Origin: Acidimicrobiales bacterium
Lineage (GTDB): Bacteria > Actinomycetota > Acidimicrobiia > Acidimicrobiales > Palsa-688
Assembly (NCBI GenBank): GCA_036378675.1
Contig: DASUWA010000032.1
Location: 124,001-188,000, forward strand
Reading direction: 5' to 3'
DNA: 64,000 nt
Shown here piece after piece: positions 1 through 64,000 of the stretch (positions within the stretch are counted from its first letter, which is position 1; every line of letters begins with the position of its first letter). Made by a program: the position numbers and the translations under genes. Under the pieces are notes generated by a model. It saw only the letters and a program-made list of their open reading frames with translations, was not told the DNA's origin and made no database searches.

Positions 1-534
1 CAGCTCCGCGTGCACCTGGACGCTCATCGGGTAGTTCCAGCTGGCGATGTTCGACACGGGTCCCGGAAGCGGCGACCGCTCGTCGGGCGAGTTGGCCGAC
101 AGCTGACGATCGATCTCGCCGACGTACCACCGGACGCCGTCGAGGCACCGGTCCACGTCCGCGCATGCGAGGCGCCACGGCTTTCCGATCTCCCATACCA
201 GCAGGAGCGCGAGAAGGTCCCTGTTCTCGGTCATCGCGTCGACCGCAGCAGTCACTCTGGCCTTGCGTTCGTCCAGATCGACGCCGGCCCATTCGGCATG
301 CTCCTTGCAAGCGTAAGAAACGGCATCGACAGCTTCGTCGTAGTTGACTCTTGGAGGGCCGGGAATCGGGGTTCCGTCAACCGGCGTCACGTGATCCCCC
401 GGGATTCCGACGCGCCTCCACTCGCCGCGCACCAGGTTGCGCAGGCGGTCCGAGTCGAAGGCTTCGGGGGCCACGGACACGCACCGGCCGTAGGTCTCCC
501 ACCAGGACGTGCCAGGCTTGAGGGTCAGCGCCAT
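1..534 (-). CDS. Aldehyde dehydrogenase family protein, partial (N-terminal part)
   Basis: This reads on the minus strand from an ATG at 534 and runs off the left edge, giving 178 open codons. The visible part has the N-terminal ALDH features: a GEWRRVGIPG segment, a helical region around residues 75-115, and the NAD-binding-side motif SNIASWNYPMSV near residues 165-176, which matches the family pattern of a Pro-Trp-Asn-(Phe/Tyr)-Pro loop. The catalytic Cys and Glu lie outside the window. It would oxidise an aldehyde to a carboxylate with NAD(P)+; the substrate cannot be told. It diverges from the EthD gene with only 35 bp between the starts. Setting within a steroid locus suggests a catabolic role, which is inference. 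Confidence 0.85.
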   Translation of the reverse strand, partial: MALTLKPGTSWWETYGRCVSVAPEAFDSDRLRNLVRGEWRRVGIPGDHVTPVDGTPIPGPPRVNYDEAVDAVSYACKEHAEWAGVDLDERKARVTAAVDAMTENRDLLALLLVWEIGKPWRLACADVDRCLDGVRWYVGEIDRQLSANSPDERSPLPGPVSNIASWNYPMSVQVHAEL

Positions 535-569
535 GCGCTGACCCTAGCGGGGTGCTCTACTTTCTCTCC

Positions 570-1268
570 ATGGAGAAGGTGGTGGCTGTCATGGTCGGGG
601 ACCCGGCGGGAGGCGGGGAGGCTCTCAGGGAGCGCCTTCTCGGGCCGGCTGCCGACGAGCTCCGACGCCGGGGCGCTTCCCGGCTGCAGTTCAACGTGGT
701 GGACCCGTCTCTCGGGCACCCTCACGCAGTAGCTCCCGATCCGAACGTGCCCCACGTAGGGGCCACCCTGTCGTACTGGGTAGCCGCTGCAGGGGAGGTC
801 GGTCTCCACGCCGAGTGCCTTCCTGTCGACGACGGATGGGAGTGGGACGCGTACCTCGTCTCGGAGTCGTTGCAACTCCACGGCCCTCCGCCGCCGGCAG
901 ACGGCGCACGCTGCTCGGGCTTCACCCAGATCGTTCCCCTGACCGTTCCGCCGGCGCTCAGCTGGGCGGAGTGGCGCCGGCGTTGGCAAGGCGAGCACAC
1001 CCGGGTCGCGGTCGAGACCCAGTCCAGCTTTCGCTACGTGCAGAACCTGGTGGTGAGACCGCTCAACGAGGGGGCGCCGGGATTCGCTGCGATAGTGGAG
1101 GAGTCGTTCCCGCTGGCCGCCGCGAGCGATCCGGCGGTGTTCTACGACTCCGAGGGCGACGACGCCAAGTTCCAGGCCAATCTCACCCGGATGATGGACA
1201 GCTGTGCGCGCTTCATCCACGGGGCCGTCCCGATCGCCTGGACCGCGGAGTACCGCCCACACGACTGA
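570..1268 (+). CDS. EthD-domain protein, dimeric alpha-beta barrel
   Basis: A 232-residue protein beginning MEKVVAVMVGD. An ATG 18 bp upstream is possible, but the later one fits the usual start of a ferredoxin-like beta strand. The sequence suggests two EthD-like repeats, one near residues 1-110 and one near 125-230, the second with LSWAEWRRRWQGEHT, which resembles the conserved Trp-His strand and helix of EthD proteins. EthD proteins are small cofactor-free proteins found with ring-degradation and ether-cleavage genes; their chemistry is mostly unknown. It is divergent from the aldehyde dehydrogenase, and a 12-bp tandem repeat array begins five bases after the stop. I assign the family with fair confidence but no reaction. 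Confidence 0.65.
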   Translation: MEKVVAVMVGDPAGGGEALRERLLGPAADELRRRGASRLQFNVVDPSLGHPHAVAPDPNVPHVGATLSYWVAAAGEVGLHAECLPVDDGWEWDAYLVSESLQLHGPPPPADGARCSGFTQIVPLTVPPALSWAEWRRRWQGEHTRVAVETQSSFRYVQNLVVRPLNEGAPGFAAIVEESFPLAAASDPAVFYDSEGDDAKFQANLTRMMDSCARFIHGAVPIAWTAEYRPHD

Positions 1269-1272
1269 CAAG

Positions 1273-1345
1273 ATAAGTGTCCAAATAAGTGTCCAAATAA
1301 GTGTCGAAATAAGTGTCCAAATAAGTGTCCAAAATAAGTGTTATG
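1273..1345. repeat. 12-bp tandem repeat array, about six copies
   Basis: Unit ATAAGTGTCCAA is repeated at 1273, 1285, 1297 (one change, C to G), 1309 and 1321. After one inserted A, a sixth, diverged half copy lies at 1334-1345. The array occupies the whole gap between the EthD stop and the end of the facing flavoprotein gene. It is AT-rich in GC-rich surroundings. No palindrome is present, so it is not an obvious terminator. Confidence 0.95.
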
Positions 1346-1357
1346 GCCCCATCCGGG

Positions 1358-2854
1358 CTATGTTCCAGCGGCCCAGCCGGCACGGCGACCGAAGAAGGTT
1401 CCGTCACCGAGGGACGTTCCGCTCGCGTAGCCCCATGACGGGATTCCAGAGGTCGCCCTCCCGGCTGCAAACAGCCCGGGGATCGCGTCGCCGCCGGGCC
1501 CGACAACCCTGCCTTCGACCGTGGTGACCAGCCCGCCGAGCGTGAAGACAGCGTAGGGGAGACCGGTCAGGCGGATTCCGCCGAACGGGGACTTCAGCGG
1601 CCTCAAGAACTCCGCCCGCTTGTGGAAAATCGGGTCGTTACCCTGCTCGGCGTGCCGGTTGTAAAGGTCGACCGTCGCCTGAAGGGAGCCCTTGGGAAGC
1701 GCCATCTCCGCTTCGAGCTCGTCCACCGTCTCGCAAACCCAGGTAGGCCGGGCGCCCCAGCGGTCGGCTTCCGGCACGGACTCGAAGATCGACTCGTCGA
1801 GAACGAGTGAGCACTTCGCCTGCTGGTGAAATATCGCGGCCTGCCCCATACGCCCGCAGTAGGTGTCCTCGTTGATGAACCGCTGGCCGAACTGGTTGAC
1901 CAGGATCGACGGGTACACCAGCGGGGGATTGCTCGGCAGCGCGGTTTGTGCTGCATCTAGATGGGCCACCGCGGCGGCCACTCCCTGACCGAGACGCAGC
2001 GACGTACCGTCGTCGCCGTCGGTCCCGAGCGGCATCTGGCCCGCGATGCGCGGCGCGTGCAGGTTGACCATATCGGCGTTGGCGGCGAAGCCCCCGCTTG
2101 CGAGCACCACTCCCTTTCGGGCGCGCACCGCTCGTTCCTCGCCGAACTCTCTCGCGATGACGCCGACCACTTTACCTGCGTCGTCGACCACGAGTTGCGA
2201 GACCCGGGAGTCCGCCATGACCTTCGCTCCCGCAGTTTCCGCGGTGCTCGCAAGGGCCTGCATCAGCATCCAGCCGGCTGACCTTTCGCCCGGCCGCTTG
2301 TTCTGCATCTGCGGCACGTGGCCTCGGGGCGCGGGTTTGGCGATTTCGTTGAAGGGCCAAGCGTTCTCGCCGCCTGTGTATACGAGACCATCATCAGTTG
2401 GTGGTTCCCAACACGGCGTGCTGTAGAAGGTGGGTTTGAACACGACACCGCACTGGACGAGCCAGTCGAAGTGCTCGACGCTCCGCTCGCAGTAGACATC
2501 GACCTTCGCTTCGTTCGGTCCGGGTCCGGTGGCGGCGAAAAGGAAGGTCCTCATCGCCTCGGGTGTGTCGTCGAATCCGCAAGCCTTCTGGATCGCCGTC
2601 CCACCGCCGAGGTAGATCTCACCGCCGGCCATCGCGCTGGCACCCCCGCCGGCGCTGGCCCGTTCGAGCACGAGGACAGAGGCGTCCCTTTCTCGCGCCG
2701 CGATCGCCGCGGACGCGCCGGCGCATCCGTAGCCGGCGATTACAACATCGGCTTCTGCATCCCACCCCCGAACCTCGCGTGCTGGCCGCGGGGCGATTGG
2801 TGCCGCTGCAGACAATCCCTGCCCGGCACCCGGGCTGTCCGAGGCTCCGGGCAT
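1358..2854 (-). CDS. kst4D: 3-ketosteroid delta4-(5alpha)-dehydrogenase-like flavoprotein
   Basis: A 498-residue FAD-dependent dehydrogenase of the fumarate reductase/KstD family. The FAD-binding Rossmann motif is VVIAGYGCAGASAA near residues 30-45, followed by LVLERASAGGGASAM and GGEIYLGGGTAIQKACGFDD. The C-terminal FAD motif is IPGLFAAGRATSG plus YASGTSLGDG. From memory, these blocks and DYCE-type and ENAWPFNEI segments match the delta4-(5alpha)-KSTD group more closely than classical KstD, so it may introduce the 4,5 double bond into 5alpha-3-ketosteroids. The start is the ATG at 2854, which overlaps the aldehyde dehydrogenase stop as TGATG; the frame stays open upstream but there it lies inside that gene. 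It is co-transcribed with that gene. Confidence 0.75.
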   Translation of the reverse strand: MPGASDSPGAGQGLSAAAPIAPRPAREVRGWDAEADVVIAGYGCAGASAAIAARERDASVLVLERASAGGGASAMAGGEIYLGGGTAIQKACGFDDTPEAMRTFLFAATGPGPNEAKVDVYCERSVEHFDWLVQCGVVFKPTFYSTPCWEPPTDDGLVYTGGENAWPFNEIAKPAPRGHVPQMQNKRPGERSAGWMLMQALASTAETAGAKVMADSRVSQLVVDDAGKVVGVIAREFGEERAVRARKGVVLASGGFAANADMVNLHAPRIAGQMPLGTDGDDGTSLRLGQGVAAAVAHLDAAQTALPSNPPLVYPSILVNQFGQRFINEDTYCGRMGQAAIFHQQAKCSLVLDESIFESVPEADRWGARPTWVCETVDELEAEMALPKGSLQATVDLYNRHAEQGNDPIFHKRAEFLRPLKSPFGGIRLTGLPYAVFTLGGLVTTVEGRVVGPGGDAIPGLFAAGRATSGIPSWGYASGTSLGDGTFFGRRAGWAAGT

Positions 2855-4308
2855 CAGCCGGGACTCGTAGCCGGCAGTCCCATGATCGACTTCAGGTTGA
2901 AGTAAGCCGACAGGCCCTCCGGACCGAGCTCGCGGCCGAGGCCCGACTGTTTTACCCCGCCGAACGGAGCGCAGGTTTCGAGCCCGATCCCATTCAACGT
3001 GATGGTTCCGGTCTGGATCCGCCGGGCGACCTCCAGGCCACGCGCGGTGTCGGAGCTGTAAACCCCGCCTCCGAGACCGAACTCGGAGTCGTTGGCTATT
3101 CGGACCGCCTCCTCGGTGTCCCCGTACGGGATCACCGATACCACCGGTCCGAAGATCTCCTCTCGCGCGACGCGCATGTTGTTGTCGACGTTGGCAAGGA
3201 CCGTGGGCTCCACGAACCATCCCCGGTTCAGATGCGACGGCCTTCCTCCGCCGACCGCGACCTTGGCCCCCTCCTCTTGACCCAGCGCGATGTACGACTC
3301 GACGCGATCCCGCTGGCGTGAGCTGACCAGAGGCCCGAACATCGTCGAAGGATCGAACGGATCGCCGACGGGTAGGGTTCGGACCTTCTCCGCGAGAGCT
3401 TCCACAACTTCGTCGTAGCGATCTTGGGGCGCGAGGACCCGTGTCTGTGCGATGCATGCCTGGCCGCTGAACATCATCGAAGCCATCGGCAGCAGGGCGT
3501 CGGCCACCTGGCCCAGATCCGCGTCGTCGAGCACGATGGCCGCCGATTTGCCGCCGAGCTCGAGGCTTACCGGGCGCAGGAGCTCACCGCACGCTGCCGC
3601 GATCGTCTTGCCGGCTGCGGTGCTTCCCGTGAAGGCGACCTTGTCGATCCCGGGATGGGTGACCAGGTACGCGCTGGTTTCCCGATCCGCGGCGACGATG
3701 TTCACGACCCCGGGGGGGAGGCCGATCTCGATGAGCGCGTCAGCCAGAAGGTAGGCGTCGAGCGCAGTTTCAGGGCTCGGTTTGAGCACCACGGTGCACC
3801 CGGCGGCGAGGGCGGGACCAAGCTTCAACGCCGCGGTGTAGAGGGGAACGTTCCACGGCACGATCGCGGCAACGACACCGATCGGCTCACGGCGGACAAC
3901 GACCCCTCCGAGCATCCCCTCGCGTCGCTCTTCGACCTGGAGGTTTCTCGCCAGATCGGCGTAGTAGTCGAGGGTCATGGTGGTTGGGAGCAGTTGCAGC
4001 ATCGAGCAGAGGGAGATCGGCGAGCCGTTCTCGGATGTGATCGTCGAAGTGATCTCGGTGTCGCGCCGTTGCAGGGCCTGCGCGAGGGCGTTCAGGTAAG
4101 CAGCCCGGTCAGTAGGTGCGAGCCCCGACCACTCGCCTCCGTCGAACACGGCTCGGGCGGCGGCTACCCCCCGGTCGATATCGGCTGGCACTGCGTCCGG
4201 GACGCGCCCGAGTACTTCCTCGGTCGAGGCGCTGATTACGTCGATCGAGGCGGTTGCCGCCGAGTCGACCCACTTTCCGCCGATAAACAACTGCCGGCGC
4301 TCGTCCAT
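2854..4308 (-). CDS. NAD(P)-dependent aldehyde dehydrogenase
   Basis: A complete 484-residue ALDH. Motifs visible in order: the substrate/NAD loop VVAAIVPWNVPLY, the Rossmann turn FTGSTAAGK, the glutamate motif LELGGKSAAIVL, and the catalytic cysteine in FSGQACIAQTR, followed by EEIFGPVVSVIPY and the C-terminal APFGGVKQSGLGRE. All catalytic residues are present. The ATG at 4308 has GGAGGGAAG just upstream; a further ATG 39 bp upstream lacks this site. It overlaps the downstream flavoprotein by one base, so the two products are probably made together. It likely oxidises an aldehyde produced from a steroid or side chain; substrate unknown. Confidence 0.9.
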   Translation of the reverse strand: MDERRQLFIGGKWVDSAATASIDVISASTEEVLGRVPDAVPADIDRGVAAARAVFDGGEWSGLAPTDRAAYLNALAQALQRRDTEITSTITSENGSPISLCSMLQLLPTTMTLDYYADLARNLQVEERREGMLGGVVVRREPIGVVAAIVPWNVPLYTAALKLGPALAAGCTVVLKPSPETALDAYLLADALIEIGLPPGVVNIVAADRETSAYLVTHPGIDKVAFTGSTAAGKTIAAACGELLRPVSLELGGKSAAIVLDDADLGQVADALLPMASMMFSGQACIAQTRVLAPQDRYDEVVEALAEKVRTLPVGDPFDPSTMFGPLVSSRQRDRVESYIALGQEEGAKVAVGGGRPSHLNRGWFVEPTVLANVDNNMRVAREEIFGPVVSVIPYGDTEEAVRIANDSEFGLGGGVYSSDTARGLEVARRIQTGTITLNGIGLETCAPFGGVKQSGLGRELGPEGLSAYFNLKSIMGLPATSPG

Positions 4309-4481
4309 GGACTTCCCTCCCTTTTTCTGCGCATTCTGCGGGCCCATCTTTTAACGGACCAGGTGGCCCTCGGCCCGGAATCCAACGGTAGATCGGTTGG
4401 CCTGAGCGAGGCTGGAGGATGTCCCGACGAGCGGGACGGTCGTTCCACTGCCTTCTGAGGCCAGCCCTACGCTTTCCTGTC
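4309..4481. promoter_or_regulatory. Divergent intergenic region with an inverted repeat
   Basis: A 173-bp space between two divergent genes. CCAAC at 4382-4386 and GTTGG at 4396-4400 form an inverted repeat with a 9-base spacer, a plausible repressor site midway between the two starts. No confident -10/-35 pair was identified. The region must hold both promoters. Confidence 0.35.
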
Positions 4482-5270
4482 ATGCTCGCTGAAAGTTTCC
4501 GGATCGACGGCCGGGTAGCGATAGTCACCGGGGCCAGTCGAGGTATCGGCGCGGCGACAGCTTTGGAGCTCGCAGCCTCCGGAGCGGACCTGGTCGTTTC
4601 GTCCCGCAACGCTGAGGACCTCAGCTCGCTCGCCTCGAAGGTTGAGAGCGAGACCGGCAGACGCGTCGTGCCGATCCCGGCCGATCTCAACGACCTAGCT
4701 TCGCTTCCTCAGCTGATTGAGGCCGCGACATCGGCGTTCGGCCGACTGGACATAGTCGTGAATAACGTCGGGGGCACCATGCCGAGACCGTTCCTCGACA
4801 CCAGCCCGGGCTATCTCGAGCGGGCGTTCCATTTCAACGTAACCGTCGCGTTCGAGCTCACCCGTCTCGCTGCGCCGGTGATGCTGGCTTCCGACGGTGG
4901 GTCGGTCGTCAACGTCGCATCCGCGATCGGGCGGCTTGCCGACCGCGGGTTCGTCGCCTACGGGACGGCCAAAGCCGCTCTCATCCACATGACCCGGCTG
5001 ATCGCGTTGGACCTGGCACCGCGAGTCCGGGTAAACGTCGTCGCCCCAGGAGCGATCGAGACCGAGGCGCTGGGTACGGTTCTGACCGATGAAATGCGCC
5101 GAACGATGATCAGTCTTACCCCAGGCAGGCGGTTGGGCCGCGCCGAGGACATCGCGGCGGCGATCCTCTACCTTGCTTCCGATGCCGGGTCATACGTGAC
5201 CGGCAAGGTGCTCGAGGTCGACGGCGGTCAGAACGTGGCCAACCTTCCGCTCGGCTTGCCCGACCTGTGA
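4482..5270 (+). CDS. Short-chain dehydrogenase/reductase (SDR)
   Basis: A 262-residue classical SDR. TGASRGIG (cofactor binding) is near residue 17, NNVGG near 90, the catalytic Ser is in VNVASAIG near 145, and the Tyr-Lys pair is in YGTAKAAL near 160. The start is the ATG at 4482 because the cofactor motif follows at the standard distance. The C-terminus DVDGGQN-type segment (EVDGGQNVANL) is normal. It overlaps the flavin reductase gene by GTGA and is therefore translationally coupled. It probably oxidises or reduces a hydroxy/keto group on a steroid intermediate; the exact position cannot be read from sequence. Confidence 0.88.
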   Translation: MLAESFRIDGRVAIVTGASRGIGAATALELAASGADLVVSSRNAEDLSSLASKVESETGRRVVPIPADLNDLASLPQLIEAATSAFGRLDIVVNNVGGTMPRPFLDTSPGYLERAFHFNVTVAFELTRLAAPVMLASDGGSVVNVASAIGRLADRGFVAYGTAKAALIHMTRLIALDLAPRVRVNVVAPGAIETEALGTVLTDEMRRTMISLTPGRRLGRAEDIAAAILYLASDAGSYVTGKVLEVDGGQNVANLPLGLPDL

Positions 5271-5740
5271 AGGTCGAGACAGGTCACTTTCGGACCGTCC
5301 TCGGTCACTTTGCAAGCGGCGTCGTCATCGTCACCGGAATGCACGACGACGGGCCCGCGGGTCTCACCTGCCAGTCGTTCTTCAGCCTGTCGCTCGATCC
5401 ACCTCTCGTGGCTTTCGCGCCCGGGAAGTCCTCCAAGAGCTGGCCCAAGGCGTCGTTCACAGGAAACCTCTGCCTGAACGTTCTCGCGGCCGACCAGGAA
5501 GAACTCGCATGGACCTTCGCGGACTCTGATGCCGACAAATTCTCAGGCCTGGGTTGGACCCCCGCCGGTCATGGTGCTCCGCATATCGAAGGAGCCCTCG
5601 CATGGATCGACTGCACGGTCGACGAGATCCACGAGGCGGGAGACCATTATCTGGTGGTAGCGCGAGTGACAGAGCTCGAGTCCAGGGACGGAGAGCCCTT
5701 GGTCTTCTTCCGGGGCGGCTTCGGCACCTTCAGGGTGTAG
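5267..5740 (+). CDS. Flavin reductase, HsaB-like component
   Basis: A 157-residue flavin reductase-like protein (FMN-binding split barrel). It has FRTVLGHFASGVVIVTG at the N-terminus, GLTCQSFFSLSLDPPLVAFAP near 30-50 and the C-terminal PLVFFRGGFGTF, the pattern of reductase components of two-component flavin monooxygenases such as HsaB. The GTG start at 5267 overlaps the SDR stop. The HsaA-type oxygenase lies nearby on the other strand, so this is the best candidate in the window to supply it with reduced flavin. Its 3-prime end overlaps the convergent SnoaL-like gene by 11 bp. HsaB identity is inference from context. Confidence 0.75.
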   Translation: MKVETGHFRTVLGHFASGVVIVTGMHDDGPAGLTCQSFFSLSLDPPLVAFAPGKSSKSWPKASFTGNLCLNVLAADQEELAWTFADSDADKFSGLGWTPAGHGAPHIEGALAWIDCTVDEIHEAGDHYLVVARVTELESRDGEPLVFFRGGFGTFRV

Positions 5741-6230
5741 CCGGTTCCTTCCCGGCGTCCAGCTTTTCGTCGTCGATCCACCAGTGGTCCGTTAGGGTCA
5801 CCCCGTCCCTGGTGGTCGTCTCCTCGAATAGGCGCCGGTAACCGGTGTGCTTGATGCGCCACTCCCCGTCACGCTTCACCAACTCGTCCTCGTAGTAGGC
5901 CGCGCCCCGCAGAGTGAGGTTGGCGCTGCGGATGATGACAGTGTCGTCGAGCGCCCACCTGGCAGTTGCCGTGTCGGGTCCGGTGAGGGCGATTTCCGGG
6001 TGGTGCACCCGGTGAGCGGTGAGAAAATCTCCGGCCGGCATCGAGGTGATGATGAACGAGACGATCGCGTCGCGGCCCTGGAAGCTGAGCTTTCCGGCGC
6101 TGTACGCCGCCGAAGCGTCCTCGGTCAGCGTGGAACCGATCAGATCGCCATCGCGAAGGTCGACGCCCCGGATGTACCGGTACTTGATCGCTTTGATCGC
6201 CTCGATGTCGACGAGGTCTTCGGGTGTCAT
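5730..6230 (-). CDS. SnoaL-like (NTF2-fold) protein
   Basis: A 166-residue protein with the NTF2/SnoaL pattern: an N-terminal helix DIEAIKAIKYRYIRGVD, a strand with GRDAIVSF, HRVHHPEIAL, and a C-terminal GEWRIKHTGYRRLFEE. Such proteins act as isomerases, dehydratases or hydrolases, or as non-enzymatic binding proteins. AGGAGC upstream of the ATG at 6230 supports the start. It lies directly downstream of hsaA on the same strand (25 bp gap), so the two are probably one transcript. Function in steroid degradation is not defined. Confidence 0.75.
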   Translation of the reverse strand: MTPEDLVDIEAIKAIKYRYIRGVDLRDGDLIGSTLTEDASAAYSAGKLSFQGRDAIVSFIITSMPAGDFLTAHRVHHPEIALTGPDTATARWALDDTVIIRSANLTLRGAAYYEDELVKRDGEWRIKHTGYRRLFEETTTRDGVTLTDHWWIDDEKLDAGKEPATP

Positions 6231-6255
6231 GGCGTTGCTCCTGGCTCTGGACGCG

Positions 6256-7419
6256 CTACAGCATCACATCGGTTGGCGGGAACTCCATCACGGTCATTCC
6301 GTAGCTGTGCAGCGACCGGTCCACCGAGTTGACCGTGTGGTGACGACCGGCGTGGGCGTCGCGCCAAAGCCTCTGGATCGCATTCGAGAGACTGATCGTT
6401 CCCGCGCCGCTGCGATCGAATATCTCGTCGATGGCGGCGATCGCGCGCGCCGTCCCTTGTACCTGGTCACGCCGCGCCCGGCTTCTCGCGTCGAGGGTGA
6501 TCGGCTCGCTCCGCAGAACGGTTTCGTACATGTCCCCGATGTTGCGAAGAAGCTGGGTCCGGCAAGCGTCGACTTCGGATGCCGCCCGGCCGAGGGCCGA
6601 AACGGTGTAGGGGTCGTCGGTCGCCTTGCCCCAGCTCTTGCTCACCCGAGCCTTGGTGTACTCGAGGTTCTCGACGAGTATCCCTTCTGCCATGCCGATG
6701 ATCGCCCCGGTGATCGCGTTGGCGAACATGGTCCCGAACGGCATCCTGTACAGAGGCGACTTGTTCACTTCCAGACCGGGGCTTTCCCAGTTGAACATCT
6801 TCACCAGGTTGAGGGTCCGGTGCTCGGGAACGAACAGATCCTCGACGATGATGTCGTTGCTCCCGGTGCCGCAGAGACCCATCACGTGCCACACGTCCTC
6901 GATCCGGTAGTCGCTTCGAGGGATGAGTACGTTCCACATCTCGGGTGGTGATCCCTCGCCCCGATCGAGCATGACGCCGAGAATGACCCACTGGCAGTGG
7001 TCGCAGCCTGACGAGAAGCTCCAACGTCCGTTGAGGACGTATCCGCCCTCGGTCGGGATCATGCGCCCACCCGGCATATATGAGGAGCTAGCCCAGGTGT
7101 CGGGGTCCTCGTCCCAAACCTCGTGCTGGACCTTGTCGGGGAACAGGGCGATCTGCCACGGGTGAACCCCCACTACCCCGGTGACCCAGCCAGTCGAACC
7201 GCATGCGGCGGCGACGCTCAGCAGCGACTCGTAGAAGAGTCTCGGATCGGCTTCGAAACCGCCGAAGCGCTTCGGCTGGAGCAGGCGCACGACGCCGGTC
7301 TCCTTGAGCTCCTTGACCGACTCGTCCGGAAGGCGCCGGGCCTGCTCCGCGGCGACAGCGCGGTCGCGAAGGAGCGGCGTGAGCTCCCGGATCCTGTCGA
7401 GTACCTCGAGCTCGCTCAC
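6256..7419 (-). CDS. hsaA: 3-HSA monooxygenase, oxygenase component (HsaA)
   Basis: A 387-residue flavin-dependent monooxygenase of the acyl-CoA dehydrogenase fold, close in length to mycobacterial HsaA. Family features include ACGSTGWVTGVVG near 70-85, the flavin/substrate region FSSGCDHCQWVILG, GLCGTGSND, and the C-terminal RDAHAGRHHTVNSVDRS. HsaA hydroxylates the phenolic 3-hydroxy-9,10-secosteroid to a catechol using reduced flavin from HsaB. I prefer the GTG at 7419 because GAGAGGAG precedes it by about seven bases; an ATG at 7440 would add seven residues and lacks a clear site. The extradiol dioxygenase HsaC expected to act next is not in this window. Confidence 0.85.
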   Translation of the reverse strand: MSELEVLDRIRELTPLLRDRAVAAEQARRLPDESVKELKETGVVRLLQPKRFGGFEADPRLFYESLLSVAAACGSTGWVTGVVGVHPWQIALFPDKVQHEVWDEDPDTWASSSYMPGGRMIPTEGGYVLNGRWSFSSGCDHCQWVILGVMLDRGEGSPPEMWNVLIPRSDYRIEDVWHVMGLCGTGSNDIIVEDLFVPEHRTLNLVKMFNWESPGLEVNKSPLYRMPFGTMFANAITGAIIGMAEGILVENLEYTKARVSKSWGKATDDPYTVSALGRAASEVDACRTQLLRNIGDMYETVLRSEPITLDARSRARRDQVQGTARAIAAIDEIFDRSGAGTISLSNAIQRLWRDAHAGRHHTVNSVDRSLHSYGMTVMEFPPTDVML

Positions 7420-7547
7420 TTTGCTGCTCCTCTCGTGCATGCCCGTGCAAGCTTGTCCGGTGGGTCAGGCCTCCGCCATGCCCCCATTCCGATGGCCGGG
7501 ACACCGCACAGCGGGCCCGATCATCCCAGTTTTATAGGCTTCGCGAC

Positions 7548-8399
7548 GTGAGCGCGGTCACCACTTTGGACTTCGAGACCACCAGCAGGTACCTCGAGGG
7601 CGACTACCGGATCCACTACCACGAGGCGGGCGACGGTCCCGCGCTTGTGCTTTTGCACGGCTCCGGGCCGGGGGTCAGCGGGTGGTCGAATTTCAGGGGC
7701 AACTTCCCGGTGTTCGCCGGGCAGTTCCGCACCGTGATCATGGATATGCCGGGTTTCGGCAAGAGCGAGCGACCGGAACTCGACCGCGCCTACCCGCGTG
7801 TCGCGGCCGACGGTCTCGCACGTCTTCTCGACGGGATTGGCATCGAGAAGGCAAACCTGCTCGGCAACTCGATGGGCGGATACGTAGCCCTGGAGTTCGC
7901 GCTCGCGTACCCCGACCGGGTCGACCGGATGGTCTTGATGGGGCCAGGTGGGCTTGCGGTCAACATCCTCGGACCGGACCCGAGCGAGGGCGCCCGCCGC
8001 CTCGGGGATTTCATGATGGCCCCATCGAAGGGGGCGATGGAAGCCTGGGTCGACACCATGGTCGCCAACAAGGCCGTCGTGGACGATCAGCTCATCGAAG
8101 AGCGGCTTGCCAACGCGACCGTCCCGGGCGCACTCGAATCGGCGATCGCCATCTTCTCTTCGCTTGGTCAGCATCCGGAGCCGGTACCGATGTGGGCGAG
8201 GCTCAGGGGGGTCAAGGCTCCGACGCTGATCACCTGGGGCCGTGACGACCGGATGCTGCCGGTCGAGGGAGCGCTGATGGGTTTCCGCCAGCTCCCCAAC
8301 GCCGAGCTGCACATCTTCTCGAAGTGCGGTCACTGGGCGCAGGTCGAGCGCAAAGACGAGTTCGAACGTCTGGTGATCGAGTTTCTTACGAGGGACTGA
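7548..8399 (+). CDS. hsaD: Meta-cleavage product hydrolase (HsaD)
   Basis: A 283-residue alpha/beta-hydrolase. The oxyanion segment is LLHGSGPGVSGWSNF, the nucleophile elbow GNSMGG puts the Ser near residue 108, the acid is in TWGRDDRML and the His in KCGHWAQVE. GPGVSGWSNF is the pattern of C-C bond hydrolases acting on meta-cleavage products (BphD, MhpC, HsaD). HsaD splits the diseco acid 4,9-DSHA into DOHNAA (HIP precursor) and 2-hydroxyhexa-2,4-dienoate, which HsaE in this window would take on. No ribosome site precedes the GTG at 7548; TATAGG at 7533-7538 lies nine bases upstream, which suggests a leaderless transcript. Confidence 0.88.
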   Translation: MSAVTTLDFETTSRYLEGDYRIHYHEAGDGPALVLLHGSGPGVSGWSNFRGNFPVFAGQFRTVIMDMPGFGKSERPELDRAYPRVAADGLARLLDGIGIEKANLLGNSMGGYVALEFALAYPDRVDRMVLMGPGGLAVNILGPDPSEGARRLGDFMMAPSKGAMEAWVDTMVANKAVVDDQLIEERLANATVPGALESAIAIFSSLGQHPEPVPMWARLRGVKAPTLITWGRDDRMLPVEGALMGFRQLPNAELHIFSKCGHWAQVERKDEFERLVIEFLTRD

Positions 8400-8428
8400 T
8401 TCCGCCGCAGTACCGGGCTTTATGACGC

Positions 8429-8464
8429 GCCGGGATCGGAACCCGTTATGCCGGGATCGGAACC
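8429..8464. repeat. 15-bp direct repeat across the kstD stop codon
   Basis: GCCGGGATCGGAACC occurs at 8429-8443 and 8450-8464, a 21-bp period. The right copy encodes the last residues of KstD; the left copy lies just past its stop and is followed, on the minus strand, by a second ATAA. It looks like a duplication of the gene end. Confidence 0.9.
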
Positions 8465-10152
8465 GGCACCCGCGCGGTGGAAGCGTCGAACGGGTCGCCT
8501 GTCGCATGGCGCGCAGCGACCCACCCGAAGGTGATGCTCGGGCCGATCGTTGCTCCGGGACCTGCGTACTCGTTGCCCATCACGGACGCCGATGTGTTGC
8601 CCGTGGCGTAAAGGCCTTCCACGACGGAGCCGTCCTCGCGTAGAACCCGAGCCTGCTCGTCGGTGACGAGACCGCCCTTCGTGCCGAGGTCACCCGGGAC
8701 GAGCTTTGCGGCATAGAAAGGTGGCTTCACCAACTCGTTGAGACATGGGTTGGGGAGGGTCGGGTCTCCGTAATAGCGGTCGTAGGCACTGTCCCCGCGG
8801 TTGAACTTGTCGTCGTGTCCCGCTCTGACCGCAGAGTTGAACTCCTCGACCGCCGCTCGGAGAGCTCCGGCCGGGACACCGATCGAAGTTGCAAGCGATT
8901 CGATCGAGTCCGCCTTGTGCATGTTCCCGACCGCGTACCACGACTTGGGGAAAGGCTGTCCCGGCAGGACCGCGGCGAACTGGTAGCGCCGCCTGGCGCG
9001 GTGGTCCATCAGGAACCACGCCGGCACGTAACCGCCGTGCTCTGCCTCCAGACGTAGCTGGTCGTGCACGAAGTTGACATACGGAGCCGACTCGTTCGTG
9101 AAGCGGTTCCCGGCCTGGTTCACGATTATCGAACCCGGCATGGACCGCTCGGAGACCAGTGGGAACAGGCGGTGCTTGGGCAGCTCGAACGCCGGCATCC
9201 ACCAAGCGTCATCCATCAGGTCGGTCGCAGCACCGAGCGCTTCGCCGAGACGAATCCCGTCGCCGGTGTTGCTCGGGGCGCCCATGCTCCAGTCGTGGTC
9301 GACCTGCCCGAAGAACTTCGCCCGGAGCTCCTGGTTGTGGTCGAAGCCTCCCGTTGCAAGGACCACGCCCTGCGCCGCCTGAATCCTGACCCTATTGCCG
9401 TCACGCTCGACCACGACTCCGGCGACGCGCCCGTTCTCCACCACGAGTTCGACAACCGGGGAGGAAAGCCACATCTCCACACCCGCCTCGGCGAGCGCCA
9501 GGCGCAGCCTCGCCACCAGAGCCTGCCCGGTGGTCGCCATTCGCCGGCGCCGGACCACGTTCGAAGCCACCCGGCCCATCGCCCTCAGGAGGGCCTTCTT
9601 GCCCAGCCAAGTGCGGGTCACCTGGCCGAGATCATGGAAGTCCGTCGCGGTGATCCAGAGTCCGGCAGGACCGCCGAGCCCGGTTGCCAGCAAGTCTTTC
9701 TCGAGTGGACCGAGCTGCCTCTTGTCGAACGGCCGCGCCTCGATCGACCGGCCGTTCGGCCGCCCGCCCGGGGCTTCAGGGTGGTAGTCGCTGTAGCCGC
9801 GGCACCAGAAGAATCGGAGATGGGGACTCGTCCTCTCGAGGAAGTCGAGGGCCAGCGGAGCGGCCGCGGCGTAGGTGTCGATGCGCGAGGCGGGTACGCG
9901 GTCCCCGACGATGCTGCGGAGGTAGGTACGAACGTCAGACGGGTCGTCGCGCAAGCCTCGGCGGAGGAGGGTCGGGTTGTTCGGCGCCCAGATGCCCCCG
10001 CCCGACAGAGCGGTGCTTCCGCCGTACTTGGGGGCCTTTTCGATCACCACTGCCTTCGCCCCTGCCGACGACGCGGTGAGCGCGGCCGTCATTCCCCCGG
10101 CGCCGCTGCCGACGACAACGACGTCGAAGACCTGATCCCAACCGGATTCCAT
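8446..10152 (-). CDS. kstD: 3-ketosteroid delta1-dehydrogenase
   Basis: A 568-residue FAD enzyme of the KstD family. The FAD motif VVVGSGAGGMTAAL is near residues 12-25, then VIEKAPKYGGSTALSGGGIW, SNTGDGIRLGEALGA, SAPYVNFVHD, and the C-terminal LVPGDLGTKGGL and GNTSASVMGNEYAGPGATIG. These are characteristic of KstD, including the conserved Tyr-bearing substrate loops. It introduces the 1,2 double bond into 3-keto-4-ene steroids, which with 9alpha-hydroxylation opens ring B. The ATG at 10152 precedes the FAD motif at the normal distance. It is convergent with hsaD and lies downstream of the IclR-type regulator gene (62 bp). Confidence 0.92.
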   Translation of the reverse strand: MESGWDQVFDVVVVGSGAGGMTAALTASSAGAKAVVIEKAPKYGGSTALSGGGIWAPNNPTLLRRGLRDDPSDVRTYLRSIVGDRVPASRIDTYAAAAPLALDFLERTSPHLRFFWCRGYSDYHPEAPGGRPNGRSIEARPFDKRQLGPLEKDLLATGLGGPAGLWITATDFHDLGQVTRTWLGKKALLRAMGRVASNVVRRRRMATTGQALVARLRLALAEAGVEMWLSSPVVELVVENGRVAGVVVERDGNRVRIQAAQGVVLATGGFDHNQELRAKFFGQVDHDWSMGAPSNTGDGIRLGEALGAATDLMDDAWWMPAFELPKHRLFPLVSERSMPGSIIVNQAGNRFTNESAPYVNFVHDQLRLEAEHGGYVPAWFLMDHRARRRYQFAAVLPGQPFPKSWYAVGNMHKADSIESLATSIGVPAGALRAAVEEFNSAVRAGHDDKFNRGDSAYDRYYGDPTLPNPCLNELVKPPFYAAKLVPGDLGTKGGLVTDEQARVLREDGSVVEGLYATGNTSASVMGNEYAGPGATIGPSITFGWVAARHATGDPFDASTARVPVPIPA

Positions 10153-10214
10153 CTTGGGATGTTAGGTACCCACCTGGAACCGCAGCCGGCGGCGGGTCCC
10201 GGTCACCGGAATAT

Positions 10215-11102
10215 CTACAACCACTCGCCGGCGAACTGGTCGAGCCAGTCGCGCCATTGCTCCACGTCCCAGGGGTTCGCCGAGTCGGGATCGGTGCTCA
10301 CCTTCTGTTCAGCTGTGCGCTTGCCGAACAGCTGGCTCCAGATATCGGCGGCGCAGCGCCTCACCAGAGGAACCGTGCGGCTTACATCGACCTGATGGAC
10401 GGGACCACTCACGGACACGGCGGCTATCGCACGCCCGGCACCCCGGATCGGGGCTGCCACGCAGCGCATGCCCGCGACGTTCTCCTCGGTCTCGAGGGCC
10501 CAGTGGGCAGTGCGGACCGTTGCCAGCTCCTGGCGGAAGAGTTCGGGCACGACGATCGTCCTCCCGGTCCGTCGCTCAAGACCCCGCCCGATTACCTCGT
10601 CGACGACCTTGTCGGTCGAGAAGGCCAAAAGGGCCTTGCCGGCCGCGGTGCAGTGCGCGGGCATCCGGCCCCCGACACGGGTTGGCAGGCTCGGCGCGCC
10701 GTGACCCCAGATCTTCTCGAGGATCACGACGTCATTGCCTTCGAGGATCCCGAGATGGACCGAGTGGTGCGTGGCCGCCTGAAGATCCTGGAGGTAGGGG
10801 AGGGCACGCTCGCGCAGGTGCGTCCGTGTCGACACCAAGCCGCCGACCTCGAAGAACCGGATGCCGAGCCGGTACCCCGTCGTGGTGCGTTCCAGCCATC
10901 GCAAGTCGACGAGCTGGTCGGCCATGCGGTGGACCGTCGACTTCGGGAGCCCGGTCCGGTCGGTGAGCTGGCTCAGGCTGAGAGTAGGTGTCGATGCATC
11001 GAAAGCATCAATGATCAGCGATATTCGCTCAGCTACCGACTCACGGTGACCCCGGTCGTCGGTCTCCAACCCGCCCTCTCCCCCCATTTGCTGTACTGCC
11101 AC
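10215..11102 (-). CDS. IclR-family transcriptional regulator
   Basis: A 295-residue IclR protein. The N-terminal winged helix-turn-helix carries LSLSQLTDRTGLPKSTVHRM near residues 42-61, and the effector domain carries GGRMPAHCTAAGKALLAF near 145-160 and RCVAAPIRGAGRAIAAVSVSG near 220-240. The gene lies directly upstream of kstD on the same strand, so it may regulate kstD or itself. The GTG at 11102 is used here; ATG 15 bp downstream or a TTG just after a purine-rich stretch are possible starts. Effector unknown; a steroid metabolite is a reasonable guess. Confidence 0.85.
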   Translation of the reverse strand: MAVQQMGGEGGLETDDRGHRESVAERISLIIDAFDASTPTLSLSQLTDRTGLPKSTVHRMADQLVDLRWLERTTTGYRLGIRFFEVGGLVSTRTHLRERALPYLQDLQAATHHSVHLGILEGNDVVILEKIWGHGAPSLPTRVGGRMPAHCTAAGKALLAFSTDKVVDEVIGRGLERRTGRTIVVPELFRQELATVRTAHWALETEENVAGMRCVAAPIRGAGRAIAAVSVSGPVHQVDVSRTVPLVRRCAADIWSQLFGKRTAEQKVSTDPDSANPWDVEQWRDWLDQFAGEWL

Positions 11103-11246
11103 GCTCCAAAGCCTACCGCCGGTCCACTCATCGGGACAGGGCGGTTAACCGGGATGGGCTAAGAGGTGAACGGCCAGGGGCGCGGCCAGGGTCCCCGCCT
11201 CCTGGAGGAGTCTGGGGTTGCAGCCCCGGGCGGGCCTATGTTCGAG
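11103..11246. other. Intergenic region with hairpins
   Basis: A 144-bp gap downstream of the F420-type oxidoreductase gene and upstream of the IclR gene. CTCCTGGAGGAG (about 11201-11212) is a perfect palindrome, and GGGGTTGCAGCCCC follows it. These may end transcription of the oxidoreductase, but neither is followed by a T tract on that strand. No gene seen. Confidence 0.35.
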
Positions 11247-12137
11247 TCAGGCCTCTACTAGGTCGGCGACGGCCGAGATCACCTTGTCGGAGTAGCGGTT
11301 GAAGGCGTCGATCTTCTCCTGCAGTGTCTCGGTGTCGGCCTCCCGGCCATAGGGGTTGAAGGAGCTGAAACCCCCGACCGCGTGAGTCACGCCGATATCG
11401 GCGAGGCGTCGCACGCCGTCGGCGGTGAAGGCGTCCATGCAGATCGCGTGCACTGCGAACGGCAAGTGGTCCCGTCCGTAGCGCTTGCGGTACTCGTTGA
11501 TCTTGACGATCGAAGCGGCGATCTCGTCGGTGGACATACCAGCGGGGAGCCAGCCGTCGCCGAGGCGCCCGGCCCGCTCGAGGCTCTTTTCCGAGTGGCC
11601 GCCGATCAGGATCGGGATGGTGGCGCCAGGGTTCAACCTGATCGGGCGGAAGTCGTAGAACTCGCCGTGGTGTTCGACGTAACTGCCGCTCGAAAGCTTG
11701 TTGATGACGTCTATGCATTCCTCGAATCGCCGCCCCCTTCCCTCCCAGGGAACCCCGCAGACTTCGTAGTCGTCGGGCCACGGGCTGATCCCGACTCCCA
11801 GATCAAAGCGACCACCCGTAATCGCCGCGACCGAGGTCACCTCCTTGGCGAAGATCACCGGGTTGCGAATCGGCAGCTTCAGCACCGCGGTGTGGAACCG
11901 GATCGTCGAGGTCACCGCGGCCATCGCGGCGGCACAGATGAGCGGCTCGATAAATGGCTTGTTTTCGAGGAACTCCCGGGTGCCGTCCGAGTTGTACGGG
12001 TAGCTGGAATCGGAATCCTTCGGGTAGCAGATGCTGTCCGCCAGCCCGATGCTGTGAAATCCGGCGTCCTCGGCCGCTTTGGCGAGCGGGGCGTAGAACG
12101 ACGGATCGATCATCGAGTACATCGTCGAAAACCGCAT
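11247..12137 (-). CDS. LLM-class oxidoreductase, probably F420-dependent
   Basis: A 296-residue luciferase-like monooxygenase-fold protein. The N-terminal FYAPLAKAAEDAGFHSIGLAD, the strand RFHTAVLKLPIRNPVIFAKEV, GGRFDLGVGISPWPDDYEVCG, and PILIGGHSEKSLERAGRLGDGW are typical of the F420-dependent actinobacterial subgroup. Members use F420 or FMN to reduce or oxidise a carbon-carbon or alcohol function. Its place between kstD/IclR and the hsaE operon suggests a steroid substrate, which is inference. It is divergent from hsaE with 104 bp between starts. Confidence 0.82.
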   Translation of the reverse strand: MRFSTMYSMIDPSFYAPLAKAAEDAGFHSIGLADSICYPKDSDSSYPYNSDGTREFLENKPFIEPLICAAAMAAVTSTIRFHTAVLKLPIRNPVIFAKEVTSVAAITGGRFDLGVGISPWPDDYEVCGVPWEGRGRRFEECIDVINKLSSGSYVEHHGEFYDFRPIRLNPGATIPILIGGHSEKSLERAGRLGDGWLPAGMSTDEIAASIVKINEYRKRYGRDHLPFAVHAICMDAFTADGVRRLADIGVTHAVGGFSSFNPYGREADTETLQEKIDAFNRYSDKVISAVADLVEA

Positions 12138-12241
12138 GGCCCGAAGGCTACGCCCGGCGCCCCCTACCGTGCTCCAGGTCCTGTCTCGTTGACCGGAACA
12201 ACCTCTTGGTACATGGAACCGCGTTGGGTCATCCTGGATGG

Positions 12242-13033
12242 ATGAGCGGCCTGAGCCCCGAGCAGCGCCAGCGCGCCGCAGACGCGCTCTGGGCCGCCGA
12301 GCGCGACCGCGAGCCCATCGGCCCCTTGACCATCGACTACCCGGACATCGATGTCGTCGACGCGTACGAAATTCAGCTCATCAACATCCGCCGCCGGCTG
12401 GCTGACGGACGCCTGATTCGGGGTCACAAGGTGGGCCTGTCATCGAAGGCCATGCAGGAGATGATGGGTGTCGACGAGCCCGACTACGGGCACCTCCTCG
12501 ACGACATGTTCGTGTTCGAGGACGAGGAGGTCGACACCGCCGGCCTTTGCTATCCGAGGGTAGAGGTCGAGGTGGGATTCATCCTGGGCGCGCCGCTCCC
12601 GGCACCAGGATGCAACGCGGCCGACGTGTTGAGAGCCACCGAGTACGTGGTACCCGCGATCGAGATCATCGACTCCAGGATCCGTGACTGGAAGATCGCG
12701 CTGTGCGACACGATTGCTGACAACGCCTCCTCGTGTCGCGTGGTCCTCGGCGCGCGTGCGACGAGAATCGACGCGGTGGACCTGCGAACGGTGGGTGCCA
12801 CTCTCAGGCGCAACGGAACGGTCATCGCCACGGGAAGCACCGGTGCGGTGCTCGGAAATCCGGTGACTTCGGTCGCGTGGCTGGCCAATAAAGTCCACAG
12901 GTTTGGGGTACGCCTTGAAGCGGGTCACGTAGTTCTTCCCGGGTCGTGCACCAGGGCCTTCGACGTGGCCCCAGGCGACAACTTGCGGGCGGACTTCGAC
13001 ACGCTTGGCGGCGTGTCTATCAATTTCCGATGA
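12242..13033 (+). CDS. hsaE: 2-hydroxyhexa-2,4-dienoate hydratase (HsaE)
   Basis: A 263-residue protein of the MhpD/2-keto-4-pentenoate hydratase family. GHKVGLSSKAMQEMMGVDEPDYG near residues 62-84, the metal-binding acidic strand in RVEVEVGFILG near 105-115, and VPAIEIIDSRI are the family hallmarks. It hydrates the dienoate released by HsaD to 4-hydroxy-2-oxohexanoate. The start is the ATG at 12242; the frame is open farther upstream but overlaps the divergent gene. It is the first gene of an operon with hsaG and hsaF. Its last ten bases and stop are tandemly duplicated. Confidence 0.88.
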   Translation: MSGLSPEQRQRAADALWAAERDREPIGPLTIDYPDIDVVDAYEIQLINIRRRLADGRLIRGHKVGLSSKAMQEMMGVDEPDYGHLLDDMFVFEDEEVDTAGLCYPRVEVEVGFILGAPLPAPGCNAADVLRATEYVVPAIEIIDSRIRDWKIALCDTIADNASSCRVVLGARATRIDAVDLRTVGATLRRNGTVIATGSTGAVLGNPVTSVAWLANKVHRFGVRLEAGHVVLPGSCTRAFDVAPGDNLRADFDTLGGVSINFR

Positions 13034-13054
13034 GTGGCAATTTCCGATGACTGG
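13021..13054. repeat. 17-bp tandem duplication spanning the hsaE stop
   Basis: CAATTTCCGATGAGTGG (13021-13037) is followed directly by CAATTTCCGATGACTGG (13038-13054), one mismatch. The first copy contains the hsaE stop codon TGA. The second copy separates hsaE from the hsaG ribosome site. Confidence 0.97.
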
Positions 13055-13069
13055 CTGGAGGACGACCAG

Positions 13070-13972
13070 ATGGCCAAGGTGACAGCGGCAATCGTCGGAT
13101 CGGGGAACATCGGCACCGACCTGCTGTACAAGCTTCTCCGCTCAGAGTGGATCGAACCGCGGTACATGGTGGGAGTCGACCCCGATTCGAGGGGGCTTGC
13201 CGACGCTCGCCGTTTGGGCCTCGAAGCCTCGCACGAGGGCGTCGATTGGCTACTTCAGCGACCGGAGTTGCCCGAGCTGGTGTTCGAAGCGACGTCCGCG
13301 TACGTGCACCGCGCAAACTCCGCCAAGTACCTCGACGCTGGTATCCGGGCCATCGATCTGACTCCGGCGGCAATCGGACCGTTCGTGGTGCCACCGGTGA
13401 ACCTGGTCGAGCACATCAACGAGCGGAACGTCAACATGGTCACGTGCGGCGGACAGGCGACCATCCCGATGGTTCACGCGGTGTCGAGGGTCGTCGACGT
13501 CGATTACGCAGAAATCGTAGCGACAGTCTCGTCTGTGTCAGCCGGGCCGGGAACACGCCAGAACATCGACGAGTTCACCCGGACGACATCTCGAGGCGTC
13601 GAGGTACTGGGTGGTGCCGCGACCGGCAAGGCGATCATCGTGCTCAACCCGGCGGATCCGCCGATCATCATGCGGGACACGATTTTCTGCTCGCTCCCCG
13701 GCGATGCCGACCGCGACAAGGTGGACCGCTCGATCCGTCAGATGGTCGAGTCGGTCCAGGGCTATGTGCCCGGCTACCGCTTGCGTACGGACCCGCAATT
13801 CGACGACGTACCAGACGGGAAGGGCGGGATGACCGGGCGGGTGGCGGTCTTCGTAGAGGTGGAAGGCGCCGGCGACTTCCTTCCCCCCTACGCCGGCAAC
13901 CTTGACATCATGACCGCCGCGGCGGCGAAGGTCGGCGACGAGATCGCCCGGCACATCACATCAACGGACTGA
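13070..13972 (+). CDS. hsaG: Acetaldehyde/propionaldehyde dehydrogenase, acylating (HsaG)
   Basis: A 300-residue acylating aldehyde dehydrogenase of the BphJ/MhpF type. The Rossmann motif [15 protein letters not shown] is near residue 8, and the catalytic cysteine is C126 in [12 protein letters not shown]. It converts the aldehyde released by HsaF into its CoA ester (propionyl-CoA in the steroid pathway) and normally channels it within an HsaF-HsaG complex. The ATG at 13070 is chosen because GGAGG lies eight bases upstream; 36 bp of open frame precede it. It is followed by hsaF after three bases. Confidence 0.92.
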
Positions 13973-13975
13973 AAG

Positions 13976-15001
13976 ATGCCCTACTCGGACCAGCTCGACG
14001 TACGCGTTACCGACACCTCCCTGCGTGACGGGTCGCATGCGAAACGCCATCAGTTCACCGAAGGAGACGTGACCTCCATCGTCGCCGCTCTCGACTCGGC
14101 CGGTGTTCCTGTCATCGAGGTGACCCACGGCGACGGCCTCGGAGGCAGCTCGTTCAACTACGGCTTCTCCTTGGTCAACGAACGAAAGCTGATGAAGGCG
14201 GCGGTCGCAACCGCGCAGCGCGCCAAGATCGCGGCGCTGATGCTTCCCGGAGTGGGGACAAAGGACGACATCTCCGCGGTGGCCGAACTCGGCGTGTCGG
14301 TCATTCGGATCGCAACCCACTGCACCGAGGCCGATGTTTCCGAGCAGCACTTCGGACTAGCGCGTGAGATCGGGCTCGAGACCGTCGGCTTCCTGATGAT
14401 GGCGCACAGCCAGCCGCCGGAGGTTCTGGCCAAGCAGGCAAGAATCATGGTCGACGCGGGCTGCCAGTGCGTGTACGTGGTCGACTCCGCCGGCGCGATG
14501 GTCATGGAGGATGCTTCCGACCGGGTTGCTGCCCTAGTTGCCGAGATCGGTACGGAAGCGCAGGTCGGTTTTCACGGGCACGAGAACCTGTCGCTCTCGG
14601 TCGCCAACACCGTTCTGGCCATACGCGCGGGAGCGGTGCAGGTGGACGGGTCGACAAGGAGGTTCGGAGCGGGCGCCGGCAACACGAGTGTCGAAGCACT
14701 CGCCGCGGTCCTGGAACGACTCGGCATCCGCACCGGATTGGACGTCCTCGCCATGATCGACGCGGCCGAGGACGTCGTCCGCCCGGTAATGGACGATGAG
14801 TGTGTTCTCGACCGCCTCGCAATCATCATGGGCTACGCCGGGGTCTACTCGAGCTTCCTGAAGCACGCCTACCGGGCCGCCGAGCGATACGGGGTGTCCG
14901 GTGCCGAGATCCTCCTCGAGTGCGGCCGTCAGCGTCTCGTCGGTGGCCAGGAGGACCAGATCATCCAGATCGCGGCGGAGCTTGCGCAGAAGGCCTCGTA
15001 G
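13976..15001 (+). CDS. hsaF: 4-hydroxy-2-oxovalerate/oxohexanoate aldolase (HsaF)
   Basis: A 341-residue DRE-TIM-type metal-dependent aldolase. R17-D18-G-S-H21 in [12 protein letters not shown] carries the catalytic Arg and His and the metal-binding Asp, and the HxH metal ligands are in [23 protein letters not shown] and the C-terminal communication domain involved in binding the dehydrogenase are present. It cleaves 4-hydroxy-2-oxohexanoate to pyruvate and propanal, the latter passed to HsaG. It is the last gene of the hsaE-hsaG-hsaF operon, which ends at a strong inverted repeat. Confidence 0.93.
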
Positions 15002-15021
15002 GCGAAACTCGTTTGAAGCCT

Positions 15022-15089
15022 GTTTGGGTGCCCAAAAGTCCTTTTGGGAGTGGGAATTGACTCGACGCGGTCAGGACTCACACCCAAAC
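15022..15089. terminator. Nested inverted repeats between convergent genes
   Basis: CCCAAAAG (15031-15038) and CTTTTGGG (15041-15048) are perfect 8-bp arms around two bases. An outer pair, GTTTGGGTG (15022-15030) and CACCCAAAC (15081-15089), encloses them. Placed between the ends of hsaF and the ACT-domain gene, this is likely a terminator for both directions. Confidence 0.65.
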
Positions 15090-15130
15090 GCGAGACCACC
15101 GTCCACTTAGGCCACCAACACGTACCGTTT

Positions 15131-15514
15131 CTACGTCTCGTTGATGCCCAAGGCCCGGCGGAGGCCATCAAGGTCTGGTGATCCGAAGACGATGCGGTTG
15201 TTGGTCGCCACGTAGAGCAAGTCGATGTTGATGCCTGCCTCTGCCACCTTTCGGGCGAGGTCGGCAAGGACCCCCGGACGGTCCTCGGCCTCGAACACCA
15301 CGACTTCCCGCTCCCTCGTGACCGTCACCGCAGCAGTGGAGAGGGCGTGTTTGGCCGCCTCGGCGTGCTTCACCAGGATGTGCATTACCGCGGTTTCGTC
15401 CGGGCGGGTGCACGTGGCCGCTGAGATGTTCACACCAGCGTCGCTTATCGCCGCGGCCACCCGGGCGAGCGCCCCGGGTTTGTTCTCCACCTCGATGAGC
15501 AGATCGGTAGCCAT
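15131..15514 (-). CDS. Tandem ACT-domain protein
   Basis: A 127-residue protein made of two ACT domains: the first near residues 1-65, with IEVENKPGALARVAAAISDAGVNI, and the second near 70-120, with FEAEDRPGVLADLARKVAEAGINI. The PGALA/PGVLA loops are the usual ligand-binding turns. There is no attached enzyme domain, so it is probably a small-molecule sensor of unknown partner. The ATG at 15514 is used; nothing upstream is better. It follows the acyl-CoA synthetase gene on the same strand (34 bp). Confidence 0.8.
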   Translation of the reverse strand: MATDLLIEVENKPGALARVAAAISDAGVNISAATCTRPDETAVMHILVKHAEAAKHALSTAAVTVTREREVVVFEAEDRPGVLADLARKVAEAGINIDLLYVATNNRIVFGSPDLDGLRRALGINET

Positions 15515-15548
15515 GCGCACAGCCAACCACACGCGCCGCCGGCTTGTG

Positions 15549-17144
15549 TCAGTTGACCAGCCGTTCTGCACCGTCCCAGTACTGGGATCGGAGCGCCTTC
15601 TTGTCCGGCTTTCCGAGCGCACTGAGGGGAATCTGATCCACGAAATCCACTGTCTTCGGGGCGGATACCGAGCCCTTCCGGTCCTTGACCAGGGCAATCA
15701 GCTCAGCCTCGGCCACTTCGCTGCCCGGGCGACGTACGACGACCGCCTTGACGGCTTCCCCCCACTTCTCGTCAGGAACGCCGATGACAGCGGCAGCGGA
15801 AACTGCGGGGTGCGACGACAGCACGTCTTCCACCTCTCGGGGAAACACATTGAACCCTCCCGTCACGATCATGTCCTTCTTCCGGTCCACGATCGTGAGG
15901 AACCCTTCGTCATCCGCGCGCGCAACATCTCCGGTGTGAAGCCAACCGAACTTGAACGCCTCGGCCGTTTGGTCCGGCTTGTTGAGGTACTCCTTCATGA
16001 CCAGAGGCCCGCGGACACAGATCTCTCCCGGATCGCCGGGGGCGACTTCATGGCCTTCGTCGTCGAGTAGCGCGATATCGAGCCAAGGCACCGGCCGGCC
16101 GCAGGTGGCGAGTCGCTCGCGGTTGCCCGCCACGTGCTCGTCGCGGCGGAGCACGGTGATGGTCATCGGGCATTCCGCCTGGCCGTAGTACTGGAAGAAG
16201 ATCGGCCCCAGCCTTTCCATGCCCTCCTCCAGCCTGCTCGGCGACATCGCAGCTGCTCCGTAATAGAGCATCTGGAGGCTCGACAGGTCTGCGGCCCCGA
16301 GGCGGGGATGGTCGAGCAGCACGTAGATCATCGTGGGCACCAGCATCGTCGCGGTGATGCGCTCCTTCTCGATGGTGTCGATGACGCGTTCCGGGTCGAA
16401 ATGCGGGAGCACGATGAGAGAACCACCGCGAAGCAACGTGGGAACAAAGAACGCCGCGCCGGCGTGACTGAGCGGGGTACAGCAGAGGAACCGCATCTCG
16501 TCCGGCCACTCCCATTCGGCCATCTGGATACTGGTCATCGTCGACATCGAGCGGTAGGTGCCGACGACGCCCTTCGGGCGCCCGGTGGTCCCACCGGTGT
16601 AGGCGATCGAGTAGGGCGTGTCAGGCGAGGCGCTGACGGGCCTGAGCCTTCGGCTTCCGTGTCTGGCCGCGGCAGTCGGGACGTCCTCCGCCGCGTCGGT
16701 AGGAGCCAGGGCCAGGACGCGCTTCAGCCCGGGAACCCGTTCCTTGAGCGCCATCGCCCGCTGCTCGTAGGCCGAAGGGTCGTAGAACAAGGTTTCGATA
16801 CCGGCGTCCTCGAGGATGTAGGCGTGGTCGTCGAGTGAGCCCATCGGATGGAGAGAAGTGCCCCGAGTCCCAGCCACCATCCCGGCGCCGAGCGCAAACA
16901 GGACCTCGGGTCGGTTCGCCGCGAGCATGGCCGTCGGGCTGCCTTGGGTGATGCCCCACGCTTCGTATGCCTGCACCCAACGGCTTATCTCATCGGCCAT
17001 CTCGGCCGAGGTCAGGACGCGATCGCCGAGGTAGACGGCGGGCTTGGAAGGATTGCGGGAGAGTCCCCGGATCAACAGGTCCCCTCCGTACGCGGGGCGG
17101 TGCATGTCGTCGACCACGGTCGGAGGAATGCTTTGAGCAGCCAT
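15549..17144 (-). CDS. Acyl-CoA synthetase (ANL superfamily)
   Basis: A 531-residue AMP-forming acyl-CoA ligase. The P-loop is YTGGTTGRPKGVVG near residue 185, followed by YYGQAECPMT, GWLHTGDVARADDEGFLTIVDRKKDMIVTGGFNVFPREVE, and the C-terminal lysine region LSALGKPDKKALR. It would activate a carboxylic acid steroid or side-chain fragment. It is divergent from fadD3, with 74 bp between the starts used here. Substrate not readable; a second HIP- or side-chain-type ligase is plausible. Confidence 0.85.
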   Translation of the reverse strand: MAAQSIPPTVVDDMHRPAYGGDLLIRGLSRNPSKPAVYLGDRVLTSAEMADEISRWVQAYEAWGITQGSPTAMLAANRPEVLFALGAGMVAGTRGTSLHPMGSLDDHAYILEDAGIETLFYDPSAYEQRAMALKERVPGLKRVLALAPTDAAEDVPTAAARHGSRRLRPVSASPDTPYSIAYTGGTTGRPKGVVGTYRSMSTMTSIQMAEWEWPDEMRFLCCTPLSHAGAAFFVPTLLRGGSLIVLPHFDPERVIDTIEKERITATMLVPTMIYVLLDHPRLGAADLSSLQMLYYGAAAMSPSRLEEGMERLGPIFFQYYGQAECPMTITVLRRDEHVAGNRERLATCGRPVPWLDIALLDDEGHEVAPGDPGEICVRGPLVMKEYLNKPDQTAEAFKFGWLHTGDVARADDEGFLTIVDRKKDMIVTGGFNVFPREVEDVLSSHPAVSAAAVIGVPDEKWGEAVKAVVVRRPGSEVAEAELIALVKDRKGSVSAPKTVDFVDQIPLSALGKPDKKALRSQYWDGAERLVN

Positions 17145-17218
17145 GGCTTTGGGTCCCCCTGGGAGTCCTCGTCTACGCTAGAAGCCCATTCTTGTATTGG
17201 CGCCAGGTTCGGAACAAC

Positions 17219-18811
17219 TTGCAGACGGTCGACAACCAAGCCCACGGCCTAGATAACGCCGCCACCATTCCTGCGCTGCTCGCGGCGGTGAGTCGCGCCT
17301 TCCCCGAGGCAGAGGCAGTGGTGGAGGGCGACAGGCGCGTGACGTTCGCTCAACTCGCCGATCGGGCCGCAAAGGTCGCCGGCGCGCTCATCGCCGCGGG
17401 CGTCGCCAGGGGCGATCGTGTCGCGGTGTGGGCCCCGAACTCCGCTGCGTGGATAGAAGCCATGCTCGGGATCCACATCGCCGGCGCGGTCCTCGTTCCT
17501 CTGAACACCCGTTATCAGGGCAGGGAGGCGGCGCACATACTGAACCGCAGCAGGGCGGAGGTGCTGTTGACGGTTGGCGGTTTCTTGGGACGCGACTACC
17601 GGGCGATGCTTGCCGGCGAGGAGCTGAACGATTTGCGCCTGACGGTGGCTCTCGACGAAGGCTGGGACGAGTTTCTGGCCTCTGGCGACACCGCGGATCT
17701 CAGGGAAGAAGCGAAGGCGAGGTCGGACGAGCTCGGCCCGGACGACTGCTCGGACCTCATGTTCACTTCCGGCACGACCGGCCTCCCGAAGGGAGTTCCG
17801 CTGAAGCACGGGGCGAGCGTCCGCTCCTACCGCTATTACGCGAGCAACCTCGGGATCGGGTTCGGCGACCGTTACCTGCTGTCGAATCCGCTGTTTCACA
17901 CGTTCGGATCCAAGGCCGGCGTCGTTGCGGCGCTCACCGCCGGCGCGACTCTCTACCCGGTGCCGGTCTTCGATGCCTCGGGCGCGGCCGATCTCATCGC
18001 CGGCGAGCACATCACTGTCTTCCCTGGCCCTCCCACCGTCTACCACGCCCTGCTGGCCCTGCCGAAGGAGCGGCGGGAACAGCTTAAGTCGCTCAGGCTC
18101 GCGGTGACAGGTGCGGCGGCGGTCCCAGTCGAGTTGCTTCGACGGATGAGCGAAGAGCTCGGCTTCGATGTGGTCCTCACTGCATACGGTCTCACCGAGA
18201 CCACAGGGTTGGCGACCATGTGCCGGGTCGGTGACGCGCCCGAAGTGGTGTCCAACACTTCGGGTAGGCCGATCCCCGGTGTGGAGGTCAAGACGGTGCG
18301 ACCCGACGGCTCCTCGACGGATAAGGGAGAGCCCGGCGAGATCCTCGTGCGGGGGTACCCGGTCCTGGACGGTTACTTCGAAGATGAGGACGCCACCGCG
18401 CAGGCGATCGAACCCGGCGGGTGGCTTCACACCGGCGATGTCGGAGTCCTCGACGAAGCGGACGGGCTTCGCATAACCGACCGGATCAAGGACATGTTCA
18501 TCGTCGGCGGTTTCAACGCGTATCCGGCCGAGATCGAGGCAGCCTTGATGGAGTTCCCGGGAGTGGCGCAGGTGGCCGTCGTCGGAATTCCAGACGAACG
18601 GCTCGGACAAGTGGGAGCCGCCTTCATCGTTGAACGACCCGGCCACCACGTTGATCCCGATGACTTCCTTGCATTCGCCAAGGGCCGGGTCGCCAACTAC
18701 AAGGTGCCACGGGTCGTCGAGATCGTCGCCGATCTCCCCCTCAACGCGAGCGGGAAGGTGATGAAGCATGTCCTGCGCGACAGCGCGCTCGAGAAGGAGG
18801 GATCTACCTGA
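17219..18811 (+). CDS. fadD3: HIP-CoA ligase (FadD3-type)
   Basis: A roughly 530-residue AMP-forming ligase: FTSGTTGLPKGVPL near residue 182, NPLFHTFGSKAGV, VFPGPPTVYHALL, AVTGAAAVPVELL, LTAYGLTETTGLATMCR, and GWLHTGDVG...ITDRIKDMFIVGGFNAYPAE. These blocks match mycobacterial FadD3, which adds CoA to HIP, the ring C/D propanoate, and commits it to the Ipd pathway. The start is uncertain: TTG at 17219 puts TIPALL about 14 residues in, as in homologues, and no ATG is available. It leads a plus-strand operon through fadA6. Confidence 0.82.
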   Translation: MQTVDNQAHGLDNAATIPALLAAVSRAFPEAEAVVEGDRRVTFAQLADRAAKVAGALIAAGVARGDRVAVWAPNSAAWIEAMLGIHIAGAVLVPLNTRYQGREAAHILNRSRAEVLLTVGGFLGRDYRAMLAGEELNDLRLTVALDEGWDEFLASGDTADLREEAKARSDELGPDDCSDLMFTSGTTGLPKGVPLKHGASVRSYRYYASNLGIGFGDRYLLSNPLFHTFGSKAGVVAALTAGATLYPVPVFDASGAADLIAGEHITVFPGPPTVYHALLALPKERREQLKSLRLAVTGAAAVPVELLRRMSEELGFDVVLTAYGLTETTGLATMCRVGDAPEVVSNTSGRPIPGVEVKTVRPDGSSTDKGEPGEILVRGYPVLDGYFEDEDATAQAIEPGGWLHTGDVGVLDEADGLRITDRIKDMFIVGGFNAYPAEIEAALMEFPGVAQVAVVGIPDERLGQVGAAFIVERPGHHVDPDDFLAFAKGRVANYKVPRVVEIVADLPLNASGKVMKHVLRDSALEKEGST

Positions 18812-18846
18812 TGTACCGCCCGACGCCGCGCGCCCATGCTTTGTAG
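18811..18846 (+). other. Eleven-codon mini-ORF between fadD3 and the SDR
   Basis: ATG at 18811 overlaps the fadD3 stop as TGATG and has AAGGAGG ten bases upstream, the best ribosome site in this junction. It reads MYRPTPRAHAL and stops at TAG (18844-18846). The SDR ATG at 18836 lies inside it in the +1 frame and has no ribosome site of its own. Reinitiation, a +1 shift at the TTG-TAG, or an assembly indel would each explain it. Confidence 0.5.
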
Positions 18847-19747
18847 CAATCGCGTAGTCATCGTCACCGGCGCCGGCCGGGGCATCGGACGCGCCCACGC
18901 GCTCGAGTTCGCGAGACAGGGTGCACATGTTGTGGTCAACGACCTTGGCGCGGCTCTGGACGGCGGTGGCGTTTCGTCCCGCCCCGCAGAGGAGGTGGTC
19001 GAGGAGATCCGCGGTGCTGGCGGAGTTGCCGTAGCGAACTTCGACGACGTCGCCGACTGGGAAAGCTCCCGCCGGATCATCGGACAGGCGATAGACACTT
19101 TCGGGCGACTGGATGTGGTCGTGAACAACGCGGGCTTCGTCCGCGACCGCATGTTCGCCAACACATCCGAAGAGGAATGGGACGCGGTGGTCCGGGTGCA
19201 CCTCAAGGGGCACTTCTGCATATCCCGGTGGGCTGCCGCCCACTGGAGGGACGAGGCGAAGGCGGGTCGCGACAACGACGCGCGCATAATCAACACTTCA
19301 TCCGGCGCCGGCCTTCTCGGCAGCGTGGGCCAGGCGGCCTACTCGGCCGCCAAGGGAGGAATTCTTGCGCTCACCCTCGTTCAGGCGGCAGAGCTGGGCC
19401 GATACGGGGTGACGGCAAACGCTATTGCCCCCGCCGCACGGACGCGGATGACCGAGGAGGTGTTCGCCACAACTATGAAGCAGCCCGAAGGGAACGCCTT
19501 CGACGCCATGGCCGCCGAAAACGTGTCCCCCTTCGTGGTCTGGCTCGGTTCCTCGGAATCGGCCGGGGTGACGGGCAGGGTGTTCGAGGTTGAGGCCGGC
19601 AAGATCGGGGTGGCCGACGGATGGCAGCACGGTCCGACGGTCGACAAGGGCGCCAAATGGGATCCGGCCGAGATCGGCGCCGTCGTCAAGGACCTTCTCT
19701 CCGCGGCTCCGCCGCCGGCGCCCGTGTACGGAGCGTCGCCCCAGTGA
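18836..19747 (+). CDS. SDR, hydroxyacyl-CoA/steroid dehydrogenase type
   Basis: A 303-residue SDR. Its cofactor motif TGAGRGIGRAHALEFA is near residue 11, NDLGAALDGGG is the variable adenine-binding loop, NNAGFVRDRMFANTSEEEWD follows near 98, and the catalytic Ser and Tyr-Lys are in NTSSGAGLLG and YSAAKGGIL. This longer, multifunctional-enzyme-type pattern with a C-terminal extension resembles actinobacterial SDRs found in the ring C/D locus (Rv3548c type). The ATG at 18836 lacks a ribosome site and lies within an upstream mini-ORF. It overlaps the next SDR by GTGA. Confidence 0.82.
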   Translation: MLCSNRVVIVTGAGRGIGRAHALEFARQGAHVVVNDLGAALDGGGVSSRPAEEVVEEIRGAGGVAVANFDDVADWESSRRIIGQAIDTFGRLDVVVNNAGFVRDRMFANTSEEEWDAVVRVHLKGHFCISRWAAAHWRDEAKAGRDNDARIINTSSGAGLLGSVGQAAYSAAKGGILALTLVQAAELGRYGVTANAIAPAARTRMTEEVFATTMKQPEGNAFDAMAAENVSPFVVWLGSSESAGVTGRVFEVEAGKIGVADGWQHGPTVDKGAKWDPAEIGAVVKDLLSAAPPPAPVYGASPQ

Positions 19748-20529
19748 GCCTTGGCGAGCCTCCGTCGTACGTCGACGGGCACCACCTCCTCCGGGAAAAG
19801 AGAGTCCTAGTGACCGCAGCTGCGGGGACCGGGATCGGTTTCGCTACCGCCAAGCGCTGCGTTGAAGAGGGTGCGACCGTTCTGTTGAGCGACGCCCACG
19901 AACGACGACTCGGCGAGGCGGCGGAACGGCTCGCCGAGATCAGTGGCGAGAAGCCTTTCGCGGTGGCGTGCGACGTAACCGACGAAGCTCAGGTGCAAAA
20001 CCTGTTCGCAGCCGCGGTCGACCGGCACGGCGGGATCGACGTCTTGATCAACAACGCCGGGCTCGGGGGAACCGCAGAACTCGTCGACATGACCGACGAG
20101 CAGTGGGGGATCGTCATCGACGTCACGCTCAACGGAACGTTCCGCTGCATGAGGGCGGCCCTCCGGCACATGCGCGACCGGCGTAGCGGAGTGATCGTCA
20201 ACAACGCGTCCGTTCTCGGTTGGCGCGCACAGCCCGGGCAGGGCCACTACGCGGCGGCGAAGGCGGGTGTGATGGCGTTGACCCGGTGCGCGGCGATGGA
20301 GGCGGCTGCGTTCGGCGTGAGAGTGAACGCGGTAGCCCCGAGCCTTGCGATGCACCCATTTCTCGCCAAGGTGACGACGGACGAGCTGCTCGAGCACCTG
20401 ACGGCCAGGGAGGCGTTCGGGCGCGCGGCCGAGCCTTGGGAGGTGGCGAACGTGATCGTCTTCCTCGCCAGCGACTACTCCAGTTACATGAGCGGAGAAG
20501 TGGTGTCGGTCAGCAGCCAGCACCCGTGA
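19744..20529 (+). CDS. SDR
   Basis: A 261-residue SDR. TAAAGTGIGFATAKR replaces the usual TGxxxGIG as the cofactor loop (near residue 25), NNAGLGG is near 105, the catalytic Ser lies in VIVNNASVLGW and the Tyr-Lys in HYAAAKAGVM. The opening TAAAGTGIG resembles the IpdF/Rv3549c type of the ring C/D pathway, where an SDR oxidises a hydroxylated HIP-CoA; which of the neighbouring SDRs does this cannot be decided here. The GTG at 19744 overlaps the previous stop. Its own stop region is tandemly duplicated. Confidence 0.82.
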   Translation: MSLGEPPSYVDGHHLLREKRVLVTAAAGTGIGFATAKRCVEEGATVLLSDAHERRLGEAAERLAEISGEKPFAVACDVTDEAQVQNLFAAAVDRHGGIDVLINNAGLGGTAELVDMTDEQWGIVIDVTLNGTFRCMRAALRHMRDRRSGVIVNNASVLGWRAQPGQGHYAAAKAGVMALTRCAAMEAAAFGVRVNAVAPSLAMHPFLAKVTTDELLEHLTAREAFGRAAEPWEVANVIVFLASDYSSYMSGEVVSVSSQHP

Positions 20530-20563
20530 CGAACAGCCCGTGACGAACAGCCCTTTGACGAAC
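20523..20563. repeat. 14-bp tandem duplication containing a coupled stop-start
   Basis: CCCGTGACGAACAG occurs at 20523-20536 and 20537-20550, followed by a third, diverged copy CCCTTTGACGAAC. Each perfect copy carries a GTGA. In the first, TGA is the SDR stop and the GTG reads only five codons before the second copy stops it; in the second, GTG at 20540 opens the MaoC-like gene. Confidence 0.95.
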
Positions 20564-20989
20564 GACGTGGCAGCAACGACCTTCGAGTCGCCGCACGAGT
20601 TGCTCGGTGCGGTCGGCCAAAATCTCGGAACGACCGGATGGCTGACGCTGGATCGCGACGCGCTGGCTCAGTTCGCCGACGCGACCTGGTCGGTGGCTCC
20701 GGCCGAAAGCGATGACGTTCCTCCCTTCATGATTCTTTCGCTCACCAACCTGTTCATGCCCCAGCTTCTGGAGGTCCAGGGGACCTCTAGTGGTGTCAAC
20801 TACGGGACCGGAACGGTGCGCTTCGGTACCACAGCCCGCCCGGGCGACAAATTGAGAGCTCGCGCTTCGATCACCGGCGCCGCCGAAGTGGCAGGCGGGG
20901 TCCAAACGACTGTCGAGATCACGGTCGAGATCGATGGTGCCAGCGAACCGGCTTGCGTCGTCGAGTCGCTGTCCAGGTGGATGCTGTGA
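20540..20989 (+). CDS. MaoC/NodN-like hotdog protein lacking the catalytic loop
   Basis: A 149-residue single-hotdog protein. The N-terminal LGTTGWLTLDRDALAQFADATW matches the MaoC/NodN lead-in, and GVNYGTGTVRF plus PGDKLRARASI and TTVEITVEIDGASEPACVVESL match the core strands. However the segment between FADAT and the central helix, which in MaoC hydratases holds the Asp-His dyad and an HG-bearing loop, is shortened to WSVAPAESDDVPPFMILSL with no His. It is therefore unlikely to hydrate enoyl-CoA in the usual way. It may be a structural or binding subunit. The GTG at 20540 is used; it overlaps the next SDR by GTGA. Confidence 0.7.
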   Translation: MTNSPLTNDVAATTFESPHELLGAVGQNLGTTGWLTLDRDALAQFADATWSVAPAESDDVPPFMILSLTNLFMPQLLEVQGTSSGVNYGTGTVRFGTTARPGDKLRARASITGAAEVAGGVQTTVEITVEIDGASEPACVVESLSRWML

Positions 20990-21738
20990 GCGACGCGCGC
21001 GTGGTCCTGGTAACCGGGGGCGGGAGAGGGTTGGGTCGCGGTCTGGTCGACGCGTTTGTCGAAGCCGGTGACACCGTGGTGACCTGCGGCCGCACGGAGC
21101 CGGCCGAACTCAACTCTGCGGTGTCTTTTGTCCAATGCGATGTCCGCGATCCGGAACAGGTCGCACGGCTTGTCGACTCGATCGCAGAGGAGCACGGCCG
21201 ACTCGACGTGGCGATCAACAACGCTGGCGGCACGCCGTACTCTCCCGCGAACCAAATGAGCCCTCGCCTGTTCGAGCGGGTGGTCGCCTTGAACCTGGTC
21301 GCGCCGTTCTACGTCGCGCAACGGGCCAATCGGGTGATGCAGTCTCAGGAGGACGGTGGCGTGATCATCAACATCGGTTCGACGGTCGCCATTCGGCCGT
21401 CGGTCGACGTGTCAGCGTATGTCGCAGCGAAGGCCGGCCTGGTCGGTCTCACCCGCAGCCTCGCGATCGAATGGGCGCCGAAGGTGCGAATCAACCTGGT
21501 GAGCCCCGGCCTTCTTCGCACTGAGCTGCTCGAGGAGTACTACGGGCAGGATGTCGCCAAGGTCGAGGCCACTATTCCGGCAGGGAGGCTGGCGACGCCA
21601 CGCGACGTCGCCGAGGTATGTGTAATGCTCGCCTCAAACGGCGCTGCATACGTGACCGGTGCCGAGCTCGTCGTGGACGGTGGCGGGGAGACGCCGGCTT
21701 GGTTGAACGCTGTTGTACGCGAGATTCCGGACCTGTGA
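20986..21738 (+). CDS. SDR
   Basis: A 250-residue classical SDR: TGGGRGLGRGLVDAF near residue 9, NNAGGTPYSPANQMS near 80, the catalytic Ser in IINIGSTVAIRPS and Tyr-Lys in YVAAKAGLVGLT, with a C-terminal VVDGGGETPAW. GTG at 20986 overlaps the MaoC-like stop. It is one of three SDRs in this operon, presumably acting on hydroxy/keto groups of HIP-CoA or its open-ring products. Specific step not assignable. Confidence 0.85.
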   Translation: MSDARVVLVTGGGRGLGRGLVDAFVEAGDTVVTCGRTEPAELNSAVSFVQCDVRDPEQVARLVDSIAEEHGRLDVAINNAGGTPYSPANQMSPRLFERVVALNLVAPFYVAQRANRVMQSQEDGGVIINIGSTVAIRPSVDVSAYVAAKAGLVGLTRSLAIEWAPKVRINLVSPGLLRTELLEEYYGQDVAKVEATIPAGRLATPRDVAEVCVMLASNGAAYVTGAELVVDGGGETPAWLNAVVREIPDL

Positions 21739-21766
21739 CCCAGCTCCCAAGACGAGTCGGATTGCG

Positions 21767-22909
21767 ATGGACCTGACCTGGAGCGAGGAGGAACAGGCGT
21801 TCCGAGCCGAAGCCCGGTCGTGGTTGGAGGAGAACGTTCCTCGCCCGGCGCTTCCTTCGGGGGACACCCGGGAAGGATTCGCGCTCCACCTCGAGTGGGA
21901 GAGGAAGCTCTTCGACGCCAGATGGTCTGTCGTTTCCTGGCCCGAGGACTTCGGGGGTCGAGGTGCGAGTCTTTGGGAATGGTTGATATTCGAGGAGGAG
22001 TACTACCGGTCGGGCGCACCGCAGCGCGTGACCCAGAACGGGATCTTCCTGTTGGCTCCCACCGTGTTCGAGTTCGGCACTTACGAGCAGCAAAGGAGGA
22101 TCCTTCCCCGGATGGCGGCGGCGGAGGACTTGTGGTGCCAGGGGTGGTCGGAGCCGGGCGCAGGAAGTGACTTGGCTGGAATCAGCAGCCGGGCCGAGCG
22201 TACCGCCGGGGGATGGAAGCTTTACGGGCAGAAGATCTGGACGACACGCGGAGCTTTCTGCAGCCATCTGTTCGGCCTGTTTCGGACGGACCCGCAGTCG
22301 GAGCGCCATCGTGGGCTTACCTACCTGCTGGTTCCTTTGGACATCCCGGGAGTCGAAGTCAGGGGTTTCGGACGGCTGGATGGGGACGAGGGCTTCGCGG
22401 AGGTCTTCTTCGACGGTGCCGAGATCAGCGATGACGATGTCCTGGGCGGCGTCGGCCAGGGATGGTCGGTCGCGATGGCCACGACCGGTTCGGAGCGCGG
22501 CCTGACGCTGCGGTCTCCGGGTCGTTTCGTGGCAGTCGCCGAGCGGTTGTTGTCGCTCTACCGAGAAAGAACATCCAGTGGCGTTGTCATCGATCCGTCG
22601 TTCCGGAACGCGGTTGCTCGCGGCTGGATGGAAGCAGAGGCGTACCGGCTCTTCACGCTTCAATCGGTTACGTCGCTCGTAAACGGGGCCAAGCCCGGAG
22701 CCGAGTCCAGCCTCAACAAGATTTGGTGGTCCGAGATGGATATCAAGCTTCATGAGACGGCACTGGCTTTGCGCGGGGGCGACGCGGAGATCGACGACCC
22801 ATGGATGCGCGGATTCGAGTTCGCTCTGTCTGGGCCGATCTATGCCGGCACCAATGAAATCCAGCGCAACATCGCGGCCGAGCGGTTGCTCGGGCTGCCG
22901 AGGGCTTAG
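21767..22909 (+). CDS. Acyl-CoA dehydrogenase (FadE30/31-like)
   Basis: A 380-residue acyl-CoA dehydrogenase. N-terminal MDLTWSEEEQAFRAEARSWL, the FAD-contact WSEPGAGSDLAGISSRAER near 125-145, and the C-terminal GPIYAGTNEIQRNIAAERLLGLPR, which binds FAD ribityl and CoA, are all intact. It sits in the fadD3-fadA6 operon next to a shorter family member with a two-base gap, the arrangement of the heteromeric alpha2beta2 steroid acyl-CoA dehydrogenases. It may dehydrogenate HIP-CoA or a ring-opened acyl-CoA. The ATG at 21767 is chosen over the longer open frame because family members begin MDLxxxxEEQ. Confidence 0.85.
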   Translation: MDLTWSEEEQAFRAEARSWLEENVPRPALPSGDTREGFALHLEWERKLFDARWSVVSWPEDFGGRGASLWEWLIFEEEYYRSGAPQRVTQNGIFLLAPTVFEFGTYEQQRRILPRMAAAEDLWCQGWSEPGAGSDLAGISSRAERTAGGWKLYGQKIWTTRGAFCSHLFGLFRTDPQSERHRGLTYLLVPLDIPGVEVRGFGRLDGDEGFAEVFFDGAEISDDDVLGGVGQGWSVAMATTGSERGLTLRSPGRFVAVAERLLSLYRERTSSGVVIDPSFRNAVARGWMEAEAYRLFTLQSVTSLVNGAKPGAESSLNKIWWSEMDIKLHETALALRGGDAEIDDPWMRGFEFALSGPIYAGTNEIQRNIAAERLLGLPRA

Positions 22910-22911
22910 CG

Positions 22912-23895
22912 GTGCATTTCGGATTCGACGACGACCAGGTCGCCGTGCGCGACGCGGTGGCCTCGCTGCTGGAAAAGCGCTGCGATATAGCTGCCCTTCA
23001 GCAGGCGTGGGCCGCGGGCTCGGCGGCCCCGCTGATGTCGCTGTGGGAGGAGCTCGCGAGCGTCGGTGTGCATGGATTGCTTGCACCCGAGGAGGCAGGA
23101 GGAAGCGGCCTCGACTGGGTGACCATGGCGCTGGTTCTCGCCGAGACGGGCAGGACCGCACTCCCCCTCCCGGTTCTGGAGACTGCGGCCGCCGCGGTTC
23201 CGGCGCTCGTCGCGGCCGGCGACCCGATCGGGAACCTCGCTTCGGTGATGGACGGTTCGCTGGTCGTGACAGTGGTGGCTTCGGGAACCGGTCTGGCTCC
23301 CGCATGCACCGTGGCAGGCGGGTTCCTCGTCGAGGAATCGGGTGGCGCGAGGTACTACGACAAGTCCGAAGTCACCCTGGAACCGGTGGGCTCGGTCGAT
23401 CGCACGCGGGATCTCGCCAGGGTGACGCCTAGAGGTCCCGGAACGGCGCTCGCCTCAGACGGAATGGAACATCGGTGCGCCCTCGCTGCCGCCGCGCAGC
23501 TGATCGGGCTTGGCCGTGAGCTGGTTCGCATGACCGTTGAGTACGTGAAGGACCGACGGCAGTTCGGAGTTCCGGTGGGAAGTTTTCAAGCGGTGAAGCA
23601 CCATCTCGCCGACGCCCACCTGGCGATGGAGTTCGCCGCCCCGCCCGTGTGGACTGCTGCGTATCTGGCGCCGTCGGGCGGGGTCGAGTGGGAACGCACC
23701 GTCTCGATGGCGAAGGCGATGGCGTCCGAAGCCGCTGGCTTAGCGGCCAGAGTCGCGCTGCAGTGCCACGGGGCGATGGGATACACCGACGACTACCACC
23801 TTCATTTCTGGTTGAAGAGGGTGTGGTGCCTTGCGGCCGCATTCGGTTCCTCCGCCGAACACACTTCGAAAGTCGCGACAGCGCTCGGAATCTAG
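22912..23895 (+). CDS. Acyl-CoA dehydrogenase, short partner subunit
   Basis: A 327-residue member of the acyl-CoA dehydrogenase family. MHFGFDDDQVAVRDAVASLL opens the N-terminal helical domain, GVHGLLAPEEAGGSGLDWV is intact, the middle beta domain is abbreviated, and the C-terminal domain has EYVKDRRQFGVPVGSFQAVKHHLAD and LQCHGAMGYTDDYHLHFWLKR. This short type is the partner subunit in the alpha2beta2 steroid dehydrogenases. GTG at 22912 starts two bases after the upstream stop. Probably assembles with the upstream product. Confidence 0.83.
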   Translation: MHFGFDDDQVAVRDAVASLLEKRCDIAALQQAWAAGSAAPLMSLWEELASVGVHGLLAPEEAGGSGLDWVTMALVLAETGRTALPLPVLETAAAAVPALVAAGDPIGNLASVMDGSLVVTVVASGTGLAPACTVAGGFLVEESGGARYYDKSEVTLEPVGSVDRTRDLARVTPRGPGTALASDGMEHRCALAAAAQLIGLGRELVRMTVEYVKDRRQFGVPVGSFQAVKHHLADAHLAMEFAAPPVWTAAYLAPSGGVEWERTVSMAKAMASEAAGLAARVALQCHGAMGYTDDYHLHFWLKRVWCLAAAFGSSAEHTSKVATALGI

Positions 23896-23907
23896 GAGAA
23901 TGATGCA

Positions 23908-25098
23908 ATGACACAGGCTGTTTCAGGGACAAAGGGTGTTTCAGGGAGTGAGGCTTATATCGTCGACGCGGTCCGGACCCCGGTGGGGAAGCGGGGCGGC
24001 GGGTTGTCGGGTGTCCACCCCGCAGATCTGGGAGCCGCATCGATCGGCGCCCTTATGCAGCGGACAGGTATCGACCCCGCCGCTGTCGAGGACGTGATCT
24101 TCGGGTGCGTCGACACCATCGGGCCGCAGGCGGGAGACATCGCCCGGACGTGTTGGCTGGCGGCCGGCCTTCCCGACGAGGTCCCGGGGACGACGATCGA
24201 CCGTCAATGCGGGTCGTCGCAGCAGGCGATCCACTTTGCCGCCCAGGCCGTCCTAAGTGGGACCTCCGATGTGATCGTGGCCGGCGGAGTGCAGAACATG
24301 AGCCAGATCCCGATCAGTTCGGCGATGCTGGCGGGGCAGGCATACGGGTTCGAGGATCCTTTCTCGGGTTCGACCGGCTGGCGGGCCCGTTACGGCGATG
24401 AGGAGATATCCCAGTTCCGCGCGGCGGAGATGATCGCATCCAAGTGGGGCATCACCCGCGACGAGATGGAGCAGTTTGCCCTTGCTTCGCACGAGCGGGC
24501 GATCACCGCCGCTGACGAGGGTCGTTTCGATGGGCAGATCGTCCCGGTCGCCGGCGTCACTGCCGACGAAGGGCCTCGCCGAGGAACCTCGCCGGAGAAG
24601 ATGGCGTCGCTGCCGGTGCTGGTCGAGGGAGGCCGGTTGACGGCCGCGGTCTCGAGCCAGATCTCTGATGCTTCGGCGGCGTTGCTGATCGTCAACGAGC
24701 GCGGCCTGAAGACACATGGTCTTACCCCGCGCGCTCGCATCCATCATCTGAGCGTGCGTGGAGCAGACCCGGTGTGGATGCTCACCGCGCCGATCCCGGC
24801 AACTGCGTATGCACTCAACAAGGCTGGAATGACGCTGGACGACATCGATCTGGTGGAGATCAACGAGGCTTTCGCATCGGTTGTACTCGCGTGGATGGCC
24901 GACCTCAAGGTCGATCATTCGAAAGTGAACGTCAACGGTGGGGCGATATCACTCGGTCATCCTCTGGGAGCGACAGGCGCGCGGTTGATGACGACGCTTC
25001 TCGGTGAGCTGGAGCGAACCGGTGGGCGGTACGGCCTGCAGACGATGTGCGAAGGTGGCGGACAGGCGAACGTCACCATCGTGGAGCGGCTTTCCTAG
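23908..25098 (+). CDS. fadA6: Thiolase (FadA6-type)
   Basis: A 396-residue thiolase. The nucleophilic Cys is in [16 protein letters not shown] near residue 94, the Asn-Glu-Ala-Phe loop in [11 protein letters not shown], the GHP motif in [21 protein letters not shown] and the second Cys in [11 protein letters not shown]. All catalytic residues are present. It fits FadA6, the thiolase of the ring C/D pathway that releases acetyl-CoA from the ring-opened acyl chain. The N-terminus carries an in-frame 18-bp duplication (TQAVSG then TKGVSG), absent from typical thiolases. GGAGAATG lies upstream of the ATG at 23908. The stop overlaps the convergent ipdC stop as CTAG. Confidence 0.88.
23911..23946. 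repeat. 18-bp in-frame tandem duplication at the fadA6 start
   Basis: ACACAGGCTGTTTCAGGG (23911-23928) and ACAAAGGGTGTTTCAGGG (23929-23946), two mismatches. It starts right after the ATG and adds six residues to the N-terminus. Confidence 0.93.
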
Positions 25099-26219
25099 AG
25101 AGGCCGATCCTCGACGCGTTTGCTGAGCGAGACGAGCGTAGATACCGCCTCGGCGACGATGCCTTCGATCAGTTCGGACACGGTCGGCAGCGCGTCGATC
25201 AGCCCGGTCACCTGACCTGTCGGAAGTATCCCCGCCTCGAGTCGTCCTTCGACCATCGTCGCCCTGGTCAGCATGGGGGCGTTGGCCGCCATCGCCACTT
25301 GAGCCCAGGAGAGCTCGCTGTTTCGCTTCATCGCCAGACCCTCACGAACCAGACCGGGGAGGGAGGTGTCGGTCAGCCTGCGAAGGCGCATCGCGTTCGC
25401 CAGCGCTCGGGCCGCCGTGCCCGCCGCGCCCAGACGACCTTCCAGTCGATCGAGCAATTCGGTCCGGATAACCCGTTGGGGTGCGCCGTCGATCGCGCGT
25501 GTCACCACTGTGTCGGTCAGAGCCGCGCCGAGATAACGGGCCTTCACCTCGTCGGGGACGGTGCTCTCTTTGGTGAGAAGGAACCGCGTTCCCATGGCTA
25601 CGCCGGCAGCGCCCCAGGCAAGCGCGGCTACGAGCCCCCGCCCGTCGTGAAAACCTCCGGCGCCAAGGACGGGAATGTCCACGAGTGACGTCACCTTTGA
25701 CAGGAGCAGGCTGGTTGGTATGGGCCCGGTATGGCCCCCGCCTTCGTGTCCTTGAGCGATCATCGCGTTGACGCCGAGCGCGGCGACCTTTTCGGCGTGG
25801 CGGGGTGCGGCGATGGTCGGCATGGTCACGATCCCGGCTTCCTTCAGGCGGGAAACGATGGCAGCGTTCGGCGCCTGCGCGAAGCTCGCCACCTTCACAC
25901 CTTCCCGCACCATCAGTGACACGAACCGTTCGACCTCGGGATGGTCGGTGCGCAGGTTCACCCCGAAGGGATTATCGGTCCTCTCGCGCACCTCGTTGAT
26001 CGACCGTTCGAGTTGCGGGTAGGTCATGGTTGCCGATGCGAGGATGCCCAAACCCCCGGCAGCCGAGGTGGCTGCGGTCAGGCGCGCACCTGCCACCCAT
26101 CCCATTCCGGTCTGGACGATCGGGTAGCGGACTCCGAGCAGGTCGCACGCTGGCGTGCGCAGCGCTACCGCCGGGTCTGGCTTGGGCCCGGTGGAATCCG
26201 CCGTGTGCTCTGGGCTCAC
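25095..26219 (-). CDS. ipdC: IpdC-type flavin oxidoreductase (nitronate monooxygenase family)
   Basis: A 374-residue TIM-barrel flavoprotein of the 2-nitropropane dioxygenase/nitronate monooxygenase family. YPIVQTGMGWVAGARLTAATSAAGGLG near residues 32-58, NPFGVNLRTDHPE, and the FMN phosphate loop AQGHEGGGHTG and LGAGGFHDGRG are present. In the ring C/D pathway IpdC is a hydroxylated-HIP-CoA oxidoreductase that prepares the ring for cleavage. GTG at 26219 overlaps the Ltp stop. It is the last gene of the minus-strand ipd operon, consistent with this role. Confidence 0.85.
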   Translation of the reverse strand: MSPEHTADSTGPKPDPAVALRTPACDLLGVRYPIVQTGMGWVAGARLTAATSAAGGLGILASATMTYPQLERSINEVRERTDNPFGVNLRTDHPEVERFVSLMVREGVKVASFAQAPNAAIVSRLKEAGIVTMPTIAAPRHAEKVAALGVNAMIAQGHEGGGHTGPIPTSLLLSKVTSLVDIPVLGAGGFHDGRGLVAALAWGAAGVAMGTRFLLTKESTVPDEVKARYLGAALTDTVVTRAIDGAPQRVIRTELLDRLEGRLGAAGTAARALANAMRLRRLTDTSLPGLVREGLAMKRNSELSWAQVAMAANAPMLTRATMVEGRLEAGILPTGQVTGLIDALPTVSELIEGIVAEAVSTLVSLSKRVEDRPL

Positions 26220-27421
26220 CGCGACAGGATGACGCAGGATCCGTGGCCGAACAAACCCTGGTTGATGGTGAGGCCAACTTTTGCGTTAGCGACCTGGCGA
26301 TCACCGGCCTGGCCCCGAAGCTGCCAGGTGACCTCGCACACCTGGGCGATCGCCTGAGCCGGAACCGCCTCGCCGAAACAGGCCAACCCGCCTGAAGGAT
26401 TCACGGGGACGCGCCCTCCGATGGAGGTCACTCCTTCATGGAGCAGCTTTTCCCCCTCGCCGCGTGCGCACAACCCGATGTCCTCGTACCAATCGAGCTC
26501 GAGAGCGGTCGAAAGGTCGTACACCTCGGCCAGGGAGAGGTCCTCCGGGCCGATGCCGGATTCCTCGTAAGCTGCTGCGGCTATCGACTCCCGATAGCCG
26601 ATCGCCGGCGGTGCGACAGAGGCGGCGGAGTCTGTTGCGATATCGGGGAGGTCCACGATCGTGTTGGGAAAGGTCGGCGTGACCGTCGACACGGCTCGGA
26701 TCCGAACCGAGTCTCTGACACCGAGGCGATTTGCGAACTCGGCAGACGCAAGAACCACCGCGGCCGCTCCGTCGGACGTGGCGCAGATGTCGAGAAGCCG
26801 CAGGGGGTCTGCGACGACCGGCGAGGCCATGACGTCCTCGGCGGCCACCTCCTTGCGGTAGCGAGCGAACGGATTGTGCAAACCGTGCTTCGAGTTCTTC
26901 ACCTTCACCGCCGCGAAGTCCGCGGGGCTCGCCCCGTACAGGTCTATCCGCCGGCGGGCGTACAGGCCGAAATAGGCGGGGTTGGTGGCTCCGATCAGCC
27001 TGAACCGCAACCAGTCCGGATCGTCCCACCGGTCCCCGGCGTTGGGCGCGAGAAACCCCTTCGGCGTCGTGTCGGCTCCGATGACCAGCGCGACGTTTGA
27101 CAGCCCGGCAAGGATGCGGGTGCGGGCGGCTTCCACGGCGGCCGACCCCGACGCGCAGGCTGCGTAGCAGGTCGCGACCCTCGCCCCGTTCCAGCCGAGC
27201 GACCTGGCGATGGTCGAGCCCGCCACGTAACCGCCGTAACCGTTGCGCACGGTCTCACCGCCAGCGATGAAGTCGACGTCGGACCAATCCACCCCTGCGT
27301 CTCCGAGCGCCGCCTTGGCCGCTGCTACCGCGTAGGCGACGAACGGCTTGCCCCACTTGCCCCAGGGGTGCATACCAGCCCCGATAACCGCAACCTGGCC
27401 GGTCCCTGATCCGCCGGTCAT
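26216..27421 (-). CDS. Thiolase-fold lipid-transfer protein (Ltp type), probable aldolase
   Basis: A 401-residue SCP2-thiolase-like protein. A Cys is present at the nucleophile position in CYAACASGSAAVEAAR, but the His of the NEAF/HDxF loop is replaced by Tyr in AEVYDLSTALEL, and the GHP motif is replaced by GLACFGEAVPAQAIAQ. This is the pattern of Ltp2-like steroid retro-aldolases, which work with a DUF35 partner and use Tyr residues, rather than a true thiolase. Its gene overlaps the DUF35 gene by ATGA, supporting a complex. The ATG at 27421 is used. Substrate unknown; it is not normally part of the ring C/D gene set as I recall it. Confidence 0.75.
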   Translation of the reverse strand: MTGGSGTGQVAVIGAGMHPWGKWGKPFVAYAVAAAKAALGDAGVDWSDVDFIAGGETVRNGYGGYVAGSTIARSLGWNGARVATCYAACASGSAAVEAARTRILAGLSNVALVIGADTTPKGFLAPNAGDRWDDPDWLRFRLIGATNPAYFGLYARRRIDLYGASPADFAAVKVKNSKHGLHNPFARYRKEVAAEDVMASPVVADPLRLLDICATSDGAAAVVLASAEFANRLGVRDSVRIRAVSTVTPTFPNTIVDLPDIATDSAASVAPPAIGYRESIAAAAYEESGIGPEDLSLAEVYDLSTALELDWYEDIGLCARGEGEKLLHEGVTSIGGRVPVNPSGGLACFGEAVPAQAIAQVCEVTWQLRGQAGDRQVANAKVGLTINQGLFGHGSCVILSR

Positions 27422-27867
27422 TGATCGACCTCCTCCCCGAGCGGGCGCCACCGCCACACCAGCTTGGCGGCTTCACCATCGGACTCGAGTGGTTCGACGA
27501 CCAGCTCGACACGAGTTCCGACAGAGAGGTCTCCGACTCCGTAACCGTCGGCGACTTGGCCGAGAATGATCATGCGTTCCTTTTCCAGTTCGACGGCCGC
27601 GATGGCGAATGGCTCGTAGGGATCGGTCCGCGGAAGGTACGGCGCCGGCGGCTGGTACTGCGCGTCGGTGTAGCTCCACACTGTGCCGTTCCTGGAGAGC
27701 GGAACGGTCTCAAGATCGTCGCAACCGCACCGAGGATTCGGGCACCACTGCCCGGTGGGCGGGAACATGTAGGTCCCGCAGGCGGGGCAACGCCGCCCGA
27801 GCAGCGCCGGAGGTTCGACGGTGAACCACCCTTCTATGACCGGGACCCGGCCTTGCGCCAATTCCAT
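27418..27867 (-). CDS. DUF35 OB-fold protein with zinc ribbon
   Basis: A 149-residue DUF35 protein: a rubredoxin-like zinc ribbon in RRCPACGTYMFPPTGQWCPN followed by another Cys pair, then an OB-fold with GTVWSYTDAQYQPPAPY and FAIAAVELEKERMIILGQVA. Such proteins form obligate complexes with Ltp-type aldolases or thiolases. The ATG at 27867 is used; a TTG 12 bp upstream, inside a tandem repeat, is also possible. It overlaps the Ltp gene start. Confidence 0.85.
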   Translation of the reverse strand: MELAQGRVPVIEGWFTVEPPALLGRRCPACGTYMFPPTGQWCPNPRCGCDDLETVPLSRNGTVWSYTDAQYQPPAPYLPRTDPYEPFAIAAVELEKERMIILGQVADGYGVGDLSVGTRVELVVEPLESDGEAAKLVWRWRPLGEEVDQ

Positions 27868-27876
27868 GTGCCCACT

Positions 27877-27915
27877 CAATGTGCCAGCCTCGCTTCCAAT
27901 GTCCAGCCTCGCTTC
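27877..27915. repeat. 19/20-bp tandem duplication between ipdB and the DUF35 gene
   Basis: On the plus strand CAATGTGCCAGCCTCGCTTC (27877-27896) is followed by CAATGTCCAGCCTCGCTTC (27897-27915), differing by one base deletion. It starts three bases past the ipdB stop and ends at a possible TTG start of the DUF35 gene. Confidence 0.95.
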
Positions 27916-27918
27916 GGA

Positions 27919-28713
27919 CTAGTCGGGGATCTCGGACGTTCGCAGGCCGTCCGGGTCGATCACGTCGCGGATGAGCGTCAGTTCGGCGTCGGTCGGGAGC
28001 CTCGACTCGGCCACCTGGGGAGCCAGCGCCAACTCGAACCCTGTCGCCGCCACCACGTCCTCGACGGCGACCCCGGGGTGAACGCTGACCAGTCGCATGC
28101 GGTGGTCCGGGCCTTTGAAGTCCAGGACGGCGAGGTTGGTTACCACCTTCCGCAGGTCGAAGTACTCAACGGCAGCGCCGCCGGCCTCGGCGGCCCGCTT
28201 CCACCCGACGCCCGTGACCACATCGACCGACTCGACGAACACCCGGGGGGAGTGGTTCGCGACCCAGTAGCTGGTGGCGTGGTTGACGGTGTTGCCGGGC
28301 GCCCCGCGAAAACCGATCAGCTGGGTTTTCGGCACCCGGTAGTCCGAACCGATTGCGGCGAAGTTCTGGTTGCCCCAGGGGTCGATCTGGGTTGCACCCA
28401 TCACGACGTGCCGGCGCCCGGACCAGACCACGTCGAACATCGAGCGGTAGGGGTTGTAGTACTCGACAACCTTCCCGTTCGGCCAGGCGAAGGCCTCGTC
28501 GCCGGCGACCAGGGCCGCCTCCCCGTCGGTCACCATCAGGTCCGGTTCGAAGCTAGCCCTGGCGAGACGGCCGGCGATCATCGGGATCGTTCCGATCGGG
28601 TTGGCGACTATCTCCCCGTCGCCGCGGAAGCACTCGGCGAGGGCTACCACACAGATCTCCGCACGGGTGGCCGTGCTTGAAGGGTCAGCGCTTTTATGGG
28701 CAGTCTCGCTCAC
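27919..28713 (-). CDS. ipdB: Cochleate-CoA hydrolase beta subunit (IpdB)
   Basis: A 264-residue class I CoA-transferase-fold beta subunit. EICVVALAECFRGDGEIVANPIGTIP near residues 20-45, VTDGEAALVAGDEAFAWPNG, MGATQIDPWGNQNFAAIGSDY and GAPGNTVNHATSYWVANHS match the IpdB group. IpdA and IpdB form a ring hydrolase that opens the last steroid ring of COCHEA-CoA. GTG at 28713 overlaps the ipdA stop. The pair lies between echA20 and the DUF35/Ltp genes. Confidence 0.9.
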   Translation of the reverse strand: MSETAHKSADPSSTATRAEICVVALAECFRGDGEIVANPIGTIPMIAGRLARASFEPDLMVTDGEAALVAGDEAFAWPNGKVVEYYNPYRSMFDVVWSGRRHVVMGATQIDPWGNQNFAAIGSDYRVPKTQLIGFRGAPGNTVNHATSYWVANHSPRVFVESVDVVTGVGWKRAAEAGGAAVEYFDLRKVVTNLAVLDFKGPDHRMRLVSVHPGVAVEDVVAATGFELALAPQVAESRLPTDAELTLIRDVIDPDGLRTSEIPD

Positions 28714-29567
28714 CGGCGCTCACGCACCTTGGCCTGAAACTCGTCTTCGGTCACGTCGATCCAATCTCTGCGGAACTCGGTCCACGCTTCCAACGACTTG
28801 GCCGACGCCGCGTACTCCTTCTGAAGGCCCTCGTCGCGCTCGTAGTCGGGCACGCAAGACGTGAACAGCGCACCTCCGCTCCGCTCGACGATGCCGTCGA
28901 CCATCAATCGGGCTATACGCAGCCGCAACTCGGTACCGGCCTCGCGTTCGAGCTGCTCGGTCGGCACCACCCGCTCGACGGAGATGAACCGTCGGGTTGA
29001 CGCCGCACGCAGGTAGAGGTCGTCGAAGTAGAGGTCCGGGCCCAGGAAGGTGGCATTCCCCCGTTCGTCGGCGCGGTTCAAATGGCAGATCGCGGCGTCC
29101 AGTTTCAGAGGCGGCACCGCGATGAGCTGCTCGCCGTCAGCGAAAGGCGACCGGACCGTCGACAGCATCGGGTTCAGTGCAGGCAGATCGCTTCCGAGGC
29201 CAACCCTGGTGGGGAGGAACGGAACCCGCCATGCAGCAGCCTGCAGGCCGAGCAGGAACATGCCTTCGTCCCACGGGATGTCCTCAATCGAACCCGCCTG
29301 CCGGGCCGCCCGGAAGTGCGGCTCGAGGGGTATCGAGTCGAGCGACACGAAGGGGTAGAGCGCCTTCGCCACCTTGCCCGCTGCGCAGAGCAGGCCCAGG
29401 TCCGGCCCGGCGAAGCTGACGATGGTCAGATCCTTGAGATCACTGCGCGCGATGGCCCGCACGATCGACATCGGCTTGCGGCGGCTTCCCCAGCCGCCGA
29501 TGCCGATCGTCATCCCGTCCGCCAGTTGCGCTACGACCTGCTCCTCGGACAGAAGCTTCGATGTCAT
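28710..29567 (-). CDS. ipdA: Cochleate-CoA hydrolase alpha subunit (IpdA)
   Basis: A 285-residue alpha subunit of the CoA-transferase fold. LADGMTIGIGGWGSRRKPMSIVRAI near residues 15-40, LTIVSFAGPDLGLL, PLEPHFRAARQAG, VPFLPTRVGLGSDL and AICHLNRADERGNATFLGPDLYFDD are the expected blocks. It works with IpdB to hydrolyse the ring C carbon-carbon bond of COCHEA-CoA. The ATG at 29567 overlaps the echA20 stop as ATGA; the frame is open farther upstream but lies in echA20. Confidence 0.9.
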   Translation of the reverse strand: MTSKLLSEEQVVAQLADGMTIGIGGWGSRRKPMSIVRAIARSDLKDLTIVSFAGPDLGLLCAAGKVAKALYPFVSLDSIPLEPHFRAARQAGSIEDIPWDEGMFLLGLQAAAWRVPFLPTRVGLGSDLPALNPMLSTVRSPFADGEQLIAVPPLKLDAAICHLNRADERGNATFLGPDLYFDDLYLRAASTRRFISVERVVPTEQLEREAGTELRLRIARLMVDGIVERSGGALFTSCVPDYERDEGLQKEYAASAKSLEAWTEFRRDWIDVTEDEFQAKVRERR

Positions 29568-30325
29568 CGCGAGGTGTCCGTTTCCCGCTTGGCTACGAAG
29601 GCGTCGCGATGCTCGTCGGCGACGCCGGACAGATTCAGCTCGAAAGTGAAGCCCTGCTCGTAGCGGTACGACCGCTTGACGTCCCACAGGTCTATGCCGT
29701 TGAGCGATTCCTTGGCTGCGCGGATCACCGCCGGCGACTTCTCGGCGATCGCTCCGGCCAGCTCGCGAGCCGAGTCGAGCAGGGCTTCTCGCGACGTCAC
29801 CTTCCACACCGTCCCGTAGGACAGCAGCTCACCGGCCGTCACTGTCGTCGAGGTGTAGACCATCGCCCTCATCTGGTGTTGGGGGACCAGCCGGCTGAGG
29901 TGGGTGGCGGCTCCGAGCGCGCCCCGGTCCACCTCGGGTAGCCCGAAATACGCGTCGTCCGAGGCGACGATGACGTCGGCGTTTCCGACCAGGCCGATCC
30001 CTCCGCCGAGGCAGAATCCATGCACCGCCGCGATGACCGGTACCGCGCAGTCGTACACCGCGGCGAAGGCGGCGAAGCACCCGCGGTTTGCACCGATGAG
30101 AGCGTCGAAGCCCTCTTTCTCCTGCATCTCCTTGATGTCCACCCCGGCGTTGAAACCCCGTCCTTCCGCGCGGAGGATGACCACCCGTGTCTCGGTGTTT
30201 CTGCCCAGAGCGTTCACCTGATCGGCGAGGGAGAACCAGTCCTCGACTCGCAGCGCGTTGACCGGCGGGCAGTCCATCACTACTTCGGCGACACCTCCGT
30301 CGGTCAGTTCCGATGTGACAGGCAA
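29564..30325 (-). CDS. echA20: Crotonase-family ring D hydrolase (EchA20)
   Basis: A 253-residue crotonase-fold protein: GVAEVVMDCPPVNALRVEDW, EGRGFNAGVDIKEMQ (oxyanion loop, near residue 60), AVHGFCLGGGIGLVGNADVIVAS, and DAYFGLPEVDRGALGAATHLSRL. Position directly upstream of ipdA-ipdB and these segments fit EchA20, which opens ring D in the HIP pathway. The start is TTG at 30325, with AGGAAGG seven bases upstream. It follows the TetR gene after 27 bp, so the regulator leads the operon. Confidence 0.87.
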   Translation of the reverse strand: MPVTSELTDGGVAEVVMDCPPVNALRVEDWFSLADQVNALGRNTETRVVILRAEGRGFNAGVDIKEMQEKEGFDALIGANRGCFAAFAAVYDCAVPVIAAVHGFCLGGGIGLVGNADVIVASDDAYFGLPEVDRGALGAATHLSRLVPQHQMRAMVYTSTTVTAGELLSYGTVWKVTSREALLDSARELAGAIAEKSPAVIRAAKESLNGIDLWDVKRSYRYEQGFTFELNLSGVADEHRDAFVAKRETDTSR

Positions 30326-30352
30326 ACGTCGTCCTTCCTGAAGAGAACTAAG

Positions 30353-31006
30353 TCAGGCCAGAACTGCTGCCCGGATCGCTTCGGCCGGCAGCCGCTCCGA
30401 GAATTCGAAAATCAACCACACCGAGCGACCGATCCGGTCGTAAACATCGGCGATCGACTGGGCGCCGACCACCCACTGCCGGAGCTGGAGATCGAAAACC
30501 GATGTCGCCACCCGGACGAGCTCCTGCGTCAGATCCTCGGGGAGACCGCGCACGGCCTCCACGTAGATGTCGGTGTTGTGCGCCATGTTCCGGGCGAAGA
30601 TCTCCCGGGTGAACGGGTCCTCCGACGACTCGAGCGTCATCACGACCCGGGCCAGCTGGGGCCAGCTCTGGAAGGCCCGCATCGAACGATGCAGAACGTC
30701 GGTGAGACGCTCGGCGTTGGTCGCTCCTTTCAGCGGGCGTCGTTCGACGCTGGTGCGAAGCTGGCGCGCCCACGACGCGAGAACCTCCGCGAAGAGGTGG
30801 TCCTTCGACTGGAAGTACCGGTACACGGTCCCCAGCGCGACACCTGCCTCGGCCGCCACGTCCTTCATCTGGATCTGGCTGTGGTCCTGGGTTCGCAGCA
30901 GCGAAAGGCCAGCTTCGACGATGCGGTCCCTTCGCTCTCGCTGTGATTCCGAGAGGGACTCTGGCAGGGGAGGGGCGCTTACCCGCGGCGCGGATCGCTT
31001 CGGCAC
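30353..31006 (-). CDS. TetR-family regulator of the ipd operon (KstR/KstR2-like)
   Basis: A 217-residue TetR protein. The HTH is DHSQIQMKDVAAEAGVALGTVYRYFQSKD near residues 40-70, and the ligand domain has FQSWPQLARVVMTLESSEDPF and VFDLQLRQWVVGAQSIADVYDRI, a KstR-like C-terminal pattern. It is the first gene of the echA20-ipdA-ipdB-DUF35-Ltp-ipdC transcript, so it probably represses itself and this operon, as KstR2 does for the ring C/D genes in mycobacteria. The start is GTG at 31006. The upstream region has three direct repeats of TCCAGTC. Confidence 0.82.
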   Translation of the reverse strand: MPKRSAPRVSAPPLPESLSESQRERRDRIVEAGLSLLRTQDHSQIQMKDVAAEAGVALGTVYRYFQSKDHLFAEVLASWARQLRTSVERRPLKGATNAERLTDVLHRSMRAFQSWPQLARVVMTLESSEDPFTREIFARNMAHNTDIYVEAVRGLPEDLTQELVRVATSVFDLQLRQWVVGAQSIADVYDRIGRSVWLIFEFSERLPAEAIRAAVLA

Positions 31007-31027
31007 GGAGGGACTCTCGCCAGCCTT

Positions 31028-31074
31028 TCCAGTCTCAGGGTCCAGTCGTAGGGCTCGTGGGGATCCAGTCTCAG
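31028..31074. promoter_or_regulatory. Three direct repeats in the divergent TetR/fadD region
   Basis: TCCAGTCTCAG at 31028-31038 and 31064-31074, with a diverged copy TCCAGTCGTAG at 31041-31051. They lie just upstream of the TetR start and before the plus-strand promoter. They may be a regulator-binding cluster. Confidence 0.4.
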
Positions 31075-31102
31075 AGGCCTGCCGGAGGATGGGACCGGCT
31101 CT

Positions 31103-31131
31103 TTGACTTGAGTGAAAGCTGATTCTAGCCT
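31103..31131 (+). promoter_or_regulatory. Sigma-70-type promoter for the fadD/echA19 genes
   Basis: TTGACT (31103-31108) and TAGCCT (31126-31131) are separated by 17 bp. The -35 matches five of six consensus bases. It lies about 47 bp upstream of the acyl-CoA synthetase start on the plus strand. Confidence 0.55.
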
Positions 31132-31178
31132 ACCGGGACCCGGGTCGGCGAAGGCGCAGGCACAGCGGAGGGATGTTG

Positions 31179-32912
31179 ATGGCCAACAGAGGAGGGGAGG
31201 CGGCGGCGCTCCGCTGGGAGGAGGACCGCCTGCTTCCCCGCCCGACCCGCACCGCGTTGACCGGGGCCGGTGCGCCATTCGAGATGCGCCCGGAGAACGT
31301 TCTCGGGGCGACGATGCCCGTGTTCGCGCAACGGTTCCGAACCGCCCCCGAGATGCTCGCCTCGGCAGCCGAACGGCTCGGCGATCAACCGTTTCTGATC
31401 TTTCCGGACCGGACCTACACCTACCGGAGCATTCACGATCCGATCGCCGCCATGGCCGGGGCGCTCCGAGACGGCTTCGGCATAGAACCGGGCGACAGGG
31501 TCGGCATCGTGGCGGCGAACATCCCTGGTCATGCAGTGACCGCATGGGCGGCCATCGCGATAGGCGCGGTCGTCGTTGAGCTCAACGGATGGTGGACCGG
31601 GCCCGAGCTTCTTCACGGGATCGGGCTGGCCCGGCCCAAGGTGCTGTTCGGAGACCGGCGAAGGCTCGAGCGACTGCCGGCTGGCTCGGTGGACGTACCG
31701 GTTGTCTGCTTCGAGGACGACTTCGACCGGTTGAGGGCGAAGTGGGACGGCAGCCCGCGGCCGAGCGGCACAACTGGCGAGGACGACCCCCTCTGCATCC
31801 TCTTCACCAGCGGAACAACCGGGAGATCGAAAGGAGCGGTGCTGAGCCACCGCTGTCACGTCAACATGATGCAGCAGGCCGCTCTCCAAGGCGCCGTCGG
31901 GTTGTCGCTGGAACCGCCTTCTAGCCAGGCGGAGGCACCTTCGGGTCCGCAGATCTCGCTTGGCGTCTCGCCCATGTTCCACATCTCGGGCTTCTCCGTG
32001 GCGCTGATCGGCGGCCCCTACATCGGGTCGACGATCGCCTATCCGCCGCCGGGGCGTTGGGATCCCGAGGTCCATCTCGAGATGACCGAGAGGTTCAAGG
32101 CCTCCGCCTGGTCGATCGTGCCCACCCAGCTCTGGCGGCTGCTCGAGCATCCAAGGATCGACGAGTTCGATCTCTCCTCGCTCCGGAGAGTTGGAGGAGG
32201 GGGATCGACCTTCCAGCCGGAGTTGTGGCGCAAGGTGAGGGAGAAGCTTCCGCAGGTGAGCCGGATGGCCACCGGCTATGGCATGACCGAGACTTGCGGC
32301 GCCGGAACCCACCAGGACGGCCGCGCCGCGGTCAAGCACCCCGACGCAGTAGGCGCGCCGGTGCCGGGCTACGAGATCTGTATCCGGGGGGTCGACGGGG
32401 ACCTCCTCTCCGCCGGCGAGATCGGCCAGATCCACTTGCGCGGCCCGAGCAACTTCCTTGGCTACTGGGACAATGTGGAAGCGACCGAAGCCGCGTTGGA
32501 CTCTGATCGCTGGTACCGGACCGGTGAGCTCGGCCGGATCGAGCACGGGCTTCTGTTCCTCGAGGGTCGCGGGACCGACCTGATCATCCGAGGTGGCGAA
32601 AACGTCTACCCGATCGAGATCGAGAACCGCCTGATCGAGCATCCGGGTATCGCCGAGGCGATTGTCATCGGAGTTCCGGACCGGGTGCTCGGCGAGGAAG
32701 TGAAAGCGGTCGTAGTCCCTCAACCGGGCGCGCTGATCGACCTCGACGGCATCCAGGCTTGGGTCGGGGAGACGCTCGCCAAGTACAAAGTGCCGACCCA
32801 GCTCGACGTCCGATCGGAATTGCCCCACAACGCGGCCGGAAAAGTACTGAAACAGTTACTGAAGACAGACCCGAACCGAGTCGCGTCCCAAATCACATTC
32901 CAGGAGGAGTGA
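31179..32912 (+). CDS. Acyl-CoA synthetase (FadD family)
   Basis: A 577-residue AMP-forming ligase. FTSGTTGRSKGAVLSH near residue 212, MATGYGMTETCGAG, WYRTGELGRIEHGLLFLEGRGTDLIIRGGENVYPIEIENRL and PHNAAGKVLKQLL are the standard motifs. An extra 30-40 residue N-terminal segment is present. I use the ATG at 31179: GGAGGG lies six bases upstream, whereas the ATG at 31173 directly abuts it. It is followed by a SnoaL-like gene and echA19, so it likely activates a steroid side-chain acid. It could be the FadD17 equivalent; not certain. Confidence 0.85.
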   Translation: MANRGGEAAALRWEEDRLLPRPTRTALTGAGAPFEMRPENVLGATMPVFAQRFRTAPEMLASAAERLGDQPFLIFPDRTYTYRSIHDPIAAMAGALRDGFGIEPGDRVGIVAANIPGHAVTAWAAIAIGAVVVELNGWWTGPELLHGIGLARPKVLFGDRRRLERLPAGSVDVPVVCFEDDFDRLRAKWDGSPRPSGTTGEDDPLCILFTSGTTGRSKGAVLSHRCHVNMMQQAALQGAVGLSLEPPSSQAEAPSGPQISLGVSPMFHISGFSVALIGGPYIGSTIAYPPPGRWDPEVHLEMTERFKASAWSIVPTQLWRLLEHPRIDEFDLSSLRRVGGGGSTFQPELWRKVREKLPQVSRMATGYGMTETCGAGTHQDGRAAVKHPDAVGAPVPGYEICIRGVDGDLLSAGEIGQIHLRGPSNFLGYWDNVEATEAALDSDRWYRTGELGRIEHGLLFLEGRGTDLIIRGGENVYPIEIENRLIEHPGIAEAIVIGVPDRVLGEEVKAVVVPQPGALIDLDGIQAWVGETLAKYKVPTQLDVRSELPHNAAGKVLKQLLKTDPNRVASQITFQEE

Positions 32913-32914
32913 CC

Positions 32915-33352
32915 TTGCTCGACCTTCAGGAGATGTCCGACCGCATCGAGATCCAGGATCTTCTCGCTCGCTACACCGACGCAATCGATCGCCGCGACTG
33001 GGATGCTCTCGACCGCGTCTTCACCGAGGATGCTCGAATCGACTACACCGCAGTCGGAGGAGCCGCGGGGAATCTCCCCGAGATCAAAAAGTTCCTCGAC
33101 GACAGCTTCAAGCTGTTCGCGTCCTCGCAGCATCTGATCGGCTCCAGCGTCGTCGACATCGCCGGAGACGAGGCGACCGCGCGCACCATCTGCCACAACC
33201 CGATGGTGTTCAAAGGGGGCAACGACCCGCAGTTGCTCGTTTGCGGGATCTGGTACCGAGACCGGCTGGTCCGGACCCCGCAGGGCTGGCGTATTGCAGA
33301 GCGCGTTGAAGAGAGTTCCTACATGAAGGAGATACCCGCGTGGAACAAGTGA
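32915..33352 (+). CDS. SnoaL-like (NTF2-fold) protein
   Basis: A 145-residue protein. [34 protein letters not shown]-type opening helix and acidic turn, [15 protein letters not shown] and [15 protein letters not shown] are the SnoaL_4 pattern, as in the scytalone dehydratase-like family. TTG at 32915 has AGGAGGA at ideal spacing; a GTG six bases earlier abuts it. It is coupled to both neighbours and overlaps echA19 by 13 bp. Role in side-chain degradation unknown. Confidence 0.75.
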
Positions 33353-34170
33353 CCGCCGACTCCACGGTCGTCGACCAAGTCATCGTTGAGCGGTCGGGGC
33401 CGACCATGGTTTTGACCCTGAACCGCCCGAAGCGCATGAACGCGTTCACCGGCTCCATGCTGGTGACCCTCGTCGAGGCGTATGACGAGGCGGCCGCCAA
33501 CGACGGCATCCGCTGCATCATCCTCACCGGCGCGGGCGGAAACTTCTCCTCCGGCGCCGACCTAAAAGCGATGGCCGGCAACTCCGACGAGGAAGGTGCC
33601 CGAGCCGACGCTGCAGAGAAGATCGCCGCGGATCCGGACCTGTTGTGGCGCGGCTTCCTCAAGATCGATCGGCCGCCGAAGCCGATCATCGCCGCAGTCG
33701 AAGGTGTCGCCATCGCAGGCGGGACCGAGATCCTTCTCGGCACCGACATCCGCGTCGCGGGCGAAAGCGCTCGCTTCGGCGTGTCGGAGGTCCGGTGGTC
33801 GCTCTACCCGATGGCAGGCTCGGCGGTGCGCCTTCCGCGACAGATCCCGTACACCGCCGCAGCGGAGATACTCCTCACTGGCAAGCACATCACGGCGTCC
33901 GAAGCGAAGGATCTCGGCCTGGTCGGCCACGTTGTTCCCGACGGCCAGGCGCTCGCCAAGGCGCATGAGATCGCCGAGCAGATCGGACGCAACGGGCCCC
34001 TCGCTGTGGAGGCCGTGCTGAAGACACTCCGGACCTCCGGGGGGGTCCCGGAGACGGACGCCTTCGCCGAGGAGTGGCCGCGGGGCCAGGCGGTCTTCGC
34101 GAGCGAGGACGCCAAGGAAGGTCCGAAGGCTTTCGCAGAGAAACGCATCCCGAACTTCCAGCGGAGATGA
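33340..34170 (+). CDS. echA19: Enoyl-CoA hydratase (EchA19-like)
   Basis: A 276-residue crotonase. [22 protein letters not shown] near residues 18-40, [17 protein letters not shown] (oxyanion loop), [22 protein letters not shown] with the catalytic-loop Gly-Gly-Thr-Glu, and [21 protein letters not shown] are present. The neighbours cyp125, fadD19, fadE26 and fadE27 are the cholesterol side-chain genes, which makes EchA19 (hydration of the side-chain enoyl-CoA) the best guess. GTG at 33340, with AAGGAGA seven bases upstream, is used. Confidence 0.8.
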
Positions 34171-34198
34171 CCGCGGTCCCGCTAGCCTCGGCCAAAAA

Positions 34199-34212
34199 TA
34201 GAACGTGCTCTA
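34199..34212. promoter_or_regulatory. KstR-like operator before cyp125
   Basis: TAGAACGTGCTCTA matches the mycobacterial KstR consensus TnnAACnnGTTnnA except for one base (GCT for GTT). An AT-rich TAAAAAT follows directly and could be the -10. It ends 28 bp before the cyp125 start. Confidence 0.6.
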
Positions 34213-34240
34213 AAAATACGGATGTAACTGGAGGAAATGG

Positions 34241-35467
34241 GTGAGCAACTTGGCGTTGACGGAGGGTTTCGACGTAACCGACCCCGATCGGATTCAGGGA
34301 GGCATTCCCTTCGAGGAGCTCGCCGCCCTTCGCGCGTCGGATCCCGTTTGGTGGAACCGTCAGCCTGCCGGCTACGGATTCGACGATGGGGGCTTCTGGC
34401 TCCTGACCCGCCACGCCGACGTGCGAGAGGTATCTCTGAAGCCGGAGTTGTTCTCCAGCTCGGAGAACACCGCGATCATCCGGTTCGCTGAGGGGATGTC
34501 CCGAGAGGACATCGAGATGCAGCGGGTGATCATGCTGAACGTCGACCCGCCGGACCACACCAAGCTGCGCAGGATTGTCTCTCGCGGCTTCACCCCCAGA
34601 GCGATCCGCATGATCGAGGAGGCTCTCTCCGAGCGCGCCGAGAAGATCGTGCAAGAGGCTGCCTCGCGCGGGAGCGGCGACTTCGTCACGGACGTCGCGT
34701 GCGAGTTGCCCCTCCAGGCGATCGCGGAACTGATCGGAGTCCCCCAGGAGGAGCGGTCGAAGATATTCGACTGGTCCAACCAGATGATCGCCTACGACGA
34801 CCCGGAGTACGACATCGACCCGGTGATCGCATCCGCCGAGCTGATCAACTACGCGATGGCTCTTGGTCAGGACCGGACCGAGAAGCCGCGCGACGACATA
34901 GTGACCAAGCTGGTCAGCGCGGACGTCGACGGCAGGGGGCTTACCCCCGACGAGTTCGCCTTCTTCGTCCTGCTCCTCGCCGTCGCCGGCAACGAGACCA
35001 CCCGCAACGCGATAACCCACGGGATGATGGCCTTCTTCGACTTCCCGGACCAGTGGGAGCTGTACAAGGCCGAGCGCCCTGCGACTACCGCAGACGAGGT
35101 TGTCCGGTGGGCGACGCCGGTGGTCATCTTCCAGAGGACAGCGCTCGAGGAGACGTCCATCGGAGGAGTTGACATCAAGGGCGGGCAGCGGGTCGGCCTT
35201 TGCTACAGCGCCGCCAACCGTGACCCCGAGGTGTTCGACAACCCTGAAATCTTCGACATAACCAGGGACCCAAACCCGCACGTCGGTTTCGGCGGTGGCG
35301 GCCCGCACTACTGCCTTGGAGCCAACCTCGCGAAAGTCGAGATCAACCTGATGTTCAACGCTCTTGGCGATCACATGCCTGACGTCGCCCCAGCGGGCGG
35401 CGCGCGCCGGCTCCGGTCCCCGTGGATCAACGGAATCAAGGAGCTTCCCGTGAGGTACCACCGATGA
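34241..35467 (+). CDS. cyp125: Cytochrome P450, CYP125-like steroid C26 monooxygenase
   Basis: A 408-residue bacterial P450. The I-helix oxygen motif is LLAVAGNETTRNAITHG near residue 245, the K-helix ExxR is in ADEVVRWATP, and the heme-binding Cys is in HVGFGGGGPHYCLGANLA near residue 358. IMLNVDPPDHTKLRRIVSRGFTPR is the conserved C-helix region. CYP125 oxidises the terminal methyl of cholest-4-en-3-one to the acid that FadD19 activates. GTG at 34241 with GGAGG six bases upstream. A KstR-like site precedes it, and it is coupled to a SDR and a KstR-like repressor gene. Confidence 0.88.
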   Translation: MSNLALTEGFDVTDPDRIQGGIPFEELAALRASDPVWWNRQPAGYGFDDGGFWLLTRHADVREVSLKPELFSSSENTAIIRFAEGMSREDIEMQRVIMLNVDPPDHTKLRRIVSRGFTPRAIRMIEEALSERAEKIVQEAASRGSGDFVTDVACELPLQAIAELIGVPQEERSKIFDWSNQMIAYDDPEYDIDPVIASAELINYAMALGQDRTEKPRDDIVTKLVSADVDGRGLTPDEFAFFVLLLAVAGNETTRNAITHGMMAFFDFPDQWELYKAERPATTADEVVRWATPVVIFQRTALEETSIGGVDIKGGQRVGLCYSAANRDPEVFDNPEIFDITRDPNPHVGFGGGGPHYCLGANLAKVEINLMFNALGDHMPDVAPAGGARRLRSPWINGIKELPVRYHR

Positions 35468-36216
35468 ATCGTTTGGAGGGCCGCACCGCGATCGTTACGG
35501 GCGCGGCGTCCGGGATCGGCCTGTCGACCGCTCGCCGGCTCGCGTCCGAAGGTGCCGCGGTGGCTTGTTTGGACCTGTCCGCCGAAGGCGCGGAGAAGGC
35601 TGCGTCGGAGATCTCGTCCGCCGGTCACAAGGCGACGGCTATAGCCTGCGATGTCTCCGATCCCACGAGCGTCCGGCGCGCGGTCGAGGACGCGGCCGGT
35701 CAGGTGGGCGAGCCGGACATCCTCTGCAACATCGCCGGGATAGGACGCTTCTACAACACCCACGAGCTGAAGCCGGAAGAATGGAACCGGATCATTGCGG
35801 TGAACCTCACCGGCACCTTCCTCGTGTCTCAGGCAGTGCTTCCTTACGTGCTCGACCGCGGCGGGGTGATCGTGAACACGGCGTCGACGTCCGGTCTGGT
35901 CGCGCAACCCTGGCAGGCCGCGTACTGCGCGTCCAAGGGAGGCGTGATCATGTTCACCAAGGCCCTCGCCCTCGAGTACTGGGATCGCAAGCTGCGGGTC
36001 AATGCGATCTGCCCCGGCGGGGTGGAAACCCCGATGGTCACGGAGTTTTCCGAATTGCCGCCTGGAGCGGAGTTCAAGCGGATAACCCGCTACATCTCGC
36101 CGCTCGGGTTTTGCAGCCCGGACGAGATAGCGGCCCTTTTCGCGTACGTGGCGTCGGATGAAGCCAGGTACATGACCGGTTCCATCATCTCCCTGGACGG
36201 TGGGATCACCCTGTGA
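35464..36216 (+). CDS. SDR coupled to cyp125
   Basis: A 250-residue SDR. TGAASGIGLSTARRLA near residue 12, CNIAGIGRFYN near 85, the catalytic Ser in VNTASTSGLVAQ and Tyr-Lys in YCASKGGVIM, with SLDGGITL at the C-terminus. ATG at 35464 overlaps the cyp125 stop. It may oxidise a hydroxylated side-chain or ring alcohol, for example the 26-hydroxyl made by CYP125 or a 3-hydroxyl; not decided. It overlaps the repressor gene by GTGA. Confidence 0.85.
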   Translation: MNRLEGRTAIVTGAASGIGLSTARRLASEGAAVACLDLSAEGAEKAASEISSAGHKATAIACDVSDPTSVRRAVEDAAGQVGEPDILCNIAGIGRFYNTHELKPEEWNRIIAVNLTGTFLVSQAVLPYVLDRGGVIVNTASTSGLVAQPWQAAYCASKGGVIMFTKALALEYWDRKLRVNAICPGGVETPMVTEFSELPPGAEFKRITRYISPLGFCSPDEIAALFAYVASDEARYMTGSIISLDGGITL

Positions 36217-36818
36217 CATCGCCGGCGGTCTCGTCCGAGCCGCCGAAGGGAGCACGACTCAGCGCCAACCAGGCGAACCGTCGGCGGCGGGTGATCGCCG
36301 CGGCGACCGAGCTTGCTTCCGAGGGCGGCTACGACCTGGTTCAAATGCGCGACGTCGCTGCCAGGGCCGACGTCGCGCTCGGAACCATCTACCGGTACTT
36401 CGAGTCGAAGGACCAGCTCCTCGCCGCTGCTCTCGCGGAGTGGACCGGGGAACTGGAGCGAGGTCTCGACGATCGACCCGCCGCCGGCGACACCCCCGAA
36501 GCTCGCGTCGTGGACGTGATCCGCCGCGCCAGCCGGCCGATCGAGCGCAACCAGATGCTCAGCTCAGCCCTGGTGACCGCGGTCGCCGGCCCCGATCAGG
36601 GAACTCACGTTTACCAGGCGGAGATCCACGAGATCCTGATGCGGATACTCGAAACAGCCTTATTCGACGTGGAAAAAGAGCGACGGGACGCGGTCGTAAG
36701 GATCCTCTGCGACGTTTGGTTCGCCGCGCTGATCGGATGGGTCCATGGCTGGCGGGCCGTCACCAGCGTCAGAGACGAACTCGAATTCGCCGGGCGCTTC
36801 CTTCTCGCCGGCGCGTAG
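36213..36818 (+). CDS. kstR: KstR-like TetR repressor of steroid catabolism
   Basis: A 201-residue TetR protein. The HTH region LASEGGYDLVQMRDVAARADVALGTIYRYFESKDQL near residues 31-66 and the C-terminal VVRILCDVWFAALIGWVHGWRAVTSVRDEL strongly resemble mycobacterial KstR. KstR represses cholesterol uptake and side-chain genes until a steroid CoA thioester is bound. The gene is last in the cyp125-SDR operon behind a KstR-like site, which would give autoregulation. GTG at 36213 overlaps the SDR stop. Confidence 0.82.
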   Translation: MTSPAVSSEPPKGARLSANQANRRRRVIAAATELASEGGYDLVQMRDVAARADVALGTIYRYFESKDQLLAAALAEWTGELERGLDDRPAAGDTPEARVVDVIRRASRPIERNQMLSSALVTAVAGPDQGTHVYQAEIHEILMRILETALFDVEKERRDAVVRILCDVWFAALIGWVHGWRAVTSVRDELEFAGRFLLAGA

Positions 36819-36873
36819 AGGCCCGGTTGTCGCAACCGTCGCATCAGATTGGGCGTGGAATCTGCATTCGGGT

Positions 36874-36905
36874 GTGAAAAATGGCCGTCGGCGGACATTT
36901 TCCAC
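36874..36905. terminator. Stem-loop between convergent kstR and fadD19
   Basis: GTGAAAAATG (36874-36883) and CATTTTCCAC (36896-36905) pair except for one internal mismatch around a 12-base loop, and GGGCGT/ACGCCC lie outside. The 137-bp gap between the two gene ends holds nothing else, so this is the likely bidirectional terminator. Confidence 0.6.
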
Positions 36906-36955
36906 CCCCAAACGCCGAAGCTACGCCCAGAGGGGGCTCGGATACTCGCCGGCGC

Positions 36956-38578
36956 TTAGGAGTCCGAGGCGGTGAGGGCGACGTTCTTCGCCCACTGGTA
37001 GTCGGGCTTGCCGCTGGGGGAACGCTGGATGGAGCCCACGACGTGGAGCTCGCGGGGGACCTTGTAGCCGGCGATCTTCGAACGGCAGTGCTCCTGCAGC
37101 TCGTCGAGGGTCGCCTGGGTGCCGTCGCGGAACTGCACCACGGCCGTGACCCGCTGTCCCCACCTCTCATCGGGTGTTCCGACCACGGTTGCGTCGAAGA
37201 CGGCCGGGTGCGACTTGAGCGCCGACTCGACCTCCTCGGGGAAGATCTTCTCGCCACCGGAGTTGATCGAAACCGAACCGCGCCCGAGCAGGGTGATCGA
37301 GCCGTCAGCTTCGACTGACGCGAAGTCGCCGGGGACCGCATAACGGACCCCGTCCACGGTAATGAAGGTCTCCGCGGTCTTCACCGGGTCCTTGTAGTAC
37401 TCGAGGGGGATGTTGCCTCTCCGGGCGACACGACCGATGACGCCGGAGCCGGGCGGGACGATCTGGCCGCTGTCGTCGAGGACGACGGTGTCGAGGAGTC
37501 CCTTGACAGTCGGGCCGCCCTTCATCTCGGTCGCACCGCTCGAAACGTAGGAAACCCCGTTGGCGCCCCCCTCGGAGCTACCGATCGAGTCGGTCATGAT
37601 GATGTTCGGAAAATGGCGGAAGAAGTCCTCCTTCACCGACGGCGAGAACACTGCCGCGGTGGAGCTGAGCGACACGAGCGACGACGTGTCGTAAGAAGCT
37701 CCCGCCTCGTCGAGCGCATCGACGAGTGGCCGCGCCATGGCGTCACCGGTGATGAACAGCGAGTTCACCCGCTCCTGCCCGACCAGCTCCCAGACCTGCT
37801 TGGGGTCGAAGCGGGAAACCAGGACGATCTTGTTGCCGCGGAAGCTCTGACCCATCACGCCCCACTGCGTCGCTCCGTGCATCAGCGGGGCTATCGGAAG
37901 GAAGGTAAGCGGATCCACGGCCGCTCCGTTGCGGGTTAGGTCTCCCGGGTCGGCGACTCTCTCGTTGGTGAGAGCGTCGATGCCTCCGCCGAGCGCATAG
38001 AAGACGTCCTCGTGGCGCCAGACCACGCCCTTCGGCATGCCGGTCGTCCCGCCGGTGTAGAGGATGTAGCGGTCGGACGGCGACCTCGGAGCAAAGTCGC
38101 GTTCCTCCGACTGGGAGGCGAGAGCCTTCTCGTAGTCGACGGCGTCGGAACGCCCGTCGGGATGCCCCGACCCGTCGTCGATGACCAGGGTGAATCGGAT
38201 GTTCCCGAGGACGTCGCCAACCTCGCCAACGCGGGGAGCGAACTCACGGGCGTGGATGAGCCCGACCAGGTCGGCATTGTTGAAGATGTACCGCAGCTCG
38301 TCGGCGACGTACCGGTAGTTGATGTTGATCCAGACCGCACGCAGCTTGAAGATCGCCCAGAGCGACTCGACCCATTCGACCGAGTTCAGCGCGTAGATGC
38401 CGACGTGGTCGCCGGCCTTCACCCCTTGCTCGGCGAGGTGGTGGGCGAGCCGGTTGGCGCGTGCCTCCATCTCCCGGTAGGTGCGCCGCTTCCCCTCTGC
38501 TACGAGGTACTGCCTGTCAGCGAAGGTGTCGGCTGCGAATTCGAAAAGATCGGCCAGGTTCGCCTCCACGGCGGTCAA
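36956..38578 (-). CDS. fadD19: 3-oxocholest-4-en-26-oate-CoA ligase (FadD19-like)
   Basis: A 540-residue AMP-forming ligase. ILYTGGTTGMPKGVVWRHEDVFYALGGG near residues 175-200 is the FadD19-type P-loop region with its extra conserved RHED, followed by PIAPLMHGATQWG, DSIGSSEGGANGV, SITLLGRGSVSINSGGEKIFPEEVE, and PSGKPDYQWAK at the C-terminus. FadD19 adds CoA to the C26 acid made by CYP125. The start is TTG at 38578 with no ribosome site, directly next to a KstR-like palindrome, so the transcript may be leaderless. A GTG nine bases on is also possible. Confidence 0.88.
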   Translation of the reverse strand: MTAVEANLADLFEFAADTFADRQYLVAEGKRRTYREMEARANRLAHHLAEQGVKAGDHVGIYALNSVEWVESLWAIFKLRAVWININYRYVADELRYIFNNADLVGLIHAREFAPRVGEVGDVLGNIRFTLVIDDGSGHPDGRSDAVDYEKALASQSEERDFAPRSPSDRYILYTGGTTGMPKGVVWRHEDVFYALGGGIDALTNERVADPGDLTRNGAAVDPLTFLPIAPLMHGATQWGVMGQSFRGNKIVLVSRFDPKQVWELVGQERVNSLFITGDAMARPLVDALDEAGASYDTSSLVSLSSTAAVFSPSVKEDFFRHFPNIIMTDSIGSSEGGANGVSYVSSGATEMKGGPTVKGLLDTVVLDDSGQIVPPGSGVIGRVARRGNIPLEYYKDPVKTAETFITVDGVRYAVPGDFASVEADGSITLLGRGSVSINSGGEKIFPEEVESALKSHPAVFDATVVGTPDERWGQRVTAVVQFRDGTQATLDELQEHCRSKIAGYKVPRELHVVGSIQRSPSGKPDYQWAKNVALTASDS

Positions 38579-38579
38579 G

Positions 38580-38593
38580 TAGAACCGATTTCA
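38580..38593. promoter_or_regulatory. KstR-like site at the fadD19 start
   Basis: TAGAACCGATTTCA matches TnnAACnnGTTnnA with one mismatch (ATT for GTT). It lies one base upstream of the fadD19 TTG. Confidence 0.4.
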
Positions 38594-38657
38594 GTTACGG
38601 CTTCAACCCGGACCGATGGGACGGTCCCGCTCAGCGGTACCCCGCGCACTAGCGATC

Positions 38658-38676
38658 TAGAACGCGTTCTTATAAC
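38658..38676. promoter_or_regulatory. KstR-like operator overlapping the fadE26 -10
   Basis: AGAACGCGTTCT (38659-38670) is a perfect 12-bp palindrome within TAGAACGCGTTCTT, matching the KstR consensus except the last base. It abuts TATAAC (38671-38676), a near-consensus -10 for fadE26. A repressor bound here would block that promoter. Confidence 0.65.
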
Positions 38677-38699
38677 CTGCCTGCAGGGAGGGTCCGCAC

Positions 38700-39872
38700 G
38701 TGTACATCGCCTATACCGACGAGCAGGAGGCACTTCGCAAGGAGTTGCGCTCCTATTACGAGAGGCTGCTGACGCCTGAAGTCGAGGCCGAGCTCGCCGA
38801 GAGCCATGGAGTCGGTCCCGCACTCCGGAAGGTCGTCCGCCAGATGGGCGAGGACGGTTGGCTCGGCATCGGCTGGCCGAAGGAATGGGGCGGCCAGGGT
38901 CGCTCGGCGATCGAGCAGTTCGTGTTCTTCGACGAGTCGATGCGCGCCGGTGCGCCCGTGCCTATGTTGACCATCAACACTGTGGGCCCGACGATCATGA
39001 ACTTCGGGACCGACGAGCAGAGGCAACACTTCGTTCCGAAGATCCTTCGAGGGGAGATCCACTTCTGCATCGGCTACACCGAGCCCGGGGCCGGAACCGA
39101 CCTGGCCGGGCTGGTGACGAGCGCGGTGCGAGACGGCGACGAGTACGTGATCAACGGACAGAAGGTGTTCACCAGCTTGGCTGGCGATGCCGACTACATC
39201 TGGCTCGCCGTCCGCACCGACCCTGATGCCAAGAAGCACAAGGGAATCTCCATCTTCGCGGTCCCGATGAACACCCCGGGGATCACCGTCACGCCGATGC
39301 GCCTGCTCAGTGAGCACGACATCAACCACACATACTTCGACGACGTAAGGGTTCCGGCCACGTGCCGCATCGGCGCCGAGAACGAGGGTTGGGGCCTGAT
39401 CACCAACCAGCTCAACCATGAGCGCGTCACTCTTTGCTCATCAGGGGTCATCGAAAGGTCGCTCGACGAGGTTGTCACCTGGGCAAGGAACAATCGCCTC
39501 GCCGACGGGAGCCGCGTCATCGACCAGCCGTGGGTCCAGCTCAACTTGGCCAAGGTCAGGGCGAAGCTCGAGTTTCTTCGCCTGATCAACTGGAAGGTCG
39601 CGTGGACCGCGACACAAGGCCAGCTTGCAGTCGCCGACGCCTCGACGACCAAGGTGTTCGGCACGGAGTTCTACCTCGAGGCCTTCCGCCTCCTCATGGA
39701 GGTCATCGGCGAGCGCTCCTACCTCAAGGACGGCTCCGCTGATGGGGTGCGGGGGCACCTGGAGCGCTCTTACAGGAGCCTTCTGATCCTCACGTTCGGC
39801 GGAGGCACCAACGAGATCCAGCGGGACCTCATCGCAATGTTCGGGCTCGGCTTCCCACGGGCCTCAAGGTAG
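38700..39872 (+). CDS. fadE26: Acyl-CoA dehydrogenase, FadE26-like (ChsE4)
   Basis: A 390-residue acyl-CoA dehydrogenase. MYIAYTDEQEALRKELRSYYERL begins the helical domain, GIGWPKEWGGQGRS follows, the FAD loop is IGYTEPGAGTDLAGLVTSA near 120-140, and the C-terminal FGGGTNEIQRDLIAMFGLGFPR is complete. Next to a shorter FadE27-like gene, it fits the ChsE4-ChsE5 heteromer that dehydrogenates side-chain acyl-CoAs. GGGAGG lies seven bases before the GTG at 38700. Controlled by the adjacent KstR-like site. Confidence 0.88.
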   Translation: MYIAYTDEQEALRKELRSYYERLLTPEVEAELAESHGVGPALRKVVRQMGEDGWLGIGWPKEWGGQGRSAIEQFVFFDESMRAGAPVPMLTINTVGPTIMNFGTDEQRQHFVPKILRGEIHFCIGYTEPGAGTDLAGLVTSAVRDGDEYVINGQKVFTSLAGDADYIWLAVRTDPDAKKHKGISIFAVPMNTPGITVTPMRLLSEHDINHTYFDDVRVPATCRIGAENEGWGLITNQLNHERVTLCSSGVIERSLDEVVTWARNNRLADGSRVIDQPWVQLNLAKVRAKLEFLRLINWKVAWTATQGQLAVADASTTKVFGTEFYLEAFRLLMEVIGERSYLKDGSADGVRGHLERSYRSLLILTFGGGTNEIQRDLIAMFGLGFPRASR

Positions 39873-39894
39873 GCCAGGGACAAAGGAGAGACTC

Positions 39895-41004
39895 GTGGAC
39901 TTCTCATTCAGCGAAGAGCAGTCAGCCGTAGTCGAATCCGCCCGGCAGCTGTTCGACGGTCATCTCACCGATGCCCGAAGGGCGGAGGTGGAATCGGGCG
40001 ATGACGGATTCGACCAGACCCTCTGGAAGGCCCTCGCCGCAGGCAACCTGCTCGGCCTTGCCGTCGGAACCGACGAGGGAGGAAGCGGCTTTGGGTTCGG
40101 CGAGGTGGCGGTCCTTCTCGAGGAGGCCGGCCGGGCAGCCGCGCCGGTCCCTCTTTGGGCGTCGCTCGTACTCGGTGGGCTTCCCGTCGCCAGGTTCGGC
40201 TCGCCGGAGCTGCGCTCTGAACTGCTCGCTCCGATGGCCGCCGGTGATCTGGTGCTCACTGCCGGGTTGGTCGAGATCGGAACCGACCCGGAGCATCCGA
40301 CGACAGTCGCAAAGCGGACCTCGTCTGGGTGGGAGCTGCACGGAACGAAGATGTGCGTGCCCGCCGGAACAATCGCCGGATGGGTACTGGTGCCGGCCGC
40401 GACCGAACAGGGCGAGACGATCGTTGCTGTCGTCGACCCGTCGTCGGAAGGTGTCGAGGTGACTCGCCTGGACACCACGACGGGAATCCCCGAAGCCCGC
40501 CTCGACCTCAACGGGGCCGTCGTGGCGGAAAACAGGATCCTCGGAGGCAGCGAAGTTCTGTCGTGGCTGCTCCCGCGGGCCACCGCCGGCCTTTGCTCGC
40601 TCATGGCCGGAACCTGCAGGTCGGCGGTGGCGCTCACCGCCGAGTACGCCCGCTCGCGCCAGCAGTTCGGCCGGGTCATCGCCAGCTTCCAGGCGGTCGG
40701 GCAGCGGGCCGCCGACGCGTACATCGATGCCGAGGCCGTCGAGCTGACCTCGCGACAGGCAGCTTGGAGGCTCGCCGAAGACCGGCCGGCCGACGAGCAG
40801 GTAGCGATCGCGAAGTTCTGGGCGGCGGACGGCGGGCAGCGGGTCGTCCACGCCGCCCAGCACCTGCATGGCGGCGTCGGGGTCGACCGGACGTATCCCC
40901 TGCACCGTTATTTCCTTGCCGCCAAGCAGCTCGAGCTGACCCTCGGCGGCGCGACCACCAGCCTTGTACGGCTCGGCGCCCTGATCGCCGCCGGCGAGGC
41001 CTGA
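39895..41004 (+). CDS. fadE27: Acyl-CoA dehydrogenase, FadE27-like (ChsE5)
   Basis: A 369-residue partner subunit. MDFSFSEEQSAVVESARQLF, VGTDEGGSGFGFGEVAVLLEEAGRAAAPVPLW, EYARSRQQFGRVIASFQAVGQRAADAYI and HLHGGVGVDRTYPLHRYFLAAKQLEL are visible. In the ChsE4-ChsE5 alpha2beta2 enzyme, the two subunits share FAD sites. GTG at 39895 with AAAGGAGA upstream. It follows fadE26 after 22 bp. Confidence 0.88.
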   Translation: MDFSFSEEQSAVVESARQLFDGHLTDARRAEVESGDDGFDQTLWKALAAGNLLGLAVGTDEGGSGFGFGEVAVLLEEAGRAAAPVPLWASLVLGGLPVARFGSPELRSELLAPMAAGDLVLTAGLVEIGTDPEHPTTVAKRTSSGWELHGTKMCVPAGTIAGWVLVPAATEQGETIVAVVDPSSEGVEVTRLDTTTGIPEARLDLNGAVVAENRILGGSEVLSWLLPRATAGLCSLMAGTCRSAVALTAEYARSRQQFGRVIASFQAVGQRAADAYIDAEAVELTSRQAAWRLAEDRPADEQVAIAKFWAADGGQRVVHAAQHLHGGVGVDRTYPLHRYFLAAKQLELTLGGATTSLVRLGALIAAGEA

Positions 41005-41020
41005 CCAGTAGGAGACAGCC

Positions 41021-41938
41021 ATGGCAGAACTAGAAGGACAACGGATCCTGGTCGTGGGGGCTACCGGGATGGTGGCGGGCCCGGTTGTCAGGAGCCTCGC
41101 GGCCAAGAACGAGGTGTGGGGTGCCGCCCGGTTCCGTAACGCGAAAGCGCGATCCGAGCTCGAGGAGCATGGCGTCAGGACTGCCACGCTTGACCTGGCG
41201 AACCCCGACTTTTCCCAGCTGCCGCACGACGTTGACTACGTGATCAACCTTTCGGTCAGCCACGCTCCCGATTTTTCGGCTGCACTGGCTTCCAATGCCG
41301 AGAACCTGGGGCTGCTGATGGCTCACTACAAGGACGTCAAGGCCTTCCTGCACTGCAGCTCGACCGGGGTATACCAGCCGAACGGCGCACACAAGATGCG
41401 CGAGGACGACCCCCTCGGGGACAACCATCGTTCGTTGCTGACCACTTACTCGATCTCCAAGATCGCCGCCGAGGCGGTCGCCAGGTTGAGCGCCCGGCTT
41501 CACGGGGTGCCGACCATCATCCCGCGCCTGAACGTGCCGTACGGCGAGGCCGTCGCCTGGCCGTCGATGCACCTGGAGTGCATCCTGGCCGGCGCCCCGA
41601 TCCAGGTGCTTCCGGGCGAGGAGACCGTCTACTCGCCGATCCACAGCGACGACATCATCCGCCAGATCCCACTCCTGCTCGGGGCGGCTGCTGTGCCGGC
41701 GGTGACGGTCAACTGGGCGGGCCAGGATGTTGTCAGCGTCCAGGAGTGGTGCCGCTACCTCGGGAGCCTGGTCGGAGCGGAACCGGTATTCGAGGAGACC
41801 ACAGCTGCGCTGCCCTCGGTCGCCATCGACACCACCTACATGGAGGAGCTGATCGGCCCCGCAGAGGTCCGGTGGCGGGACGGCATGCGGCGCATGGTGG
41901 AGTCGAGCCACCCCGAAAAGCTCAAGCCTGCCGGCTAG
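41021..41938 (+). CDS. NAD-dependent epimerase/dehydratase-type extended SDR
   Basis: A 305-residue extended SDR. The cofactor motif is VVGATGMVAGPVVRSLA near residue 11, HCSSTGVYQPNG near 112 and the Tyr-Lys pair in TYSISKIAAEAVARL near 145. The C-terminal half has a sugar-epimerase-like substrate domain with YSPIHSDDIIRQIPLLL. GGAGA lies before the ATG at 41021. It is the last gene of the fadE26-fadE27 operon, so the substrate may be a steroid (3beta-HSD-like) and not a sugar; undecided. Confidence 0.75.
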   Translation: MAELEGQRILVVGATGMVAGPVVRSLAAKNEVWGAARFRNAKARSELEEHGVRTATLDLANPDFSQLPHDVDYVINLSVSHAPDFSAALASNAENLGLLMAHYKDVKAFLHCSSTGVYQPNGAHKMREDDPLGDNHRSLLTTYSISKIAAEAVARLSARLHGVPTIIPRLNVPYGEAVAWPSMHLECILAGAPIQVLPGEETVYSPIHSDDIIRQIPLLLGAAAVPAVTVNWAGQDVVSVQEWCRYLGSLVGAEPVFEETTAALPSVAIDTTYMEELIGPAEVRWRDGMRRMVESSHPEKLKPAG

Positions 41939-42320
41939 CAGAAGCAGCGAGAATCCCGTCTAGGTCCGAGGAACGAACCGCAACGCTCGGCCGGATCGTT
42001 TTCCTGCGGAGCAGGGACGTCAGGCGAAAGCGCTGCGCAAGGACCTGGGCGGCGGCTCGTCCGTCGAGCCCCCCGTGGCGGAGGCAATGCTGGCGGTTGG
42101 ACGGCCCAGGCGCTACAGTGGAGCGCTGACGGGGGCATTCGTCGCGGTAACGGTGGTGGTGGACCGCTGCGGCAGGGGTAGTTGGCAGGTCACAGGGTGA
42201 GTGCCAGGAATGGAAGGAAGCCCGAGCAGGTTGAATAAGTAGGTCCGGGAGTACGGGCCTTTGGTGGCAGCACCGCAAGCCGACCGGAGAAGGTGGGGTG
42301 CGGGAGCGGTCACATCGAGA
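41939..42320. other. Long intergenic leader with structured segments
   Basis: About 380 bp between the epimerase-type gene and the helicase start used here. No convincing gene on either strand. GGTCCG and CGGGCC around 42242-42259 can pair, with one G-U, around a six-base loop, and GGTGGCAGCACC follows. It probably holds the helicase promoter and a structured leader. Part of it (from 42261) may be coding if an early TTG/GTG start is used. Confidence 0.4.
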
Positions 42321-45300
42321 GTGGAGAGAGAGCTGGATCGGATCGCGTTGGAAGCAGCGGCGGCCGCCGAGGCTGGTGGCTGGGCGTCTCGCGCCGAGGT
42401 CGCTGAACTTGCCGAGAATCCCCTTGGCTGGGCTGCTGCGCTACGACGACTTATTCATGAGACAGACGACCTGCTGGTCGGTGCCCACCGGCTGGTGGGG
42501 GAGGAGCGCGACCAGGTGCTCGCCGACCTCGCCGATGAACGGCAGCGGCTTGCCGAGGCATTGGGGCGCGTCTCAGGCGATTCGATCGACCCCCCGTCTC
42601 TGAACGGCGCCGGCGATCCCCATTCGAGCGGGCAGCGTGGCGCCTCCGATTCCGGCAGGCACGAAGGCGTCTCCGCAGACCAGTCCGCGCAGGAACCGAC
42701 CCCGGCCGAGCCCGCCGTTCTGCAAGCATCGTGGGGCGAGGGGCGAGTCGTTGTCTGGGCGGGTGCTCCTGGTACCGCCGGATCGGTCGAGGACCTCGAG
42801 GAGCTGCTGGCCAGGGCGGATGCGTCAGTTATCGGATGGGAGCGCCACAGTTCGGTGAACACGCCGGCCGGACAGGCCGAGGCCAAGTCGGCGCCCCTGT
42901 CTCAGACTTTGGGCTGGCTGGTAGGGATAGGTGCCGGCCAGGTCGGCGCAGCCGAGGTCGGGGTCAGTGAGGCCGAGCTCACCGTCGGGCCGAGCCTCAG
43001 GTGGCTGGGCGAGATCGCCGTTTGGGGGACGGAGCTGGTCGCCCAGGGTCGAATGGTCCCGGTCGTCAGGGGGACCTCGGCCAGTTCCTCCGAGCCGAAG
43101 AAGGGCGGGTCGCGCCACCGCGTTCGCTGGGTGCCGGCCCTAGTCGCCCGGGATCGCCTGCACGATCTGGTTACGCGGATGCCGGGATCGGTCGCTGCCG
43201 TTCAGGCCTCGGCGCAGCCTGATTCGGTGTGCCGCTCGGTCCTCGCCGGAGTCGTCGACGCGGTATGCCGGGCCGGTGCGGCGAGGCTGGTGGCTCCCGC
43301 CGCGGCGCCACACGCGCGGACCCGGACCGAGACCGCGGAAGCCGTCCTCTACGGCCTGGACGGAAGGCCGTTCACCGCGGACGCAGAGCCGGCCGCCAAG
43401 GTCGGGGAGGACCTCAAGAGGTGGGCGTCGCCGGTCACTGCCAACCACCGGGTCGGCCTGACCGTTCGATTGGACCCACCCGAGAGTGACGGTGGGTGGC
43501 TGCTCTCGGTGGAGGCGACCGGTATCGACAAGCACCCGATGCCGGTCGAGCACGCGCTCGTGGTGGCTTCCGGAACCAAGTCGCAGCAGGTCGAAGCACA
43601 ACTTCGCCGACTCGAGCGGCTCATACCGGCGCTTCGACGACCGAGCACCCGCCGGGGGCAGGTCGTCCTCGACGGCGACGAGGCGGTCGAGCTCATGTTC
43701 ACGACCGGCCGGGCATTGGTCGGCGCCGGGTTCGATGTGATGCTGCCCAAGGTTTCGAGCAGGAAGCCGAGCCCGCAGCTCCGCCTCTACGCGGAAGCTG
43801 TGGACGGGCAGACCCAGGTCGGGGTCCAGCAGCTGGCGAACGTGAAATGGTCCGTCTTCTTCGACGATCTCGAGCTGGACGCGGCCGGCGTCGTCGCGCT
43901 GGCCAGGGAGGCGCAGCCGCTCGTCAAGGTGCGCGGACGTTGGGTCCATCTCGACCGCGCGGACCTTATCGCCGCGGCGGCGGCCCTTGCAGAACGGGCG
44001 TCGATAACCCAGCTCACAGGTGCGGCCGTGCTGCGCCAGGCCGTCGGGCTCGAAGGCTCGGCGCTCGGTGGTCCCGTGCGGGTCGACGGAAGCGGATGGG
44101 CTGCCGACCTCCTGCGCGGCGCCACGACCCATCCACCGGCGCCGATAGACACCCCTGACGGATTCGCCGGGCAGCTGCGGAGCTACCAGGCGGAGGCCGG
44201 CGGCTGGCTCGGTTTTCTCGACCGTGCCGGTCTGGGAGGGTGCCTGGCGATGGACATGGGCCTCGGCAAGACCCCGACCATCCTCGCCCACCTGCTGGTC
44301 GATCGCGGACACGGGCCTGCGCTCGTGATCTGCCCGCCGGCGGTCCTCGGCAACTGGGCCGAGGAGGCCACGCGCTTCACGCGAGGGCTGAAGGTGACGA
44401 TGCATCACGGCCCGCGGCGCGCTGAGGGCGACTCGATTGCGAAGCTCGCCTCGACTTCCGACGTGGTGCTCACCACCTACGCCACCGCGGTTCGTGACAT
44501 AGATGCGCTGTCGAAGATCACCTGGCGCCGGGTTGTTGTCGACGAGGCACAGGTGATCAAGAACTACCAGAGCGACACCGCGCGCGAGCTACGCCGCCTG
44601 CAGGCCCATTCGCGGATGGCGCTCACCGGCACGCCGGTCGAAAACGGCCTCGGTGACCTGTGGGCGATCCTCGACTTCACCAACCCTGGTTTGGTCGGCC
44701 CGCGGAACGCGTTCATAGAAAACCTGTCGAGAAACACCGCTTCTACGAACGGGAGCACGCCTGCTCAGGCTCCGGCCAGGGCTTCAGAGGAGAACGCGTT
44801 GCGCGCTCTCAACGGACTGCTGATCTTCCGCCGCACGAAGACCGAGCCCGAGATCGCCGCAGAGCTGCCGGACAAGGTCGACAAGATCGAGCATTGCCCG
44901 ATGACCACTGAGCAGATCGGCCTGTACCAAGCGGTCATCGACCGCTTGCTGACCGGCGGTCTGGAGTCCGACTCCAACGCCCGGAAGGGCCAGGTCCTTG
45001 CGGCCATCACCGCCTTGAAGCAGATTTGCGATCACCCCGCCGCCTACCTTCGGGAGGACGACGACCGCGACACCCTGGTCGGAAGGTCCGGCAAGCTCGC
45101 CCGGCTCGAGGAGCTGGTCGGCGAGGTCTTCGCCAACGGCGAGAGGATCCTGATTTTCACCCACTTCGCCCGGTGGGGGGAGCGGATGGCCACCTACTTG
45201 AGCGAGCGGACCGGCAGGAAGATCGGCTGCTACCACGGCGGTCTTGCCCGCAACGTGCGCGACTCGCTGATCGAGGAGTTCCAGAACGGAACCGGTCCAG

Positions 45301-45662
45301 GAGCGCTTGTGCTGTCGATCAAGGCCGGCGGCTCGGGTCTGAACCTGACTGCAGCGAACCACGTGGTCCTCTACGACAGGTGGTGGAACCCCGCCGTCGA
45401 GGACCAGGCTCGGGACCGGGCGTGGAGGATCGGCCAGGACAAGACGGTCATGTCACACCGCTTCGTGTGCCCGGGCACGGTCGACGAAAGGGTGGAGGAG
45501 ATCGTGGCAGGCAAGCGGAAGGTCGCCGGGATGGTGCTGCCCGCTCGCAGCAGCCTGGGCGATCTCGACGCCGAGCAGCTGCGGAGCGTTCTGGGCTTGC
45601 GGGAGGACGAGCTAGTCGAGGACGAGCCGTCGGATGAGACCGGCCAGGAGGTGGCGGCTTGA
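42321..45662 (+). CDS. SNF2-family DEAD/DEAH-type helicase
   Basis: A large Swi2/Snf2 (HepA-type) ATPase of about 1113 residues. An N-terminal half of some 600 residues precedes the ATPase and includes the SNF2-associated region. Motif I is CLAMDMGLGKTPTILAHLL, motif II is VVVDEAQVIKNYQSD, motif III is RMALTGTPVENGLGDLW, and the C-terminal helicase lobe has ILIFTHFARWGERM, SIKAGGSGLNLTAANHVVLYDRWWNPAVEDQARDR-type motifs V and VI ending AWRIGQ. Such proteins remodel nucleoprotein complexes, for example stalled RNA polymerase. The start is uncertain: GTG at 42321 (reads VERELDRIALEA) or TTG 42261. It overlaps the small downstream gene by TTGA. Confidence 0.88.
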   Translation: MERELDRIALEAAAAAEAGGWASRAEVAELAENPLGWAAALRRLIHETDDLLVGAHRLVGEERDQVLADLADERQRLAEALGRVSGDSIDPPSLNGAGDPHSSGQRGASDSGRHEGVSADQSAQEPTPAEPAVLQASWGEGRVVVWAGAPGTAGSVEDLEELLARADASVIGWERHSSVNTPAGQAEAKSAPLSQTLGWLVGIGAGQVGAAEVGVSEAELTVGPSLRWLGEIAVWGTELVAQGRMVPVVRGTSASSSEPKKGGSRHRVRWVPALVARDRLHDLVTRMPGSVAAVQASAQPDSVCRSVLAGVVDAVCRAGAARLVAPAAAPHARTRTETAEAVLYGLDGRPFTADAEPAAKVGEDLKRWASPVTANHRVGLTVRLDPPESDGGWLLSVEATGIDKHPMPVEHALVVASGTKSQQVEAQLRRLERLIPALRRPSTRRGQVVLDGDEAVELMFTTGRALVGAGFDVMLPKVSSRKPSPQLRLYAEAVDGQTQVGVQQLANVKWSVFFDDLELDAAGVVALAREAQPLVKVRGRWVHLDRADLIAAAAALAERASITQLTGAAVLRQAVGLEGSALGGPVRVDGSGWAADLLRGATTHPPAPIDTPDGFAGQLRSYQAEAGGWLGFLDRAGLGGCLAMDMGLGKTPTILAHLLVDRGHGPALVICPPAVLGNWAEEATRFTRGLKVTMHHGPRRAEGDSIAKLASTSDVVLTTYATAVRDIDALSKITWRRVVVDEAQVIKNYQSDTARELRRLQAHSRMALTGTPVENGLGDLWAILDFTNPGLVGPRNAFIENLSRNTASTNGSTPAQAPARASEENALRALNGLLIFRRTKTEPEIAAELPDKVDKIEHCPMTTEQIGLYQAVIDRLLTGGLESDSNARKGQVLAAITALKQICDHPAAYLREDDDRDTLVGRSGKLARLEELVGEVFANGERILIFTHFARWGERMATYLSERTGRKIGCYHGGLARNVRDSLIEEFQNGTGPGALVLSIKAGGSGLNLTAANHVVLYDRWWNPAVEDQARDRAWRIGQDKTVMSHRFVCPGTVDERVEEIVAGKRKVAGMVLPARSSLGDLDAEQLRSVLGLREDELVEDEPSDETGQEVAA

Positions 45663-45925
45663 GCAAGCGCCGGCGCCCGGCCGCGAGCCGGCGGCTCGCC
45701 GAGCAACGTTTCTGGGGCCGCTCCGAAACCGAGTCGGAGCCGGTGAAGATTCGCCCGACCGGCGATCCGGCCGCGGTGGTGCGTTCCCTGGGCGCGCCAC
45801 CGCTGCCTCTCGACCCTTCGTTGGTCGAAAGGCACCTGACTGCGGTCTACGAGGAGGCGGTTCGTGCAGCTACCGCGTTGGCCGCTGCGAACGGGCTCCT
45901 GGCGGAAGACGAGGACTCGGCCTGA
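45659..45925 (+). CDS. Small conserved-context protein downstream of the helicase
   Basis: An 88-residue protein starting at TTG 45659, overlapping the helicase stop. It has a basic N-terminus (SKRRRPAASRRLAEQRFWG), a Pro-rich linker and a C-terminal helix HLTAVYEEAVRAATALAAANGLL. I do not recognise the family. The overlap suggests it is made with the helicase, perhaps as a partner. A SWIM zinc-finger protein, often encoded next to such helicases, is absent. Confidence 0.6.
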   Translation: MSKRRRPAASRRLAEQRFWGRSETESEPVKIRPTGDPAAVVRSLGAPPLPLDPSLVERHLTAVYEEAVRAATALAAANGLLAEDEDSA

Positions 45926-45933
45926 GCCAGCCT

Positions 45934-46158
45934 TTACTTGTACCGGTAGGTGATGCGGCCTCTGGTCAGGTCGTAAGGGCTGATTTCGACCTGGACCTTG
46001 TCGCCGGGAAGCACGCGGATGCGATTCATGCGCATCTTGCCGGAGTTATGGGCCAGGACCTCATGTCCGTTGGCCAGCTGGACCTTGAACATGGCGTTCT
46101 TCAGCGCCTCGCTCACCGTGCCTTCGAGCACGATTGCATCTTCCTTGCCTTGGGGCAG
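45934..46158 (-). CDS. infA: Translation initiation factor IF-1, probable CTG start
   Basis: A 74-residue S1-fold protein: [41 protein letters not shown] and the C-terminal [15 protein letters not shown] identify IF-1. Family members begin about nine residues before EGTV, with KxDxI. That segment ([12 protein letters not shown]) is present here, but the only in-frame NTG in front of it is CTG at 46158, with GGAGG seven bases upstream; an in-frame TAG lies at 46162-46164. A GTG at 46131 would delete nine conserved N-terminal residues and has no ribosome site. The gene faces the small protein gene and starts next to a 24-bp repeat array. Confidence 0.9.
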
Positions 46159-46172
46159 TCTCTATCCTCCAT

Positions 46173-46359
46173 TACACAGGGCCGGTTTCCCGGCCATACA
46201 CAGGGCCGGTTTCCCGGCCACAATTTCACATGGCCGGTACACAGGGCCGGCTCCGGCGACAGCTACACAAGGCCGGGTTCCGGCGAATACACAGATCCGA
46301 TTCCCGGCCACTACAAACGGTGGGGTTCCGGCCATTACACGTGGCTGGGTCCCCGGTAC
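46173..46359. repeat. 24-bp tandem hairpin repeat array
   Basis: Seven or more units of about 24 bp: two identical copies at 46173-46196 and 46197-46220, then after a 17-bp partial unit diverged copies starting near 46238, 46264, 46288, 46312 and 46336. Each begins TACACA(G) and its first copies hold GGCCGG-TTTC-CCGGCC, a 6-bp hairpin. It fills the space between infA and the DMT gene, next to the infA ribosome site. GTTGACTATCAAC (46364-46376) follows as a palindrome. Confidence 0.92.
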
Positions 46360-46423
46360 TTTCGTTGACTATCAACCAGTGTAGGGCGGACACGGTCGTC
46401 TTACCCCGTAGGCTGAGAAAAAG

Positions 46424-47287
46424 ATGACGGTTGTCCTGGCGCTGGTCGCGTCGGCCCTTTTCGGCACCGGTGTCGCTCTCCAGCAGCGGCCTGCATCCGA
46501 AGTGCCGGATCAATACGCAGGCCGCCCGGCCTTGCTGCTTCGGGTGGTCCGCAACCCGCTTTGGCTCGCGGGCGTGGTCGCCGAGATCGGCGGCTTCGTT
46601 ACCCAGGTGATCGCATTGCGCAAGGGCTCGTTGGTGATCGTCCAACCCCTGATCACCACGTCTCTCCTCTTCACCGTCGGCCTCGTCTCGCGCTGGAACC
46701 GCCAGACGGTCACGCACCGGGACTGGTTGTCCGTCGTCGCCGTCGCGTTCGGTCTCGCGGTCTTCCTCGGTGTCGCGTCGCCGAGCAAGCACAGCTCGGG
46801 CACGGCGCCCGCGGATCAGTGGGTCATGGCCGGAGCGTCGATGGCTGCATGCCTGACCTTCCTGATCTGGGCCGGTTTGAAGAGTTCCGGCCGGCGGAGG
46901 GCCGCCGCTTTGGGGCTCGCGGCCGGGCTGGGCGACGCGTTCATGGCGGTCTTCACCAAGGCGTTCGCGAGCGCCACCGACCATGGTCTTGGCTCGGCCT
47001 TTACCACCTGGGTGCCCTACTCTCTGTGCGTCGCCGGCATCGCCGCGATGCTTCTCACCCAGACCGCATACCAGACGGGACAACCTAAGATCGCCATACC
47101 GCTGATAACCGTGACCGAACCTCTGGTCAGCTCCGCAATCGGTGTGGCCTTGTTCGGTGAAGCCGTCCACGTTGGGGGGATCCGCGCACCGTTCGTTCTG
47201 GGTTCCATCGCGTTGATGGGGGCCGGGCTGGTTTCGCTCAGCCATACCAGCGTGACGGAGGCGGCCGAGCCCGTCTCGGCCAGTTGA
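46424..47287 (+). CDS. DMT-superfamily transporter, NIPA/EamA-like
   Basis: A 287-residue membrane protein with about nine hydrophobic stretches: for example residues 2-18, VVRNPLWLAGVVAEIGGFV, PLITTSLLFTVGLV, DWLSVVAVAFGLAVFLGVA, and VPYSLCVAGIAAMLLTQ. GTGVALQQRPASEVPDQYA near the N-terminus and the repeat structure fit the DMT superfamily, NIPA-like subgroup with some Mg transport members. It would sit in the cytoplasmic membrane. TTGA overlap couples it to the aminotransferase gene. Substrate unknown. Confidence 0.8.
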   Translation: MTVVLALVASALFGTGVALQQRPASEVPDQYAGRPALLLRVVRNPLWLAGVVAEIGGFVTQVIALRKGSLVIVQPLITTSLLFTVGLVSRWNRQTVTHRDWLSVVAVAFGLAVFLGVASPSKHSSGTAPADQWVMAGASMAACLTFLIWAGLKSSGRRRAAALGLAAGLGDAFMAVFTKAFASATDHGLGSAFTTWVPYSLCVAGIAAMLLTQTAYQTGQPKIAIPLITVTEPLVSSAIGVALFGEAVHVGGIRAPFVLGSIALMGAGLVSLSHTSVTEAAEPVSAS

Positions 47288-48414
47288 GCCCGCCTTTCGT
47301 CCCCCCCGCCCGCGTCGTATTCGACAAGGAGGACCGGGAGCGGATACTCGAGATGATCGACGGCGCACTGATGAGCGGCACGCTGACCATCGGTCCTCTC
47401 ACCTCAGAGCTCGAGACGTCCTTCGGGCGAGCTCACCAGTCCCCTCACGCGGTCGGCACCAACTCGGGGACCAGCGCAATAGAGATCGCGCTGCGCGCGT
47501 GCGGCGTCGAATCAGGCGAGGTGATCGTCCCCGCCAACACGTTCTACGCCACCGCCGCAGCTGTGGTCCACGCCGGCGGGCGGCCGCGATTCGCGGACGT
47601 CGACCCGTCCACCTTGGCGCTGTCGGCTGAAACAGTGGCACGTGCTCTTCGCCCGTCGGTTTCGGCGGTGATCCACGTCCACATCGGAGGGTCGATCAGC
47701 CCCGAGATAGAGCCGATCCGCGAGCTCTGCGCGCAACGGGGTGTCATCCTGTTCGAGGATGCTGCACACGCTCATGGGTCGACGCTCGACGGAAGGTTCG
47801 CCGGGTCGTGGTCGAAAGCAGCGACCTTTTCCTTCTATCCGACCAAGGTTGTAGCCAGCGCCGAGGGCGGCATGATCCTGACCTGCGAGCGGTCGTTGGC
47901 CGACGAAGCGAGGGTGTACCGCGATCAGGGGAAGGCGAGCTTCCTCGGAGGTGGCCATATTCGCCTCGGCTCGGCGTGGAGGATGAGCGAGCTGCAAGCC
48001 GCCGTCGCGTTGGTTCAGCTCGATCGGATGAGGGAGCACATCGACCGGCGCCGTGAGGTGGCGGCAAGCTACGACGCCGCCCTCGCCAAGATCGATGGGA
48101 TTTCCGTTCTCGGCGACGAGAGCGGTGGGAGCAACTACTACAAGTACGTAGCCGTCCTCGACGGCGGGATCGATCGGAGCACGTTCAAGGCGACGATGAA
48201 GGACGAATTCGCGGTTGGCATGAGCGGCGAGGTTTATGCGACACCGTTGCACCTCGAGCCGATTTTCGAGCCGTTTGTCGAGGAGGGCCTGCCTGTTGCC
48301 GAGGAGCTCTGCGCTCGCCACGTCTGCCTTCCCATCCACTCCGACATGGCCGATTCGGAGGTCGATCAGGTGATCGAAGGGATCACGGGCACGCTCGGAA
48401 AGATGCTCGGATGA
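47284..48414 (+). CDS. DegT/DnrJ/EryC1/StrS-family sugar aminotransferase
   Basis: A 376-residue PLP enzyme of the DegT family. TNSGTSAIEIALRACGVESGEVIVPANTF near residues 60-85, FEDAAHAHGSTLDG with the PLP-contacting Asp, and the Schiff-base Lys in FYPTKVVASAEGGM are present. The C-terminal IHSDMADSEVDQVIEG is typical. These enzymes transfer an amino group onto keto-sugars. TTG at 47284 overlaps the transporter stop, and ATGA couples it to the glycosyltransferase gene. Confidence 0.87.
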   Translation: MSPPFVPPARVVFDKEDRERILEMIDGALMSGTLTIGPLTSELETSFGRAHQSPHAVGTNSGTSAIEIALRACGVESGEVIVPANTFYATAAAVVHAGGRPRFADVDPSTLALSAETVARALRPSVSAVIHVHIGGSISPEIEPIRELCAQRGVILFEDAAHAHGSTLDGRFAGSWSKAATFSFYPTKVVASAEGGMILTCERSLADEARVYRDQGKASFLGGGHIRLGSAWRMSELQAAVALVQLDRMREHIDRRREVAASYDAALAKIDGISVLGDESGGSNYYKYVAVLDGGIDRSTFKATMKDEFAVGMSGEVYATPLHLEPIFEPFVEEGLPVAEELCARHVCLPIHSDMADSEVDQVIEGITGTLGKMLG

Positions 48415-49508
48415 AGCTGAAGCGGGCCCTTTTCGTGTCAGGGTCGCTCGGCAAGGGTCACGACGTGCTCGCCGAAGCGTGCGCCTCCGCTCTGGTCGAG
48501 CGCGGGGTTGAATGCAGGACGGTAGACGCGATGCTGCTCCTGGGAGGCGGGTTGAGCTCCGTCGGCGATTTTGTCTTTCGCAGGCTGCTGTCGGTGAACG
48601 CGATCTACGACGCATTCCACTTCTCGCAGTTACGAGACGATGGGAGGATCGGTCGGTTCATGGACCGGGCCGCCCTGAACCGCATTGTTCCTCACCTTCG
48701 CAAGGTCATCGACGAATTCGATCCGCAGCTGATCGTGCCGGTGTTCGCCACCGGCGCAGGCGCGGCTTCGAGATTGAGGTCGAGCGGGGCGGATTTTCGT
48801 TCGATCGTCGCAATGACGGACTCGTTCGCGCACCGGATGTGGGTTCACGAATCGACCGACCTTTTTCTGGTGACGTCTCCCGCGGCAGGGGAGTCGGTGC
48901 GTCGCTACTGGCCCGAAGCAAAGGTCGAGGTGATCACGGCTCCCGTGCGTCCAGGCTTCTACGTCGCCCCCACCAAGCGCGAGGCCAGGCAGAAGCTCGA
49001 GATCGACGAGCACGGGCGCTGCGCCCTGTTGATGTCGGGTGCCTGGGGACTCGGTCCCTTGGACGGCGCCGCCGAGGCTCTCGCCTCCCAGGGAGTCTGG
49101 GTTCTGGCTGTCGCGGGCACCAACCAGAGTCTGGAACGGCGCCTCCGCCAGCTCGCCGACCGGAACCCGATGGTGATCCCTTTCGGGTACACCGATGAGG
49201 TCCCCACCTTGATGTCTGCATGCGACGTGGTGGTGACCAGCTCCGGCGACACGTGCAGGGAGGCGCGCACCATCGGTCGTGGGATCGTCCTGCTCGACGT
49301 CGTCCCAGGGCACGGCCGCGAGAACCTTATGCACGAGCTGGAACTCGGGGGTGCTACCGCGTGCATGGCCACGCCGGAGTCGATCGCAAGGGCGGTTGTG
49401 TCGTTCGTGTCGGATCCGGTCCGTTCCCGGGTTCCGCCGGCCCGCGAGGCGCATCTCGCTCCCGCGCAGTTCGTAGCCGCGGTGCAGGCTCTCGGCCTCG
49501 AAGTCTGA
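48411..49508 (+). CDS. Glycosyltransferase, MGDG synthase/MurG-like
   Basis: A 365-residue GT-B-type protein. FVSGSLGKGHDVLAEACASAL near residues 8-28 is the acceptor-side motif of the MGDG-synthase family (KGH instead of GxGH), DPQLIVPVFATGAGAAS follows, and the donor site region is YTDEVPTLMSACDVVVTSSGDTCREARTIGRGIVLLDVVPGHGRENL. It would glycosylate a lipid at the membrane. With the upstream aminotransferase it may make an amino-sugar lipid. It ends one base from the facing hpnO. Confidence 0.8.
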   Translation: MKLKRALFVSGSLGKGHDVLAEACASALVERGVECRTVDAMLLLGGGLSSVGDFVFRRLLSVNAIYDAFHFSQLRDDGRIGRFMDRAALNRIVPHLRKVIDEFDPQLIVPVFATGAGAASRLRSSGADFRSIVAMTDSFAHRMWVHESTDLFLVTSPAAGESVRRYWPEAKVEVITAPVRPGFYVAPTKREARQKLEIDEHGRCALLMSGAWGLGPLDGAAEALASQGVWVLAVAGTNQSLERRLRQLADRNPMVIPFGYTDEVPTLMSACDVVVTSSGDTCREARTIGRGIVLLDVVPGHGRENLMHELELGGATACMATPESIARAVVSFVSDPVRSRVPPAREAHLAPAQFVAAVQALGLEV

Positions 49509-49509
49509 G

Positions 49510-50883
49510 TTATTGCTTCACCGCTCTGGTTGTCAGGCCCCACCCGAAGTGCCAGATGGGCCGGGTGCTCCTGTGTATCGATTCCATCACCGAGCAGAAT
49601 GCCCGAACGAACTGTGAGGCCTCGTCGGCGGTTGTTACCAGGGGCGGCAGCAGCTTGAGCACGTCGACGTGATCGCCGGCGGTCTGCGTGAGGATGTTGT
49701 GCTGTTCGAAGAGGGAGCACACGACCATCTGGGTGAACAGCCCCCGGCGGGCGAAGGTCAGAGGCGTGTATCGGTTGCGTAGCCTGCGCGAATTCGGTCT
49801 GCCGAACTCGATGCCGATCATCAAGCCGCGCCCGCGAACGTCGACGACCAGTTCGTAGCGTTCCGCGGCGGCCTTCAGCTCAGATTGCAGGCGGCCACCT
49901 ACGCTCGCTGCGTTGGCGATCAGCCCCTCGTCGTCTATGACTGAAAGGGTGGCCAGGCCAGCGGCCATCGCGAGCGCGTTCCCGCCGTAGGTGGAGCCGT
50001 GCACCAGGACGCGATCCATCGACGAGTAGACCCGCTCGAAGATCTGAGTCGTAGTGAGGGTTGCCGCGACCGGGACGAACCCGCCGGAGAGGGTCTTGCC
50101 GATGGTGACGATGTCCGGATGAACCCCGTCGTGCTCATGGCAGAGAAAACGTCCGGTCCTCCCGAGACCGGTCTGCACCTCGTCACAAATGAGCAACGCG
50201 CCCTTGCGGTGGAGAAGCTCGGCAGCCTCGGCCAGGTACCCGTCGGGAGATACACGGACAGTCTTTCCCTGGATGGGCTCGACGATGAGAGCGGCGACAC
50301 CGCCCTTGTGGAGCTCCGAGCTCAAGGCGGCGAGGTCACCGAAGGGCACCGATGTGCCGGGCAGCAGCGGACCGAACCCGGCCCGGAACTCCCGCGCCCC
50401 GTTGACGGACAACGACCCGGCCGTCAACCCGTGGAACGCGTGCTCGCAGTAGAGGACTCTCGGCTTGCCGGTGAAGTACCTGGCGAACTTGAGGGCGGTC
50501 TCCACCGCCTCGGTGCCGCTGCTCGAAAAGTACACACGATCGAGCGTGGGAACTCGCTCGATGAGCGCTTCGCCGAGGAGTCCCGCCAGCAAAGGGGTGT
50601 CCATCTGGACCATGTCGGCCAACTCGGCGTCGAGGGTTTCGCGTATGGCCTTCCGCACCTCGGGGTTCGAACGGCCGATCCCGAACACGCCGAAACCTGA
50701 CAGATAGTCGAGGTAACTCTGCCCGGAGTCGTCGTAGAGGTACGAGCCCTCGGCTCTCTCCCATCGCTTGTCGAACCCGATCGAGCGGAGGACACGCGGC
50801 GTCTGTGGGTTGAGGTATTTCGACCACAGTGCAGCCCCTTCGCCCTTGCGGGCCTGAAGGACGCTGGGCAGGTCGAATCCCAT
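49510..50883 (-). CDS. hpnO: Hopanoid class III aminotransferase (HpnO-like)
   Basis: A 457-residue class III PLP aminotransferase. YFSSSGTEAVETALKFARYFTG near residue 120-140, ALLICDEVQTGLGRTG with the PLP-binding Asp near 230, and the Lys in IVTIGKTLSGGFVPV near 258 are all there. Its operon with hpnH and shc identifies it as the HpnO-type enzyme that makes aminobacteriohopanetriol. ATG at 50883. It is the last gene of the hopanoid operon, 21 bp after hpnH. Confidence 0.85.
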   Translation of the reverse strand: MGFDLPSVLQARKGEGAALWSKYLNPQTPRVLRSIGFDKRWERAEGSYLYDDSGQSYLDYLSGFGVFGIGRSNPEVRKAIRETLDAELADMVQMDTPLLAGLLGEALIERVPTLDRVYFSSSGTEAVETALKFARYFTGKPRVLYCEHAFHGLTAGSLSVNGAREFRAGFGPLLPGTSVPFGDLAALSSELHKGGVAALIVEPIQGKTVRVSPDGYLAEAAELLHRKGALLICDEVQTGLGRTGRFLCHEHDGVHPDIVTIGKTLSGGFVPVAATLTTTQIFERVYSSMDRVLVHGSTYGGNALAMAAGLATLSVIDDEGLIANAASVGGRLQSELKAAAERYELVVDVRGRGLMIGIEFGRPNSRRLRNRYTPLTFARRGLFTQMVVCSLFEQHNILTQTAGDHVDVLKLLPPLVTTADEASQFVRAFCSVMESIHRSTRPIWHFGWGLTTRAVKQ

Positions 50884-50904
50884 ACCAACCAGGAGCCTAT
50901 GTCA

Positions 50905-51909
50905 CTACGAGCCGACCGCCGCTCGCAAGGACTCCTTCAATGAGTGGGTGGTCGCCAGCACCGCGCTTGGCTCGTAGCCGCAGTGCGCCATGCAGTTTGC
51001 GCACCGCGGGTCCCTGCCCTTCCCGTAGCGGTCCCAGTCGGTCGTTTCGATCAGCTCCCTGTAGGTGGAGGCGTAGCCGTCGGCCATGAGGTAGCAGGGC
51101 CGTTGCCATCCGAAGACCGAGTAGCTCGGGATCCCCCACGGAGTGCACTGGAAGTCGACCTTTCCTTCGAGAAAGTCGAGGAACAGCGGGCTGTGGTTGA
51201 AGCGCCAGTGCTTGCGCCGGCCACCGGCGAACGCTTCCGCGAACAGCTGCTGCGAGCTGCGCGGGGACAGGAAGTGAACCTGGTCGGGAGCCTTCTCGTA
51301 GGCGTAGCCCGGCGAGATCATCATCTGGTCGACACCCAGGTCGTCGTTGAGGTAGTCGAGCACCTCGCGGACGGTTTCAGGGGAGTCCGTGCTGAAGAAG
51401 GTGGTGTTGGTGGTCACCTTGAAGCCCTTCTCCTTGGCTTTCTTTATGGCCGCAACAGCCTTGTCGAATGTCCCTTCGCGGCTAACCGACTCGTCGTGCC
51501 GCTCGCGCAGGCCGTCGATGTGAACAACCCAGCTGAAGCGCGGATGTGGTTCGAACCTGTCGAGCTTTCGTTCGAGCAGAAGCGCGTTGGTGCACAGGTA
51601 CACGTAGCGACCCATGTCCAGGAGGGCCTGGGTCATCTTGTCGATCTCGGGATGCAAAAGTGGTTCTCCGCCCGCGATTGACACCATGGGAGCTCCGCAC
51701 TCCTCGATCGCCGCGACGGCCTGCTCTACCGACAATCTCTTGCGGAGGATCTCCGTGGGGTACTGGATCTTTCCGCACCCGTTGCACTCCAGGTTGCACG
51801 CGAACAGCGGCTCCAACTCGACTATGAGCGGGAACTTGTCTCGGCCTGCCAGCTTCTGACGAATCAGGTAGCTGCCGATCTTCATGCTTTGGCGTAGGGG
51901 GACTCCCAC
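50905..51909 (-). CDS. hpnH: Adenosyl-hopene transferase, radical SAM (HpnH)
   Basis: A 334-residue radical SAM enzyme. C38-x3-C42-x2-C45 in ACNLECNGCGK binds the 4Fe-4S cluster, GGEPLLHPEIDKM is the SAM-binding motif, and a C-terminal Cys cluster is in CANCMAHCGYEPSA. HpnH joins an adenosyl radical to diploptene to give adenosylhopane, the first step of side-chain extension. GTG at 51909 with GGAGG eight bases upstream; the ispH fusion stop is the previous base. Confidence 0.94.
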   Translation of the reverse strand: MGVPLRQSMKIGSYLIRQKLAGRDKFPLIVELEPLFACNLECNGCGKIQYPTEILRKRLSVEQAVAAIEECGAPMVSIAGGEPLLHPEIDKMTQALLDMGRYVYLCTNALLLERKLDRFEPHPRFSWVVHIDGLRERHDESVSREGTFDKAVAAIKKAKEKGFKVTTNTTFFSTDSPETVREVLDYLNDDLGVDQMMISPGYAYEKAPDQVHFLSPRSSQQLFAEAFAGGRRKHWRFNHSPLFLDFLEGKVDFQCTPWGIPSYSVFGWQRPCYLMADGYASTYRELIETTDWDRYGKGRDPRCANCMAHCGYEPSAVLATTHSLKESLRAAVGS

Positions 51910-53469
51910 CTAACGGACCTCCACTGGTAGGGGAAAGTTTACGTTCTCGACGCGCACCGAGCGCTCTTCGACTTCAACCGGACCGAGCCCGCCGAGCGCG
52001 TCGACCAACCGGTCGACCAGGACCGGTGGCGCGGACGCCCCGGCTGTCACGCCGATGGTTCGAGCCTCCCGAAGCCACTCGAGCTTCAGGTCTCGTTCGT
52101 CATCGACCATCACCGCTCGGCAACCCGCCTTGGTGGCGACCTCTACGAGCCTGGCGGTGTTGGAGGAGTTCCTCGATCCGATCACCGCGAGGAGGTCGCA
52201 TTCTCCCGCCATCGCCAGCACCGCTTCCTGACGGTTCTGGGTGGCGTAACAAATGTCGGCGGCGTGCGGACCGACGACGCTGGGAAATCTCTTGGACAAA
52301 GCCCCCACCAAGTTCGCGACATCGCCAGGGGCAAGAGTGGTCTGGGTGATGTAGGCGAGCTTGTCGGGGTCGTCGACTTCGAGGGCGGCGACATCCGCCT
52401 CGTTCTCGATGAGCGTGATGCCCTCCTGCTCGCCCAAGGTTCCCTCGGTCTCGTCGTGACCGGCGTGGCCGATCAGGACGACCTGATGTCCGCGGCCCGC
52501 GAAGCGATTCACTTCGTGGTGAACTTTGGCCACGAGCGGGCAGGTGGCGTCCACCACCCGCAGAGAGCGGTCGGCCGCATCCGACCGAACCGCCGGAGCC
52601 ACTCCGTGTGCGGAGAAGACCACGGTGGCCCCGTGCGGAACCTCGTCGAGCTCCTGGACGAACACCGTCCCGCGGGCTTCGAGCTCCTCGACGACGTGGC
52701 GATTGTGAACGATCTGTCGTCTGACGTATACCGGTGCACCGAAGCGCTCGAGGGCTCGTTCCACGGTCTCGATCGCGCGTTCGACTCCCGCGCAGAACGA
52801 GCGAGGCCCCGCGAGCAGGATCCGGCGTTCTCCGACGGCCGACGCCCACTCCTCCAGCACTGGTGCCGCGGAGCGCAGCGCGGTAAGAGCCCTCCGGCCG
52901 GCCGCGAGAGTCCTCACCGAGCGCAACTCTCTCTCGGGCGTGTCGGCTACTACCCGGACGACGGCCACGGGACATTCCCACGGCTCGGCAAGGATCGTGG
53001 CGGTTTCCATGTCGACGGCGACAGCTCCGAGCTCCGAGAATTGCTCCCGGGCGTTGCGTCCGTGGACGATGCGGTCCGTCGAGACGACCGTTCCCACCTC
53101 AACGGACAACCCGGCGTGGATCAGGTTGGCTGCCAGCAGGTTCGCCGAACGCAGTTCGGCGACGAGGTTGCCGTTCTTGTCGATGACCCTGTCGGCGACG
53201 ACGACCGTTCCGGGCTGGATACCCGGGCGAAGCCCGCCGGCGACGCCGGCGACCGCCACCGCCGCGGGCGCGTCGAGTCTGGCCAGACGCTTCACCGCGT
53301 TGCGGGCTTTGACAGGACCGGCGCCTGTGCGAACCACAACGGTCGACGCGCGGCGCGGCGCCAGAGCCCGGGCCTCCAGGCGTAGCGGGGCGAATAGCAC
53401 GAGCCCCGCGTGCCTCGGCCCGTGGACGGCGACTCCGGGACCGCTGATCGGCCCGGGGACGGCGCTCAC
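51910..53469 (-). CDS. HpnG nucleosidase-IspH reductase fusion protein
   Basis: A 519-residue protein made of two complete domains. Residues 1-205 match a HpnG-type nucleoside phosphorylase: VAVAGVAGGLRPGIQPGTVVVAD and the catalytic-region VDMETATILAE near 152-162. Residues 214-519 match IspH, with the three 4Fe-4S Cys at C226 (SFCAGVERA), C310 (DATCPLVAKVH) and C407 (DICYATQNR), and E340 in the HxExEG loop. HpnG removes adenine from adenosylhopane; IspH makes IPP and DMAPP. Joining them links precursor supply and side-chain processing. GTG at 53469 overlaps the shc stop. The junction is in frame with no stop. Confidence 0.9.
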   Translation of the reverse strand: MSAVPGPISGPGVAVHGPRHAGLVLFAPLRLEARALAPRRASTVVVRTGAGPVKARNAVKRLARLDAPAAVAVAGVAGGLRPGIQPGTVVVADRVIDKNGNLVAELRSANLLAANLIHAGLSVEVGTVVSTDRIVHGRNAREQFSELGAVAVDMETATILAEPWECPVAVVRVVADTPERELRSVRTLAAGRRALTALRSAAPVLEEWASAVGERRILLAGPRSFCAGVERAIETVERALERFGAPVYVRRQIVHNRHVVEELEARGTVFVQELDEVPHGATVVFSAHGVAPAVRSDAADRSLRVVDATCPLVAKVHHEVNRFAGRGHQVVLIGHAGHDETEGTLGEQEGITLIENEADVAALEVDDPDKLAYITQTTLAPGDVANLVGALSKRFPSVVGPHAADICYATQNRQEAVLAMAGECDLLAVIGSRNSSNTARLVEVATKAGCRAVMVDDERDLKLEWLREARTIGVTAGASAPPVLVDRLVDALGGLGPVEVEERSVRVENVNFPLPVEVR

Positions 53470-55424
53470 CCGGATGTCTCCGGCCTCGATGCGGTCAGGG
53501 AGTTCGCCGAGGCGGTGCTGCTTGCGGTGACGTACCGGCCGAGCGCCATCACCGGCCAAACCAGTCGGTAAAGGTGGTAGTTGATGGAGAAGTCCCAGGG
53601 GAATCCGGTTCCGGTGAACCACGGCTCGTCCCAGGTTCCCTCTGTGGTCTGGTGTTCGACCAACCACTGCACGCCGCGACGGGTGGATTCGGCGGCGGCG
53701 TCGCCGGCGGCGATCAGCGCCAGGAGCGCCCAGGCAGTCTGCGAAGGAGTCGAATCTCCGCGACCGCGCCAGTTGTCATCGACATATGAGCGGATGTCTT
53801 CGCCCCATCCGCCGTCGGGATTCTGTTGCTGCTCGAGCCATTGGACGGCTTGTCGGATCCGCGGATCGTCGGGATGCGCGCCGGCTTCGATGAGGGCGGG
53901 AACGGCGGCGCCGGTCCCGTATATGTAGTTCACTCCCCAACGTCCGAACCATGAGCCGTCCGGTTCCTGTTGACGCCACAGCCAGGCCGAGGCGCGGTTG
54001 ACCACCTCGGGAGCGACTTGGCGCTCGGCTGCCAGCATCTCCAAAACGTGCGCAGTTACGTCGGCCGAGGGGGGGTCGGTGACCTCGCCGAAATCGCAGA
54101 AGGGAAGCTTGGCAATGAGACGGCTGTCGTTGTCGACGTCGAACGCCCCCCAGCCGGCGTCCTTGCATTGCATGCCGAGCGTCCATTCGACTCCGCGCTC
54201 ACAGGCGGCATCGCCGTCGGGACCCGCAGAGCCGCCCACCCGGCGCAGAGCCATGATCACCTCGGCGGTGTCATCGATATCGGGGTAGTTGTCGTTGGCG
54301 AACTCGAACGCCCAGCCACCGGATTGCAGAAGTGGTCGCCGGATGGCCCAGTCGCCACGTACTTGAATCTCCTCGCCAACCAGCCACCGCGCAGCAGCTT
54401 TCAAGGAGGGGTCTCCCTCGTCGACGCCGGCATCGCGTAGCGCTACGACGGCGAGCGCGGTGTCCCAAACGGGGGATTGGCATGCTTCGAGTCGCCGGCC
54501 TCGCTCGTCCCGGATCGTAAAACCGTCGATGCCCCTGAAAGCGGCTTGAAGGACCGGGTGGTCCAGGGGATAGCCGAGGAGGTCGAGGGCGATTATCGAG
54601 TACACGACGGGAGGCTGGATGCCTCCCCACAAACCGTCGGCCTCCTGGCGGCGCAAGATCCAACGCTCGGCTTTCGACACGGCGGCCTTCCGGATCAGCG
54701 ACTTGGGCAGCACCCAACCGGGAATCCGCTCGTAACGGTGAAGCAGAGCATCGAGAATTGCGAAGCGACCCGCGGTGCTCCGAATGCTGGCGCGGGTCCG
54801 GCTGGAACGAGCCTTTCCCGAGAGGAGCTCCTCCACGCTGAAGGGCAGCGGCCGGGACGGGCGGTGGGCCATCACGACCGTTAGTGCCACGATGGTCTGG
54901 CGTGCCCAACAAGCGAAGTCGTAGATGTTCAGCGGCGCCCTGGCTGGAAGGAACATCACCTCCGGTGGAATGACCGGCAGGTCCTCCCAGTCCCAAACGC
55001 CTAGCACTGCCATCCAGATACGCGTGAAAACGCGCGACGCTTCGATCCCGCCGCTCTCGCGAATCCAGTTGGCCGCTTCGAGCATGTGCGCGTCGCCGGG
55101 TTCGTCGCCGGCCAAACGGAGCGCGACGTAAGCCTCGACGGTCGTCGACAGGTCCGGCGGTCCTCCGCGGAACGTCGACCATGTGCCCCCAGTCTGCTGG
55201 TTCGAGCGGATCCAACGAGCAGTCTCGGCGGCCGGACCGGGTTCGACGATTCCCAGGTAGTGCCGAAGCATCATGTCCTCGGCGTCCATGGTGACGTTGG
55301 TCTCGAGCTCGGCCTTCCACCAGCCCTCTGCGCTCTGGAGGGACAGGAGGTGCTCTACCGCGGCCTCCAACGACGCCTCGACGGGCGGACGCGCCGCAGT
55401 CCCGGCCGGGTCGCTCGAGGTCAC
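53466..55424 (-). CDS. shc: Squalene-hopene cyclase
   Basis: A 652-residue class II triterpene cyclase. The catalytic acid motif is DIDDTAEV (DxDD) near residue 383, and several QW repeats are visible, such as AAVEHLLSLQSAEGWWKAE near the N-terminus, AVQWLEQQQNPDGGWGED and GVQWLVEHQTTEGTWDEPWFTG at the C-terminus. It cyclises squalene to hopene at the membrane. GTG at 55424 overlaps the prenyl synthase stop, and its own stop overlaps the hpnG/ispH start. Confidence 0.96.
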   Translation of the reverse strand: MTSSDPAGTAARPPVEASLEAAVEHLLSLQSAEGWWKAELETNVTMDAEDMMLRHYLGIVEPGPAAETARWIRSNQQTGGTWSTFRGGPPDLSTTVEAYVALRLAGDEPGDAHMLEAANWIRESGGIEASRVFTRIWMAVLGVWDWEDLPVIPPEVMFLPARAPLNIYDFACWARQTIVALTVVMAHRPSRPLPFSVEELLSGKARSSRTRASIRSTAGRFAILDALLHRYERIPGWVLPKSLIRKAAVSKAERWILRRQEADGLWGGIQPPVVYSIIALDLLGYPLDHPVLQAAFRGIDGFTIRDERGRRLEACQSPVWDTALAVVALRDAGVDEGDPSLKAAARWLVGEEIQVRGDWAIRRPLLQSGGWAFEFANDNYPDIDDTAEVIMALRRVGGSAGPDGDAACERGVEWTLGMQCKDAGWGAFDVDNDSRLIAKLPFCDFGEVTDPPSADVTAHVLEMLAAERQVAPEVVNRASAWLWRQQEPDGSWFGRWGVNYIYGTGAAVPALIEAGAHPDDPRIRQAVQWLEQQQNPDGGWGEDIRSYVDDNWRGRGDSTPSQTAWALLALIAAGDAAAESTRRGVQWLVEHQTTEGTWDEPWFTGTGFPWDFSINYHLYRLVWPVMALGRYVTASSTASANSLTASRPETSG

Positions 55425-56464
55425 GCCTCGCGCTCCACCACGAACACCGCGATGTCAGCTAGGTCTCGGTGCGGGATGGCTGACAGACGCACGCGCTCCA
55501 GAGCCCCCAGCGCGGCGTCGAGATTGGCCTTGGCTCGCACGGTGGTCCACTCGCGTCCACCACAAGCTTCGACGAGATAGCGCGCACGATCGATCTCGTC
55601 CGGGGAAAGCGGAAGAAGCGGATTGTCCGAGTCGGGAGGTCCGACGATGAGCATCCGAAGCTCATCGGCCTCTTCGCCGCCGGCAGCCAGCGCGGACACG
55701 ACTGGCATCGACTTCTTTCTCTGGCGGAGATCGCTGCCGGAAGGCTTGCCAGTCCGCGAAGGATCGCCCCATATCCCCAGCAAATCGTCGACGGCTTGGA
55801 ACGCGAGGCCGAGGTGCCTGCCGTAGTCCCGGAGCGCACCGACCGTGGCGGGGGGAGCCCCTGCAAGGAGCGCTCCGATCGACGCGGCGCAGCCGAGCAG
55901 CGCTCCGGTCTTCGCGGCGCACATCGCGGTGCATTGCTCGACGGTCACGTCTCGGCGGGTTTCGAAAGCGATGTCGTCCGCCTGGCCGGCGATCATCGCA
56001 GCCGTGGCGTCGGCCAGCGCGGCCGAGGCGGCCGCGCCCCAGGCATCCGACGCCTCGAGAAGAATTTGGTGGGCGAGCACCTGCAACGCGTCCCCGGCCA
56101 CGATTGCCGGACCGACGCCGAACAGCGACCATACCGTCGGGCGGTGGTGTCGTTCGGTGTCCGCGTCGATGATGTCGTCGTGGATCAGCGAGAAGTTGTG
56201 GACCAGCTCGATGGCCACCCCGCCTGGCACACCGATCTCTGGATCGGCCCAGGCAGCTGCCGCCCCGAGCATCGCCAGGGTCGGCCGGATCCCCTTTCCG
56301 CCCGAGCCGGACACAGGGTTCCCGTCGGGGTCGGTCCAGCCGAGGTGATACGCAGCCAAGCGGCGGATCTCCGGCGCGAGCCGGTCCACCGCGGCGGACA
56401 TGGCCGGGGTAATCGCTTCACGCGTGCGTTCGAGCACCTGCGGTACTCCGAGAGTCGGGGTCAC
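55421..56464 (-). CDS. Polyprenyl (farnesyl) diphosphate synthase
   Basis: A 347-residue trans-prenyl synthase. The first Asp-rich motif is LIHDDIIDADTERH near residue 85-95, the second VDDLLGIWGD, and GKGIRPTLAMLG binds IPP. It supplies farnesyl diphosphate for squalene made by HpnC/HpnD; chain length is inferred from context. GTG at 56464 has AGGAGG just upstream and overlaps the hpnE stop. An open frame extends farther upstream but lies in hpnE. Confidence 0.9.
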   Translation of the reverse strand: MTPTLGVPQVLERTREAITPAMSAAVDRLAPEIRRLAAYHLGWTDPDGNPVSGSGGKGIRPTLAMLGAAAAWADPEIGVPGGVAIELVHNFSLIHDDIIDADTERHHRPTVWSLFGVGPAIVAGDALQVLAHQILLEASDAWGAAASAALADATAAMIAGQADDIAFETRRDVTVEQCTAMCAAKTGALLGCAASIGALLAGAPPATVGALRDYGRHLGLAFQAVDDLLGIWGDPSRTGKPSGSDLRQRKKSMPVVSALAAGGEEADELRMLIVGPPDSDNPLLPLSPDEIDRARYLVEACGGREWTTVRAKANLDAALGALERVRLSAIPHRDLADIAVFVVEREA

Positions 56465-57942
56465 GCAACCTCCTGATGTGTCGAAGCCATTCCAGGGGAC
56501 TGGCCCGTTGCTGAGATACCTACGGATGAACACGCCGCGCTCGAGAGGCATGCGTGCGCAGCCGTCCGTCCGCTTCGTACGGCGCCTTCCATGGTCGCCG
56601 GCCACCCGGTCTCCGTCCATGCTCCCGCGATGGCGAGACCCGCAAACTTGGTGCTCTGTGCCGGCCGGAGTCGCGCGGTGCCCGGCTTGGCGGCGAAGGT
56701 CGCCCGGCGCTCCTTGGTCACGAGGGAGTCGAGCAGCTTCGCTCCGGCAACCGCAGGCAGCAGATGCTGTAACTCGGAGTTGATCCACGAGACAACGTCA
56801 TCTGGACGCCGTGCGAGGAGGTCGTCTGCTGCGGACATCGAAACCGCCAGGTACTGCCGAGCCGGCCTTGATGACGACTCAGTTTGCAGGCCGGCCAACC
56901 CGGAGGATTCGGTCCGGTCGAACACCCACTGGACGGGGGAGTTCACGGCCGCCATGAGCTCCCAGTCGGTCACCTTCCGGTCGTAGACGAGATGAACGTC
57001 GACGATCGAGGAGAATCCAAGCTCGTCGATGATGTTCTGGTTGTCGATGGAGCCCTCGGGCAGAAGGCTGGCCGCCTCGTCGTGTGGCACAGCGACGATC
57101 ACGCCGTCCGATCGGAGGTCCCATCCGACGGCGGACACGACATACCCGCGCTGCGCGTCGTGTCTGTTTGTCGATTCGCCATCGGCACAGTCGTTCAAGC
57201 CGACACGCTGGACTCTCTCCCCCAAACGGATTTCGACGCCCGCTTCGCGAAGCGCCGAGGATGCCCGATCTCCGTGCAGCCGTCCGAGCGGAACCCTGCT
57301 CCAACCGATGTCCGCTGCGTTCGTGTCTTCCAGAAGCCCGGTCTTGAACACCTTGGCGGCCATCGCCAGGGATGCCTCGGAAGAAGGCAGGTTCACCGTC
57401 GGGATGGTGATCAGATCCCAGACCGCGTTCACCGACCCAGGTGTCTGGGCGTGCCGGTAGAGCCACGCGGCGAACGTTTCTGAGTCGAGGGCGCGGTCAT
57501 CGAGGCGTAGCTTTCGCAGTCCTGCTACCGCAACCCCGAGGCGCAACCGGTCCGACAGGCCGAGGTGCGGGTAACGAAGAAGGGAGCCCGCGAGATGGAA
57601 CGGTGCGGGAAGGCCGGATCTCCGAAGCCGCCCGACGACCGGGGAGCCGTTCCTTCCCGGAGCCACGACTGGAATGTCGAGGCGGCCCGGCAGGTGGGCG
57701 TCGCCTAGCCCGCCGATGCGGTCGAGGAAGCGGAGGTAATCGTCGCAGCAGCGGAGAAAGACGTGCTGCCCGTTATCGACCCACATGTCCCCGTGCTGGA
57801 AGGACCAGGTCAGCCCGCCAAGATGGTTCCGCCGTTCGATCAGCGTCACCCGCGCGCCACGATCGGCGCATTCGAGGGCAGCGGAGATACCCGCGAGCCC
57901 CCCGCCGATCACCGTGATCTTCGGTGCCTCCCGAGCCGTCAT
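56461..57942 (-). CDS. hpnE: Hydroxysqualene dehydroxylase (HpnE)
   Basis: A 493-residue FAD amine-oxidase-fold protein. The FAD motif VIGGGLAGISAALECADRG is near residue 11, ERRNHLGGLTWSF follows, and the C-terminal GLAIAGAWTETGWPATMEGAVRSG is the second FAD-contact motif. HpnE reduces hydroxysqualene to squalene, following HpnC and HpnD. ATG at 57942 overlaps the hpnD stop as ATGA. Confidence 0.92.
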   Translation of the reverse strand: MTAREAPKITVIGGGLAGISAALECADRGARVTLIERRNHLGGLTWSFQHGDMWVDNGQHVFLRCCDDYLRFLDRIGGLGDAHLPGRLDIPVVAPGRNGSPVVGRLRRSGLPAPFHLAGSLLRYPHLGLSDRLRLGVAVAGLRKLRLDDRALDSETFAAWLYRHAQTPGSVNAVWDLITIPTVNLPSSEASLAMAAKVFKTGLLEDTNAADIGWSRVPLGRLHGDRASSALREAGVEIRLGERVQRVGLNDCADGESTNRHDAQRGYVVSAVGWDLRSDGVIVAVPHDEAASLLPEGSIDNQNIIDELGFSSIVDVHLVYDRKVTDWELMAAVNSPVQWVFDRTESSGLAGLQTESSSRPARQYLAVSMSAADDLLARRPDDVVSWINSELQHLLPAVAGAKLLDSLVTKERRATFAAKPGTARLRPAQSTKFAGLAIAGAWTETGWPATMEGAVRSGRTAAHACLSSAACSSVGISATGQSPGMASTHQEVA

Positions 57943-58856
57943 ACCGTCCCCCTCGTCAACGCCCGCACTGCGACCCGCGCCTTTTGCGAACCCGACAACG
58001 AGATCCGCCCTCTGAGAACCGAATCCGGCTCTGCTTCGATGCGGTCAAGGAGACGCCGATATATGCCAGCCATCGCTGCCGTGCACGCCCTCGATCGCCA
58101 GTCGAGCATCGGGAGCAGTTGCAGGCCTTCGGCGTAACAGGTGCGGGCGCGCGCAGCCTCGAACCGGATGAGCGCGGTGATGCCGTCCTCCCCGCCCTGC
58201 AGGTCGGTCCAGCTCTGCACGTCGGACGGTACCCCGAAGCGGTTCCTGTCGTCGGCAGGTAGATAGATCCTGCCCATCGTTTCGAGGTCCTCGACGATGT
58301 CGCGCAGGATGTTGGTGATTTGAAGTGCCACCCCGAGCGAATCGGCCAAGGACTCCGCCTTCTCGCGGTCCGCGGTCGCCTTGGTTCCGTAAACGGCAAG
58401 GCTGAGTCTCCCGACTGTTCCGGCGACCCGCCGGCAGTACCCGACCAGGTCGTCGAAGGTGCGGTACCCGACGCCGTTCACGTCCATCTCGCAGCCTTCG
58501 ATCAGCTCGACGAGCGCGTCCATCGGGAGAGGGAAGCGCGCCGCCGCGTCGGCGAGCGCGACCAGCACCGGGTCGGAGCCGCCGCTCGACGGATCCTGGC
58601 TCAGATCGGAGATCGACTTGCGCACCTCGGCGAGGGAGCGGAGCTTCTCGTGAGTAGCCGCGCTGCCGTCGCCGATGTCATCGATACGTCGCGCCATCGC
58701 GTAGAGGGCGCACATCGCCCGTCGTTTCTCGGCAGGGAGCAACCGGATGCCGTACGAAAAGTTGCGAGCCTGCTCGGAGGTGATCTTCTCGCAAGCCTCA
58801 TAGGCCTCTTCGGCACCGAGAGTGCGCGCCTGCATACACGTTTGGTCGATTGTCAT
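57939..58856 (-). CDS. hpnD: Presqualene diphosphate synthase (HpnD)
   Basis: A 305-residue squalene/phytoene synthase-family protein. ARNFSYGIRLLPAEKRRAMCALYAMARRIDDIGD near residues 33-66 holds the first Asp motif (RRIDDIGD), and LQITNILRDIVEDLETMGRIYLP the second (RDIVED). It makes presqualene diphosphate from two farnesyl diphosphates. The ATG at 58856 overlaps the hpnC stop as ATGA, preferred over a start 39 bp upstream. Confidence 0.92.
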   Translation of the reverse strand: MTIDQTCMQARTLGAEEAYEACEKITSEQARNFSYGIRLLPAEKRRAMCALYAMARRIDDIGDGSAATHEKLRSLAEVRKSISDLSQDPSSGGSDPVLVALADAAARFPLPMDALVELIEGCEMDVNGVGYRTFDDLVGYCRRVAGTVGRLSLAVYGTKATADREKAESLADSLGVALQITNILRDIVEDLETMGRIYLPADDRNRFGVPSDVQSWTDLQGGEDGITALIRFEAARARTCYAEGLQLLPMLDWRSRACTAAMAGIYRRLLDRIEAEPDSVLRGRISLSGSQKARVAVRALTRGTV

Positions 58857-59827
58857 CGGCGCGGACCTGGAACGAGGATGCGCCCGATGTGCCACATCAC
58901 TCGAGCAACCTTGGGACTCACGTGTCGGGGCAGGGGATCGAATCGCTGTGCCTCCAGAGCGTCGACGGCGGCGAGGCCACCCGCCCAGAAACCCGCTACC
59001 GCCAGCTTCAGCCGTCCGCCGAGCGAGGCGATCAGAGGAGCGCCCCGATCGAGGAAGTCACGCACCCGCCCGCACTCGAGGGCCATGAGCGCGCGCAAGG
59101 ACGGGCTCGCCGGGCCAGTCCCCAGGAGTTCTGAGGTTTCGACACCGAAGGTGCGAAGGTCCTCGCACGGAAGGTAGACCCTGCCCGCGCGGGCGTCTTC
59201 GCCGACGTCCTGCCAGTGCTCCACCAGTTGCAACCCGGTGCAGATGGCATCGGACCAACGTTCCCGGTCATCCGTGGCGACGCCGAACAATTCGAGGACC
59301 AACCGCCCAACCGGATTGGCGGAGAGCTCGCAGTACCCGAGCAGGTCTTCGAAGGACTCGTACTGCTTCACCGTCTGGTCCTGCCGATTTGCACAGATGA
59401 GGTCGAGCAGCAGGCCGACCGACACCCTGCCGTCCCGAACGAGGTTCCCCGCCGCGGCCATGATCGGATGGGCGCCGGCGGCTCCGGCCGTGGCGCGGCG
59501 TAGCTCGAATTCCACCCAGTCGAGGGCCGCCAGGCGGTCGCCGTCGTAGTTGTCGCCGATCTCGTCGACGAAACGGGCGTAGCGGTAGACGTCCATCAGC
59601 GGGTCACGGAAGTCGCGCGGAAGGAGCCGGGACGCGACCCGGAAGTTCTCCGTTCGGGCGCGGGCTGTGATCGAGTCGAGGGAAGGCAGGCCGGCGGGAG
59701 CCGTCAAGCCTTCGTCCCGCAGGTACCCTGCGGTCCTCGAGCCGGTCGGGGGGTCGCCGGGACGTGTGTAAGGGGGTGACCGCGTGGTCACAAGTTGTAC
59801 GCGCCCCCGGCAGCGCGTGTCAAGCAT
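58853..59827 (-). CDS. hpnC: Hydroxysqualene synthase (HpnC)
   Basis: A 324-residue squalene synthase-like enzyme. VYRYARFVDEIGD near residue 82 carries the first Asp-motif variant and LQLVEHWQDVGEDARAGRVYLP the second. HpnC turns presqualene diphosphate into hydroxysqualene. The ATG at 59827 is used, with AAAGGGG just upstream; later GTG is possible. It starts the overlapping hopanoid gene chain, 33 bp after the two-HTH regulator gene. Confidence 0.9.
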   Translation of the reverse strand: MLDTRCRGRVQLVTTRSPPYTRPGDPPTGSRTAGYLRDEGLTAPAGLPSLDSITARARTENFRVASRLLPRDFRDPLMDVYRYARFVDEIGDNYDGDRLAALDWVEFELRRATAGAAGAHPIMAAAGNLVRDGRVSVGLLLDLICANRQDQTVKQYESFEDLLGYCELSANPVGRLVLELFGVATDDRERWSDAICTGLQLVEHWQDVGEDARAGRVYLPCEDLRTFGVETSELLGTGPASPSLRALMALECGRVRDFLDRGAPLIASLGGRLKLAVAGFWAGGLAAVDALEAQRFDPLPRHVSPKVARVMWHIGRILVPGPRR

Positions 59828-59860
59828 TACCCCTTTCGGTTAGGTGATGCCGCCCGTGCG

Positions 59861-60664
59861 TCAGTTGTTTTGGACCGGTGGTTCCTCGTCATCGGGGGGC
59901 CAGTCCGGCCCGACCGCCCACGATAGGACCGTGGCGAACGCCCGCTCGATCACGCCCAGGCCGGCCGTGACCGCTTCATCGACATCGCCATCTGGAGCGA
60001 ACGGGCGGCCCCCGGTCTCGGCGAGGGTTCGCAGCACCTTGCGGGCCAGGTCGGCGCTCGGCTCGTGCCCCTTCGCCGCTCGGGCTCCCAACTCGAGAAG
60101 GATCGGCAGGACCCCGGCCAAAAGGTGCCCGAAGACCAGGGCCGCCTTCTCGGGGTTGGCGTTCAGGCCCTCGGCACCCCCGAGGCTCTCGACGGTCTCC
60201 CCGAATCGCTTTGCCGTGTCGTCGAGCAGCTTCTCGATCGCCGCGGTGAGCAGGTCCTCCTTCGACTCGAAGTACCGGTAGACGCTGCCCTTGGCCATGT
60301 GACAGGCCTCGGCGATGTCGCTGATGGTCACTTCGTTATAACTGTGGGTGCGGAAGGCCTCTATGGCAGCATCGACGATGCCCTCTCGGCACTCGGGGGA
60401 ATCTGTCGAGTGCGAGCGGATCTCGAGCAGGGCCCTGAGGTGAGAGTTGTCGTACCCGAACCGGTTGGCCGCCTCTCGCACGGGCGGGGGGATCAGGCCG
60501 GAGCGGCGGTAATGATGAATGGTGCTGGCCGGCACCCCGCTCCGCTGGACCAGCTCCGATAGAGACATGCGTCGGGACACCCGTTGGGACGTTGACTCGT
60601 GCACTTCCTCAGGGGCAGTGGCATCGGCAGTAGGGTCCGGCCCCTCCCGCGCCTCTGGCTTCAC
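59861..60664 (-). CDS. Two-HTH regulator: MerR-like domain fused to TetR
   Basis: A 267-residue protein. Residues 33-84, with LSELVQRSGVPASTIHHYRRSGLIPPPV, resemble a MerR winged HTH. Residues about 92-140, with THSYNEVTISDIAEACHMAKGSVYRYFESKEDLL, are a TetR HTH, followed by a TetR-type ligand domain. Each has the characteristic turn residues. It lies directly upstream of hpnC on the same strand, so it may control hopanoid synthesis and itself. GTG at 60664 is used; a start at MSLSEL (residue 33) would keep both HTHs. Confidence 0.8.
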   Translation of the reverse strand: MKPEAREGPDPTADATAPEEVHESTSQRVSRRMSLSELVQRSGVPASTIHHYRRSGLIPPPVREAANRFGYDNSHLRALLEIRSHSTDSPECREGIVDAAIEAFRTHSYNEVTISDIAEACHMAKGSVYRYFESKEDLLTAAIEKLLDDTAKRFGETVESLGGAEGLNANPEKAALVFGHLLAGVLPILLELGARAAKGHEPSADLARKVLRTLAETGGRPFAPDGDVDEAVTAGLGVIERAFATVLSWAVGPDWPPDDEEPPVQNN

Positions 60665-60688
60665 GCGTACAAGTCTGCCTCTTTTCGT

Positions 60689-60763
60689 GGAACATATGTC
60701 CCAGGATGTGTCTCAGGTGCCGGAGCCGGCCAGAATATGGTTGATCTGGCAACGATCTGGCCG
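60689..60763. promoter_or_regulatory. Operator-like repeats in the divergent regulator/hydrolase region
   Basis: GGAACATATGTCCC (60689-60702) is a palindrome with one mismatched pair. CGGCCAGA (60727-60734) and TCTGGCCG (60756-60763) are perfect inverted arms, and GATCTGGC is directly repeated at 60743 and 60754. They fit sites for the adjacent regulator on both divergent promoters. Confidence 0.5.
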
Positions 60764-60780
60764 CCGCGTAACATCGGGCC

Positions 60781-61491
60781 GTGGTTGACCACCAGCTCTA
60801 CTTTCGCCAGCTGCTTTCCGGTCGGGACTTCGCGGCCGGTGACCCGCTCGCCACCCAGATGGTGAACTTCAGCTATCTCATCGGCGACCGGGCGACAGGT
60901 GACGCGGTGGTAGTCGACCCTGCCTACGGGGTCGGTGACCTGGTCGACGCCGCCCTCGCAGACGGGATGACCGTGACAGGCGCGCTGGTCACCCATCACC
61001 ACCCCGACCACGTCGGAGGGTCGATGATGGGCTACACCATCGAAGGTCTGGCCGAGCTTCTTTCCAGGGTGCAGGTACCGGTCCACGCGAACCGCCACGA
61101 GGCGTCCCTCGTGACCCGGGTGACCGGGCTGGGTTCGGATGAGGTGGTGGGCCACGAAGGCGGCGACAAGATCACCGTCGGAGCAGTGGAGGTCGAGCTC
61201 CTTCATACTCCGGGGCACACCCCGGGAAGCCAGTGCTTTCTCGTGGACGGGATGCTCGTCGCCGGGGACACTCTGTTCCTCGAGGGCTGCGGCCGGACCG
61301 ACCTGCCCGGGGGCGATCCCGGGGCGCTTTACGAAAGCCTCCAGAAGCTGGTATCCCTGCCCGACTCGACCGTCTTGTATCCCGGCCACCGCTACTCGGT
61401 CGCGTCGACAGCGACCATGGCGGCCGTCAGGGAGATGAACATGGTCTTCAAGCCGCGGACCAAGGAAGCCTGGCTGGCCGCCTTCGGTTAA
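60781..61491 (+). CDS. Metallo-beta-lactamase-fold hydrolase (glyoxalase II-like)
   Basis: A 236-residue MBL-fold protein. THHHPDHVGG near residue 74 is the metal motif, LHTPGHTPGSQCFLVDG and VAGDTLFLEGCGRTDLPGG supply further metal ligands, and YPGHRYSV gives the last His. The GCGRTDLPGGDP segment points to the glyoxalase II/persulfide dioxygenase group. It converts a thioester or persulfide; substrate unknown. GTG at 60781. Confidence 0.88.
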   Translation: MVDHQLYFRQLLSGRDFAAGDPLATQMVNFSYLIGDRATGDAVVVDPAYGVGDLVDAALADGMTVTGALVTHHHPDHVGGSMMGYTIEGLAELLSRVQVPVHANRHEASLVTRVTGLGSDEVVGHEGGDKITVGAVEVELLHTPGHTPGSQCFLVDGMLVAGDTLFLEGCGRTDLPGGDPGALYESLQKLVSLPDSTVLYPGHRYSVASTATMAAVREMNMVFKPRTKEAWLAAFG

Positions 61492-61495
61492 GAAG

Positions 61496-62020
61496 TCAGG
61501 CCTTCTCTTCGACCAGTTTCAGGTCCTTGAGCCGCTCGCGCATGGTCGGCTCGTCGAGCTCGAATACCCTGGCCAGAGCCCTTACGTCCTCGTTGCGGAT
61601 GGTGATGATCCGGCCGTTGAAGTCTCCTCGCTGAATCTGGATCATCGATATGTAGCGCCGGAGGATGTCTTTTTCCGGTGCGTCGAGATCGGTCAGCCGG
61701 ACGAGGTCGATGGCGAGCGCGTGGGCGTGTCCGTTGTCATTCTCCCCACTCGAGGAGCCCCCGGCGTTGGCGATTGCCGCGGCCGAGCTGGTTCGGGGAA
61801 GGAGCTGATCGACGGGAACCCCGTAGAGCTCCGCAAGGCGCTGCAAACGCAGGACTGAGATGATTCGCTCGCCCCGCTCGTATGCCCCCAAAACGGAGGC
61901 CTTGAACTCCCGCCCCGACGCCTCTTCGACCGCGAGAAGGGACAGACGCTGTTGGCGCCGCAGGTTACGGAGCCGTTCGCCGACTGCTCGGGCGTATGTG
62001 GTTGGCACGTCTTCGGCCAC
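61496..62020 (-). CDS. bldD: BldD-like XRE regulator with c-di-GMP signature
   Basis: A 174-residue protein with an N-terminal XRE HTH (residues 11-70; LSLLAVEEASGREFKASVLGAYERG) and a C-terminal domain of the BldD type. The C-terminal domain has R131-G-D133 and R142-N-E-D145, which is the RxD-x8-RxxD motif that binds c-di-GMP in Streptomyces BldD, at the same spacing. A Gly/Ser-rich linker at 80-100 is inserted. It may repress developmental or other genes in a c-di-GMP-dependent way. GTG at 62020 with GGAGG eight bases upstream is preferred over an upstream open frame. Confidence 0.85.
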   Translation of the reverse strand: MAEDVPTTYARAVGERLRNLRRQQRLSLLAVEEASGREFKASVLGAYERGERIISVLRLQRLAELYGVPVDQLLPRTSSAAAIANAGGSSSGENDNGHAHALAIDLVRLTDLDAPEKDILRRYISMIQIQRGDFNGRIITIRNEDVRALARVFELDEPTMRERLKDLKLVEEKA

Positions 62021-62155
62021 AGCTGCCACCTCCAAGACTGCAATGGTAGCTGGAGGTCCTGTATCAGAATCCCGCCGTACGCCCAAATCTGTCCAAATAG
62101 ACGACCAACTATTTGCGATTAATGCCAGTTGGGTGATCTGCCCGGTTTTGTGTTC
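62021..62155. promoter_or_regulatory. AT-richer leader of the bldD-like gene
   Basis: The 135-bp gap is distinctly AT-richer than its surroundings, with several TTTGG/CCAAAT stretches and a TGATAC-like -10 on the minus strand near 62060. It probably holds the promoter of the bldD-like gene. No strong match to a BldD box was found. Confidence 0.35.
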
Positions 62156-64000
62156 TCAGGCCACCGGGCTGACCGACTTCAAGACCACCAGGCGGTGACC
62201 TGACAAGGGCACAACTCCGCCGGCCGGCCGTCGGACGGGGGGACTGTCGAGCGCACCAGTGGGCAGGTCGGTCCCCATGCCGGGGCCTGTGACCAAAACA
62301 GCGACCGGACCGGCCGGGCGCATCGAGGCGGTGTCGATAACCACTTCCCACTGCGTCGCCCAACGGGATTCCGGAAGGGTGAAGTCAATGGTGTTCTCCC
62401 AGGCGTTGAATATCAGGAAAAACGAGTCATCCACGATGGGCCGGCCGTGCGCGTCAGGGTCGGGGATGGCTTCGCCATTGAGGAACACCCCAAGGGTCTT
62501 GGCGTAACCGACGTCCCAATCGTCGTCGGTCATCTCGTTGCCGTCCGGGCGGAACCAGGCGATGTCCGGCAGGCGGTCGGCTGTCCTCGGCCCCCGGACC
62601 GGGTGACCCTGGAAGAACCTGCGACGCCTGAAGACCGGGTGCTGCCGGCGGAGGGCGATCAGGGACCGGGTCCACACAAGCAGGTCCCGGTCGATGTTCT
62701 CCCAGTCGTACCAGGAGATGTCGTTGTCCTGGCAGTAGGCGTTGTTGTTCCCCCGCTGGGAGCGGCCCATCTCGTCGCCCCCCAGAATCATCGGCACGCC
62801 CTGGCTCAGGAACAACGTGGCCAAGAAGTTGCGGACCTGCTGCCGGCGGAGACCGTTCACTGCGGGGTCGTCGGTCGGCCCCTCGACCCCGCCGTTCCAG
62901 GAACGGTTGTCATCGGTCCCGTCGCGGTTGCCTTCGCCGTTGGCTTCGTTGTGCTTCTCGTTGTAGGACACCAGGTCCTGGAGGGTGAACCCGTCATGGG
63001 CCGTGACGAAGTTGATCGAGGCGAACGGCCGGCGCCCGGTCGCCTCGTAGAGGTCCGAGCTTCCGGTGAGACGGTCTGCCAGCTCACCGATCGCTGCGCC
63101 GCTCTGCCGCCAGTAGTCGCGCACCGCGTCGCGGTACTTTCCGTTCCACTCGGACCACAGCGGAGGGAAGTTGCCGACCTGGTAACCACCGTCTCCAACA
63201 TCCCACGGCTCGGCGATCAGCTTTGCCTGGCTGATGGTCGGGTCCTGTTGGATGATGTCGAAGAAGGCCGACAACCGATCGACCTCGTGAAACTGCCTCG
63301 CCAACGTGGCGGCGAGGTCGAAACGGAAGCCGTCCACGTGCATCTCCAGAACCCAGTAGCGCAGCGAGTCCATCATCATCTGCAGGACGTGGGGGTTCCG
63401 GACGTTGAGCGTGTTGCCCGTCCCGGTCGAGTCGCTGTAGAAGCGGGGCTCATCCTCGACCAGGCGGTAATAGCTGGCGTTGTCGAGGCCGCGGTAGGCG
63501 AGCGTCGGGCCGAGATTGTTGCCTTCAGCGGTGTGGTTGTACACCACGTCGAGGATCACCTCGATGCCGGCCGCGTGCAGTGATTTGACCATCGCCTTGA
63601 ACTCGTTGACGACGCGATGACCCTGTCGTGATGCGTAGCCGTTGTACGGCGCCAGGTAGGCGATGGAGTTGTAGCCCCAGTAGTTCCTGAGCTTCATCTC
63701 GACCAAACGGTGGTCGTGGATGAAATGGTGCACCGGCATCAGCTCGACGGCGGTCACTCCAAGCGAAGTGAGGTGATCGATTATCAACGGGTGTGCGACC
63801 GCTGCGTAGGTCCCCCTTATCTTCTCGGGGATCTCCGGGTGGCGGAACGTGAGCCCCTTGACGTGGGTCTCGTAGATGATCGTGTCTGCCCACCGGGTCC
63901 GGGGATGCCGGTCGGCGCCCCAGTCGAACGCCGGGTCTATGACGATCGCCTTGGGCATGTCTGGGGCCGAGTCGGATCTGTTTACCGTTAGGTCGTCCTT
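62156..64000 (-). CDS. glgX: Glycogen debranching enzyme GlgX, 5-prime truncated
   Basis: At least 614 residues, open to the right edge, with [13 protein letters not shown]-type sequence leading into [14 protein letters not shown]. The GH13 catalytic residues are present: nucleophile Asp in [10 protein letters not shown], acid Glu in LIAEPWDVG, and the third Asp in [10 protein letters not shown]. It hydrolyses alpha-1,6 branches in glycogen. The N-terminal CBM48 domain lies beyond the window; an internal ATG at 63958 is not the true start. Its function is unlinked to the hopanoid genes. Confidence 0.93.

What the first reader, a model, noticed from the sequence alone, without database searches (positions are those of the whole stretch)
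51910..53469. Single-protein fusion of HpnG nucleosidase and IspH reductase
The sequence shows one uninterrupted frame with a full nucleoside-phosphorylase domain (residues 1-205) and a full IspH domain (214-519) with all three cluster Cys. HpnG and IspH are normally separate and catalyse distant steps: side-chain processing of adenosylhopane and IPP/DMAPP synthesis. The fusion within a shc operon ties isoprenoid supply to hopanoid output in one polypeptide.
Basis: partly seen in the sequence, partly recalled or inferred. Interest (0 to 1): 0.7.

Follow-up and report, generated by a model that had tools for sequence, protein, structure and literature searches.

The report
Hopanoid nucleosidase fused to isoprenoid reductase
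One gene in a bacterial membrane-lipid (hopanoid) operon really does join an enzyme that trims the lipid's side chain to the enzyme that makes its building blocks; the joined gene is common among actinobacteria and was already noted in print for Frankia, but there as a possible accident and without the link to hopanoids.

Summary
On the MINUS strand, window 53469-51910 is one 519-aa frame: an HpnG-type nucleoside-phosphorylase domain joined to a complete IspH. It lies in an operon hpnC-hpnD-hpnE-polyprenyl synthase-shc-[hpnG-ispH]-hpnH-aminotransferase. It is not an assembly error: 23 of 32 genomes of its family carry it (3 cut by contig ends), as do 46 of 394 sampled genomes of another class and 3 of 27 of a third. 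The joint has nearly constant length in 55 genes (71-76 residues, 73 in 40). The nucleosidase acids checked are kept in all but one gene, and the IspH residues in all, where covered. Of the 23 family genomes 19 also show a second, free ispH, so the fused IspH looks hopanoid-dedicated.

The architecture is not new: Rao et al. 2015 (PMC4746011) list a 'UDP/PNP phosphorylase'-IspH fusion in Frankia, call it a possible random event and do not mention hopanoids. What I add: the partner is HpnG, the fusion sits in hopanoid operons of several classes, the HpnG parts form one group, and unfused and decayed states exist. Best reading: two separately working enzymes made as one chain for co-expression, without substrate channelling. 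Coupling of isoprenoid supply to hopanoid output remains inference.

The parts
51910..53469 (-). HpnG-IspH fusion gene, 519 aa, GTG start, TAG stop
   Evidence: predicted structure (mean pLDDT 88.1, pTM 0.83)
52840..53469 (-). N-terminal HpnG-type nucleosidase/phosphorylase domain, residues 1-210; E32, D153-M-E155 and D176 present; residues 1-18 poorly predicted
52828..52839 (-). four-residue joint, residues 211-214, between the last HpnG helix (186-210) and the first IspH strand (215-220) of the predicted model
51913..52827 (-). IspH (LytB) domain, residues 215-519; cluster cysteines C226, C310, C407
53466..55424 (-). shc, squalene-hopene cyclase, next upstream, 4-bp overlap
   Evidence: TIGR01507 740.5 bits, cut-off 431.1
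50905..51909 (-). hpnH, adenosylhopene transferase (radical SAM), next downstream; the true start may lie a few codons inside
   Evidence: TIGR03470 526.5 bits, cut-off 225.05
49510..50883 (-). class-III aminotransferase; HpnO by position (name inferred)
   Evidence: PF00202 301.3 bits; no HpnO-named model among the 25 NCBIfam rows shown
55421..56788 (-). polyprenyl diphosphate synthase; the true start is probably nearer 56460 (inferred from the overlap with hpnE)
   Evidence: PF00348 172.4 bits
56461..57942 (-). hpnE, hydroxysqualene dehydroxylase
   Evidence: TIGR03467 411.9 bits, cut-off 283.05
57939..58895 (-). hpnD, presqualene diphosphate synthase
   Evidence: TIGR03465 281.9 bits, cut-off 278.6
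58853..59827 (-). hpnC, squalene synthase HpnC
   Evidence: TIGR03464 274 bits, cut-off 250.45

Best explanation
An actinobacterial hopanoid-operon protein of two enzymes that most likely both work. The HpnG domain removes adenine from adenosylhopane, the product of the next gene hpnH, giving ribosylhopane. The IspH domain reduces HMBPP to IPP/DMAPP with a [4Fe-4S] cluster, as a second, hopanoid-dedicated copy beside the free ispH. The fusion most likely arose by loss of the stop between adjacent hpnG and ispH in a shc-hpnG-ispH-hpnH operon, since the joint comes right where free HpnG of related operons ends. Its main effect is probably equal production of both enzymes with the pathway; substrate channelling is unlikely because the reactions are many steps apart. 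Shown here: the joined frame, its conservation, the operon, the kept residues and purifying selection. Inferred: both activities, the dedicated role, the route of fusion, the effect on flux.
For: Domains and operon. Fusion in 23 of 32 family genomes, 5 of 396 phylum genomes, 46 of 394 genomes of the class of G277, 3 of 27 of the class of G328. In 26 of 26 loci L193-L212 and L217-L222 at least one hopanoid gene (shc or hpnH) was recognised beside the fusion (L217 and L202 are one genome, so 25 genomes). Second free ispH in 19 of the 23 fusion genomes; the other four are 59-68% complete. Catalytic-type residues: E32 in 52 of 52 rows that cover it, E155 and D176 in 54 of 55; IspH positions kept in every row that covers them (53 to 55 of 55). 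dN/dS below 1 in both domains. Free HpnG of the 11 f33 genomes ends 9 residues after the Trp that I equate with W208. HpnG-domain trees: fusions one group, SH-aLRT 95 with 29 fusion rows and 93 with 54. Free ispH directly upstream of hpnH in 4 of 76 named non-fusion loci. HpnG reaction as reviewed in PMC12583986 (passage).
Against: No activity was measured. The HpnG domain scores 74.4 bits on TIGR03468, below its cut-off of 187.1, though a free HpnG in a shc-hpnG-hpnH operon scores 75.1. No other MEP gene looked for is in the operon or doubled: one ispG and one full-length dxs were found, on other contigs, so extra IspH alone may not raise flux. In L018 the HpnG domain has lost two of the acids. 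G030 and G413 have shc-ispH-hpnH without the HpnG domain. IspH and HpnH trees do not follow the fusion state cleanly: 9 unfused rows lie inside the IspH group of 53 fusion rows, and free-HpnG operons lie among fused ones in the HpnH tree. The immediate unfused ancestor, free hpnG directly beside free ispH, was not seen in the loci read. In several loci (e.g. L217) about 1.4 kb separates the fusion from hpnH.
Confidence: 0.72

Rival explanations
1. The joint does more than co-express: the HpnG domain (or its adenine or adenosylhopane ligand) gates or positions IspH, so that isoprenoid supply answers to side-chain processing.
For: Near-constant spacing of the domains in 55 genes; a helix running into the first IspH strand with four residues between, block pLDDT 94-96 there; L018 keeps the whole N-terminal domain and about the same spacing (71) although two acids are lost.
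Against: A Trp in the same place is present in free HpnG of 11 f33 genomes, so W208 is not fusion-specific; two genomes keep the IspH in the operon without any HpnG domain; L018 may simply be decaying; a short joint follows from stop-codon loss alone.
Confidence: 0.12
2. The fused IspH domain no longer serves the MEP pathway but reduces a hopanoid, for example ribosylhopane to bacteriohopanetetrol, a step whose enzyme is not established (PMC12583986, passage).
For: A second ordinary ispH exists; the partner domain is expected to make ribosylhopane; the fused copy lies in the hopanoid operon.
Against: All IspH positions checked are kept and the domain is 51-52% identical to E. coli IspH over about 308 columns; ribosylhopane is not an allylic alcohol diphosphate.
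Confidence: 0.04
3. The fusion is functionally neutral, a chance read-through kept because it does no harm (the view PMC4746011 left open for its single-species fusions).
For: Unfused and degenerate states exist in related genomes; the paper calls such cases possibly random.
Against: Found in at least three classes and eleven anonymous families, with purifying selection on both parts in the 8 pairs tried.
Confidence: 0.12
4. Assembly or sequencing error joining two genes.
For: The window genome is in 75 contigs.
Against: Same joint in 55 genes, including single-contig genomes.
Confidence: 0

Closest known systems
UDP/PNP phosphorylase-IspH fusion of Frankia sp. QA3, EUN1f, EAN1pec (Rao et al. 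2015, PMC4746011, Fig. 2d legend; part 1 of the text, section 16 and passages of other sections read)
   Same: A phosphorylase-superfamily domain joined to IspH in an actinobacterium; the published name 'UDP-IspH' suggests the same order. One anonymous family with 31 of the 46 fusions (f91) is probably Frankia's (my inference).
   Different: The paper reports single species, suggests possible chance, relates it to 'phosphorus metabolism' and its main text has no word starting with hopan or nucleosid. Here the domain is HpnG, in the shc operon, in several classes.
IspH-RPS1 (many gut anaerobes) and IspH-UbiA (sulfate reducers) fusions (PMC4746011)
   Same: IspH fused to another functional protein; IspH-UbiA was also read as isoprenoid supply joined to its user.
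   Different: UbiA lies C-terminal to IspH (section 16), RPS1 by the order of its name; here HpnG is N-terminal to IspH.
Free HpnG in shc-hpnG-hpnH operons (11 genomes of f33, probably Streptomyces; L130-L138, L140, L141)
   Same: Same place between shc and hpnH, same C-terminal segment with Trp, similar TIGR03468 score in the one tested, L131.
   Different: No IspH attached or recognised beside it in the loci held.
ispH-hpnH gene pairs of Pseudomonadota (L040, L055, L059, L081)
   Same: ispH directly upstream of hpnH.
   Different: ispH is free; hpnG, where recognised (L059, L081), is elsewhere on the locus.

Membership tests
IspH / LytB (TIGR00216, PF02401) | Score over curated cut-off | tested here: met
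   304.8 bits vs 187.85; 306.3 vs 24.5
IspH / LytB (TIGR00216, PF02401) | Three cluster cysteines and substrate-site residues (roles recalled; E126 and T167 of E. coli IspH appear as mutants in PDB titles) | tested here: met
   C226, C310, C407, H255, H288, H338, E340, T378, S435, N437, S479
IspH / LytB (TIGR00216, PF02401) | HMBPP reduction | not testable with these tools
   no assay
HpnG (TIGR03468) | Score over curated cut-off 187.1 | tested here: not met
   74.4 bits, best of the nucleosidase-type models for this protein; the free HpnG L131 of a shc-hpnG-hpnH operon also misses it with 75.1, and 0 of 6 genomes searched reached it, so the model seems not to cover this actinobacterial HpnG. 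I therefore say HpnG-type by domain, place and relatives, not by the model
HpnG (TIGR03468) | Phosphorylase/nucleosidase fold with the catalytic-type acids | tested here: met
   PF01048 over cut-off; fold matches to MTA phosphorylases and nucleosidases; acids kept. E155 and D176 align with MTAN chains; E32 rests on the HpnG alignment and recall
HpnG (TIGR03468) | Genomic place with shc and hpnH | tested here: met
   directly between them
HpnG (TIGR03468) | Adenine release from adenosylhopane | not testable with these tools
   no assay
PNP-IspH fusion of PMC4746011 | Phosphorylase-superfamily domain plus IspH in one chain | tested here: met
   the Frankia sequences themselves were not compared by name

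The most novel reading that the evidence does not exclude
The fusion is a supply-demand switch: a hopanoid-dedicated IspH whose activity or placing is set by an attached HpnG domain that reads adenosylhopane or adenine, with a geometry kept over classes, and in one lineage (L018) the HpnG part has become a non-catalytic regulatory domain.
Probability: 0.08. Interest if true: 0.65.

Novelty: new member of a known kind. Interest (0 to 1): 0.36.

Why it matters
It turns a fusion that the literature left as a possible accident into a conserved marker of actinobacterial hopanoid operons, identifies the phosphorylase partner as HpnG-type, and supplies natural comparisons (fused, IspH alone, degenerate HpnG) for asking whether the last MEP step is dedicated to hopanoids. 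It would also help annotation: such genes carry two functions, and the TIGR03468 cut-off misses the HpnG part in the cases tested.

Tried and rejected
Rejected: assembly error. Rejected as a general rule: a separate IspH start at the junction. An in-frame ATG/GTG/TTG in the 21 codons examined (25 to 5 before the residue preceding the first IspH cysteine) exists in 43 of 55 genes, in 35 of them at a codon 6-8 before, inside the first IspH strand; in 12 there is none; the window gene has one, GTG, 21 codons before. Internal starts are not excluded gene by gene, and ribosome-binding sites were not scored.

Looked like fusions but are not: G413/L105, L106, L112 and L078, where the long frames upstream of IspH give no HpnG match and read like out-of-frame GC-rich DNA; G754, whose match began at residue 77 but whose locus shows no HpnG; G488, G683 and G510, IspH only, next to a polyprenyl synthase.

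Led nowhere or limited: Pseudomonadota, 0 of 299 at E <= 1e-112; the tool warns that an empty answer without a positive control shows little, but the same query and threshold rang in 50 of 394 (46 fusions and 4 free ispH). In some searches only 3 to 5 candidates per genome were scored, and the match list is cut, so counts are lower bounds. Other phyla were not counted. The genome-contig scan needs exact 8-residue patterns and kept 80 loci, of which 4 (L015-L018) are fusions. Class and family names of anonymous genomes are not told: 'Frankia', 'Streptomyces' and class names for G handles are my inference.

Trees are quick IQ-TREE runs with SH-aLRT only. Those were built before the class of G277 was searched and hold none of its fusions; one search repeats the IspH and HpnG trees with 25 of those 46 genomes added (the others were not fetched); the HpnH tree was not repeated. 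Before, 56 of the 76 IspH rows of L019-L094 (all but a hand-picked 20) and duplicates were dropped, so Pseudomonadota are thinly sampled. Rows dropped as duplicates before the count of 55: L001, L011, L096, L139, L142-L145, L177-L180 and L217. Four of the 55 are cut or gapped in one domain or at a contig end (L161, L168-L170), and L010 lacks part of its HpnG alignment. dN/dS used 8 pairs of my choice, with saturation likely in the distant ones.

Full report
What is there. The finding lies on the minus strand. Window 53469-51910 is a single frame of 519 codons. Its GTG start overlaps the shc stop codon by four bases and the listed hpnH frame begins directly after its stop. Pfam and NCBIfam give a phosphorylase-superfamily domain, whose best nucleosidase-type model is HpnG (74.4 bits, below the cut-off of 187.1), and a complete IspH. 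The genes around it on the same strand are hpnC, hpnD, hpnE, a polyprenyl synthase, shc, the fusion, hpnH and a class-III aminotransferase: the genes for squalene, its cyclisation and the first side-chain steps. The window lies in a genome of 4.1 Mb in 75 contigs.

Is it real? Yes. In the same family (32 genomes) 20 genomes show both domains in one frame and 3 more do so in pieces cut by contig ends (G009, G017, G026), so 23 of 32. One more, G030, has shc-ispH-hpnH without the HpnG part, and in 8 no member of the fused lineage was found. In a phylum-wide draw 5 of 396 genomes have it; in the class of G277, 46 of 394; in the class of G328, 3 of 27; among Pseudomonadota 0 of 299 at the same threshold (with the limits told under Tried and rejected). 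Named contigs with it: two 'Actinomycetes' MAGs, a Thermoleophilaceae MAG and a Solirubrobacterales MAG (L015-L018).

Anatomy of the joint. In 55 distinct fusion genes the distance from the nucleosidase motif D-M/T-E to the residue before the first IspH cysteine is 71-76 residues, 73 in 40 of them. The free HpnG of 11 genomes that I take for Streptomyces ends 9 residues after a tryptophan that I equate with W208; W208 is kept in 55 of 55 fusions. So the joint sits where HpnG naturally ends and IspH begins. The AlphaFold model (mean pLDDT 88.1, pTM 0.83, 16 sequences) has the last HpnG helix at 186-210 and the first IspH strand at 215-220. Foldseek finds E. coli IspH with E 6e-34 and, for the other part, MTA phosphorylases and nucleosidases.

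Are both parts working enzymes? By sequence, probably. E32 is kept in 52 of 52 rows that cover it, E155 and D176 in 54 of 55, and the IspH positions checked in every row that covers them. The free IspH of the same genome keeps those IspH positions too. Nei-Gojobori dN/dS is below 1 in both parts in 8 of 8 chosen pairs, with dN higher in the HpnG part in 7 of the 8. The exception is L018: a 519-aa fusion whose HpnG part reads D-H-D and has E for D at the second site; its genome holds a separate HpnG-like gene (87 bits, below cut-off). The low TIGR03468 score does not speak against HpnG, because the free HpnG of L131 scores the same (75.1).

Dedicated copy. The genome has a second, free ispH, 43% identical. 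Of the 23 family genomes with the fusion 19 show such a second copy (in G024 as two adjoining pieces); the four without are 59-68% complete. One ispG and one full-length dxs were found, neither in the operon, so of these three only IspH is doubled. The fused IspH lineage forms a group with SH-aLRT 99 (again, where 53 fusion rows and 9 free actinobacterial ispH rows share it). Of the free ones, G030 and G413 sit in the hopanoid operon; two lie beside dxs and one beside a terpene synthase and a type 2A encapsulin shell gene; four lie beside a polyprenyl synthase. The lineage thus looks like one used by secondary isoprenoid pathways.

History. The HpnG parts of the fusions form one group with SH-aLRT 95 (29 fusion rows) and 93 (54 fusion rows), which suits one fusion event but does not prove it. 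The IspH and HpnH trees are less tidy: unfused rows lie among fused ones, so later loss, splitting or transfer must be allowed. G413 and G030, which lack the HpnG part, hold a phosphorylase-type gene elsewhere. In Pseudomonadota ispH stands directly before hpnH in 4 of 76 named non-fusion loci, so the ispH-hpnH neighbourhood is wider than the fusion. Of the 30 HpnH loci fetched from the 33 hits in 396 genomes: fusion before hpnH in 5, unfused ispH in 1, free hpnG without ispH before hpnH in 11, hpnG after hpnH in 7, neither recognised in 6. In several loci of the class of G277 another stretch (about 1.4 kb in L217) lies between the fusion and hpnH.

How it most likely works. [quoted passage not shown] HpnG removes adenine to give ribosylhopane (PMC12583986, passage read, which calls HpnG a putative phosphorylase). 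IspH makes IPP and DMAPP, from which the same operon builds squalene and hopene. The two reactions are separated by the whole chain from C5 to C35, so handing a substrate across is implausible. The simplest benefit is equal production of a dedicated IspH with the hopanoid enzymes. Closeness of two cluster proteins (IspH and HpnH) that both need low-potential electrons is an idea without evidence here.

What is known. Rao et al. 2015 (PMC4746011; part 1 of the text, section 16 and passages of other sections read) describe IspH-RPS1 and IspH-UbiA and list four further fusions found in single species, among them UDP/PNP phosphorylase-IspH of Frankia; they say these could be random events. Words starting with hopan or nucleosid do not occur in its main text. 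A 2017 paper on Acidobacteria (PMC5462960, passages) says that in subdivision 1 hpnH forms a cluster with shc and ispH, although its results section names ispA there, and reports a fused hpnCD; it reports no HpnG-IspH fusion in the passages seen. My searches for a hopanoid link of the fusion: (listings; passages of PMC5462960, PMC12583986 and PMC10663253). They found none in the held open-access library; subscription papers and database annotations were not searched, so it may exist elsewhere. An unfollowed lead: PDB entry 9ql0, E. coli IspH crystallised with adenosine hemisulfate, appears.

Verdict.

Noticed in passing
L018:8004-9560: A 519-aa fusion whose HpnG domain has lost two of the catalytic-type acids but is kept in frame with about the same spacing; a separate HpnG-like gene exists in that genome.
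   Followed up: partly
L171 (G030) and L172 (G413): Hopanoid operons with shc-ispH-hpnH and no HpnG domain, within the same family and order as the window.
   Followed up: partly
L184:5531-11333: A free ispH of the fused lineage lies next to a terpene synthase, a type 2A encapsulin shell protein with a cyclic-nucleotide-binding domain, and near a polyprenyl synthase.
   Followed up: no
59861-60664 (-): One frame next upstream of hpnC carries both a MerR-type HTH (residues 33-83) and a TetR-type HTH (96-141): an unusual double regulator, possibly of the hopanoid operon; a wrong start was not excluded.
   Followed up: no
55421-56788 (-): The operon's polyprenyl synthase scores best on the family-2 encapsulin cargo model NF041169 (398.8 bits, below its cut-off of 450); whether the genome has an encapsulin shell was not checked.
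   Followed up: no
L213-L216: In four genomes of family f90 a free ispH of 55-60% identity lies next to a polyprenyl synthase, with no other hopanoid gene recognised in the 11-18 kb read.
   Followed up: no
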